A stretch of 32,735 nucleotides of DNA, taken from contig JAIYBC010000043.1 in the NCBI GenBank assembly GCA_027488845.1, positions 1 through 32,735 of the forward strand, given 5' to 3'. A program made the position numbers and the translations under genes. A model generated the notes under the pieces. The model saw only the letters and a list, made by a program, of their open reading frames with translations. It made no database searches and was not told the DNA's origin. Origin of the DNA: Verrucomicrobiales bacterium (GTDB taxonomy: Bacteria > Verrucomicrobiota > Verrucomicrobiia > Limisphaerales > UBA9464). Shown here one piece after another: positions 1 to 32,735 of this stretch (positions are counted from its first letter, which is position 1; the number at the start of each line of letters is the position of its first letter).

Positions 1-102
1 CAACTCGGGACACGGACGCCAATGCTTCGATCCCTCGGCAAGGCCAAGCACGGGAGCGAAGAAGGTGTCGTTGACGGTGGTGGAACCGGTGAAGATGGAC
101 AT
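1..102 (-). CDS. possible N-terminal fragment of a gene cut by the window edge
   Basis: On the minus strand an ATG at 102 opens a frame that stays open to base 1 (34 codons) with strongly GC-biased third positions, as in the neighbouring genes. The peptide begins MSIFTGSTTVNDTFFAPVLG. No family can be named from so little sequence. An overlapping frame starting slightly upstream (MPKIELDV...) is also open but has an arginine/histidine-rich shadow-like composition. This is only a candidate. Confidence 0.3.
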   Translation of the reverse strand, partial: MSIFTGSTTVNDTFFAPVLGLAEGSKHWRPCPEL

Positions 103-291
103 CGAGTTCGATTTTGGGCATCCAAACCGACGTCAAGCACCAATGCCGCACACAGGTGCCTTTCTGCTGCGTTCCAGACGCATGGGAACCATCCGGGAAC
201 CCTGCGCAGACCGACCCGCGGAGCCCCCTCCCAGGCTTCAGCAATGCGCCCAAACGCCCACCACACTTCAACGAAGCCGGGACACCGATGC

Positions 292-332
292 CTTCAACCC
301 TTCAACCCTTCAACCCTTCAACCCTTCAACCC
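292..332. repeat. octamer tandem repeat TTCAACCC
   Basis: About five head-to-tail copies of TTCAACCC run into the 3' end of the aminotransferase gene; the gene's stop lies inside the repeat. On the minus strand this reads GGGTTGAA repeats just after the stop codon. It is a simple-sequence repeat with no visible gene function. Confidence 0.8.
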
Positions 333-1493
333 GCGCACAAACCGATCCATGCGGTCGAGGCCCTTCTCGATGTTGGCGAGTGAGGTCGCGTAGCTGATGC
401 GGATGTAGTCGTCGGCGCCGAAGGCGATGCCGGGGACGGCGGCGACCTTCTCCTGTTCAAGCAGGCGGGCGCAGAACTCGGCGGACTTGAGGCCGGTGCC
501 CGAGATGTTGGGGAAGAGATAGAACGCGCCCTTGCTGTTGACGCAGGTGACCCCGGGCATGGCGTTGAGCTTCTGCCATGCGGCGGTGCGGCGCTTGGCG
601 TATTCGGCGAGCCACTTCGGCAGGTGCTCCTGGGAACCGGTCAGGGCGGCGACGCCACCCTTCTGGGCAAAGGAGCAGGGGTTGCTGGTGCTGTGGCTCT
701 GGAGGGCGTCGATGGCCTTGGCGATCGGCTCCGGGGCGGCGAGGAAGCCGAGGCGCCAACCGGTCATGCTCCAGGCCTTCGCGAAGCCGTGGACGATGAT
801 GGTGTGGTCGAAGTGGGCCTTGCTGAACGAGGCGACGCTCTTCACCACGGCGCCGTCATAGGTGAGGTGCTCGTAGATCTCGTCGCTCATGATCAGCACG
901 CCCTTCTCGACGCAGACGTCGCCGAGCGCCTTGATCTCGTCCGGGGTGTAGACCGAGCCGGTCGGGTTGCTCGGGGAATTGAGGATGAACAGCCGGGTGC
1001 GCGGGGTGATCGCCGCACGCAGTTGCCCGGGCGTCACCTTGAACTCGGTCTTGTCCGAGGTCTCGAGGATCACCGGGGTCGCACCGGCCAGCTTCGCCAT
1101 CTCCGGATAGCTCAGCCAATACGGCGCCGGGATGATCACCTCGTCGCCTTCCTGGCAGGTGGCGAGGATGACGTTGTAGCAGGAGTGCTTTCCGCCGTTG
1201 CTGACGACGATCTGGGAGGGCTTGTAGGTCAGCCCGTTCTCGCGTTGGAACTTGTCGGCGATGGCTTGGCGCAGCTCGGGGATGCCGGAGCTGGGGGTGT
1301 ACTTGGTGAACCCGGCGGCCAACGCGGCGGCGGCGGCGTCCTTGATGTGCTGAGGGGTGTCGAAGTCGGGCTCGCCGGCGCCGAAGCCGACGACGTCCTC
1401 GCCCTTCGCCTTCATCTCCTTGGCCTTCGAATCGATGGCGAGGGTGAGGGAGGGCGACAGCGTGGCGGCGCGACGTGAGATCGGATAGTTCAT
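318..1493 (-). CDS. PLP-dependent class I/II aminotransferase, aspartate aminotransferase (AspB) type
   Basis: The 391-residue protein is full length for a fold-type I aminotransferase of the aspartate aminotransferase subgroup. It would transfer an amino group between aspartate (or a related donor) and 2-oxoglutarate in the cytoplasm, using pyridoxal phosphate. Visible features are the N-terminal GAGEPDFDTP segment (residues ~38-47), the NSPSNPTG motif (~172-179), SDEIYEHL (~203-210) and the Schiff-base lysine in GFAKAWSMTGWR (K239). The C-terminal arginine that binds the substrate carboxylate lies in the IRIS segment near residue 364. The start ATG at 1493 gives the usual MNYPISRRAATLSPS opening. 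It is transcribed away from the LysM gene, and the 176-base gap between them must hold both promoters. Exact substrate (aspartate, aromatic or prephenate) cannot be settled by sequence alone. Confidence 0.93.
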   Translation of the reverse strand: MNYPISRRAATLSPSLTLAIDSKAKEMKAKGEDVVGFGAGEPDFDTPQHIKDAAAAALAAGFTKYTPSSGIPELRQAIADKFQRENGLTYKPSQIVVSNGGKHSCYNVILATCQEGDEVIIPAPYWLSYPEMAKLAGATPVILETSDKTEFKVTPGQLRAAITPRTRLFILNSPSNPTGSVYTPDEIKALGDVCVEKGVLIMSDEIYEHLTYDGAVVKSVASFSKAHFDHTIIVHGFAKAWSMTGWRLGFLAAPEPIAKAIDALQSHSTSNPCSFAQKGGVAALTGSQEHLPKWLAEYAKRRTAAWQKLNAMPGVTCVNSKGAFYLFPNISGTGLKSAEFCARLLEQEKVAAVPGIAFGADDYIRISYATSLANIEKGLDRMDRFVRGLKG

Positions 1494-1669
1494 CGAGAAA
1501 CGGCGCGGAGGGTGGCGCAGGGCGCCCCGCAGGCAAGCCGAAGTTCAGCCATCCGCCCACTCCGGCGCCGCCATTGGCCGAGTCGGCCCGTGCTCCGGGA
1601 GAAGTTGTTCACCGTCTGGACAACTCCGTCTTGCGGGCGCGGCCGAAAGCTTCCTAGCTTGATCCATTG

Positions 1670-2356
1670 ATGAAACGACTCCGTCCCTATCTGGTCGCGG
1701 TGGCGCTGACCTCCCTCTCCCTGGAATCCCACGCCGAGATCAGCCAGGAGGAATACCGGCAGATGCAGACCCGCTTCCAACAGGCGGAAGAGGACGTCGA
1801 CCGTCTGCGCGCGAGGGTGCAGAAGCTCGAGTCCGCCATCGCCGAGATCCGCACCTCGCTCGGCGAGGTCCGAGGGGTCGCCTCCAACGCGGGCAAGGAC
1901 GGCGTGTCCCAGGATCAGCTCAAGAAGGTCGTGGACCAGATCCGGGAGCTCGACAAGCGGCGTCAGGAAGACAACGACCGGATCGTGATGCAGTTGAAGA
2001 AGCTGGCCGACATCCCGGCGCCCCAGCTGCCGGCGGACCTGGAGAAGACCGATCGTCGCGCGGGTGGGACGAAGGCCAAGGCGAAGGAGAAGGAGGCCGC
2101 CCCCGCGTCCGCCGGTGAATCCGGGGCGGGCTCGGCCGCCGCCGCTGCCGGCGAACCCAAGCCGCTGCTCCCTCCCAACTACGCGTTCTTCGAACACACC
2201 GTGGAGGAAGGCCAGACGCTCGGGGAGATCATCGCCGAGTACAACAAGGCCCACGGGATGAAGGTGCGGCTGAAGCACATCCAGGAGGCCAATCCGAAGC
2301 TCAATCCCAACCGCATGGTGGTCGGGAAGAAGATCCGGATCCCCGAGGTCAAGTAG
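1670..2356 (+). CDS. secreted coiled-coil protein with C-terminal LysM domain
   Basis: The 228-residue protein starts with a signal peptide (MKRLRPYLVAVALTSLSLES, likely cleaved after SHA at ~22). A charged heptad-like coiled coil follows (~25-110), then an Ala/Lys/Glu/Pro-rich linker (~125-160) and a LysM module at the end (HTVEEGQTLGEIIAEYN ... ANPKLNPNRMVVGKKIRIP). LysM modules bind N-acetylglucosamine in peptidoglycan, so it is probably a periplasmic cell-wall-associated protein with an oligomerising stalk. I chose ATG 1670 over an adjacent in-frame TTG at 1667. The next gene starts 25 bases after the stop on the same strand, so the three genes 1670-3203 may be one transcript. No catalytic domain is visible. 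Confidence 0.85.
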   Translation: MKRLRPYLVAVALTSLSLESHAEISQEEYRQMQTRFQQAEEDVDRLRARVQKLESAIAEIRTSLGEVRGVASNAGKDGVSQDQLKKVVDQIRELDKRRQEDNDRIVMQLKKLADIPAPQLPADLEKTDRRAGGTKAKAKEKEAAPASAGESGAGSAAAAAGEPKPLLPPNYAFFEHTVEEGQTLGEIIAEYNKAHGMKVRLKHIQEANPKLNPNRMVVGKKIRIPEVK

Positions 2357-2381
2357 GCTCCTGCCGGAGGTCCCCGATCCG

Positions 2382-2762
2382 ATGAAACGCCTGCGTCTCG
2401 CCCACCTCTACCTCGGGGTCTTCTTCACGCCCCTTCTGGTGTTCTTCATCGCCTCGGGCTGGTACCAGACGATCAATCCGGAGCGGCTGAAGTCGGTCAG
2501 CGAGGCCGAATCGGTCGTGCAGAAGCTCCGCGTGGTGCACACCGATCAGATCTACCCCGGCGACCACGAATTCCGGAAGCCTTCGTCGCCCAAGCTGTTC
2601 CAGGCTCTGGTGGTCGTGATGTCGGTGGCGCTCCTGGCCACGACCGTACTCGGGGTGGTGTTGGCGTTCCGGTTTGCCCGGACTCCGTGGCCCGTGGCGC
2701 TGTGTCTTGGTGCTGGCGTCGGCGTGCCGATCCTGATTCTTTGGGCAGGCAGGAGTCCTTGA
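2382..2762 (+). CDS. small membrane protein of unknown function (PepSY-type architecture)
   Basis: The 126-residue protein has a hydrophobic helix near the N-terminus (~10-28, LGVFFTPLLVFFIASGWYQT), a short polar segment of ~45 residues, and two more hydrophobic helices (~74-95 and ~104-121). The first helix plus the YQTINP segment resembles the start of PepSY-associated transmembrane proteins, but this is a loose resemblance. Its stop touches the start of the next gene (2763), which suggests co-translation and a shared task at the membrane. Confidence 0.75.
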   Translation: MKRLRLAHLYLGVFFTPLLVFFIASGWYQTINPERLKSVSEAESVVQKLRVVHTDQIYPGDHEFRKPSSPKLFQALVVVMSVALLATTVLGVVLAFRFARTPWPVALCLGAGVGVPILILWAGRSP

Positions 2763-3203
2763 ATGCCGCCCACAAGCCTCATCATCGCCGGATCCGTACT
2801 CGTGACGGCATTGTTGGCGTTCTGGGCTTGGCGGGAGGTGGCTTCGAGGATGCGGTATGTGATCGGGCGTGATTCGTTCCGGGTCATGCTGGGCGAGCGC
2901 ACCCTGCGTCGGATCCCGTACTCCGACATCGAACGGGTGCACAAGCCCTACCGGGAACTGCGCTGGACCGAGACCGAAAACTGGCGGACCTCCCGTTTTG
3001 ACCGTCATAGGATCCTCGTCCTTGAGCGGAAAACCGGGTTGCTCCGGAAGTTCGTGATCACCCCCAAGCACCGCTACGAGATGCGCCGCCAACTGCGCGA
3101 CGCCATCGCGAAGTCCACGGGCCGGGCGATGGAATCCGTGGCTCCGGAGTCGGAAGACGACACGGATGTGCTTGAGCGCCCCACGGATTCCGCCGGGGGT
3201 TGA
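2763..3203 (+). CDS. membrane-anchored protein with PH-like domain
   Basis: The 146-residue protein has one N-terminal membrane helix (~5-23, SLIIAGSVLVTALLAFWAW). A domain of alternating strands follows (YVIGRDSFRVMLGERTLRRIPYSDIERV ... RHRILVLERKTGLLRKFVITP) that looks like the bacterial PH-type fold found in many membrane proteins. A Glu/Asp-rich, disordered tail ends it. The immediate adjacency to 2382-2762 suggests the two products work together. The domain call rests on pattern only; no active-site residues are visible. Confidence 0.75.
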   Translation: MPPTSLIIAGSVLVTALLAFWAWREVASRMRYVIGRDSFRVMLGERTLRRIPYSDIERVHKPYRELRWTETENWRTSRFDRHRILVLERKTGLLRKFVITPKHRYEMRRQLRDAIAKSTGRAMESVAPESEDDTDVLERPTDSAGG

Positions 3204-3241
3204 GAAATCGACCCACTGCGTACCGGTGTAGGGGACGGCGT

Positions 3242-3300
3242 GAGACTCGTGACCTCGTCTCCTAAAGCGTGCACGGGTAGGAGACGACGTGAGGAGTCTC
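3242..3300. repeat. long intergenic palindrome, copy 1
   Basis: The outer arms GAGACTC (3242) and GAGTCTC (3294-3300) and inner arms TCGTCTCCTA / TAGGAGACGA form an imperfect inverted repeat of about 59 bases. A second, shorter copy lies ~110 bases downstream. It resembles REP-type elements. It lies after the 3' end of the PH-domain gene and could also form a strong RNA hairpin at the end of that transcript. Confidence 0.75.
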
Positions 3301-3353
3301 AGCCATCCCGGTCTAGCGCCTGGCTGGAAGCCCGTTTCACCCGGAGGAAGTGA

Positions 3354-3400
3354 GAGACTCGTGACCTCGTCTCCTACGGCGTCCACGGATAGGAGACGAC
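3354..3400. repeat. long intergenic palindrome, copy 2
   Basis: This repeats the left part of copy 1 almost exactly (GAGACTCGTGACCTCGTCTC then the TAGGAGACGAC arm), with three changes in the loop. The outer GAGTCTC arm is missing. Having two copies side by side is typical for REP-like intergenic elements. Confidence 0.7.
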
Positions 3401-3403
3401 CGA

Positions 3404-3693
3404 AGGAAACGGCTTGCGGTGCTGCGCGTGGAGGACGACAACTCCCTTGTCGGAGCGATCTTTCCAGTTTTTCCCTGCCAGGTGCGTGTATCGAGACAGT
3501 GCTCTTCGACCTTGTTTCAAACAGGGGAGCGTCAAAGCGGTTTGCGCAACAAAGCCAGGCCTCCTTACAGGAAGGCCGCGAAGCGCCCGCTGCTCCCACC
3601 TGGTTCCTTCGGTAGAAGGGGCCCGTCTCCAACGGCCATGGTGGGGATTCTTTCCGGCGACGTCCTGGTTCCGACCCAAGACGTCGCCTTTTT
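3404..3693 (+). ncRNA. candidate structured RNA ending in an intrinsic terminator
   Basis: The ~290 bases between the palindromes and the lipoprotein gene hold no frame with convincing coding character. They contain several local hairpins: CCTTGTTT/AAACAGG near 3510-3530, GCCTCC/GGAAGGC near 3560-3580, CCTTC-GGTA-GAAGG near 3605-3620, and CCCACC/GGTGGG around 3597-3647. They end in a GGCGACGTC/GACGTCGCC stem followed by five T. That layout fits a plus-strand small RNA or a long 3' region of the upstream operon. I could not match it to RNase P, tmRNA, SRP RNA or a riboswitch class. Confidence 0.3.
3656..3693 (+). terminator. intrinsic terminator
   Basis: A perfect 9-bp stem GGCGACGTC (3656-3664) / GACGTCGCC (3680-3688) with a 15-base loop is followed directly by TTTTT. 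The T-run lies only on the plus strand, so it ends plus-strand transcription coming from the 1670-3203 genes or from a separate RNA. Confidence 0.75.
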
Positions 3694-3727
3694 CATTTCC
3701 ACCGGCTCCGGGTTTCCCAAAGCCGGT

Positions 3728-4144
3728 TCACCGTTCCGTTCGCCGGAGCCGGAAGGTCCCGCGGTCGAAGGCGCTGTCGTAGGTGGCGTCGAAGCCGTTG
3801 GTCCCGATGCTGCCGGCGGTGGTGATCTTCACCCCCAGGATCCGGCGTGAACCACGGAACCGGTACTCCCCGTCCTTGAAGGCACCCGGAAGCGGCGTGC
3901 GGAAGCTCCCGGAATGGCTTCCCCATTCCGCATGGAACCGCGCGTCATAGCCCTCCTTGCCATCGGGCTTCACCACGGCCCTCAGCGCACCGCCATGGGT
4001 GTTGTTGGTGTTCTGCCAATGTCCGATCCAACGGCCCGACACGCCGTCCGGTGCCGATGCCGGCGCCGCGGCCCATTCCTTCTCGAAGGAGCTGCAACCC
4101 GAAACCAGGAGCGCGGCGACGAGGAGCGATGCAGGGCGGACCAT
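3728..4144 (-). CDS. small lipoprotein of unknown function
   Basis: The 138-residue protein begins MVRPASLLVAALLVSGCSSF: a short charged start, a hydrophobic core and a lipobox VSGC with the lipidated cysteine at residue 17. The rest (GRWIGHWQNTNNTHGGALRA ... YRFRGSRRILGVKITTAGSIG) looks like a small beta-rich domain rich in Gly and aromatic residues. It would be exported and anchored to a membrane. The frame is open further upstream, but the lipobox fixes ATG 4144 as the start. It is divergent from rarA with a gap of 62 bases. Confidence 0.8.
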   Translation of the reverse strand: MVRPASLLVAALLVSGCSSFEKEWAAAPASAPDGVSGRWIGHWQNTNNTHGGALRAVVKPDGKEGYDARFHAEWGSHSGSFRTPLPGAFKDGEYRFRGSRRILGVKITTAGSIGTNGFDATYDSAFDRGTFRLRRTER

Positions 4145-4206
4145 GGCCGGATCATCGCCTCCGGGCACTGGCTGACAAGCGTCCGCGGCCGCCCTAGGCT
4201 CCTGCC

Positions 4207-5661
4207 GTGGCGCAGTCCGAACTCTTTGGAAACCCTCCCGCGGAATCGCTCCCGGGATCGTCGACGGCGCCGGCGGCTTCGGATGGCTCCTCGACCGCGA
4301 CCTCGGCCGCACCGTTGGCCGCGAGGATGCGTCCGCGCACGTTGGACGAGTACGTCGGCCAGGGGCATCTGCTTGCCCCGGGACTGCTGCTCCGTCGGGC
4401 GATCGAGGCGGACCGCATCCAGTCGCTGATCTTCTTCGGCCCGCCCGGCACGGGGAAGACCTCGCTGGCCCAGCTGATCGCCGCGCGCACCAAGGCCCAC
4501 TTCGAAAGGCTGAACGCCGTGGAGTCGAACGTCGCCGAGATGCGGCGCGTGCTCCAGGGCGCGGGCCATCGGCTCCGCAACACCGGGCAGGGGACCATCC
4601 TCTTCATCGACGAGATCCACCGGTTCAACAAGTCCCAGCAGGACTCCCTCCTGCCCGACGTCGAGAGCGGGGTGATCCGGCTCATCGGCGCCACCACCCA
4701 CAACCCGTTCTTCTTCGTCAACTCGCCCCTGGTCTCGCGTTCCCAGGTCTTCGAGCTGCGGCCGCTTTCGCCGGAGGACCTCTTCGGGCTGCTCCGGCGG
4801 GCGTTGTCGGACGCCTCCCGCGGACTGGGCCACCTCCCGATCGACGCGGAGGAGGACGCGCTCCGACATCTGGCGACGGTGGCGGATGGCGATGCCCGGA
4901 AGGCGCTCAACTCCCTCGAAATCGCCGCGCTCACCACCGATCCGGGAGCCGACGGCCGGATCCGGATCGATCTCGCGGTGGCGGAACAATGCATCCAGAA
5001 GAAGGCCGTGGTGTACGACGGGGACGGCGATGCCCACTTCGACACCATCAGCGCCTTCATCAAGTCCATGCGTGGCAGCGACGCCGATGCCACGCTCTAC
5101 TGGCTGGCCAAGATGATCCACGCCGGGGAGGACCCGCGGTTCATCGCCCGGCGCATCCTGGTCCATGCCTGCGAGGACGTCGGCCTGGCGGATCCCATGG
5201 CGTTGGTGCTGGCGCAGGCGGCGTGTGAGGTGGCGGCGAACATCGGTTGGCCCGAGGCGCGCATCCCCATCGCCGAGGCGGCCCTCTACGTGGCCACCGC
5301 CAACAAGAGCAATTCCGTGATCCTAGCCATCGACAAGGCCTTGGAGGACGTCCGTTCGGGTCGGACGCTCCCGGTGCCGCGGGCGCTGAGGGACGCGCAC
5401 TACGCCGGCGCCAAGCAGCTCGGCAACGGACTGGGTTACCTCTACGCGCACGACTTCCCGGGACATTTCGTGCCCCAGGACCATCTCGGCGAGCCCCGGC
5501 GCTTCTACGAGCCCACCGAGCAGGGAGTGGAGCGGAAGATCAAGGAACGCGTGGACCGCTGGCGTGCCTTGCAGGAGGCCGCACTGAAGGCCCCAGTGGA
5601 AGCCACCGGGTTGGAAGCCAAGGTCAACCCCGGGTCCGCCCATCAACATCCGGGTCGGTGA
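4207..5661 (+). CDS. rarA: replication-associated recombination protein RarA (MgsA), AAA+ ATPase
   Basis: The 484-residue protein is a clamp-loader-like AAA+ ATPase that acts at stalled replication forks and binds SSB and DNA ends. Visible motifs are MRPRTLDEYVGQGHLL (~41-56), Walker A GPPGTGKT (~78-85), Walker B ILFIDEIHRFNKSQQD (~131-146), sensor 1 GATTHNPFF, and the conserved C-terminal tetramerisation half with RRILVHACEDVGLADP, YVATANKSNS and the YAHDFPGHFVPQ block. The start is a GTG at 4207. The N-terminal ~38 residues are a low-complexity Ser/Ala/Thr-rich extension, and the C-terminal ~25 residues are unconserved. Length is slightly above the family's usual ~440. Confidence 0.95.
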   Translation: MAQSELFGNPPAESLPGSSTAPAASDGSSTATSAAPLAARMRPRTLDEYVGQGHLLAPGLLLRRAIEADRIQSLIFFGPPGTGKTSLAQLIAARTKAHFERLNAVESNVAEMRRVLQGAGHRLRNTGQGTILFIDEIHRFNKSQQDSLLPDVESGVIRLIGATTHNPFFFVNSPLVSRSQVFELRPLSPEDLFGLLRRALSDASRGLGHLPIDAEEDALRHLATVADGDARKALNSLEIAALTTDPGADGRIRIDLAVAEQCIQKKAVVYDGDGDAHFDTISAFIKSMRGSDADATLYWLAKMIHAGEDPRFIARRILVHACEDVGLADPMALVLAQAACEVAANIGWPEARIPIAEAALYVATANKSNSVILAIDKALEDVRSGRTLPVPRALRDAHYAGAKQLGNGLGYLYAHDFPGHFVPQDHLGEPRRFYEPTEQGVERKIKERVDRWRALQEAALKAPVEATGLEAKVNPGSAHQHPGR

Positions 5662-5781
5662 GGTCCGACAACTGCCAATTGACAAAGTCTCCGTAGCTGT
5701 TTGCGGGAGTTTTCAGTTTCAAGTCTTCAGATTTCAGTGGGGAAACAACCGAATCGGCGGCAATTGGTGTCCGTGGTCTGG

Positions 5782-5824
5782 TGAGTGTGCCACGGACCAC
5801 GGACCACTGATCACTGACCACGGA
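5782..5824. repeat. low-complexity intergenic repeat
   Basis: Short overlapping direct and inverted units (CCACGGACCACGGACCAC, then TGATCACTGACCACGGA) fill this stretch between rarA and the S4 gene. TGATCA is the centre of a dyad. I recognise this style of repeat from intergenic regions of Verrucomicrobiota, which is a memory-based association rather than a search result. Confidence 0.55.
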
Positions 5825-5839
5825 CGGCGACCTGTCGCC

Positions 5840-6205
5840 CTACACATCCCCGGACCAGCGGATGATCTGGCGACGATCCTTCTTGGTCGGACGCCCGGCG
5901 CCACGGGGACGGAACCCCGACTGCTCGGCCAGCTGCTTGACCCGCTCGAACTCGGAAGCCGGTGTGAGGTCCTCGGCGAAACCGGCCACCAACGGTGCGC
6001 CGACTCGGGATTTCGGTGCGCCGATCACGCGATAGGTACGGGTGATGTCACCGGTCTGGGCTGCGACGGTCTGACCGGGACGCACCTCCATCGCCGCTTT
6101 GGGCGCGACGCCGTCCACGGTCACCTGGCCCGACCGGATGGCGGTCGTGGCGACGGTGCGTGTGCGGTAGAGGCGGACAGCCCAGAGCCATTGGTCGAGG
6201 CGCAT
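5840..6205 (-). CDS. S4-domain RNA-binding protein (Hsp15/HslR type)
   Basis: The 121-residue protein opens with the S4 signature MRLDQWLWAVRLYRTRTVAT and continues with SGQVTVDGVAPKAAMEVRPGQTV (~22-45). This is the fold that HslR uses to bind 23S rRNA and peptidyl-tRNA on stalled 50S subunits. The basic tail GFRPRGAGRPTKKDRRQI is also usual for the family. The frame is open 59 codons further upstream, but that part is proline-rich nonsense and the S4 domain begins exactly at ATG 6205. The role in ribosome rescue or RNA binding is inferred from the family. Confidence 0.88.
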   Translation of the reverse strand: MRLDQWLWAVRLYRTRTVATTAIRSGQVTVDGVAPKAAMEVRPGQTVAAQTGDITRTYRVIGAPKSRVGAPLVAGFAEDLTPASEFERVKQLAEQSGFRPRGAGRPTKKDRRQIIRWSGDV

Positions 6206-6388
6206 GGAGGCAAGAGTGTCGCAAGCCGACGGGGCGTCAAAACAAGGAATCCGGCTCGGCTGCCGGAAGGGCGGCAGCCTTCCGAGGACGAATGGGAAGG
6301 GGAGGGACGCAGCGGCGGGATCCTGGGGGAGGCAGAACTTTTTCTTGAACGGTGGGCGGCCAGAAAGGAATGTCCTCCGCACTTCGGG

Positions 6389-6463
6389 GCGCGCTTAGCT
6401 CAGTGGTAGAGCACATCCTTCACACGGATGGGGTCCCAGGTTCGAAACCTGGAGCGCGCACCA
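6389..6463 (+). tRNA. tRNA-Val (CAC), probable phage attachment site
   Basis: A complete cloverleaf can be folded by eye. The acceptor stem GCGCGCT/AGCGCGC and D arm GCTC-AGTGGTA-GAGC are present. The anticodon arm is CATCC-TTCACAC-GGATG with anticodon CAC. The T arm is CCAGG-TTCGAAA-CCTGG, and the 3' CCA is encoded. CAC reads the valine codon GUG. A terminator and an integrase gene follow directly, so the 3' half is the likely integration site. Confidence 0.96.
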
Positions 6464-6478
6464 CTTCAAGACCCGAAG

Positions 6479-6514
6479 AAAACCCCGGATTTCCTCAGGA
6501 ATACCGGGGTTTTT
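6479..6514 (+). terminator. intrinsic terminator between tRNA-Val and integrase
   Basis: The stem AAAACCCCGG (6479-6488) / CCGGGG (6504-6509) is extended by pairing of the leading A-run with the trailing T-run TTTTT (6510-6514). It ends tRNA transcription and separates it from the integrase gene. Confidence 0.85.
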
Positions 6515-6610
6515 CGTTTCTGCCGGTGGAGCTGCTCAAACGGCCCAAGGCGGCCCGTGTTGGATCCGAAAGGCGGAAACAGGTCGAAAAACTGGCAACA
6601 ACTGGCAACA

Positions 6611-7738
6611 GTGCCGCCCGTGAAGGTGACTGTTCACGAGCGGATGGTCCGGGGCGCAAAGACTTGGTGCGTCGATGCACACCTAGCCACGGGCCGGACT
6701 CGACAGTTTTTTGGATCGAAGCGAGCTGCTGAACAGGCCGCCTCGGCACTTCGGGCGGACGTGAACGCCGGCGCCGCGTGGGCGACGCTGTCCGATCGGG
6801 AGCGCGCAGTTCTGGCCGCGTTGGCCAAAGAGGCGGAGGTCGAGGGAACGACGCTCTCCGAGGTCTTTGCCGAGTGGCGTCAGATGAAGCGGGACCAGCC
6901 GAAGGTCGAGTCCATCCCGCTCGGGAAGGCCATCGCGCTCTGCTGCCAGGAGAAGGCGGCCAGCGGGCGCCGTGGGGTGTACGTCGAGAATTTGCGGCAG
7001 CAGCTCGGGCGGTTTGCCAAGGGCAGGGAAGAGACGTCGATTTCTGCCGTCGGTCAGTCCGCGATCCGAGAATGGCTGGCGCCGGTCGAGAACCTCGGCA
7101 GCCGGGCAACGTGGCTCAACCGTCTCTCGGCGCTGTTCTCGTGGGCACGCCGGGCCGGGTACGTCACCGCCAACCCGTGCGAGTCGATCGAGCGTGTCCG
7201 CATCGAGACGAACCCGGTGGAGTGCCTGACCGTCGACCAGTGCCGGGACCTCCTCGAGTGGACCCGCGCGGAGCGCCCCAGGTACCTTGCCCTGCTCGTT
7301 TTGGAGCTGCTCTGCGGTCTCCGGCCGGACGAGGCGGAAAAGATCGTCTGGACCGACGTGGACCTCGGCGGCGGTACGGTCACGATCGACGCTTCGAAGA
7401 CCAAGGTCCGGACTCGGCGCATCGTCCAGTTCACCGACTCGGCAAAGGCGTGGATGGTCGAGGCGAAGCGGTTGAGGTCTGAGTTGCCGGTCACCGACGT
7501 TTCCGGTCGGCGGCATACTCGGGCGATGCGGGAGCGGCTACGGCTGAAGGCGTGGCCGGTGAAGCTACTCCGGAAGACTGCGGCGAGCTACCTGATGGCC
7601 GCGTGGCAGGACGCAGGTCGGGTGGCAGACCAATTGGGGCACTCCCCGGGCGTACTGCTAAAAAACTACCGGGCACTGGTGAAGCGAGAGGAGGCGGAAC
7701 GGTGGCTGGCGATCACCCCCGATAGACCGTCGTCCTGA
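6611..7738 (+). CDS. int: phage-type tyrosine recombinase / integrase
   Basis: The ~375-residue protein has an N-terminal arm-binding type region and a SAM-like core-binding domain (SIPLGKAIALCCQEKAASGR ... VYVENLRQQLGRFAKG). The catalytic domain holds the first arginine in LLCGLRPDEAEKI and the second in KLLRKTAASYLMAAW. The His before the second arginine in the usual HxxR motif is Leu here. LGHSP and the tyrosine nucleophile in LKNYRAL follow. It would catalyse site-specific insertion and excision at tRNA-Val. The frame is open back into the tRNA, which cannot be coding. GTG 6611 is my choice, with GTG 6620 or ATG 6644 possible; none has a good ribosome site. The HxxR change is tolerated in some phage integrases. 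Confidence 0.88.
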   Translation: MPPVKVTVHERMVRGAKTWCVDAHLATGRTRQFFGSKRAAEQAASALRADVNAGAAWATLSDRERAVLAALAKEAEVEGTTLSEVFAEWRQMKRDQPKVESIPLGKAIALCCQEKAASGRRGVYVENLRQQLGRFAKGREETSISAVGQSAIREWLAPVENLGSRATWLNRLSALFSWARRAGYVTANPCESIERVRIETNPVECLTVDQCRDLLEWTRAERPRYLALLVLELLCGLRPDEAEKIVWTDVDLGGGTVTIDASKTKVRTRRIVQFTDSAKAWMVEAKRLRSELPVTDVSGRRHTRAMRERLRLKAWPVKLLRKTAASYLMAAWQDAGRVADQLGHSPGVLLKNYRALVKREEAERWLAITPDRPSS

Positions 7739-8251
7739 TCGGGTTTGGGCGGCCGGTCTGGATGGTCAGTTCCAGGAAGCCGAAAAGGCGATTCTAGAGG
7801 TGCGCAGTCCCATCATGCAGTCCCAGCTTGGGCGCCTAGGAAACCAACGCTGGCCGCCTAGCGTCGGAGGCAGAATCGATGACGGTGTCGAAGGGGATCT
7901 CAGAACTTCTTACCTAATCACCCGGTAGAAAGCTTGGAATCTAATCAACGGATTTGGGCTCCTAAAAGACGCCTTTTGAGTTTAAATAAAACTAAGCAAG
8001 TCCATGAAAACGGATATTGAATACTCAAAATGTGGATCGCCAACCTCTGATGTGAATAGCGGTGGTTTCATTTTAAAATAGACGCTCAGCTTCTCAGTGC
8101 TACAGAATCTACGATTGCCACGAAAACCTTTCCAGCAGATTCATTAAAACGATCTGTGGCGCATGCTGTACGCCGGCAGAATGCGCTGCCATGATATCGG
8201 TCTACATGGTTAGCTTCTCGGAAGCGAGTTGTTGGGCACAAGAATACGGCC
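7739..8251. other. non-coding transition from GC-rich integrase to AT-rich cargo
   Basis: About 510 bases carry no convincing gene. GC content drops abruptly near 7890. A small dyad ACGCT/AGCGT (7847-7864) lies between two CGCCTAG copies (7833, 7855), which might be a remnant recombination site. A minus-strand frame extending over 8086-8478 overlaps the nuclease gene below and looks like its shadow. Confidence 0.5.
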
Positions 8252-9622
8252 TCAACTCTTACCACGGCCACGATTGTGTTTTTTGCAAAGAAGACGACCG
8301 TTCGCAACTGTTGTCTTGCCGTTCTCTTTCCAGCGAACGATATGGTCTGCATCGGCTTCCTTCGGGTTTGAGAACTTCTCAGAACATCTGGAGCCTTTAT
8401 CATCGGTCCATTCGCATTGGTGATGTGCCCTCTCCCAGATGGCGAGCTTTTGGTCGAAAGTAAAAAGCCTTTTTCCATCCCTATCCTTCGGCTCCAAATC
8501 AGGCATTTCCTGAAGGATAAATGTCATCAAGAGTTCATGCCTGCTTTGAATTCGATTCCTTGCATAGCCGGCATTACTTAATGCTGACGTGAAATTAATC
8601 CAGGGCTTGTCATTTGGGTGCTGTGCCCTCAGCGTCTCAAACCGCGCGATTACATTGGCGAAGAAGTCTCCTTTCGGGATATCATAGTCATGGCTAAGTT
8701 CTTGCCACGCGCGGAAGACTGTTAGTATAAAATGTGCACTCCTAAGTTGCGGCATCAGGATCCTGTTGCCTGCCGACTCAATTGTTGTAGCCTGGAGAAA
8801 CTGCTTAATCACTCGTCTACAGAATTCTTTCTCGGTTTTGGTTAGCGTGGATGCCTTGTCTCTGTACATTGACTCCAGAGAAGACCAGTGTTTGTCTTCA
8901 CCTGGATATAGTATTTCATGAATCATGATGTCCGCCATGTTTCTATGCGCTTTTCGGCGGTTGGGCATGTTTTTCGAAAGCGCATTAAAGAACTCGTGAC
9001 GAGAAACTTCTTCAACCTCGGAATCTTCTTCTTGTATACTGTTGTCTGTGGTTAATTCGGTTATGAAATCGCACAGGTCTCCGCCAAGAGCTGCCCTTAC
9101 TTCAGTTTTGGTTAATGGCTTTCCGCCTTGAAGCATGGCGAAAATGTCCATTGCAATAGACTCTTCTAGTTCCTGATATTCAACGCATTCTAGTTCATAG
9201 TCCTCGAAGGTTTCGCGATCATCAAGTGACAACAGCGAATAGCCCTTTTCTTCATCGCCAGGAAGCAACACGAATTTCTTCTTCCGATACTCCTTTTGAA
9301 CGGAAGGGAAATCTGGAATTGCAACCCGCCCCCTGAAATATTCAACGATTGCAGTAATGCGCTGGCGACCGTCAATTGGAACGCGCATTCCATTGGACTT
9401 CTGCCAGAGAATAATCATGCCAATCGGGTACTGACGAATGATCGAATATGCCAACAGCCCCATTTCGTCCGTGTTCCACACGGTTTGCCGTTGCCAAGCT
9501 GGAACGTCCGCATCGTCGACAGATACAACCTTACCCAGTTCAGTCTTTCGCGAAGCGTCGATCCGCTTCATTAAGGCCTTAATCGTGTTGAATCCCGGTG
9601 TTTTTGGTTCAAGGATCTTCAT
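8252..9622 (-). CDS. DUF262 protein with C-terminal HNH nuclease motif, probable restriction-type defence protein
   Basis: The ~456-residue protein has the DUF262 signature PIDGRQRITAI (~82-92) in its N-terminal third. DUF262 is a ParB-like fold that in GmrS/GmrD-type enzymes couples nucleotide use to cutting of modified DNA. The last ~55 residues form an HNH-type module: CEWTDDKGSRC, then ADHIVRW, then NGRLLCKKHNRGRG. The middle is helical and unassigned. The family includes stand-alone modification-dependent endonucleases, and I infer an anti-phage role. Base composition is much more AT-rich than the flanking phage genes, which suggests transfer. I chose ATG 9622 over GTG 9628. A reverse attC-like site lies ~185 bases upstream, so it may be a cassette passenger, but no attC is visible behind it. 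Confidence 0.82.
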   Translation of the reverse strand: MKILEPKTPGFNTIKALMKRIDASRKTELGKVVSVDDADVPAWQRQTVWNTDEMGLLAYSIIRQYPIGMIILWQKSNGMRVPIDGRQRITAIVEYFRGRVAIPDFPSVQKEYRKKKFVLLPGDEEKGYSLLSLDDRETFEDYELECVEYQELEESIAMDIFAMLQGGKPLTKTEVRAALGGDLCDFITELTTDNSIQEEDSEVEEVSRHEFFNALSKNMPNRRKAHRNMADIMIHEILYPGEDKHWSSLESMYRDKASTLTKTEKEFCRRVIKQFLQATTIESAGNRILMPQLRSAHFILTVFRAWQELSHDYDIPKGDFFANVIARFETLRAQHPNDKPWINFTSALSNAGYARNRIQSRHELLMTFILQEMPDLEPKDRDGKRLFTFDQKLAIWERAHHQCEWTDDKGSRCSEKFSNPKEADADHIVRWKENGKTTVANGRLLCKKHNRGRGKS

Positions 9623-9806
9623 AGTCACGTTTGGAGATTATATGACGCTCTTTGTTTCTGATGCAATTTGCATTATATAAATAACAGAAATACTCAACGA
9701 CCGCTATCGTTAAAGGTTGATGACAGATTGGGGAATCACTTTGAAGCTCTACTATTTGTTCCCTGGAACCGAGCGGCGCTTCGCATAAGTGCCCTTGCCT
9801 TCTTAC

Positions 9807-9903
9807 GCCTATCGTAAGGAGTTCAGCGACCCGGCGCTTCAAACGTCTGACTTGCAGCGACAGCGCTTACGGCGGGTTAGGCGCTGAAGCGCCTTTTTAG
9901 GCG
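9807..9903 (-). repeat. attC-like site, reverse orientation, degenerate
   Basis: Read on the minus strand, the site starts with CGCCTAA near 9903, then GGCGCTTCAGCG and ACCCGCCG. It ends with GCGCCGGGTCGCTGA and a GATAGGC end (9807-9813), one base off GTTAGGC. The two arms pair apart from a four-base CCTA bulge, where the right-hand array has a single extra A. It starts ~10 bases behind the stop of the gene ending at 9914, the position expected of an integron attC. Confidence 0.6.
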
Positions 9904-9913
9904 TTGATCGTTT

Positions 9914-10288
9914 TCAGTTTGAAGACTGACCCTTTGTTACTGGCATGCTGATCGCGTTCACAAAAGTGTTTGCACGTTCCAATTCTTCTGGCGTTGGTTC
10001 GGGATCTAAGCCTTCCTCGATTTCCGTAACATGATCTGACCATAACGAATATGTATCAAGGTCGAACTCTGATGCCTTCATGCCTTGTTCATGTTCAATA
10101 AAATCAATTAAGGAAATGGTTAATTTGCGGACGAACTCAGTGGGGTAACTGCGTTCGGTGTCTTCAAAAATATCTTTTTGATACTTTTCAAAAATCGTTG
10201 CCTGTTTCAGATAGCGGCTCAGATAGTAGAGCGCGGACCGGGCGTCACTGACTTCAATTGTGGAGAGGAGAGGTTTTATGGTCTTCAT
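9914..10288 (-). CDS. unrecognised 124-residue protein, second gene of a two-gene cassette-like unit
   Basis: The product is acidic and mostly helical, without membrane segments or cysteines. It begins MKTIKPLLSTIEVSDARSAL and has a long helical middle (YYLSRYLKQATIFEKYQKDI, then FVRKLTISLIDFIEHEQGM). It ends in an acidic stretch (IEEGLDPEPTPEELERA). I do not recognise the family. It starts three bases after the stop of the upstream gene (10292-10789), so the two are almost certainly co-translated. An attC-like site follows its stop by ~10 bases. A paired toxin/antitoxin or two-component defence module is possible but not shown. Confidence 0.75.
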   Translation of the reverse strand: MKTIKPLLSTIEVSDARSALYYLSRYLKQATIFEKYQKDIFEDTERSYPTEFVRKLTISLIDFIEHEQGMKASEFDLDTYSLWSDHVTEIEEGLDPEPTPEELERANTFVNAISMPVTKGQSSN

Positions 10289-10291
10289 GCA

Positions 10292-10789
10292 TTAGCCGAT
10301 TCTGATTATGTCAAAAGCTGATTGAGGAAGATCTGCGACTATATATTCATGTGAAAGTGGGTTGGCTTTGTCCTTTACGTTAATCTTTTGATAATAGGGG
10401 ACCGCCTCAATTCGAGAAATCACACACAGCAGTGGTTTGAATTGCTGCATTGGGGCGGCTTTTGAGATTGCAATAAGTTCATTGTGTTGATCTGAGCTGA
10501 TCTTTCCACATTTGAGCATTATCCCAGCTCCTTTTCGGATGCCCATTCTGTTCAATTTGATCTTCGTGTTGTGTAAATCTGCGCCTTCGATCTCCTTTTT
10601 AATGGTGTTGTATATCTCCAAAGGTGAAGAGCTTGGAGGAACGGTGAAGTGTGGTGACGCAAAGTCTGATCCAAAATATGGTGTGCACCAGAGATAGTGC
10701 AGCCCACCGTAGTATTTTGTGTTGATGTTGTATGCGACCGCCGTCATGGTCGAATACAAAACCGGATGTTTAATGTCGGCGAGGGACAT
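10292..10789 (-). CDS. unrecognised 165-residue protein, first gene of a two-gene cassette-like unit
   Basis: The soluble protein begins MSLADIKHPVLYSTMTAVAY and is rich in aromatics near the N-terminus (YGGLHYLWCTPYFG). A mixed alpha/beta region follows (EIYNTIKKEIEGADLHNTKI, then RMGIRKGAGIMLKCG) and it ends VADLPQSAFDIIRIG. No nuclease, kinase or glycosylase motif is obvious. Codon use is AT-rich like the other cargo and unlike the phage genes. The promoter should lie in 10790-10821, between the start and the attC-like right end of the preceding unit. Co-translated with 9914-10288. Confidence 0.75.
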   Translation of the reverse strand: MSLADIKHPVLYSTMTAVAYNINTKYYGGLHYLWCTPYFGSDFASPHFTVPPSSSPLEIYNTIKKEIEGADLHNTKIKLNRMGIRKGAGIMLKCGKISSDQHNELIAISKAAPMQQFKPLLCVISRIEAVPYYQKINVKDKANPLSHEYIVADLPQSAFDIIRIG

Positions 10790-10821
10790 GGTAGTATGAT
10801 TGTGGGGCCATCAAGTGAGTG

Positions 10822-10912
10822 TACCTAGATGAAAGGTCAGTGATCCGGCGGCTGAAACGCATGGATTGCAACGGTGGTGCCCCCGCCAGGTTCGCTGAAG
10901 CGCCTGGCTAGG
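10822..10912 (-). repeat. attC-like site, reverse orientation
   Basis: Read on the minus strand: CCTAGCCAGGCGCTTCAGCG, then AACCTGGCGG, then a terminal region containing GTTGCAATCC, then GCCGCCGGATCACTGACC, ending in TCTAGGT. The left half and the GTTGCAATCC segment match the right-hand array sites at 29.7-32.3 kb closely. The stop codon of the gene ending at 10908 lies inside its first repeat. The ends are degenerate relative to GTTRRRY, so activity is uncertain. Confidence 0.7.
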
Positions 10913-11438
10913 AGATTTTTGTTGCCCGGGAAAAGGCAAAGCCTCTCGCCAGATTTGGAACCAATTGACCTTCACGGTGAACGCGTCGAAGTGCGACACG
11001 CGCCAAAATAGGAACAGCGGATGAAATGCCGTGGAAGATGATCTCGTTCGGTTGTAGCTTGCGGATGAGCGTCTCAAATGCGGCAAATGGATCAACATAC
11101 CCAGAATCGAAAATGCGTTCGGCTTCATCCGCGGCGTTCACAATATCTTCCAGCCATTCGCTCTCTGTCAGGTAAGGGAAAAAGTTCCAAATTACCGTAT
11201 GATGCGCCTTGCCCGTCAGCGCATTGATGTGGCGCGCATAGCGGATGTCGTCTTGGGAGAAACCGATTAACGAGCCGGAGGATGCTCGCTGCCCGTAATT
11301 GATCCCGATGATGACGGCGACTGGAAGGTCGGCATCTTGCGATGACGTGTCGTAAACGGCACCAACGAAATCGCCTGAACCGAGCCTCGGTGCAGCATTT
11401 ACAGTTTTGAGCTTCTTGATGACGGATGCGCGTTTCAT
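10908..11438 (-). CDS. unrecognised 176-residue cassette-borne protein, faint nucleotide-hydrolase or glycosylase look
   Basis: The protein begins MKRASVIKKLKTVNAAPRLG. It contains a hydrophobic strand followed by a glycine turn (DLPVAVIIGINYGQRA), then VIWNFFPYLTESEWLEDIV, and FHGISSAVPILARVALRRV near the end. The IIGINYG ... NFFP ... FHG order is vaguely like the uracil-DNA-glycosylase fold, but this is a weak impression only. The frame is open upstream to 11480. ATG 11438 is preferred because it follows a GTTAGGC core (11447-11441) by two bases, as cassette genes often do. Its stop overlaps the attC-like site. Confidence 0.65.
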   Translation of the reverse strand: MKRASVIKKLKTVNAAPRLGSGDFVGAVYDTSSQDADLPVAVIIGINYGQRASSGSLIGFSQDDIRYARHINALTGKAHHTVIWNFFPYLTESEWLEDIVNAADEAERIFDSGYVDPFAAFETLIRKLQPNEIIFHGISSAVPILARVALRRVHREGQLVPNLARGFAFSRATKIS

Positions 11439-11676
11439 TCGCCTAACGGACATCGAGCGAAACAGAGTTCCGCCTAGCATGAATTCTAGAGAACCTCGCC
11501 TTTGTGGTAAGCTTCAGAAGCGTGGGCGGTCGCGAAAAGGAGTCAAGGTTGAGATTGTATGTACTGCTCTTCCAACCAGATCGCTTCCTGATTCGATTAA
11601 CCCCCCTTACGGCCTCGCGGATAGCCAGAACAATGCCTGAGACAGAAGCGATGCATCTCAATCGCAAGACCGAGTC

Positions 11677-12390
11677 TCACTTCCCTGCGCGGATCTCCCA
11701 GACGCGGGCCTCGAAGTCGTTGGTCTCGGTGCCGGTGCCGGTCCGGTACAGCTTGGCCAGCTCCAGCATCGCATTGGTGGACCCGCCTTCGGCGCGAGTC
11801 TTCACACCGGCAAAGCGGGCCTCGGCCGCCTTCTTTTCCTTATCTGAGGATTGCATTTTTCCCTTTGAAGGGTTCGCGGATAGAGCGTTTGTGGCGGGTT
11901 CCACTGGCACTCCGTAGTCCCAAAGTTCAAGGGTGGTTCCACCGCCAAACTCAGGACTTTCCAAGGAGCGCGAGACTCGAGCGGTTCCGACCTTCTTCAG
12001 GTGGGCGATTACCACTGAATCCCTAGTCACATCATAATTGAAGTTTGTGACCGCGATCTTTTGCCAACGCTTTCCATCCCAGCCTGTTACCTCAAAAATC
12101 CTCAATCCATTCTCGGTGTCATGGCTGTATCGAACAGGAAGGCTCCTCCAGCCCGCCAAACCGCCTTGCCTGACGCCCGCGTCTTCCAGACTCCAATCCC
12201 CGGCAACAAGCACCCGATTTGTTCCGATCATCCGAATTGGATCCAGGCGGCCCTTCACATTCACAACGTACCTTGCCCCTTCGACGTTGGTCCAAACCGC
12301 GTTGGAAGGGACGTTGAATCCTATCGGGTCAACTTCGGCAACCAGAGCGGCCCGCGCTGATAGCCAAATCGCGATCCAAATCCATTTCAT
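11677..12390 (-). CDS. secreted protein with C-terminal Sel1-like repeat
   Basis: The 237-residue protein begins with a signal peptide (MKWIWIAIWLSARAALVAEV). The middle is a beta-rich domain of unknown family (NAVWTNVEGARYVVNVKGRL ... WDGKRWQKIAVTNFNYDV). The end (ARFAGVKTRAEGGSTNAMLE, then LAKLYRTGTG ... EARVWEIRAG) has the spacing of one or two Sel1-like helical repeats, which usually bind partner proteins. It would act outside the cytoplasm. It is divergent from the phage genes that start at ~12.45 kb; a palindrome lies in the shared promoter region. GC content is intermediate between the cargo and the phage genes. Function unknown. Confidence 0.75.
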   Translation of the reverse strand: MKWIWIAIWLSARAALVAEVDPIGFNVPSNAVWTNVEGARYVVNVKGRLDPIRMIGTNRVLVAGDWSLEDAGVRQGGLAGWRSLPVRYSHDTENGLRIFEVTGWDGKRWQKIAVTNFNYDVTRDSVVIAHLKKVGTARVSRSLESPEFGGGTTLELWDYGVPVEPATNALSANPSKGKMQSSDKEKKAAEARFAGVKTRAEGGSTNAMLELAKLYRTGTGTETNDFEARVWEIRAGK

Positions 12391-12411
12391 GACTTACTCC
12401 CAAGTTATTGA

Positions 12412-12430
12412 TCGGACACCCATTGTCCGA
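12412..12430. promoter_or_regulatory. candidate operator palindrome
   Basis: TCGGACACCCATTGTCCGA is a perfect 7-bp dyad around a 5-base centre. It lies 22 bases before the start of the minus-strand Sel1-like gene and 24 bases before the plus-strand gene at 12454. That position suits a repressor site at a divergent promoter. Confidence 0.5.
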
Positions 12431-12453
12431 CGGAGGATCCTACAGTCTCCGGC

Positions 12454-12690
12454 ATGGCAGAGAAACCCTTTGCTCCGCGGCGGATCATCGAGCTTTCGCC
12501 GGCACTGGAGGAGATTTCCCGCGACTGGACGCCCGACCAGTTCCGCGCGGCGATTCGGGAACATCGGCGGATCGTTCGCCAGTTTTCGGTGAAGCTCCGG
12601 ATCCTGGAACTTCACGGGGGACAGATCGTCCGGCCACCGCGGAAGCGACGGCCATTGCGTCCGCGGCCGAGTAAGGACGCGGCGAACTGA
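12454..12690 (+). CDS. small helical protein of unknown function
   Basis: The 78-residue frame begins MAEKPFAPRRIIELSPALEE and looks like two amphipathic helices (EISRDWTPDQFRAAIREHRR, then IVRQFSVKLRILEL) with a basic Arg/Pro tail. A GGAGGA sits ~20 bases upstream, too far to be a good ribosome site. It lies opposite the tail of the minus-strand gene 12485-12931, so only one of the two may be real over their shared 206 bases. Confidence 0.45.
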   Translation: MAEKPFAPRRIIELSPALEEISRDWTPDQFRAAIREHRRIVRQFSVKLRILELHGGQIVRPPRKRRPLRPRPSKDAAN

Positions 12691-12931
12691 CGGGCGGGGT
12701 CGGTGGTCCGGTCAGGGCTGGCCCGGCTTCGCGGAAGGCGTCGAAGACGCGGACAATGGCGGGTTCCCGGCGCTCGCCGGCACGGGCCTCGATCAGGTCG
12801 AGGACGGCCACTAGGGCTGCATCGGTGAACGAATTCAGCGAATGGTTTACGCCGGCATTTCGAGCCAACAGGTCGGCCACTCTCGCGACCGTATCCCGCG
12901 ACACCCGAACGTTTTGGAATTCAGCACTCAT
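12485..12931 (-). CDS. putative ribbon-helix-helix type small DNA-binding protein
   Basis: The 148-residue protein has a plausible N-terminal DNA-binding part: MSAEFQNVRVSRDTVARVAD, then LLARNAGVNHSLNSFTDAAL and VAVLDLIEAR. This has the strand-helix-helix layout of RHH regulators. The last ~70 residues are Pro/Ser/Arg-rich low complexity and may be a disordered tail or spurious read-through. A GAGGG lies five bases before ATG 12931, a good ribosome site. It is divergent from the operon starting at 13021, so it may repress it. Confidence 0.55.
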   Translation of the reverse strand: MSAEFQNVRVSRDTVARVADLLARNAGVNHSLNSFTDAALVAVLDLIEARAGERREPAIVRVFDAFREAGPALTGPPTPPVSSPRPYSAADAMAVASAVAGRSVPREVPGSGASPKTGERSADVPESPRGTGRASSRGKSPPVPAKAR

Positions 12932-13020
12932 CGACCCTCACCCGGCCGTTTCTGAACATTTCTTTAGAAAACTGAACTTTTTATTTGCCCTAAGGTGTGG
13001 TCTGCACACACATTGCACAC
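12932..13020. promoter_or_regulatory. AT-rich divergent control region of the phage operon
   Basis: This 89-base gap is markedly AT-rich against a GC-rich background. It contains TTTCTTTAGAAA, a 12-base palindrome at ~12960, and a spaced direct repeat TGCACACACAT / TGCACACATG just before the start of the plus-strand gene. The RHH-type gene reads left and the phage operon reads right, which suggests a switch or promoter region with operator sites. Confidence 0.45.
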
Positions 13021-13194
13021 ATGCAGAACGCACCCCGCGTTGAGCGAAAGCAGCGAACCGCTCCACTGCTCGTTCCGAAACCCCTCCACAGCCGGTTCAA
13101 GGGCTGGGCTCGGTCGAATGGGCTGAAGCTGGGATGGGCGACCGAGAAGGCCATCGAGGCTTTCATGGCCGAGAAGGCGGGAGGTGCCCGGTGA
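13021..13194 (+). CDS. small RHH-like phage protein
   Basis: The 57-residue basic protein begins MQNAPRVERKQRTAPLLVPK. Its helical second half (HSRFKGWARSNGLKLGWATE, then KAIEAFMAE) resembles the two-helix part of CopG/RHH-type proteins. It is the first gene of the plus-strand operon. It ends with codons for Gly-Gly-Ala-Arg, and the GGAGGTGCCCGGTGA at its end carries the ribosome site and GTG start of the next gene. Confidence 0.6.
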   Translation: MQNAPRVERKQRTAPLLVPKPLHSRFKGWARSNGLKLGWATEKAIEAFMAEKAGGAR

Positions 13195-13373
13195 ATCTGG
13201 CCTTCAAGACCAAGCGTTTCCGCATCTACCGGGGCCGTGGCTCGAAGACCTACCTGTGCGTTGTCGCCGCGAGGGACGCCGCTCATGCGCTGGAGATCGC
13301 GAACCAGACATTCTTTCTCTCGAACGACGCCTTTGCGGTTGAGGAAGCCTCTGTGAACGGAGGTGCCCGGTGA
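13191..13373 (+). CDS. small phage protein of unknown function
   Basis: The 60-residue protein starts at GTG 13191, overlapping the preceding stop by four bases. It begins VNLAFKTKRFRIYRGRGSKT, then YLCVVAARDAAHALEIANQT; the strand-helix pattern suggests a compact alpha/beta domain. No family is recognised. It also ends in the Gly-Gly-Ala-Arg codons that provide the next gene's ribosome site. Confidence 0.65.
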   Translation: MNLAFKTKRFRIYRGRGSKTYLCVVAARDAAHALEIANQTFFLSNDAFAVEEASVNGGAR

Positions 13374-13579
13374 CCTCCGATCGCGAGTACCTTGCCGCGT
13401 TGATGAAGCGCCTCCGGGTGCAGGCCGACGCCTCCAAGACCTGCGCCGTGCGGTCCGCCATCGGCTCCGCCGAGTTCAACAAGGGCCGGGGTGCCGCCTT
13501 CGACTCCATCGCTCTCGACATACAGCGGTTCCTGGATCGCGCGGAGACCACTGCCCAAACGTCCGGAGGTGCCCGGTGA
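13370..13579 (+). CDS. small phage protein of unknown function
   Basis: The 69-residue protein starts at GTG 13370 in a four-base overlap. It is mostly helical and begins MTSDREYLAALMKRLRVQAD (first residue encoded by GTG), then IGSAEFNKGRGAAFDSIALD and IQRFLDRAE. No membrane segment or motif is visible. It ends with the same Gly-Gly-Ala-Arg-stop junction as its two upstream neighbours. Confidence 0.65.
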   Translation: MTSDREYLAALMKRLRVQADASKTCAVRSAIGSAEFNKGRGAAFDSIALDIQRFLDRAETTAQTSGGAR

Positions 13580-13770
13580 TTCCGGCCATTCTCGTCGGCG
13601 CCGTTGTCGGCTTCGGATTGGCCACGGCCGCCTATGAGCTGTGGGTCATCGCTCCTGCGCGTCGGGAAATCGAGAAGGCCCGGCGCAGCATCGAAGCTCT
13701 CCGCCCTCTCGTTGGTTCGCGGCCTGTTCGCTCGGACCTATCAGATTCCTCCCTGTCACTTCCTCTCTGA
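13576..13770 (+). CDS. small single-pass membrane protein
   Basis: The 64-residue protein starts at GTG 13576. One hydrophobic helix near the N-terminus (IPAILVGAVVGFGLATAAYE) is followed by a charged helix (APARREIEKARRSIEALRPL) and a short Ser-rich tail. The size and layout recall holin or spanin partners or small phage membrane proteins, but no specific assignment is possible. It directly precedes the gene with a secreted transglycosylase-like domain. Confidence 0.6.
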   Translation: MIPAILVGAVVGFGLATAAYELWVIAPARREIEKARRSIEALRPLVGSRPVRSDLSDSSLSLPL

Positions 13771-13777
13771 TCATCCC

Positions 13778-14695
13778 ATGAGCGCAGAAAACCAAGATCG
13801 CGACCGGCTCCTGACCGTCGAGGAACTCGCGGCCAAGCTGAACCTCCACAAGGACACCGTGGCGGAGAAGTCCCGCGGCCGTCGCCCGACGATCCCGGCG
13901 GTCCGGATCGGACGCGCCGTCCGGTACCACTGGCCGACGGTGGCCGCGAAGCTGGGCATGGTCGCGTCCTTCCTCATTCTCCTCAGTCCCACCTCCTCGG
14001 CGGCGAATCCGACCTTCCTGGAGCCTGCGGCACCCTCTGCCAGCAGGTCAGCCGCCGGGGAGCCCCTTTCCGCAAAGCGAGTCCCGGCTGGCGGCGTCAG
14101 CAGGATGCCGGGAGTAACACCACAGCCCCTACCGGCGAGAGCCGGTGCCCCGGTGCTCGCGCCATCTTCCTTTTCCGCCGTGCGACGAGACCACAGCGGC
14201 GGAAGCCCCAAACCGAGAGTGGGGCAGGGCACGGGAGGCATCCCGAGTTGGGCGTCTTCGACCGGAGGCGCTTTGCCCAACAACCTCGGACCGGTCACCC
14301 CGCCAGCCCCGCCGTCGTTTCATGCCGGCGGCGGGCGCTGGTACGGCATCGACCTGCGAAAGCTCGCCCACGCCGAATCCCAGAGCCGGGACGGGGCCGT
14401 CGGCGCGTCCGGCGAACGCGGACGACTCCAGATCACCCGGGCCGCGCTTGTCGACGTCAACAAGGGCAGGGCGACCAAGGTCCGGTTCGCGAGCCTGACC
14501 AACGCCGAGACATCCGCGGCCGTCGCTCGCGCCTACATCACCATCCTTGCCGGGCGGATCCGCCGAGCCGGCGCCGAGCCTACACCGGCCGCCATTCTCT
14601 GCGCCTGGAACGACGGTCTCTCCGACGCCAGACGCTACGGTTTCGACCCTGACCGGGCGCCGTACCCGACCCGCCGCCTGATCGCGGCCCAGTAG
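13778..14695 (+). CDS. HTH domain fused to a signal/membrane segment and lytic-transglycosylase-like domain
   Basis: The 305-residue frame has three parts. Residues ~9-59 (LLTVEELAAKLNLHKDTVAE ... AVRIGRAVRYHWPTVAAKL) are an excisionase/MerR-type winged HTH. Residues ~61-77 (MVASFLILLSPTSSAAN) read like a short signal peptide with its own ATG at 13958. After a Pro/Ala/Ser-rich linker (~80-185), the end resembles an SLT-type lysozyme-like domain: AHAESQSRDGAVGASGERGR with a catalytic-type Glu at 200, then LQITRAAL, and ILCAWNDG late. Such a domain would cleave or bind peptidoglycan outside the cytoplasm, which conflicts with an N-terminal DNA-binding domain. Either an internal start gives a second, secreted product, or two genes have fused in frame. 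Confidence 0.7.
   Translation: MSAENQDRDRLLTVEELAAKLNLHKDTVAEKSRGRRPTIPAVRIGRAVRYHWPTVAAKLGMVASFLILLSPTSSAANPTFLEPAAPSASRSAAGEPLSAKRVPAGGVSRMPGVTPQPLPARAGAPVLAPSSFSAVRRDHSGGSPKPRVGQGTGGIPSWASSTGGALPNNLGPVTPPAPPSFHAGGGRWYGIDLRKLAHAESQSRDGAVGASGERGRLQITRAALVDVNKGRATKVRFASLTNAETSAAVARAYITILAGRIRRAGAEPTPAAILCAWNDGLSDARRYGFDPDRAPYPTRRLIAAQ
13958..13960 (+). other. possible internal translation start
   Basis: This ATG opens the signal-peptide-like part of the HTH/transglycosylase frame. The only ribosome-site-like bases nearby are GCTGGG, a weak match, so internal initiation is a hypothesis based on domain logic. Confidence 0.3.
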
Positions 14696-14746
14696 TCTCA
14701 CCTTCCGCCAGCTCTGTTCCGAGAAATCACAAATCACGCACCTACC

Positions 14747-15829
14747 ATGTCTGAAACCAACGCAGTAACCGCTCCCGCCACCCCGAAAGGCCCGCCCATG
14801 GCCGTCGCGCGCGGGTTGCAGATCACCAACATGGACGAGCTCTGGCGCTTCGCCACGGCCGTCGCCAAGTCGGGCCTCGCGCCGAAAGGCATCGAGCATC
14901 CGGAAGCTATCTTCGTTGCCTTGGAGATGGGTCTTGAGGTCGGCCTCCCGCCGATGGCCGCGCTCCAGAACATCGCCGTCATCAATGGCCGGCCGTCCAT
15001 CTGGGGCGATGCCCAGCTTGCCGTGGTCCGCGGCACCGGTGACCTCGAAGAGTTCGCTGAGTGGTACGAGGCCAAGGGCACCAAGCTGCCGCGCAACCCG
15101 GCCACGTTCTTCGACGACACCTCGGCCGTTTGCCGGGTGAAGCGCCGCGGGTTCGAAGCGGTCGAGGTTGGTTTCTCCGTCGCTGAAGCCAAGACGGCGA
15201 ACCTGTGGGGCAAGTCCGGCCCGTGGTCGCAATACCCGGCCCGGATGCTGAAGTTCCGCGCCCGCTCGTTCGCTCTGCGTGACACGTTCGGCGACGCGCT
15301 CAAGGGCCTACGGGCTGCCGAAGAGGTCCAGGACGATCCGCAGGAGCTTAACGTCACCCCGCCGCCGTCGTCTGATGCGCCGGCTTCGGCTGCCCCGGGC
15401 GCTCCGACCTTCCGTCGGCGTCGCGAGAAGGCGGCCGAGACTCCGGCGGAGGCCAGCCCCGCAACCGCCGCGCAGCCTGCTGCTCCCGTGCCTGCCGAGC
15501 CGTCGACCACCACGGCGGACGGGCTCGCGAATGAGGCCATCGCCGCGGCGGCCTCGGCTGCGGCTCCGACATCTGCTCCGGTTGCTCCCGCGATCCCCGA
15601 CGTCACTACCGACCCGCACGGGTTCATCCAGTTCAAGCTCGGGCAGTACGGGGTCAAATTCGACGACTTTCGAGACTGGTTGAAGATCGCCGGGCACTTC
15701 GAGCAGGCCGATTCGATGGCGGACATCAATGACCTTCCGAGGTCAGTCGCGGTCAAGATCACCGCCGACGGCTGCGCGTTCCTCAAGAAGTGCTGCACGA
15801 TCTACGGGAAGACAGGGGGTGCTAGGTGA
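14747..15829 (+). CDS. recT: RecT-family single-strand annealing protein
   Basis: The 360-residue protein matches the phage RecT-type pattern in its first ~200 residues: RFATAVAKSGLAPKGIEHPE, ALEMGLEVGLPPMAALQNIA, VINGRPSIWGDAQLAV, then a late YPARMLKFRARSFALRDTFG block. RecT proteins anneal complementary strands after an exonuclease resects the ends, promoting phage recombination. The C-terminal half is Ala/Pro-rich (~205-285) with a short conserved-looking end (LGQYGVKFDDFRDWLKIAGH). It lies upstream of a RecE-type exonuclease, RusA and SSB, the usual phage recombination set. Its end (GGGGGTGCTAGGTGA) again encodes Gly-Gly-Ala-Arg-stop and serves the next gene. Confidence 0.85.
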   Translation: MSETNAVTAPATPKGPPMAVARGLQITNMDELWRFATAVAKSGLAPKGIEHPEAIFVALEMGLEVGLPPMAALQNIAVINGRPSIWGDAQLAVVRGTGDLEEFAEWYEAKGTKLPRNPATFFDDTSAVCRVKRRGFEAVEVGFSVAEAKTANLWGKSGPWSQYPARMLKFRARSFALRDTFGDALKGLRAAEEVQDDPQELNVTPPPSSDAPASAAPGAPTFRRRREKAAETPAEASPATAAQPAAPVPAEPSTTTADGLANEAIAAAASAAAPTSAPVAPAIPDVTTDPHGFIQFKLGQYGVKFDDFRDWLKIAGHFEQADSMADINDLPRSVAVKITADGCAFLKKCCTIYGKTGGAR

Positions 15830-16635
15830 GCCTCCTGACCGTCCAGAGCACCGCTGGCGTCGCCGTCGAGTTCGTCGCGGAAGCCTACCCGAAGCGGGAC
15901 AAGGCCGTCGCGTTGGCCTCCGAGATTCTCGTGGTCGTCAATTCAGGACAGCAGGCCACAGCGGTCGCCGCGCTTCGGGCCTTGAAGGGCATCTCCAAGG
16001 AGGTCGAGGCATCCCGGAAGTCGGCGAAGGCGCCGGTGCTGGATCTAGGGAAGCGGGTCGACGCCATCGCGGAACAGTTCGCGGCGCCGGTCGTCGCGGA
16101 GGAACAGCGCCTGACCAAGCTCCTGACCGACTTTGAGGTCGAGCAGCAGCGGCTCCGGGACGAGGAAGCCCGCAAGGCCCAGGCCGATGCCGACCGCCTC
16201 GCCGCCGCAGAGCGGAAGAAGGCTGATGCTCTCCGCGCCCAGCAGTCGGAGGCGGAGCGCGAGCTTGCCGCGGCCCGCGAAGCTGCCGGAAACGCCGAGA
16301 CGAAGGAGGAACTCGCCACGGCACGAATCGCAGTCGAAGCGGCGCTCCGCCGTGTCCTCGACCTCGGCGGCCGGATCGAGTCTGCCAATGACGCCGCCGT
16401 GGTCGCCCAGGCGTTCCCGACGCCGGTCCCGAAGGCCGCAGCACCGGCCGGGCTCGCGGCCCAGCAGTCGTGGACCTTCGAGATCCTCGACCTCAAGGCC
16501 TTCGCCGCCGCTTGTCCCGACCTGGTCGAGATCTCGCCGAAGCGTTCCGCGATCCTCGCGATGATCCGCGATGGCGCCCGCCAACTCCCTCACGCCCGGA
16601 TCTTCCAAGAGGTCCGGATCTCCGTCCGCGCCTGA
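15826..16635 (+). CDS. phage coiled-coil protein of the recombination cluster
   Basis: The 269-residue protein starts at GTG 15826 in a four-base overlap with recT. The first ~95 residues are helical (AEAYPKRDKAVALASEILVV ... LGKRVDAIAEQFAAPVVAEE), followed by a long Ala/Glu/Arg coiled coil (~95-175). A small C-terminal domain ends it (WTFEILDLKAFAAACPDLVE, then ISPKRSAILAMIRDGARQLP). Similar proteins of unknown function sit between recT and recE-type genes in other phages. A scaffold or partner role for the recombinase is inferred from position only. Confidence 0.75.
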   Translation: MSLLTVQSTAGVAVEFVAEAYPKRDKAVALASEILVVVNSGQQATAVAALRALKGISKEVEASRKSAKAPVLDLGKRVDAIAEQFAAPVVAEEQRLTKLLTDFEVEQQRLRDEEARKAQADADRLAAAERKKADALRAQQSEAERELAAAREAAGNAETKEELATARIAVEAALRRVLDLGGRIESANDAAVVAQAFPTPVPKAAAPAGLAAQQSWTFEILDLKAFAAACPDLVEISPKRSAILAMIRDGARQLPHARIFQEVRISVRA

Positions 16636-16656
16636 ACTGCCAACGAACGAACCACC

Positions 16657-17019
16657 ATGAGCGACCAGAAAACCGAACTCGCCAGACAGCGGATCGCCAA
16701 GGCGAAGGAGATCCTCGACGAGGTCCGCGACCTCTTCGTCAACGCCGTCCCTGTCCTGTGGGACATGAATCGGGACGACATCAAGCTGGCCATCGAAGCC
16801 GCCGTGGAGGCGGCACAGGAGAAGCAGGAGGAATCCGAAACTCCGGTTGAAGCGAAGATCAGCCTTCCGATCACCTGCAAGTGGAGCCTCTACCGGCGGG
16901 AAATCAGTTTCGAGATGCCGGTCACGATCAAGCGGGTCGCGAAGGTGTCCGAGGAGCTGGCGGATCCGAACCAGCCTGACCTTCCGATGGGTGAGGCGAA
17001 TGGAGGCGGCCGTGTCTGA
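16657..17019 (+). CDS. phage protein of unknown function, 120 residues
   Basis: The protein begins MSDQKTELARQRIAKAKEIL. It has a helical, acidic first half (KAKEILDEVRDLFVNAVPVL ... AIEAAVEAAQEKQEESET) and a beta-like second half (AKISLPITCKWSLYRREISF, then EMPVTIKRVAKVS). No family recognised. The stop at 17019 overlaps the likely GTG start of the exonuclease gene, and a GGAGG inside this gene's end serves as that gene's ribosome site. Confidence 0.7.
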   Translation: MSDQKTELARQRIAKAKEILDEVRDLFVNAVPVLWDMNRDDIKLAIEAAVEAAQEKQEESETPVEAKISLPITCKWSLYRREISFEMPVTIKRVAKVSEELADPNQPDLPMGEANGGGRV

Positions 17020-17881
17020 CGCCTTCGAGCCCAACCAGCCGGGCGTCTTCGACATCCCGGCGGAGACCTACCACCGCGCCCCCGGAGTCTCGAACTCCAT
17101 GCTCGGCGAGATGGATCCGCCCGCCCGCCTTCCGGCCTACCTTGCCACGCCTCGCGAGGTCACCCCGTGGATGGTCATGGGGACCCTGATTCACCAACGG
17201 GTCCTGGAGCCGAACAGGCCGCTTCCGAAGCTGGCGATCCGGCCGGCGAAATACGGACCGGACGGGAAGGACTGGAACGGCAACGCTACCGAGTGCAAGG
17301 CGTGGCTACGTGTTCAGTTACAGGCCGGCCGCATCGTCCAGACTCAGGCGGAGGCGGACCGCGTCACCGGTTGCGTCGACGCGATCCTCAAGCACCCAAC
17401 CTGTCAGGACATTTTCGCTGCCGGTCGCTCCGAGGTCTCGATCTTCAACCGGCTCGATGTCGGTGGAGGCAGGGTCCTGACCAAGGCCCGCCTCGATTGG
17501 ATCCCGGACGACTCCGATTCCATCGTCGACGTGAAGAAGGTCGGGAAGGGGAAGGCCGCGGCCGAGGAGTTCATCAAGCTGGCCATCGAGCGGCGCTACC
17601 ACGTCCAGGCGGCCTCCTACCGCCACAACTGGAACGCCCAGATGGGCACCACGGATCCCCGCGAGAAGTTCACCTTCGTCGTCGTGGAGGACGAGGCTCC
17701 GTACCTGGTCAACGTCATCGCCCTCGGTTGGCGGACGATGGAGCTGGGGCTGGATCTCTACTTCGAAGACCTCGACCTCTACCGCAGGTGTCTGGAGGCG
17801 AACCGCTGGGCCGGATACGGCGACGAGCCGAAGGTCGTAGAGGCGCCTGAATGGGTGTTCCGGAAGGGAGGGCGGCTGTGA
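17012..17881 (+). CDS. recE: RecE-type PD-(D/E)XK exonuclease
   Basis: The ~289-residue protein matches the phage RecE/DUF3799 nuclease pattern: IPAETYHRAPGVSNSMLGEM at the start, GTLIHQRVLEP, AEVSIFNR-like strand (GRSEVSIFNRLD), ARLDWIPDD, then VDVKKVGKGKAAAEEF, and RYHVQAASYRHNW. The Asp in LDWI, the Asp-x-Lys in VDVKK, and the Gln/Tyr helix are the expected metal site. It would degrade one strand of duplex DNA ends, handing 3' tails to the RecT protein. GTG 17012 has GGAGG five bases upstream; ATG 17000 is the alternative. It precedes rusA with a one-base overlap (TGATG). Confidence 0.85.
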   Translation: MSDAFEPNQPGVFDIPAETYHRAPGVSNSMLGEMDPPARLPAYLATPREVTPWMVMGTLIHQRVLEPNRPLPKLAIRPAKYGPDGKDWNGNATECKAWLRVQLQAGRIVQTQAEADRVTGCVDAILKHPTCQDIFAAGRSEVSIFNRLDVGGGRVLTKARLDWIPDDSDSIVDVKKVGKGKAAAEEFIKLAIERRYHVQAASYRHNWNAQMGTTDPREKFTFVVVEDEAPYLVNVIALGWRTMELGLDLYFEDLDLYRRCLEANRWAGYGDEPKVVEAPEWVFRKGGRL

Positions 17882-18306
17882 TGTCCCTGTCCTTCTACGT
17901 CCACGGAACCCCTGTCGGCCAACCGCGGCCGCGGGCCTGTATCCGAGGTAGACACGCCGGGATGTACGACCCCGGCACGGCCGACGCATGGAAGGCGCAG
18001 GTAGCCGCCGAGGCGAGGCGCGCATGGGGCGGTCGCCAGTTCACCGGCCCAGTGAAGCTGTCCCTTCAGGTCTGGATGCCACGGCCGAAGTCGCACCTTC
18101 GGTCGACAGGGGAGATCAAGCCAAGCGCCCCGCGCTGGCACATCGCGAAGCCCGACCTCGACAACATCGAGAAGGCCATCAAGGACGCCATCACAACGGC
18201 TGGCGTCTGGAAGGACGACAGCCTCGTCTGCGCGGTCGGTAAAACCAAGATGTACGCGGTCAACGAGCCGGGGGCGTCGATCCGGATCGAGGAGATTGTC
18301 GAATGA
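17881..18306 (+). CDS. rusA: RusA-type Holliday junction resolvase
   Basis: The 141-residue protein has the RusA layout: SFYVHGTPVGQPRPRACIRG at the start, then the acidic active-site motif KPDLDNIEKAIKDAI, and GVWKDDSLV. These supply the Asp cluster and Lys that bind metal and cut four-way junctions. Length is close to the usual ~120-140. A GGGAGG lies ~8 bases upstream of ATG 17881. In this operon it would resolve recombination intermediates or trim branches before packaging. Confidence 0.92.
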   Translation: MSLSFYVHGTPVGQPRPRACIRGRHAGMYDPGTADAWKAQVAAEARRAWGGRQFTGPVKLSLQVWMPRPKSHLRSTGEIKPSAPRWHIAKPDLDNIEKAIKDAITTAGVWKDDSLVCAVGKTKMYAVNEPGASIRIEEIVE

Positions 18307-18773
18307 ACGTCGTCATTCTCACCGGGAATCTCGCCCGCGATCCCGAGACCCGGGTCACGCCGAAAGGGACCGCCGTCACCGAGGCCACCATCTGCGTCTC
18401 CGAGAAGCGCACCGACGACGCTGGGCAGGTAAAGGAAATCACCGCCTACGTCGGGCTCGTCTTCTTCGGACCGCGTGCCGAGGCCTTCGCCAAGTACCAC
18501 CGCAAGGGATACCGCGCATCCATCCGGGGGAAGATCGTCCAGGACTCGTGGGAGGACAAAACCACGGGGAAGAAGCAGACGAAGACCAAGGTGCAGGTCG
18601 AGGACTGGGAGTTCGCCGGTCCGAAGCCGGCGGACAGCCAATTGTCACCGCCGCCTTCACGCTTCGTCCCGGGCAACGATGACCGCCCGCCGTCGTCCGA
18701 GTGGCCCGCGCCCGGGGCTGACACTCCGGGATCCGGCACCCCGCCGCCGGAGGACGATGATTTCCCGTTCTGA
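18303..18773 (+). CDS. ssb: single-stranded DNA-binding protein
   Basis: The 156-residue protein shows the SSB OB-fold order: MNVVILTGNLARDPETRVTP, VTEATICVSEK, AYVGLVFFGPRAEAFAKYHR and ASIRGKIVQDSWEDKTTGKK. A disordered Pro/Gly/Ser tail ends in the acidic tip PEDDDFPF that in other SSBs recruits partner proteins. It starts in an ATGA overlap with rusA. As phage SSB it would coat single strands during replication and recombination. Confidence 0.95.
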   Translation: MNVVILTGNLARDPETRVTPKGTAVTEATICVSEKRTDDAGQVKEITAYVGLVFFGPRAEAFAKYHRKGYRASIRGKIVQDSWEDKTTGKKQTKTKVQVEDWEFAGPKPADSQLSPPPSRFVPGNDDRPPSSEWPAPGADTPGSGTPPPEDDDFPF

Positions 18774-18779
18774 TCGACC

Positions 18780-19004
18780 ATGAACGCCCATCAAGATCCC
18801 CGACTCGGCGACGCCGTGAACCAGGCCGCCCGTGACCTTCCCGAGAGCTGGCAGCTCGTCATCGTGATCGAGAACGGCGCGGCCGAGGTCGTCTTATTCA
18901 GGCCATCCGGTGTCGAGGTGATGCTCCCCAGTTCCGACGAACCTCTTCTCTCCGATCGAGTCCGCACGGCCGTCGAGGCCGCGAAGAAAGAGGCCAATCC
19001 ATGA
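18780..19004 (+). CDS. small phage protein of unknown function
   Basis: The 74-residue protein begins MNAHQDPRLGDAVNQAARDL and has a strand pair (WQLVIVIENGAAEVVLFRPS) then a helix (SDRVRTAVEAAKKE). No known motif. It starts six bases after ssb and its stop overlaps the next ATG by four bases. Confidence 0.65.
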   Translation: MNAHQDPRLGDAVNQAARDLPESWQLVIVIENGAAEVVLFRPSGVEVMLPSSDEPLLSDRVRTAVEAAKKEANP

Positions 19005-19222
19005 TCGAGTTCCAGACCCCGCGGACTGACTCCGTGGCCGACCTCCGGACGGCTCACCAAGCCGACTTGTCCCGCCTCTCCGACGAGGCCCGCTACCGCT
19101 TCCACGAGCGGCTTGGGATCCTCGCTGAATCCGCCACCCCGACCGCCTCTCAGGTGGCCCTCGCTTGGCGCGAGGCCGCCGCCTACGACCGCGCAGCTAC
19201 CGCCGCGTCCCCCATCAGATAG
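19001..19222 (+). CDS. small helical phage protein of unknown function
   Basis: The 73-residue protein begins MIEFQTPRTDSVADLRTAHQ and is mostly helical (ADLSRLSDEARYRFHERLGI, then ASQVALAWREAAAYDRA). No family recognised. It starts in an ATGA overlap with its upstream neighbour and ends eight bases before queC, so it belongs to the same transcript. Confidence 0.6.
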   Translation: MIEFQTPRTDSVADLRTAHQADLSRLSDEARYRFHERLGILAESATPTASQVALAWREAAAYDRAATAASPIR

Positions 19223-19230
19223 GCAGCACC

Positions 19231-19806
19231 ATGATCCCGAAAACCATCATCCATCTCCTCTCCGGCGGTCTGGACTCGACCGTGCTCCTCTACGACCTCG
19301 TCAACCAAGGCCATCGCATCCACGCCTTGGTCATCGACTACGGTCAGTCCCACATCAAAGAGGCGCTCTTCGCGTCTGACCATTGCGAACGCCTTTGCGT
19401 GAAGGCGACACATCTTCAGATGCCCAGGCTGCGCGGGTCAAAGCTGACCGACGGAGTCGGCACTTACGTCGTCCCAAACCGCAATGCCGTCCTGCTCTCG
19501 ATCGCCTGCAATCTCGCCGTGACCGCGAACTCCGAGGCGGTGACGGTGGGGTCGAATTTTGACGACGCGGCTGGATTCCCCGACTGCCGGCCCGAGTTTG
19601 TCGCCGCCTTCAACAGTGCCCTGGTCGCCGCTGAGGTGCCGGTCGAGGTCTGCGCGCCCTACATCGGGAAAACCAAGCGCGAGATCGTCCAGATAGGACG
19701 CCAGCTCGGCGTGTCGTTCCCACTGACGTGGTCGTGCTACGTCAAAGGAGAGGATCAGTGCGGCACCTGCCCGGCCTGCGTGAAGCGTCTGGAGGCGCTC
19801 CGATGA
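19231..19806 (+). CDS. queC: QueC, 7-cyano-7-deazaguanine (preQ0) synthase
   Basis: The 191-residue protein has the PP-loop LLSGGLDSTVLL (Ser11-Ser16), DYGQSHIKEA, VVPNRNAVLLSIACNLA, VGSNFDDAAGFPDCR and a C-terminal zinc site of four cysteines (SCY at 169, then C177, C180, C183 in QCGTCPACVKR). All key QueC elements are present. QueC uses ATP and ammonia to turn 7-carboxy-7-deazaguanine into preQ0. It is a little shorter than typical cellular QueC (~220). I chose ATG 19231; the frame is open further upstream through the previous gene. The next gene starts inside its stop (ATGATG/TGATG) and is a TGT-like enzyme, so the preQ0 is probably meant for phage DNA and not tRNA. QueD, QueE and FolE are not in the window. 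Confidence 0.92.
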   Translation: MIPKTIIHLLSGGLDSTVLLYDLVNQGHRIHALVIDYGQSHIKEALFASDHCERLCVKATHLQMPRLRGSKLTDGVGTYVVPNRNAVLLSIACNLAVTANSEAVTVGSNFDDAAGFPDCRPEFVAAFNSALVAAEVPVEVCAPYIGKTKREIVQIGRQLGVSFPLTWSCYVKGEDQCGTCPACVKRLEALR

Positions 19807-20501
19807 TCGTCATGCCGGCCAACTCGACCGGATGGTTCTGGCATTGCCTTGCTCGCGAAACAGGGCGAATCGGGCACCTCTACTCCCCCGGGGCTCAGCG
19901 CGGTCCGTGGCCTTGGTTCCCATTCGCCCTCGACAATGGTGCCTTCGCCTGTTGGGAGCCGACGTCGAACACTTTCAACCAAGCCCGATGGAAGAAGACC
20001 GAGCCTCTTTGGCGGCATCTCCTGTTTTGGGCTCAGGCTGCACCTGTCCGTCCCCGCTGGGCCATCGTCCCGGACATCCCGGGGAACTCCGATGCCACGC
20101 TCGAACGCTGGGTCACCTTCGCGCCTATCGTTGAAGCCGCCGGCATCCCGCTCGCCATTGCCTGCCAAGATGGAATGACGCCGTCCGATGTTCGGTCACT
20201 GAGTCCAGCGCCGGCCGTCGTCGCCATTGGCGGATCAACGGAGTGGAAGTGGAAGACGGTCGAGCAGTGGTGCGAGGAGTTCCCGCGGGTCCACCTCCTC
20301 CGCTGCAATATGCCAGACAGGCTTGAGCTTCTTGAAAGGCTCGGGTGCGAGAGCACCGACGGGACGGGGTGGAACCGCGGCGACACCAACCAAACAGCCG
20401 GCCTCGAATCCTGGGCGAGAAGCCGACCGAAGCCGCGGATCGATTCCCTATGGCCGTTCGTCTGCAAGGCCAAGGACTCCCATCAACTCACTTTCGCATG
20501 A
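19803..20501 (+). CDS. TGT-like deazaguanine base-exchange enzyme, DpdA2 type
   Basis: The ~232-residue protein looks like the short phage DpdA family. It has LDNGAFACW (Asp44; equivalent to the TDSGGFQ Asp of tRNA-guanine transglycosylase), VPDIPGNSDATLERW (~89-103), IACQDGM (~119-125), AIGGSTEWKWK (~141-151) and HLLRCNM ... LGCESTDGTGWNRGD, where Asp186 matches the TGT nucleophile. DpdA proteins swap guanine in DNA for preQ0 or derivatives. It starts at the ATG overlapping the end of queC, so the two are translationally coupled. Compared with DpdA of the bacterial dpd island it is much shorter, as in phage enzymes. The assignment rests on recalled motif patterns. Confidence 0.8.
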   Translation: MIVMPANSTGWFWHCLARETGRIGHLYSPGAQRGPWPWFPFALDNGAFACWEPTSNTFNQARWKKTEPLWRHLLFWAQAAPVRPRWAIVPDIPGNSDATLERWVTFAPIVEAAGIPLAIACQDGMTPSDVRSLSPAPAVVAIGGSTEWKWKTVEQWCEEFPRVHLLRCNMPDRLELLERLGCESTDGTGWNRGDTNQTAGLESWARSRPKPRIDSLWPFVCKAKDSHQLTFA

Positions 20502-20626
20502 CTTACCCGACGTTCACTCACTCCGGTTGGCGCGTCTGGACCGTGACGGACGGCCTCCAAGTCTTCGCCCGCCACGCGCCGCTGTCCGTCATGCTCCGGG
20601 GAGTCTTCGGGTGTATCCGCCAATGA
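20498..20626 (+). CDS. very small phage protein
   Basis: The 42-residue frame begins MTYPTFTHSGWRVWTVTDGL and is bracketed by ATGA overlaps at both ends (with the DpdA-like gene and the replication gene). That coupling is the main support. The aromatic strand-like pattern (WRVWTVTDGLQVFARHA) could form a small beta sheet. No known function. Confidence 0.5.
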   Translation: MTYPTFTHSGWRVWTVTDGLQVFARHAPLSVMLRGVFGCIRQ

Positions 20627-21585
20627 GAATCCGAACCATCAAGCCCGAGTTCTGGACCGACAAGAAGGTGGCCAGTTGGGACCACTTCACGCGCCTTCTC
20701 TACATCGGACTCTGGTCGGCCGCGGACGATCATGGCCGAGGATCCGCAGAGGCCGCACGGTTGGCTGCCGAGCTGTTTCCTTACGACCTCTCGCGAGACC
20801 CTATCGAGATCCTCGCGAGAGTCGCGGCGAGTCTCGACACCATCGCCAAGAGCGGCCGAATCGCACTTTACGCCGTCGACAGCGAAAGATTCTACGAAGT
20901 CGCCCACTGGTCACGCCATCAGCGGGTCGACAACGCTGGAAAGCCCAAAGTACCAGCACCTTCGGAGGGTTCCCCTGTGGATCCTCGCGAGATTCGCCGC
21001 GACTCGCCGCGATCCGCCGCTGGAACAGGGATCAGGGAACAGGGAGATGGAACAGGGATCAGGGAACAGGTGGGCGCACAAAGCGCCACCGAGCCAGCCG
21101 ACGAGAAGTCCGAATCCCCGAAGAAGTACACCCAAGCCCGGATCGTCCTCCACGCGCTGAACGAAGCCGCCGGCCGGCACTACCGCGAGACCGAGACGAA
21201 CCTGGATTTCATCCGCTGCCGGTTGGAAGAGCCCGACGTCACCGTCGACGGCTGCATCGCGATGATCCGCCGGCAGGTCGCCCGCTGGGGCAGCGACCCG
21301 AAGATGGCCGAGTTCCTCCGCCCCGAGACCCTGTTCAACCGCACGAAGTTCGATTCGTACTATGCCAACCGAGACCTGCCCGCAGAGACCGCTGGAAACG
21401 GAAACGGCCAGCGCATTGGAGGCCCTAACCTCAACGCCCATGTCGCAGGCGTCGCCGACCGAATTCGGGAACGCCGTGAGCAATGGGACCGCGAAGACCC
21501 CGACGCTCCCCCTCCGGGGTTTGAACGAGAACCCAAGCTGGCGCTCCCGGGTCTTGGGTCTAACGGAAACCCACCCCAAGGTTGA
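20623..21585 (+). CDS. phage replication initiation protein with conserved phage C-terminal domain
   Basis: The 320-residue protein begins MRIRTIKPEFWTDKKVASWD, an N-terminal winged-helix type opening common in phage replisome organisers. The C-terminal block (~172-249) matches the conserved phage C-terminal domain TIGR02220/Phg_2220_C: VLHALNEAAGRHYRE, NLDFIRCRLEE, CIAMIRRQVARW, and SDPKMAEFLRPETLFN then TKFDSYYAN. These proteins bind the phage origin and recruit helicase. A linker at ~134-150 holds a two-copy GTGIREQ repeat, encoded by a 27-base tandem repeat at 21022-21070. The 3' end overlaps the helicase-loader frame by up to 224 bases. Confidence 0.85.
   Translation: MRIRTIKPEFWTDKKVASWDHFTRLLYIGLWSAADDHGRGSAEAARLAAELFPYDLSRDPIEILARVAASLDTIAKSGRIALYAVDSERFYEVAHWSRHQRVDNAGKPKVPAPSEGSPVDPREIRRDSPRSAAGTGIREQGDGTGIREQVGAQSATEPADEKSESPKKYTQARIVLHALNEAAGRHYRETETNLDFIRCRLEEPDVTVDGCIAMIRRQVARWGSDPKMAEFLRPETLFNRTKFDSYYANRDLPAETAGNGNGQRIGGPNLNAHVAGVADRIRERREQWDREDPDAPPPGFEREPKLALPGLGSNGNPPQG
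21022..21070. repeat. short tandem repeat in the replication gene linker
   Basis: Two copies of GGAACAGGGATCAGGGAACA at a 27-base period encode the duplicated GTGIREQ in the replication protein. Origin iterons of lambdoid phages often lie inside the O-type gene, so a role as an origin element is possible, but two copies are few. Confidence 0.5.
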
Positions 21586-22111
21586 GAAGCTCTCTCGGTG
21601 GGGCGAATGGTTTATCCGGAGGTCCTGCCTCAACGTCCGCGACAAGGGGACATGGCTCGTCATCTCCGGTCCAACGGGAGTTGGGAAGACCCACGTCGGC
21701 GAGGTTGCCGTTCGGTTCTTCAACGACTGGGCCGTGGACCTGTGCGTGGCTGGAGTCTGGAAAAACCACCGAGTCCCGACCGCCGCGTTCCTTGACTGGC
21801 CCAAGGCGATCCGCCGAACCGAAGAGAACGACCCGGAGATGGTTCTGCGCGACGCGCTCGAGTCCCAAGTCATCGTGATCGACGACGCCGGGGCCGAGGC
21901 CGACCGGTTCAAATCCGGTGCCGGTGCGGACCTGCTGCGCTCGTTCCTCAGCGACTGCGAACTGAAGTTTGTGCTGCTGACCACGAATGTCCCCAGGGCC
22001 GAGTGGACCGAGAAATTCGGCGACCGCGTGGCAGACCGCCTGAATGCCGCGCATCACCACGACATGACCGGGGCGCCGTCCTACCGGCCCCGGCTCAAGG
22101 GCGCCAACTGA
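21362..22111 (+). CDS. DnaC/IstB-type AAA+ helicase loader
   Basis: The frame gives up to 249 residues with Walker A ISGPTGVGKTHVGEV (~101-115), Walker B VIVIDDAGAEADR (~170-182), a sensor-1 segment KFVLLTTN, and the arginine-bearing FGDRVADRLNAAHHH. This is the DnaC-like loader fold, which places the replicative helicase on single-stranded DNA at the origin. The recognisable domain begins only at ~75. The start is uncertain: ATG 21362, ATG 21440, GTG 21476 and TTG 21554 are all in frame and all lie inside the upstream replication gene. None has a strong ribosome site. The product is probably a partner of the preceding initiator. Confidence 0.8.
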   Translation: MPTETCPQRPLETETASALEALTSTPMSQASPTEFGNAVSNGTAKTPTLPLRGLNENPSWRSRVLGLTETHPKVEKLSRWGEWFIRRSCLNVRDKGTWLVISGPTGVGKTHVGEVAVRFFNDWAVDLCVAGVWKNHRVPTAAFLDWPKAIRRTEENDPEMVLRDALESQVIVIDDAGAEADRFKSGAGADLLRSFLSDCELKFVLLTTNVPRAEWTEKFGDRVADRLNAAHHHDMTGAPSYRPRLKGAN

Positions 22112-22122
22112 CCACCCACCGA

Positions 22123-22731
22123 GTGAAGCCCCCATTCCACGAAGACTACGCCAGCCCCGACGTCGATCCGTCCGGCCACGGTGTCGAGGAGTTCCCCTTC
22201 GAAGAGGTGTTCGAACGCCTCGACGGTCCAGCACCGACGCGCTCGCCTGGCGACCTGGCCGAGATGGTCAAGGCGCTCCTCGGTTGGTCCATCGACATCC
22301 GGTTCGGCCATCGGACCTCGCACCAGCTCGTCGCCTCCCGCGTGGTCGCCGCGCTCTGGGTGGTCAACCCCGGCGCTTTCGAAGGCCGCTCCCTCCGCTC
22401 CGTCGCATCGTCGACCGGCATCTCGTTCGACCAACTCGTCCGGGCCACCGCCGCCTTCTCCCGGAGGTTCGGCATCCGCTCTCACGCCCAATCCCACGCG
22501 TGGAACTACAAGCCCCGCCAAGGCGTCGAGAATTGCGTCCCGCTATCTTCACCCTCCGGCGACGGAAAAGCGCAACGGCGACCCATCCCCGCTTCGGCGC
22601 TGAGCCCGGCTGTTCCGTGCCCGGTTGGCCAAGTGAAGGGCAAGGAATCTTTTCCGGCCGGGGCGAAGAGCGCGCGGTCGGCGTCATCCCGTCGACCACG
22701 CAGTGCCGACCCGAAACCGTCTGTCCCATGA
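22123..22731 (+). CDS. phage protein with HTH-like segment, unknown function
   Basis: The ~202-residue protein probably starts at GTG 22123, twelve bases after the loader stop; the frame is open further upstream through the loader gene. The middle is helical (GDLAEMVKALLGWSIDIRFG ... QLVASRVVAALWVVNP) and holds a likely helix-turn-helix: GRSLRSVASSTGISFDQLVR then ATAAFSRRFGI. The last ~70 residues are basic and Ser/Pro-rich. A DNA-binding role is likely; no family named. It ends in an ATGA overlap with the ParB-like gene. Confidence 0.6.
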   Translation: MKPPFHEDYASPDVDPSGHGVEEFPFEEVFERLDGPAPTRSPGDLAEMVKALLGWSIDIRFGHRTSHQLVASRVVAALWVVNPGAFEGRSLRSVASSTGISFDQLVRATAAFSRRFGIRSHAQSHAWNYKPRQGVENCVPLSSPSGDGKAQRRPIPASALSPAVPCPVGQVKGKESFPAGAKSARSASSRRPRSADPKPSVP

Positions 22732-23312
22732 AATCCACGCCCAAGCCTCCCCCTAAGATCGCGATTCATTGCCAGTTCAGCCGGATGGCTGATCCGGAAT
22801 CGCTCGCGCCTCATCCGCAGAACCCGAAGCGGCATCCGCCCGAGCAACTCCGGGTGTTCGAGAAGGTCATCCGCGAGCAGGGGATCCGCCGGTCCATCGT
22901 CGTCAGCAAGCGGAGCGGGTACGTGGTCAGCGGCCACGGGCTCCTGGAGACCCTGAAGCGTCTCGGGCTGAAGTTGGTCCCGGTCGACGATCAAGACTTC
23001 CCAAGCGAGGAAGCCGAGCTGGCCCACATGGTCGCCGACAACAAGCTCCCGGAGTTGGGGGAGACCGCGGAGGCCGAGGTCCGGAAGATCCTGCGGCAAC
23101 TCGAAGGGGCAGGGATCGACAGCGAGATCGCCGGCATCGTGAAAGAGATCGAGACGGCCGCGCTGCGCGAGGTTAAGCCGGCTGTCCCGCCGGCCATGTC
23201 GTGGATCCTCGTCGGAATCCCGACCGTGAAGTTTGGGGAGATCGCCAAGGAGATCGAGGCCATCGCGGCCCGGCCGGACTCCATCGTCGAGACCACCGTC
23301 GCGAACAAATGA
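22728..23312 (+). CDS. ParB/sulfiredoxin-fold phage protein
   Basis: The 194-residue protein has the ParB N-terminal pattern: LAPHPQNPKRHPPEQLRVFE (~26-45), SIVVSKRSGYVVSGHGLLET (~56-75), then LKRLGLKLVPVDDQDF and AELAHMVADNKLPELGETAE. In ParB-like phage proteins the usual GHGR is the active CTP/ATP or nuclease site; here it reads GHGL, so the Arg is missing. Phages often place such a protein before a DNA methyltransferase, as here (next gene starts in an ATGA overlap). The last ~40 residues are a short extra domain. Function in DNA modification or partition is inferred. Confidence 0.8.
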   Translation: MKSTPKPPPKIAIHCQFSRMADPESLAPHPQNPKRHPPEQLRVFEKVIREQGIRRSIVVSKRSGYVVSGHGLLETLKRLGLKLVPVDDQDFPSEEAELAHMVADNKLPELGETAEAEVRKILRQLEGAGIDSEIAGIVKEIETAALREVKPAVPPAMSWILVGIPTVKFGEIAKEIEAIAARPDSIVETTVANK

Positions 23313-23905
23313 GCACGAAGTGCGACAACCATAACCCGGCGGCGAAGCTCATTCTCCGCCGGCACTTCCTTAGCCGGTACCACCGAGACCGAGCGCCGCG
23401 GGTCCTCGACTGCTTCCAAGGATCCGGCCTCATCTGGGGCCAGCTCGGGGCGGAGTTCCCGATCGGGTCCTACTGGGGCGTCGACCTGAAGCCGAAGAAG
23501 GGCCGGTTGAAGATCGATTCCGCGCGGATCCTCGAACAGGAGGGTTGGGACGCGGACGTGGTCGACCTCGACGCCTACGGGTCCCCGTGGACCCACTGGC
23601 GCAACCTGGTTCGGACCTTCCGCGGCGACCGGATCAGCGTGTTCCTCACCTTCGGGATGGTGAAGATGTTTGGCCTCTCCGCGAACTGCGACGCGACCGT
23701 CTTGGACATGGCCGGATGTCGCTTCTCCCGACCGCTCCCGACCTCACTCCGCTCCCGATTCAACGGATGGGCGTTGGACTACGCCCTCGGCGACGCCCGA
23801 AAGCACGGATTGGAGGCCGTCGAGGTCCAGGAGGCCTTCCCCCAAGGCCGGGCGCGGTACATCGGCGTCCATCTGGCGCGAGTTTCCGCCAATGAATCCG
23901 TTTAG
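23309..23905 (+). CDS. methyltransferase-like phage protein (Rossmann fold, Trm1-like motif)
   Basis: The 198-residue protein has a motif-I-like VLDCFQGSGLIWGQL (~32-46), an acidic strand end YWGVDLKPKKGRLKID (~55-70) and VDLDAYGSPWTHW (~85-97). The last motif matches the D-x-D-P/A-Y/F-G-S-P loop of Trm1-type guanine-N2 methyltransferases, where it binds the substrate. The order fits a SAM-dependent methyltransferase. Substrate (tRNA, DNA or a modified base) is unknown. The co-translated ParB-like partner argues for DNA. At 198 residues it lacks the long C-terminal part of Trm1. No NPPY or DPPY motif of ordinary adenine or cytosine-N4 enzymes is present. Confidence 0.65.
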   Translation: MSTKCDNHNPAAKLILRRHFLSRYHRDRAPRVLDCFQGSGLIWGQLGAEFPIGSYWGVDLKPKKGRLKIDSARILEQEGWDADVVDLDAYGSPWTHWRNLVRTFRGDRISVFLTFGMVKMFGLSANCDATVLDMAGCRFSRPLPTSLRSRFNGWALDYALGDARKHGLEAVEVQEAFPQGRARYIGVHLARVSANESV

Positions 23906-24090
23906 GTCGTTGAAAATGAGCAAGTTAAGACAGTTTCTTGTTGTGAAAGAGAATGTCTTGGTGTTTCCTTAAGTCGTTGCAAGTGAGTGACTTGTAACGA
24001 GCAAAACGGAATGGCCGCCCCGCCCCGTTCGCTCACACAAACAGGGCAACCGGGTGCAACCGGTGGGCGGCCGAAGAAACGAAACATCAC
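23906..24090. promoter_or_regulatory. AT-rich control region with dyad and direct repeat
   Basis: This is the largest gap in the tightly packed phage operon and is far more AT-rich than its surroundings. CGTTGCAAGT (23975) and ACTTGTAACG (23990) form a 10-bp dyad with one mismatch around GAGTG. A related half, GTCGTTGAAAATGAGCAAG, starts near 23907, so GTCGTTG-x-AA-x-TGAG occurs twice 66 bases apart. It probably carries the promoter and operator for the genes from 24091 on. Confidence 0.5.
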
Positions 24091-25053
24091 ATGGCTCACA
24101 ACATCAACCGCAACAACGGCAAGGACAGCATCGTTTGGACCGGCAAGACCCCGTGGCACCGCCTCGGGACCGCCCTTCCGGAAGCCTTCACGGCCGCCGA
24201 GGCCCTGACCCACGGCGGCCTGGACTACACCGTCGAGAAGATCGGCCTGATGACCGCCGACGGGCAGACGGTTCCGAACCGTTTTGGTCTCCGCCGCACC
24301 GACACCAAGGCGGTCCTCGGCGTCTGCGCTGGGATGTACCAGCCCCTACAGAACCGGGACGCCTTCGCCTTCTTCGATGGCGCCTTCGGCAAGGACAAGG
24401 CCCGGTACGAGGTCGCCGGCGTGCTGGGGCAGGGCGAGAGGGTGTGGCTTCTGGCCCGCCTCCCGGGTGAGTTCGAGGTCATCAAGGGCGACGCGGTGAA
24501 CCAGTTCCTCCTTCTGACCAACGGATTCGACACCAACGAGCCGGTTCGCGCCCGGTTCACCCCGATCCGGGTCGTTTGCCAGAACACGCTCACCGCGGCC
24601 ATGGCGACCAACGCCAGCGAGATGCGGGTCCAGCACATCGGGAACGTGAAGGCCAAGCTCGAGATCGCCGGGAAGCTCCTCCGGGCTGCCGGGCTGTTCT
24701 TCGACGAGGCGGCCGGGGTCTTCCAGAGCTTCGCCCGGCAGTCGATGAAGGCCGCGGACGTCCGCGGGTTCGCCTCCGAAGTGATCACCGGCACCCGCCT
24801 CGAAAATCTCGACGATCTCCACCCGGTGACCCGGAACCGGATCCTGAAGGTCGAGGAACTCCATGAGACCGGAGTCGGTCACGACATCAGGGGCGTCCGC
24901 GGGACCCTGTGGGGCGCGTACAACGCGGTCACCGAGTACGTCGACCACGCCCGGACCTCTGAGGACCTCGGGTACATCGTCGACGGCGGCGGCGCGAAGC
25001 TGAAGGAGCGCGCGTTCGAGGTCGCGAAGGGCTGGGCGCTCGCGGCGAACTGA
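24091..25053 (+). CDS. DUF932 phage/plasmid-related protein
   Basis: The 320-residue protein fits the DUF932 / phage-plasmid-like TIGR03299 family in length and sequence: NGKDSIVWTGKTPWHRLGTA, FAFFDGAFGKDKARYEVAGV, ERVWLLARLPGEFEV, LTNGFDTNEPVRARFTPIRV VCQNTL (split here) and a late GTLWGAYNAVTEYVDHART. The family is common in phages and plasmids and its role is not settled. It is the first gene behind the AT-rich control region and may head a separate transcript. Confidence 0.88.
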   Translation: MAHNINRNNGKDSIVWTGKTPWHRLGTALPEAFTAAEALTHGGLDYTVEKIGLMTADGQTVPNRFGLRRTDTKAVLGVCAGMYQPLQNRDAFAFFDGAFGKDKARYEVAGVLGQGERVWLLARLPGEFEVIKGDAVNQFLLLTNGFDTNEPVRARFTPIRVVCQNTLTAAMATNASEMRVQHIGNVKAKLEIAGKLLRAAGLFFDEAAGVFQSFARQSMKAADVRGFASEVITGTRLENLDDLHPVTRNRILKVEELHETGVGHDIRGVRGTLWGAYNAVTEYVDHARTSEDLGYIVDGGGAKLKERAFEVAKGWALAAN

Positions 25054-25118
25054 AGAAGGGCACGGAGGGGCGCGACTCCTACAACGCGCGGAACCTCAAC
25101 CTCTATCCGTTCAAGACC

Positions 25119-25901
25119 ATGGGAAACGAAACCATCATCGCGTGGACGAACCACACCTTCAACGTCGCCTGGGGATGCACCCGGATCGATCCGGGCTGTG
25201 CCAACTGCTACGCCGACACCCTTTCGAGCCGCTACGGGTTCGACGTGTGGGGCCCCGGCAAGCCACGGCGGACGTTCGGTCCGAAACACTGGGATGAACC
25301 TCTGAAGTGGGACCGTCTGGCCCGCGAGGGGAAAACCGTCTCGGTGGCGGGCGCCGGCCGGCCGCCGTTGGTGTTCACCTCGTCGATGTGCGACGTCTTC
25401 GAGGACCACCCGACCATCGACCAGGAGCGCGCGAAGCTCTGGCCGCTCATCCGGGCGACGCCGAACCTCCACTGGCAGGTCCTGACGAAGCGCGCGGACC
25501 GGATCCTGAACAACCTGCCGGAGGACTGGGGCCTGGAAGGCTACCCGAACGTCTGGCTCGGGGTGTCCATCTCCGAAGCCCGCGGCGCGTGGCGCGCGGA
25601 ACACCTTCGGAAGGTCCCAGCTGCGGTTCGGTTCATCTCCTACGAGCCTGCCTTGGGGCCTCTCGCGGGCGTCGTGGACCTCGCGGGCATCGACTGGGTG
25701 ATCTTCGGCGGCGAATCCGGCCCCGGGTTCCGGAAGATGGACGTCGAATGGGCGCGGTGCATGCGGGCGGCCTGCGAGCGCGCCGGGACGGCCTTCTTCT
25801 TCAAGCAGTCGGCCGCGCCGCGGACAGAGATGGGGACGACGCTCGACGGAAGCCTTGTTCGAGCGTTCCCAGATTTCTTGGGCACACCAAATATGCGTTG
25901 A
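25119..25901 (+). CDS. DUF5131 (phage Gp37/Gp68) family protein
   Basis: The 260-residue protein has the family opening IIAWTNHTFNVAWGCTRIDP then GCANCYADTLSSRYG. The Cx6CxxC spacing (C20, C27, C30) resembles a radical-SAM iron-sulfur site. Conserved blocks VFTSSMCDVFEDHPTIDQER, WQVLTKRADRILNNLP, NVWLGVSISE, FISYEPALGPL and DWVIFGGESGPGFRKMDVEW follow. Phage copies are common, and the function is not established. A possible link to the deazaguanine pair nearby is only inference; QueE, which makes the QueC substrate, is also a radical-SAM enzyme but looks different. Confidence 0.88.
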   Translation: MGNETIIAWTNHTFNVAWGCTRIDPGCANCYADTLSSRYGFDVWGPGKPRRTFGPKHWDEPLKWDRLAREGKTVSVAGAGRPPLVFTSSMCDVFEDHPTIDQERAKLWPLIRATPNLHWQVLTKRADRILNNLPEDWGLEGYPNVWLGVSISEARGAWRAEHLRKVPAAVRFISYEPALGPLAGVVDLAGIDWVIFGGESGPGFRKMDVEWARCMRAACERAGTAFFFKQSAAPRTEMGTTLDGSLVRAFPDFLGTPNMR

Positions 25902-25917
25902 CGGGTGAGGCGACAGC

Positions 25918-25946
25918 TTGAATCTTGATGAGAAAACGGCTAATAT
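25918..25946 (+). promoter_or_regulatory. sigma-70-type promoter of the accessory gene
   Basis: TTGAAT (25918-25923) and TAATAT (25941-25946) are separated by exactly 17 bases, a near-consensus promoter. It lies in the AT-rich gap just before the accessory gene at 26009, which therefore need not depend on the phage operon. Confidence 0.7.
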
Positions 25947-25978
25947 ATTGTGAGAAACGAATTGGTTTAAACTACTTA

Positions 25979-25998
25979 AAACAGTCATTTAACTGTTT
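25979..25998. promoter_or_regulatory. dyad between promoter and accessory gene
   Basis: AAACAGT (25979-25985) and ACTGTTT (25992-25998) form a perfect 7-bp dyad around CATTTA. It sits between the likely transcription start and the ATG at 26009, so it could be a repressor site or a 5' RNA hairpin. Confidence 0.5.
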
Positions 25999-26008
25999 GG
26001 TGTAATGT

Positions 26009-26584
26009 ATGAAGCTAAATTTCATAACCCAATTTTGGGAATCGACTGAAAAAGTGTCCTTGCTGCTTACTGTAATTACAGTTTTATCGGTAATATTTTC
26101 CGCTTCTGCTGCTGGTCTGAAAATAAGATTGGATTCGCTAAAAAAGAAAAGCGACTCGGAAAAGGCTGTCGAACGAGCAAGGTTTGATTTTGAATTGAAA
26201 CAGAAAAGCATTGAGTTGGAGAAAAAAACAAAGGAAGTGGCGGAAAAAACAGAAGCGAATGAGAAGCTTGCAATAGAGCTTGATAAACGGACAAGGGTCC
26301 CGCCGATAAAGGAGCGAATCATTGGTTTTATAAGCGATATTGATGCTGAGGCCCTAAAGGTTCTAAAAAATCAAAAAGAGAAAACACTGCTGATAAAGAT
26401 GGTTCTTGATTCAAAAAAGGACCTTGAATTAAAGCAGCTTCTCGGCGACCCACGGTCGCTTCAATACATTCGAGTTTTTGAGCAAAAAGAGCTTCCTGAA
26501 GGAGAGTCGCCTTCTATTGGCTTTAGTGAATTTGGGCAGATTAGAACGTTGTATCTTGGTGTGAACAAAGATTTGGTAGAGTAA
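26009..26584 (+). CDS. AT-rich accessory (moron) gene: membrane-anchored coiled-coil protein
   Basis: The 191-residue protein begins MKLNFITQFWESTEKVSLLL with one membrane helix (~17-37, VSLLLTVITVLSVIFSASAAG). A long Lys/Glu coiled coil follows (~40-95, SLKKKSDSEKAVERARFDFE ... ELEKKTKEVAEKTEANEKL), then a C-terminal alpha/beta domain (~100-191) of unknown family. The base composition is far more AT-rich than any neighbour, and the gene has its own promoter and a dyad. It is wedged between DUF5131 and the terminase genes. This is the profile of a lysogeny-expressed moron. Superinfection exclusion or another host-benefit role is plausible but unproven. Confidence 0.8.
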   Translation: MKLNFITQFWESTEKVSLLLTVITVLSVIFSASAAGLKIRLDSLKKKSDSEKAVERARFDFELKQKSIELEKKTKEVAEKTEANEKLAIELDKRTRVPPIKERIIGFISDIDAEALKVLKNQKEKTLLIKMVLDSKKDLELKQLLGDPRSLQYIRVFEQKELPEGESPSIGFSEFGQIRTLYLGVNKDLVE

Positions 26585-26605
26585 TGCTGCGTTCCGTCTC
26601 CCTAG

Positions 26606-27265
26606 ATGGGGACGAAATCACCTACCGGCTGCCCTGCCGGCCTCCTGAACTCGTCGGACGCGGAAACGCTGCTGAAGGCGGACATCCGGAACCTCACCTT
26701 GAAGGTGAAGGCCGGGCGTCCGCTTTCCGCCGGCGAGCGGAAGCTACTCGCGTCGATGACCGGCGGCGGGAAGCCGTCGACCTCGGCCTACGTCCGCACC
26801 CAGGTCGAGCTCGCCGAAGCCATCGGAGTCGAGCGGAAGACCATCCAGAGATGGCGGAAGGTTGACGGCAATCCGGGCGCCGAGGCTGACGGACGCTGGA
26901 ACGTCGAGGCATGGCGGGCCTTCAAGGCCGCGCGGGAGGGTGAGACGGTTGGCGCCCCTCTGGAGTCCGTTACCGCCCTGAAGGCGCGTCATCTTCTCCT
27001 TCAGAACCAGAAGCTCGAGCACCAAATCGCCGTCATGCGGCGGGAGTACGTGCCCGCGTCGGACGTCGAGCGGTGGGGCTCTGAACTCGGGGCCGAGATC
27101 CGAAAGGTGGTCTGCCAGATCCACCGGCTGGCCCCTTCCATCGTCGGTATGCAGGTCCAGGACGCCGAGGCCCGGCTGCGTGAGATGGAGGACGAGATCC
27201 TCGCCAAGCTCCACATCCTGGAGGAGCAGGCGGCGACCCAACCCGATCCGGAGGGCGGCGAGTGA
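26606..27265 (+). CDS. terS: phage terminase small subunit (Nu1 type)
   Basis: The 219-residue protein has an HTH of terminase small-subunit type (~66-86, QVELAEAIGVERKTIQRWRK) followed by GRWNVEAWRAFKAA. It also has the long helical part typical of Nu1-like proteins: LKARHLLLQNQKLEHQIAVM, RREYVPASDVERWGSELGAE and IHRLAPSIVGM. It would bind the packaging site and regulate the large subunit. ATG 26606 has no clear ribosome site. Its stop overlaps the large-subunit start by four bases. Confidence 0.85.
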   Translation: MGTKSPTGCPAGLLNSSDAETLLKADIRNLTLKVKAGRPLSAGERKLLASMTGGGKPSTSAYVRTQVELAEAIGVERKTIQRWRKVDGNPGAEADGRWNVEAWRAFKAAREGETVGAPLESVTALKARHLLLQNQKLEHQIAVMRREYVPASDVERWGSELGAEIRKVVCQIHRLAPSIVGMQVQDAEARLREMEDEILAKLHILEEQAATQPDPEGGE

Positions 27266-29082
27266 TCAATCCGCTCCTGCGAGGGTTCAAGGCGGCCGTC
27301 CGACCTTCCGACCGCCGGCTTCCGTGGCAGTGGATGGAAGACCACGTCGTCGTCGACAACACCTCGTCGATGTCGGGCAACTGGAGGTCCGACAACTCGC
27401 CGTGGGTGAAAGAGATCGCCGAGGTCGCCGCGGACAACCGCGTGAAGCGGGTCGTCGTGAAGTGTTCCGCGCAGTCGGCCAAGACCCAGACCATCATGGG
27501 CATTCTCTGCTGGGCCATCGCCGAGGACCCGGGGCCGGCGATGTGGGTCATGGCGTCCAAGGACGACGCGAAGGACCTCTTCAAGGATCGCATCGACCCG
27601 ACGTTCCGAGCCTGCAAGCCGGTGTCCGACCTGTTGTTGGATACCGAAGGGCTGACGTACCGGTTCGCTTCCATGCCGCTGTACTTCGTCGGCGCTGGCT
27701 CACCCTCGAAGCTTCAATCCAAGCCGATCCGATGGCTCTTTCTCGACGAGGTTCGGAACTACCCCAAGGGCGCTTTGGACACGGTTTTGAAGCGGACGCG
27801 GTCGTTCTGGAACTCCCGGCAATTCATCATCAGCACCCCCGACATGGAAGGCGACACGGTGGACCGGTCGTTCAAGGAAGGCGACCAGAGGATGTTTCAC
27901 TTCTCGTGCCCGGCCTGCGGCCAGCTCCAACCGCTGAAGATGGAGCAGCTCCGCTGGGACACCAACGATGCGACCAAGCCGGCGGGCGAGTGGAACTTCG
28001 ACGCGCTCGCAGAGACCATCCGGTACCAGTGTGTCGCCTGTGTTCATGTGATCCGGGACACCCCGGTCGATCGACGGACCATCGCCCGGACGGGTCGGTT
28101 CATCCGGATGAACCCCAACGCGCCGCGGTCCACCGTCTCGTTCACTTGGAGCGCACTCCTCCCGCATTGGGTAACCTGGCGGAGCTTGGTCGAGGAGTTC
28201 CTTCTCGCGCAGGCCGCGGCCCGGACTGGGGACCTCTCGCCGCTCAAGGCCTTCGTGAATGAGAGCTTGGGCGAGTCGTGGCGGGACCAACTCGGGGAGA
28301 TCGACGACTTCGACAACCTCGCGGGGTGCATGGAGGACTATGACTTCGGCGACCCGTGGCCGGATGAACGGGCGCGGTTCATGGCCGCCGACAAGCAGGA
28401 GTCTGGCGGCGAGCACTACTGGTGGGTCGTTCGTGCCTTTGGACCATTCGGGAAGTCTCGGCTCCTCGGCTATGGCCGATGCAACACGTTCGCCGAGTTG
28501 GAGGAGATCCGGAAGACCTACAACGTGCCGAACACCAACGCGATTCTGGACTCGGGGTTCAAGGCGCGGGAGGTCTATCGGTTCTGTGCGTCGACGGGGT
28601 GGAAGGCGTTCAAGGGCGACGATGCGCCGTTCTTCCTGCTCCACGAGCCGGTCCCAGGGAAGCCCGGCCAGATGCGGACCGTCCGTCGAATCTGGCGCTA
28701 CACCTACGTCGATCCGCATTTCGGCACAGCGCAGGCGGGCAAGTTCCGGCCGATCAAGCTGTTCCAGTTCGCCAACGATCCGACCAAGGACATGCTGGCG
28801 GAGTACATTGGGCGGCTCGTTGGCGAGTTCTCGATTCCGGGGCACAAGCGGATCGGGCGGGACTACCTGAAGCAACTCACGGCCGAACGGCGTGAGGAGA
28901 CCAAGGACGCGCGCGGCCGTCTCCGGTTCGTGTGGAAGCGGGTTCGGAAGGATAACCACCTGTGGGACTGCGAGTTGATGATTCTGGTCGCGGCCGTCGT
29001 GACCAAGGTCGTCGCCACTCAAGGGCCATCGAGTCTAAGCCAAAGCCATCCAACTAAAGGCGCCGAAGAGGGCAACAAATGA
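27262..29082 (+). CDS. terL: phage terminase large subunit (GpA family)
   Basis: The 606-residue protein is full length for lambda-GpA-type terminases. It has a Walker-A-like VVVKCSAQSAKTQTIMG (~65-80), a Walker B IRWLFLDEVRN (~156-166), a motif III RQFIISTPDMEG, and zinc-type cysteines CPACGQ and QCVAC. The C-terminal nuclease half follows (RFMAADKQES, NTNAILDSGFKAREVYRFC, DNHLWDCELM). It powers genome packaging and cuts concatemers. The ATG overlaps the small-subunit stop. The next frame starts in an ATGA overlap at 29079 but is broken, so this is the last intact phage gene in the window. Confidence 0.95.
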   Translation: MINPLLRGFKAAVRPSDRRLPWQWMEDHVVVDNTSSMSGNWRSDNSPWVKEIAEVAADNRVKRVVVKCSAQSAKTQTIMGILCWAIAEDPGPAMWVMASKDDAKDLFKDRIDPTFRACKPVSDLLLDTEGLTYRFASMPLYFVGAGSPSKLQSKPIRWLFLDEVRNYPKGALDTVLKRTRSFWNSRQFIISTPDMEGDTVDRSFKEGDQRMFHFSCPACGQLQPLKMEQLRWDTNDATKPAGEWNFDALAETIRYQCVACVHVIRDTPVDRRTIARTGRFIRMNPNAPRSTVSFTWSALLPHWVTWRSLVEEFLLAQAAARTGDLSPLKAFVNESLGESWRDQLGEIDDFDNLAGCMEDYDFGDPWPDERARFMAADKQESGGEHYWWVVRAFGPFGKSRLLGYGRCNTFAELEEIRKTYNVPNTNAILDSGFKAREVYRFCASTGWKAFKGDDAPFFLLHEPVPGKPGQMRTVRRIWRYTYVDPHFGTAQAGKFRPIKLFQFANDPTKDMLAEYIGRLVGEFSIPGHKRIGRDYLKQLTAERREETKDARGRLRFVWKRVRKDNHLWDCELMILVAAVVTKVVATQGPSSLSQSHPTKGAEEGNK

Positions 29083-29162
29083 CGGAAACATTCATGAAAC
29101 CCGCATTCGACCGGTCGAACCGGCGCCCATTTTGGCCGGGATATCCGCGACTCGTTTCTTGA
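29079..29162 (+). pseudogene. truncated start of the next phage gene
   Basis: An ATG at 29079 overlaps the large-terminase stop (ATGA), the same coupling as other genes of the operon. It reads only 27 codons (MTETFMKPAFDRSNRRPFWP, then GYPRLVS) before a stop. In GpA-type phages a small head-joining gene or portal should follow. I read this as its cut-off beginning, with the junction to cassette DNA somewhere between ~29100 and ~29160. Confidence 0.4.
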
Positions 29163-29257
29163 CCGAAGCGTCCAACTGGCCACAGTTGAGTCAGTTCGGT
29201 GGAAACCGGTCCGCGGCCACCGCCACGATATCCGCGACCCAGTCGCGCAGAATACCT

Positions 29258-29264
29258 GTTAGGC
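29258..29264 (+). repeat. first GTTAGGC core of the right-hand cassette array
   Basis: GTTAGGC matches the integron GTTRRRY core exactly and lies 14 bases before the first small gene. The ~120 bases to its left contain arms CCGGGATATCCGCGACT (29134) and AGTCGCGCAGAATACC (29241) that pair imperfectly. It may be the right end of a diverged attC or of an attI. Confidence 0.55.
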
Positions 29265-29277
29265 GGAGGCACACGCT

Positions 29278-29664
29278 ATGGCTCCAAAATCCATCACCAA
29301 AAGGCGATTCATCGGTTGGTTCGTTGTTTTCACCGTCGGCATGGCCGGGTGGACATTGCCGGGTGACCTAGGCTTGTGCATCGGCATTGGCATGCTGGCA
29401 ATTAGCAACATGATTCTCCTATCGCAACGCACGCATTCTCGCCCACTTTCAGCCCGTGAAATGCTGTGGGTCCTTGCTCTATTGGTTGGGATCGTCCTTT
29501 TGATGAGTGCCGCGTGGCGATGGCTACCCAATGACCTTGGCGCACCGTTTGTCAAAGCAATCCGACACCCAGCCTCGGTTGCGGTTCTTTGGATGGTCGG
29601 GACTTGGCTCACGTATCGACGTTGCAGGCCTATAACTTCAAATGACGCACCAGTCGCCTCCTGA
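29278..29664 (+). CDS. cassette gene 1: small multi-pass membrane protein
   Basis: The 128-residue protein has about four hydrophobic helices: FIGWFVVFTVGMAGWTLPGD, LGLCIGIGMLAISNMILLSQ, LWVLALLVGIVLLMSAAW and SVAVLWMVGTWLTYR. No motif or family is recognised. GGAGG lies eight bases before ATG 29278, a good ribosome site placed just behind the GTTAGGC core. Its last codons and TGA lie in the ~97-bp shared element (ending ...Val-Ala-Ser). Confidence 0.75.
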   Translation: MAPKSITKRRFIGWFVVFTVGMAGWTLPGDLGLCIGIGMLAISNMILLSQRTHSRPLSAREMLWVLALLVGIVLLMSAAWRWLPNDLGAPFVKAIRHPASVAVLWMVGTWLTYRRCRPITSNDAPVAS

Positions 29665-29752
29665 GAAACTGGCTTCATAAACCGTTGATAGTCAGCACTC
29701 GATGCCTTTCCAGTTTCTTACGTCATTGCCCCTCGTCCGACGAGGTTGGTTC
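29656..29752 (+). repeat. cassette 3' element, copy 1
   Basis: A ~97-bp segment runs from GCCTCCTGA to the start of attC 1. It contains GAAACTGG/CCAGTTTC arms ~41 bases apart and a CCTCG-TCCGA-CGAGG hairpin. It is nearly identical in copies at 30165, 30794 and 32155. The TGA of cassette gene 1 is part of it. Confidence 0.85.
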
Positions 29753-29844
29753 GCTAACAAGACGCTTCAGCGAACCCGGCGGGAGCGTCGTCGTTGCAAT
29801 CCAAGCACTTCGAGCGCCGGGTCGCTGAGCTTCCGACGTTAGAC
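29753..29844 (+). repeat. attC site 1
   Basis: The site runs from GCTAACAAGACGCTTCAGCG through AACCCGGCGG, a terminal loop with GTTGCAATCC, and CGCCGGGTCGCTGAGC to GTTAGAC (29838-29844). The arms pair with one extra A in the left arm, the expected extrahelical base. Confidence 0.88.
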
Positions 29845-29855
29845 CACTTCACACT

Positions 29856-30173
29856 ATGCGCGCTCTTGAGTTCCTGCTGAACGGACGTACCATTTGCGTT
29901 GCTGCACCAGGTGGTGGCGGACTGGTTATGTCCAGCATCGTGTTGGCGGGCTCTGTAGATGCGCCAGACGGGGGCGAAGTGCGCTTTCGAGTTGGCGGTG
30001 TCCGCGACGACCAGCATCTCGAGTGGTTTCACCGCTCACTAGAACTCGGTGACAGAGTGGAGATTCGCATCATTGACGCACCTCAGTCAGATTCACCAGC
30101 GAGCATTGAGCCGATCACCGACGACCAACGTGAGCGCCTTCGCCTTGCATCCAATGAAAACGTGGCCTCCTGA
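29856..30173 (+). CDS. cassette gene 2: unrecognised soluble protein
   Basis: The 105-residue protein begins MRALEFLLNGRTICVAAPGG and is beta-rich (MSSIVLAGSVDAPDGGEVRF, then RVGGVRDDQHLEWFHRSLEL and GDRVEIRIIDA). It ends in a charged helix (DDQRERLRLASNENVAS). No family recognised. The ATG is 12 bases after the GTTAGAC of attC 1. Its stop is the TGA inside the shared 97-bp element, in the same frame as cassette gene 1. Confidence 0.7.
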   Translation: MRALEFLLNGRTICVAAPGGGGLVMSSIVLAGSVDAPDGGEVRFRVGGVRDDQHLEWFHRSLELGDRVEIRIIDAPQSDSPASIEPITDDQRERLRLASNENVAS

Positions 30174-30261
30174 GAAACTGGCTGCGCAAACCGTTGATAG
30201 TCAGCACTCGATGCCTTTCCTGTTTCTTGCGTCATTGCCCCTCGTCCGACGAGGTTGGTTC
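30165..30261 (+). repeat. cassette 3' element, copy 2
   Basis: This is the most diverged copy of the 97-bp segment: GGCTGCGCAAACC in place of GGCTTCATAAACC, CCTGTTTCTTGCG in place of CCAGTTTCTTACG. One arm of the GAAACTGG/CCAGTTTC stem therefore has a mismatch, while the CCTCG/CGAGG hairpin is intact. Confidence 0.85.
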
Positions 30262-30353
30262 GCTAACAAGGCGCTCCAGCGAACCCGGCGGGAGCGTTCT
30301 CGTTGCAATCCAGGCGTTTAGGTCGCCGGGTCGCTGAGCTATCTCCGTTAGAC
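30262..30353 (+). repeat. attC site 2
   Basis: The site starts GCTAACAAGGCGCTCCAGCG and continues with AACCCGGCGGG, a GTTGCAATCCAGGCG terminal loop and CGCCGGGTCGCTGAGC. It ends GTTAGAC at 30347-30353. Same arm structure and extra A as site 1. Confidence 0.88.
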
Positions 30354-30364
30354 CACCTAGCGTC

Positions 30365-30802
30365 ATGTCGGTCAGCACCACCATAGATACATCCAAGTCC
30401 CTCGCCGAGTTGACGGGCGTTGATTGGGGGCTCGCACCAGCCGATGCGGGGACGCTGGTGCGTGAGCGCCACGAGATACGTCGCACCCCGATTCGTGGTT
30501 TGCCACATGCCGCGATCGTTCGCTTCCTCGACATGGGCAGTGATGCAGACATTCTCGTGCCTGTCGCGTTGGAGCGGCTACGCGATGACCCAGACGCTGT
30601 GGGGTTGCTGTGCGCTGTTTTGCGTGCCGAGCATTTCGAGTGGCGTAGCCAGCCAGAGTTGGTGGCGGCGGTGCGTGACCGAGTTTACACAGTCACGTCC
30701 GAGATTGGACAGATTGCCAATGACCTTGAGAGGCTACAGTATGAGGCAGCAGTCTGGAGATGTTATGCTGAGTTTGAGCGAGGATTGTCGGTGGTCTCCT
30801 GA
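30365..30802 (+). CDS. cassette gene 3: CdiI-type immunity protein
   Basis: The 145-residue protein follows the pattern of the contact-dependent growth inhibition immunity family CdiI_2: SLAELTGVDWGLAPADAGTL (~12-31), VRERHEIRRTPIRGL, then ILVPVALERLRDDPDAVGLL and AVLRAEHFEWRSQPEL. Family members usually read S-L-x-x-L-x-x-x-D-W and L-V-P-L-A-L-E-R-L. The middle Q-x-I/G-LPYL part is altered here (FLDMGSDADILVP). It would neutralise a CdiA-type toxin by binding it in the cytoplasm. No toxin gene lies next to it, so it would act as an orphan immunity gene. Its stop is again the TGA of the shared 97-bp element. Confidence 0.75.
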   Translation: MSVSTTIDTSKSLAELTGVDWGLAPADAGTLVRERHEIRRTPIRGLPHAAIVRFLDMGSDADILVPVALERLRDDPDAVGLLCAVLRAEHFEWRSQPELVAAVRDRVYTVTSEIGQIANDLERLQYEAAVWRCYAEFERGLSVVS

Positions 30803-30890
30803 GAAACTGGCTTCATAAACCGTTGATAGTCAGCACTCGATGCCTTTCCAGTTTCTTACGTCATTGCCCCTCGTCCGACGAGGTTGGTTC
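30794..30890 (+). repeat. cassette 3' element, copy 3
   Basis: This copy starts GTCTCCTGA in place of GCCTCCTGA and is otherwise identical to copy 1 through the junction with attC. It supplies the stop codon of the CdiI-like gene. Confidence 0.85.
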
Positions 30891-30981
30891 GCTAACAAGG
30901 CGCTCCAGCGAACCCGGCGGGGCGTCGCGGTTGCAATCCAGGCGTTTGGGTCGCCGGGTCGCTGAGCTTTCTACGTTAGCC
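30891..30981 (+). repeat. attC site 3
   Basis: The site runs from GCTAACAAGGCGCTCCAGCG to GTTAGCC (30975-30981); here the two ends are exact complements over six bases (GCTAAC/GTTAGC). The terminal loop has lost one base relative to sites 1 and 2 (GGGGCGTCGCGGTTGCAATC). Confidence 0.88.
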
Positions 30982-30991
30982 AAACAAATCT

Positions 30992-31261
30992 ATGGCAGAA
31001 CTAAATCCACTCCAAAAAAAGCTAATCGAGGCACTTCAGGCCAAGAAAGTTAGTGCTCAATGTCCATGCTGCGGACAGAATAGTTGGGCGATTATCGACA
31101 AAGTTGTTTCGGTCCAAGTTACCGATGTCGACGGCCCCTACCGAATGCCCCCGCCATTTATTCCTTCAGGTGGACTTGTCTGCAATAATTGTGGATTCAT
31201 AAAGCTCCACGCCTTGGCTCCATTGCAGATTGACCCAAAAGAGAAAGGCGGGGCATCGTGA
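30992..31261 (+). CDS. cassette gene 4a: small zinc-ribbon protein
   Basis: The 89-residue protein begins MAELNPLQKKLIEALQAKKV. Two CxxC pairs, QCPCCGQNSW (~24-33) and LVCNNCGFIKLHAL (~67-80), would bind one zinc ion. The segment between them (VVSVQVTDVDGPYRMPPPFI) is strand-like. The ATG is 11 bases after attC 3. Its stop overlaps the GTG start of the next gene by four bases, so the two form a co-translated pair in one cassette. Confidence 0.75.
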   Translation: MAELNPLQKKLIEALQAKKVSAQCPCCGQNSWAIIDKVVSVQVTDVDGPYRMPPPFIPSGGLVCNNCGFIKLHALAPLQIDPKEKGGAS

Positions 31262-31617
31262 GCTCAGACATCAATTTTTCCTCCGGGGGAAGCTTTATTC
31301 ACTATGACCCAGAGCGAGTCGATTATTCTATCTCCGAGTCCGAATTGGAGCAGTTGCGCCAATGCGCAGACAATCTTTGGAAGGATTTTTGCTTAGCGTG
31401 CAGCGGAGTGGGTATTCCATGCCTTATCAATGCTATCAGTCTTGCGACAAAGGTTCAGCCTTTCGCTCCGTCATTGGAGTTTATTCTGAATCTCGTTGTA
31501 GCCTGCGTTGGCATTGCGCTCGGGATCGCGTTTGGCATCGCATGGTCTAGGTCGAAAAAAGGTTCAGGTCACATCATCGATCTGATCAAAGCCAAGCCAA
31601 AGATCAAAATCAAATGA
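31258..31617 (+). CDS. cassette gene 4b: membrane protein, partner of the zinc-ribbon gene
   Basis: The 119-residue protein starts at GTG 31258. A soluble acidic N-terminal part (~1-45, with DPERVDYSISESELEQLRQC) is followed by two hydrophobic helices (FCLACSGVGIPCLINAISLA and LEFILNLVVACVGIALGIAF). A basic tail ends it (RSKKGSGHIIDLIKAKPKIK). No family is recognised. Unlike the other cassettes, attC follows its stop by two bases and the 97-bp element is absent. Confidence 0.72.
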   Translation: MSSDINFSSGGSFIHYDPERVDYSISESELEQLRQCADNLWKDFCLACSGVGIPCLINAISLATKVQPFAPSLEFILNLVVACVGIALGIAFGIAWSRSKKGSGHIIDLIKAKPKIKIK

Positions 31618-31619
31618 AG

Positions 31620-31711
31620 GCTAACAAGGCGCTTCAGCGAACCCGGCGGGAGCGTCGTCGTTGCAATCCGGGCGTTTTGAGCGCCGGGTCGCTGAGCTTC
31701 CGACGTTAGGC
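31620..31711 (+). repeat. attC site 4
   Basis: The site runs from GCTAACAAGGCGCTTCAGCG to GTTAGGC (31705-31711). It is almost identical to site 1 (terminal loop GTCGTCGTTGCAATCC) yet lacks the 97-bp segment upstream, which shows that the segment and the attC are separable. Confidence 0.88.
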
Positions 31712-31724
31712 GGCAAGGCACACC

Positions 31725-32141
31725 ATGCCGACAGGAATAGGCAATCCAGTTCTAGGTTACCTCGGCTTCTGTGCCGTGAAGTTCGCCGGCTATTCGGTCG
31801 CAGCGCGATTGATCTCGGACAGTTACGGTGGTACGGACCGGAGTTGCCTAGTTGTGGGCGGTGTTCGCACGCTCATTGGCATGGCTGTAGGTGCGGCCTA
31901 CTATGCCGCTTGGCGTTTTATTCCCGGAGGTCAAGAGGCCGCCAGCCATGGCTACGTGGGTGGCCTTGTTCCTTTTCGTATTGTCGAGTGGTGGCTTCTG
32001 ATTTGGCTTTTTTATGACCGTCCACTTCAGCAGATTCCGAAGGGTTGGCGCACTGTTGGTTTAGCCACGGTGTGGTCATTCGTTCTCGACGTGCCAGCAC
32101 TCTTTGGATTCTTTGTCACCGGCGGGGTATGGATTTGTTGA
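31725..32141 (+). CDS. cassette gene 5: multi-pass membrane protein
   Basis: The 138-residue protein has several hydrophobic stretches: GNPVLGYLGFCAVKFAGYSV, VVGGVRTLIGMAVGAAYYAA, RIVEWWLLIWLFY and TVWSFVLDVPALFGFFVTGG. A Tyr/Gly-rich loop carries FIPGGQEAASHGYVGG. No family recognised. ATG 31725 follows attC 4 by 13 bases. The stop falls 14 bases before the 97-bp element, so this gene does not use the shared TGA. Confidence 0.7.
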   Translation: MPTGIGNPVLGYLGFCAVKFAGYSVAARLISDSYGGTDRSCLVVGGVRTLIGMAVGAAYYAAWRFIPGGQEAASHGYVGGLVPFRIVEWWLLIWLFYDRPLQQIPKGWRTVGLATVWSFVLDVPALFGFFVTGGVWIC

Positions 32142-32154
32142 CTATGCCACTAGG

Positions 32155-32251
32155 GCCTCCTGAGAAACTGGTTTCGTAAACCGTTGATAGTCAGCACTCG
32201 ATGCCTTTCCAGTTTCTTACGTCATTGCCCCTCGTCCGACGAGGTTGGTTC
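32155..32251 (+). repeat. cassette 3' element, copy 4
   Basis: This copy differs from copy 1 mainly at GGTTTCGTAAACC (for GGCTTCATAAACC). Both stem pairs are intact. Here no gene ends at its TGA. Confidence 0.85.
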
Positions 32252-32343
32252 GCTAACAAGGCGCTCCAGCGAACCCGGCGGGAGCGTTCTTGTTGCAATC
32301 CAGACACTTCGATCGCCGGGTCGCTGAGCCTTTTCCGTTCGAC
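32252..32343 (+). repeat. attC site 5, with altered core
   Basis: The site starts GCTAACAAGGCGCTCCAGCG, has the usual arms, and ends GTTCGAC (32337-32343). The fourth core base is C, not A/G, so the end deviates from GTTRRRY and the site may recombine poorly. Confidence 0.8.
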
Positions 32344-32352
32344 TTCATTTCG

Positions 32353-32595
32353 ATGACCAATTCGGATACTTGGTATCTTGCCCTTGGCACGTTGGTGCTA
32401 TTGTGCTGTTTTGGAGTTTATGTTCTGTACTGGGCGATCTCCGGTATGCGTAGAGGAGTCTTCTATTGCAGGCATGGCTGGTTTTACAGAGGCCATGACG
32501 GTTGGATGTTTTGGGCAGTAACGGTCACGGTTGCAGTCGGAGGTACAGGAATCATCGTGGGGACGATTTGGCTTGGCACAAAGGCACTAAGATGA
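32353..32595 (+). CDS. cassette gene 6: small two-helix membrane protein
   Basis: The 80-residue protein begins MTNSDTWYLALGTLVLLCCF with a first helix continuing into GVYVLYWAISG. A basic/aromatic loop (MRRGVFYCRHGWFYRGHDGW) and a second helix (MFWAVTVTVAVGGTGIIVGT) follow. No family is recognised. ATG 32353 lies nine bases after attC 5. Behind its stop only a decayed attC start (GAACAAGGGCGCTGCAGCG at ~32610) is seen; the remaining ~100 bases to the window end show no gene. Confidence 0.68.
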   Translation: MTNSDTWYLALGTLVLLCCFGVYVLYWAISGMRRGVFYCRHGWFYRGHDGWMFWAVTVTVAVGGTGIIVGTIWLGTKALR

Positions 32596-32735
32596 TCCTG
32601 TTATTGTCGAACAAGGGCGCTGCAGCGCCTATGAGGGTTGTCAACGGGAAGTGATGTGTCCGCCAGGTTGTGTTTGGATATGGTTTTGGACGCGCGGAGC
32701 GCAACGGAGTGGAGCGGAGTCGCGCGCGTGAGCGG

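Follow-up and report, generated by a model that had tools for sequence, protein, structure and literature searches.

A queC gene coupled to a small DpdA-like transglycosylase gene in a phage-like element of a Verrucomicrobiales bacterium: a probable two-gene cassette for 7-deazaguanine DNA modification

One contig of a Verrucomicrobiales genome carries a gene for QueC, which converts 7-carboxy-7-deazaguanine (CDG) to preQ0, and directly after it the gene of a small protein, here called P0001. What do these two genes do together, and where would the substrate of QueC come from? The window considered here is one whole contig of 32,735 bases; the host genome comprises 5.39 Mb in 69 contigs and is 95.4% complete. 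A sequence-only reading of the window had proposed that QueC and a DpdA2-like enzyme together place preQ0 or a derivative in the DNA of the element. The following features of the window are used below.

6389..6463, forward strand: tRNA-Val, likely integration site (ARAGORN; the integrase gene adjoins)
6428..7738, forward strand: tyrosine integrase (PF00589, 9.7e-9; ORF from the first start codon)
14747..15829, forward strand: RecT-like annealing protein (phrog_561, 2.3e-41)
17851..18306, forward strand: RusA resolvase, a few genes upstream of the pair (PF05866, 1.4e-27)
19231..19806, forward strand: QueC, 191 aa (PF06508 and canonical motifs)
19803..19806, forward strand: ATGA, overlap of the QueC stop with the start of the next gene (sequence)
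19803..20501, forward strand: small DpdA-like transglycosylase P0001, 232 aa (AlphaFold2 fold, hhalign, phrog_15826)
27262..29082, forward strand: terminase large subunit, gpA type (PF05876, 2.7e-46; PF20454, 5.1e-27)

The gene pair and the element around it

The 19231-19806 product matched PF06508 as a full-length QueC (E 1.2e-47) and reached 149.2 bits against NCBIfam TIGR00364, slightly below the cut-off of 150.3. According to the available part of PMC13329287, canonical QueC (PF06508 cluster 1) is marked by SGGxDS, YxQxHxxE, VPxRN, YPDC and a zinc Cys motif with a Tyr after the first Cys. All of these motifs were found in the window protein, as SGGLDS, YGQSHIKE, VPNRN, FPDC and CYVKGEDQCGTCPAC. 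In FPDC a Phe replaces the Tyr of YPDC; the same part of that source reports that the Y131F variant of E. coli QueC retained partial activity. The Cys spacing is C(x)7 versus C(x)8 as written there, and C(x)7 also occurs in the QueC of phage Sonali and in two chromosomal QueCs of the host order. The ATG of P0001 overlaps the TGA of QueC, an arrangement that we read as translational coupling of the two genes. Using phmmer with eight QueD, QueE and FolE queries (E 1e-5) we obtained no match among the window ORFs. The identity of QueC, its coupling to the next gene and the absence of FolE, QueD and QueE from the window, all proposed before, were borne out by these results.

From the tRNA-Val gene onward the contig reads as a phage-like element that is possibly incomplete. 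In addition to the genes listed above it encodes a DUF3799 nuclease and ParB-like, DUF932 and DUF5131 proteins. The tRNA-Val gene is the likely integration site, and the true start of the integrase probably lies further in than position 6428. No exact match of at least 12 bases to the first 100 bases from the tRNA-Val start was detected beyond position 6600. The subset of contig ORFs that was scanned did not include a capsid gene. The contig ends at 32735, soon after the terminase gene, in repeat-rich DNA.

Several further observations were made in the window. Between 29653 and 32346 there are five 90-base repeats with GCTAAC/GTTAG ends, spaced 0.5-0.7 kb apart with small ORFs between them. 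Two weaker copies are located on the other strand (9809-9900 and 10833-10911) and more on contigs C39, C41 and C56; single-strand folds of the copies gave z values from -0.2 to -2.6. The arrangement looks like a candidate integron attC cassette array. On the reverse strand, 8252-9628 encodes a protein with GmrSD_N and HNH parts (PF03235 4.3e-16; PADLOC NsnA 1e-19) within an island of 46-47% GC (8-11 kb), compared with 63% before the island and 55-65% over the following 3 kb. This protein is likely defence cargo and possibly acts against the modified DNA of rivals. The DUF5131 protein (25119-25901) matched the PADLOC candidate defence models PDC-M41B (7.3e-53) and PDC-M30B (1.3e-49). Downstream of the pair, ORF 20227-21585 contains two 23-base copies, 27 bases apart from start to start (21021-21070).

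Fold and family placement of the small protein

Searches with the single P0001 sequence against Pfam, NCBIfam and the PDB gave no match. In PHROGs it matched phrog_15826 (1.8e-24), whose function label is unknown, and tblastn found 22 phage records, in several of which the protein bears the SEA-PHAGES name 'DpdA-like tRNA-guanine transglycosylase'; phrog_15826 and the proteins so named are the same family as P0001, the name being an annotation only. A scan with a 9-row profile detected at least 540 relatives in IMG/VR viral contigs, 80 of which were analysed. The family alignment comprises 57 sequences, the window protein and 56 relatives, and a wider set has 36 rows; members measure about 195-236 aa. 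Two other assignments were discarded. A precorrin methyltransferase, the lone PDB match of the P0001 profile (E 0.25), was judged a chance hit, and DUF6610 matched just 7 of the 57 family sequences (best 2.1e-4), with no paper naming DUF6610 found in the open-access literature.

The AlphaFold2 model built from the 57-sequence alignment has a pLDDT of 92.4 and a pTM of 0.88. It matched 126 PDB chains at E 0.001 or better, and among the best 50 of these 126 there are 49 TGTs, rank 50 being the preQ0 insertase DpdA (7ui4). Aligned with TGT 2z1x (VIA-align) it gave a Z of 13.5 over 200 residues at 3.7 A. Matches in a viral structure library include 'queuine tRNA-ribosyltransferases' of Bella96, Mufasa8 and Sonali. 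A structure prediction lacking a TGT fold had been named in the sequence-only reading as grounds for giving it up; the prediction was run and confirms, at the level of a confident model, a TGT-superfamily fold for P0001.

The TGT-type residues that had been pointed out, Asp44 in LDNGAF, GGST and Asp186 in STDGT, are present, and both Asp and both Gly are found in 57/57 sequences. Identical throughout the alignment are Asp44, Asn45, Asp91, Gln122, Gly143, Gly144, Lys149, His164, Arg167, Asn169 and Asp186. In the wider set Asp91, Gln122, Gly143, Gly144, Lys149, His164, Asn169 and Asp186 are invariant, and Asp44 occurs in 35 of the 36 rows, the remaining row being cut short. We take the counterparts to be TGT Asp102, Asp156, Gln203, Gly229-230 and Asp280; the correspondence is based on motif order and the hhalign register, for Asp91 and Asp156 on motif order alone. 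The family has no zinc site: a conserved Cys cluster is absent, and the sole column with at least half Cys has it in 21 of 36 rows.

With hhalign the P0001 family showed a detectable sequence relationship to phage DpdA (9g type), with 88.8% and E 2.5e-6 for the 57-row profile and 93.0% and E 3.5e-7 over 145 columns for the 36-row profile. The DpdA set consisted of Sonali gp87, Erebus, slur01, Iggy, Nadezda and RHEph26, 9g itself not being among them. The values were 0.4% and 0.8% against DpdA2 of Vibrio phage nt-1 and its relatives, and 0.1% and 0.3% against tRNA TGT. As controls, DpdA gave 0.4% against DpdA2 and 2.1% against TGT, so a low value does not mean that two families are unrelated. 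PF01702, the TGT family, matched none of the 57 family members up to E 1, and neither it nor the zinc-binding Cys cluster of tRNA TGT was found in the family. The label 'DpdA2-like' does not fit, with 0.4-0.8% to nt-1 DpdA2 compared with 89-93% to DpdA; we dropped it, in a comparison with little power given the 0.4% between DpdA and DpdA2 themselves. As judged from the profiles, P0001 represents a distinct small subfamily near DpdA and not DpdA2.

Phage DpdA (slur01, Iggy, Sonali gp87; 9g type) resembles P0001 in belonging to the TGT superfamily and in lying beside preQ0 genes, and its motifs DSGAF, LDxIGD, IGG and DSS align with LDNGAF, VPDIPGN, IGGST and TDGT of P0001. The two differ in length, the six DpdA proteins aligned having 296-332 aa, and Gln122 of the P0001 family stands at the position of the histidine in PCFH/PAWH of DpdA. 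DpdA2 of nt-1 shares the TGT-type motif order (DSGG, FDEIP, QGN, IGG-like, HxLGVG, YDS), and its gene adjoins QueC and GTP cyclohydrolase; it is a protein of 464 aa, whereas its profile similarity to P0001 is undetectable. Bacterial tRNA TGT has the same fold as P0001 but differs by its Cys cluster and the PF01702 match.

Arthrobacter phage Sonali contains a P0001-type gene (gp81) together with a DpdA-type protein, QueC, QueD, QueE and FolE, and Vibrio phage R29Z likewise has a small DpdA-like gene as well as DpdA with pathway genes (two exchangers in one phage, loci L003 and L009). Since both phages carry both genes, the small DpdA-like gene is not simply their DpdA; the two genes are different, possibly with different jobs. 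When viral contigs were scanned with Sonali DpdA only this protein itself matched, and a scan with the host TGT found one relative.

Partners beside relatives of P0001 and gene content of the host

We assembled 139 loci with a small DpdA-like gene (80 viral contigs, 50 genome contigs, 8 phage loci and the window) and counted as a partner any phmmer match at E 1e-5 to QueC, QueD, QueE, FolE, a YhhQ-type importer or QueF. A partner was present at 25 of the 139 loci, near-copies included: L080-L084 and L086 belong to a single lineage, and L067-L068 form a second one. The QueE matches at L070, L093 and L102 are weak (E 7e-7 to 9e-6). At 23 of the 25 loci the partner abuts the small DpdA-like gene, ranging from a 127-base overlap to a 19-base gap if ORFs are taken from the first start codon. 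At 114/139 loci, many of them short, no pathway gene was seen in the stretch, and QueC was found in just 2 of 38 whole records searched (the records of 38 of the 80 viral loci). QueC pairs with every motif are those of the window, the L080 group and L103, the last with IPNRN; the QueC-family neighbour at L070 lacks YxQxHxxE and that at L064 reads SGGRES, and both were counted as QueC-family. QueC-like sequence occurs in only 301 of 50,697 phage records, so that QueC is unlikely to stand next to a small DpdA-like gene in several genomes by chance. Because the same kind of pairing is found in other genomes, the pairing in the window appears to be more than chance.

A Pfam scan of 135 of the 137 non-redundant neighbour ORFs (two longer than 700 aa dropped, window excluded) gave, among the 25 of 36 families listed, QueC in 3, PTPS (QueD family) in 5, radical SAM in 2, Vut_1 in 1, nucleoside deoxyribosyltransferase in 6, DNA methylases in 2 and Mom in 1. 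PAPS-reductase-like PP-loop proteins were seen in 6 of the 135 ORFs and as ReqiPine5 gp02 (L007:5508-6425); they may represent a further partner that handles bases or sulfur. For the DUF5131 protein and the methyltransferase-like 23312-23905 protein, one of which had been considered as a derivative-forming partner, phmmer found no relative in the stretches of the 130 remaining viral and genome loci (80 and 50, respectively), and for the latter a scan of viral contigs found none either. We no longer regard them as partners.

Vut_1 (PF02592), which we take to be the YhhQ family, is encoded directly upstream of the small gene in Mycobacterium phage Majeke and Rhodococcus phage ReqiPine5, and next but one upstream in Arthrobacter phage Aoka with a QueF-like protein between. 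These came from ten phage neighbours chosen on account of 'membrane protein' labels, of which three matched Vut_1, one a QueF-like and one a PAPS reductase-like protein, one gave a weak match and four none. YhhQ is a preQ0 transporter according to the available part of PMC5372724. An importer fits the case of the Mycobacterium phage because M. smegmatis is without a preQ0 pathway, as stated in the part of Hutinet et al. at hand.

At 20 of 131 loci a nucleoside 2-deoxyribosyltransferase-like (NDT) gene lies directly upstream, in the place that QueC occupies in the window. These loci are among L017-L053 and all belong to a close clade with 58-64% identity to P0001; RusA is present at 12 of the 20. 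The match to PF05014 is 2e-11 in L035 and 2.7e-5, under the cut-off, in L026. In the GTxMEI stretch G, T, M, E and I are invariant in 20/20 proteins, the Glu being presumably catalytic. QueC-family cluster 4 has been found beside PF05014 proteins (PMC13329287, available part). The NDT-like enzyme may release a base from nucleosides, and the clade raises a new question, that of the source of the base. A search of the open-access literature for papers treating deoxyribosyltransferases, tRNA-guanine transglycosylase and phage together found none. A quickly built tree comprised 73 rows and had long branches; L106, L142 and L144 were excluded from it as truncated or odd. On this tree the QueC label, carried by five rows, required 5 changes and the NDT label 3 if unlabelled rows were taken as lacking the gene; with unlabelled rows left out, each required 1 change. 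Several independent joinings of QueC to the small DpdA-like gene are possible, and not more than that because loci are often cut short. The 114 loci, the two records with QueC and the NDT clade together speak against a universal role of preQ0 in the family.

Outside the element the host genome encodes QueD (contig C11), QueE (C35), TGT (C23) and QueA (C54). Host QueE, in which CxxxCxxC and GGEP are present, scored 53.8 bits with the B. subtilis-type model and falls short of its cut-off, as do 9 of 10 matching control genomes. In this 95.4% complete genome QueC was found in the element only, with no chromosomal copy, and QueF was not found. QueC was likewise absent from 18 other genomes of the genus, 8 of which reach 90% completeness or more and do not exceed 5% contamination. 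Within the host order QueA was detected in 30/30 genomes and QueC in just 5/30 (own included, where it is the element's copy), two of these matches being weak; QueE was present in 19 of 20 genomes (own included). The suggestion that the host supplies the precursor is supported by host QueD and QueE: the host seems able to make CDG, and the element would contribute the single step to preQ0 that has no counterpart among the host genes detected.

In the host order we also noticed a row of luxE, luxC and queD genes, located in the host on G000:C11 (L164:5322-8246), and a pair of queE and a class III aminotransferase gene on G000:C35 (L165:7167-9352), both with relatives among L166-L177 and L184-L213. 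The products of the row matched LuxE (7.1e-13), LuxC (3.5e-58) and PTPS (1e-36). Of 30 genomes, the host's among them, 29 encode a LuxC-like protein. QueD lies beside it at 27/30 loci, the other three being short, cut stretches; for LuxE the count is also 27/30, with one of the other three cut and two not, and the LuxE of L203 is a fragment 1 kb off. The aminotransferase follows QueE in 13 of 14 regions. Activation of CDG by LuxE, reduction by LuxC and amination may form a preQ1 route without QueC and QueF; among the papers listed in literature searches, none on such a route or on LuxC with queuosine was recognised by title.

A probable route to modified DNA and the alternatives

We consider QueC and P0001 to be a two-gene 7-deazaguanine DNA-modification cassette of the phage-like element by which preQ0 is exchanged into DNA, and assign this explanation a probability of about 0.72. 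Host QueD and QueE would provide CDG, the element's QueC would convert it to preQ0, and P0001 would then replace guanine by preQ0 in the DNA of the element through the TGT mechanism, with Asp186 as the nucleophile, Asp44 as the second acid/base and Asp91, Gln122 and Gly144 holding the base. From the two genes and their coupling, the predicted fold, the conserved residues, the gene content of the host and the partners beside relatives we infer the activity and the roles of the residues, and likewise that preQ0 is the base, that DNA is the target and that the modification protects from restriction. Such protection would be the benefit by analogy with other phages. It may be modest here, because in the available part of Hutinet et al. 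2019 (PMC6884629) dG+ but not preQ0 conferred resistance to EcoRI.

The alternative that survives best, an unlikely one, is that both genes are intact in sequence while the element has decayed and they have no present function. Beyond the terminase gene the DNA is repeat-rich and cassette-like, a capsid gene was not seen, and the tRNA stretch does not recur further right in the contig. However, both frames are open with their motifs kept, and the contig simply ends at 32735. Next, and already improbable, P0001 could exchange another base or act in repair or sanitation, with QueC as just one among several loosely associated partners from base metabolism and the NDT clade reflecting the true, wider role. 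The NDT-like gene in the place of QueC, with GT-x-MEI kept in all 20 cases, agrees with this, whereas the QueC, QueD, QueE, QueF-like and YhhQ-type partners all indicate 7-deazaguanines and the base-recognition positions are, by motif order, those of TGT. We give slightly less credence to insertion of preQ0 into phage or host tRNA rather than DNA. The top structural matches are tRNA TGTs and the fold does not discriminate between DNA and RNA as target, but DNA is favoured because the profile link is to DpdA instead of TGT, the zinc part is absent and the context is viral; the host, moreover, already has TGT and QueA. It is very improbable that QueC is an auxiliary metabolic gene for host queuosine synthesis with P0001 incidental: the host has TGT and QueA with no QueC or QueF found, but in the established pathway preQ0 does not feed TGT without QueF, QueC overlaps this gene in other genomes too, and the host order may have another preQ1 route.

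Beyond the two-gene cassette itself, a wider picture can be drawn, which we offer tentatively and hold to be rather less probable than its opposite. In it the family would be a third DNA base-exchange enzyme next to DpdA and DpdA2, found in hundreds of viruses and reduced to a minimal TGT barrel that lacks a zinc site. Each lineage would add only the supply step that its host lacks (QueC, QueD, QueE or an importer), or else a deoxyribosyltransferase to release the base from nucleosides. Here the phage would draw on CDG that the host order makes for a preQ1 route of its own, independent of QueC and QueF, and would turn it into preQ0, which the host never makes.

Further deazaguanines have reportedly been described by Cui et al. 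in 2023. In the open-access literature searched, including the available parts of PMC6884629 and PMC8306585, the small DpdA-like subfamily is not described as such. If the DNA-modification reading is true, it adds a small and widespread family to the enzymes that exchange guanine in DNA, and the small size of its members should ease structural and enzymatic work. A rule is then suggested, with one host tested, that a lone pathway gene beside a P0001-type enzyme may show the step that the host lacks. 'Singleton' phage QueC genes were set aside as hard to interpret in the available part of Hutinet et al. 2019 (PMC6884629); some of them would become interpretable when a small DpdA-like gene adjoins.
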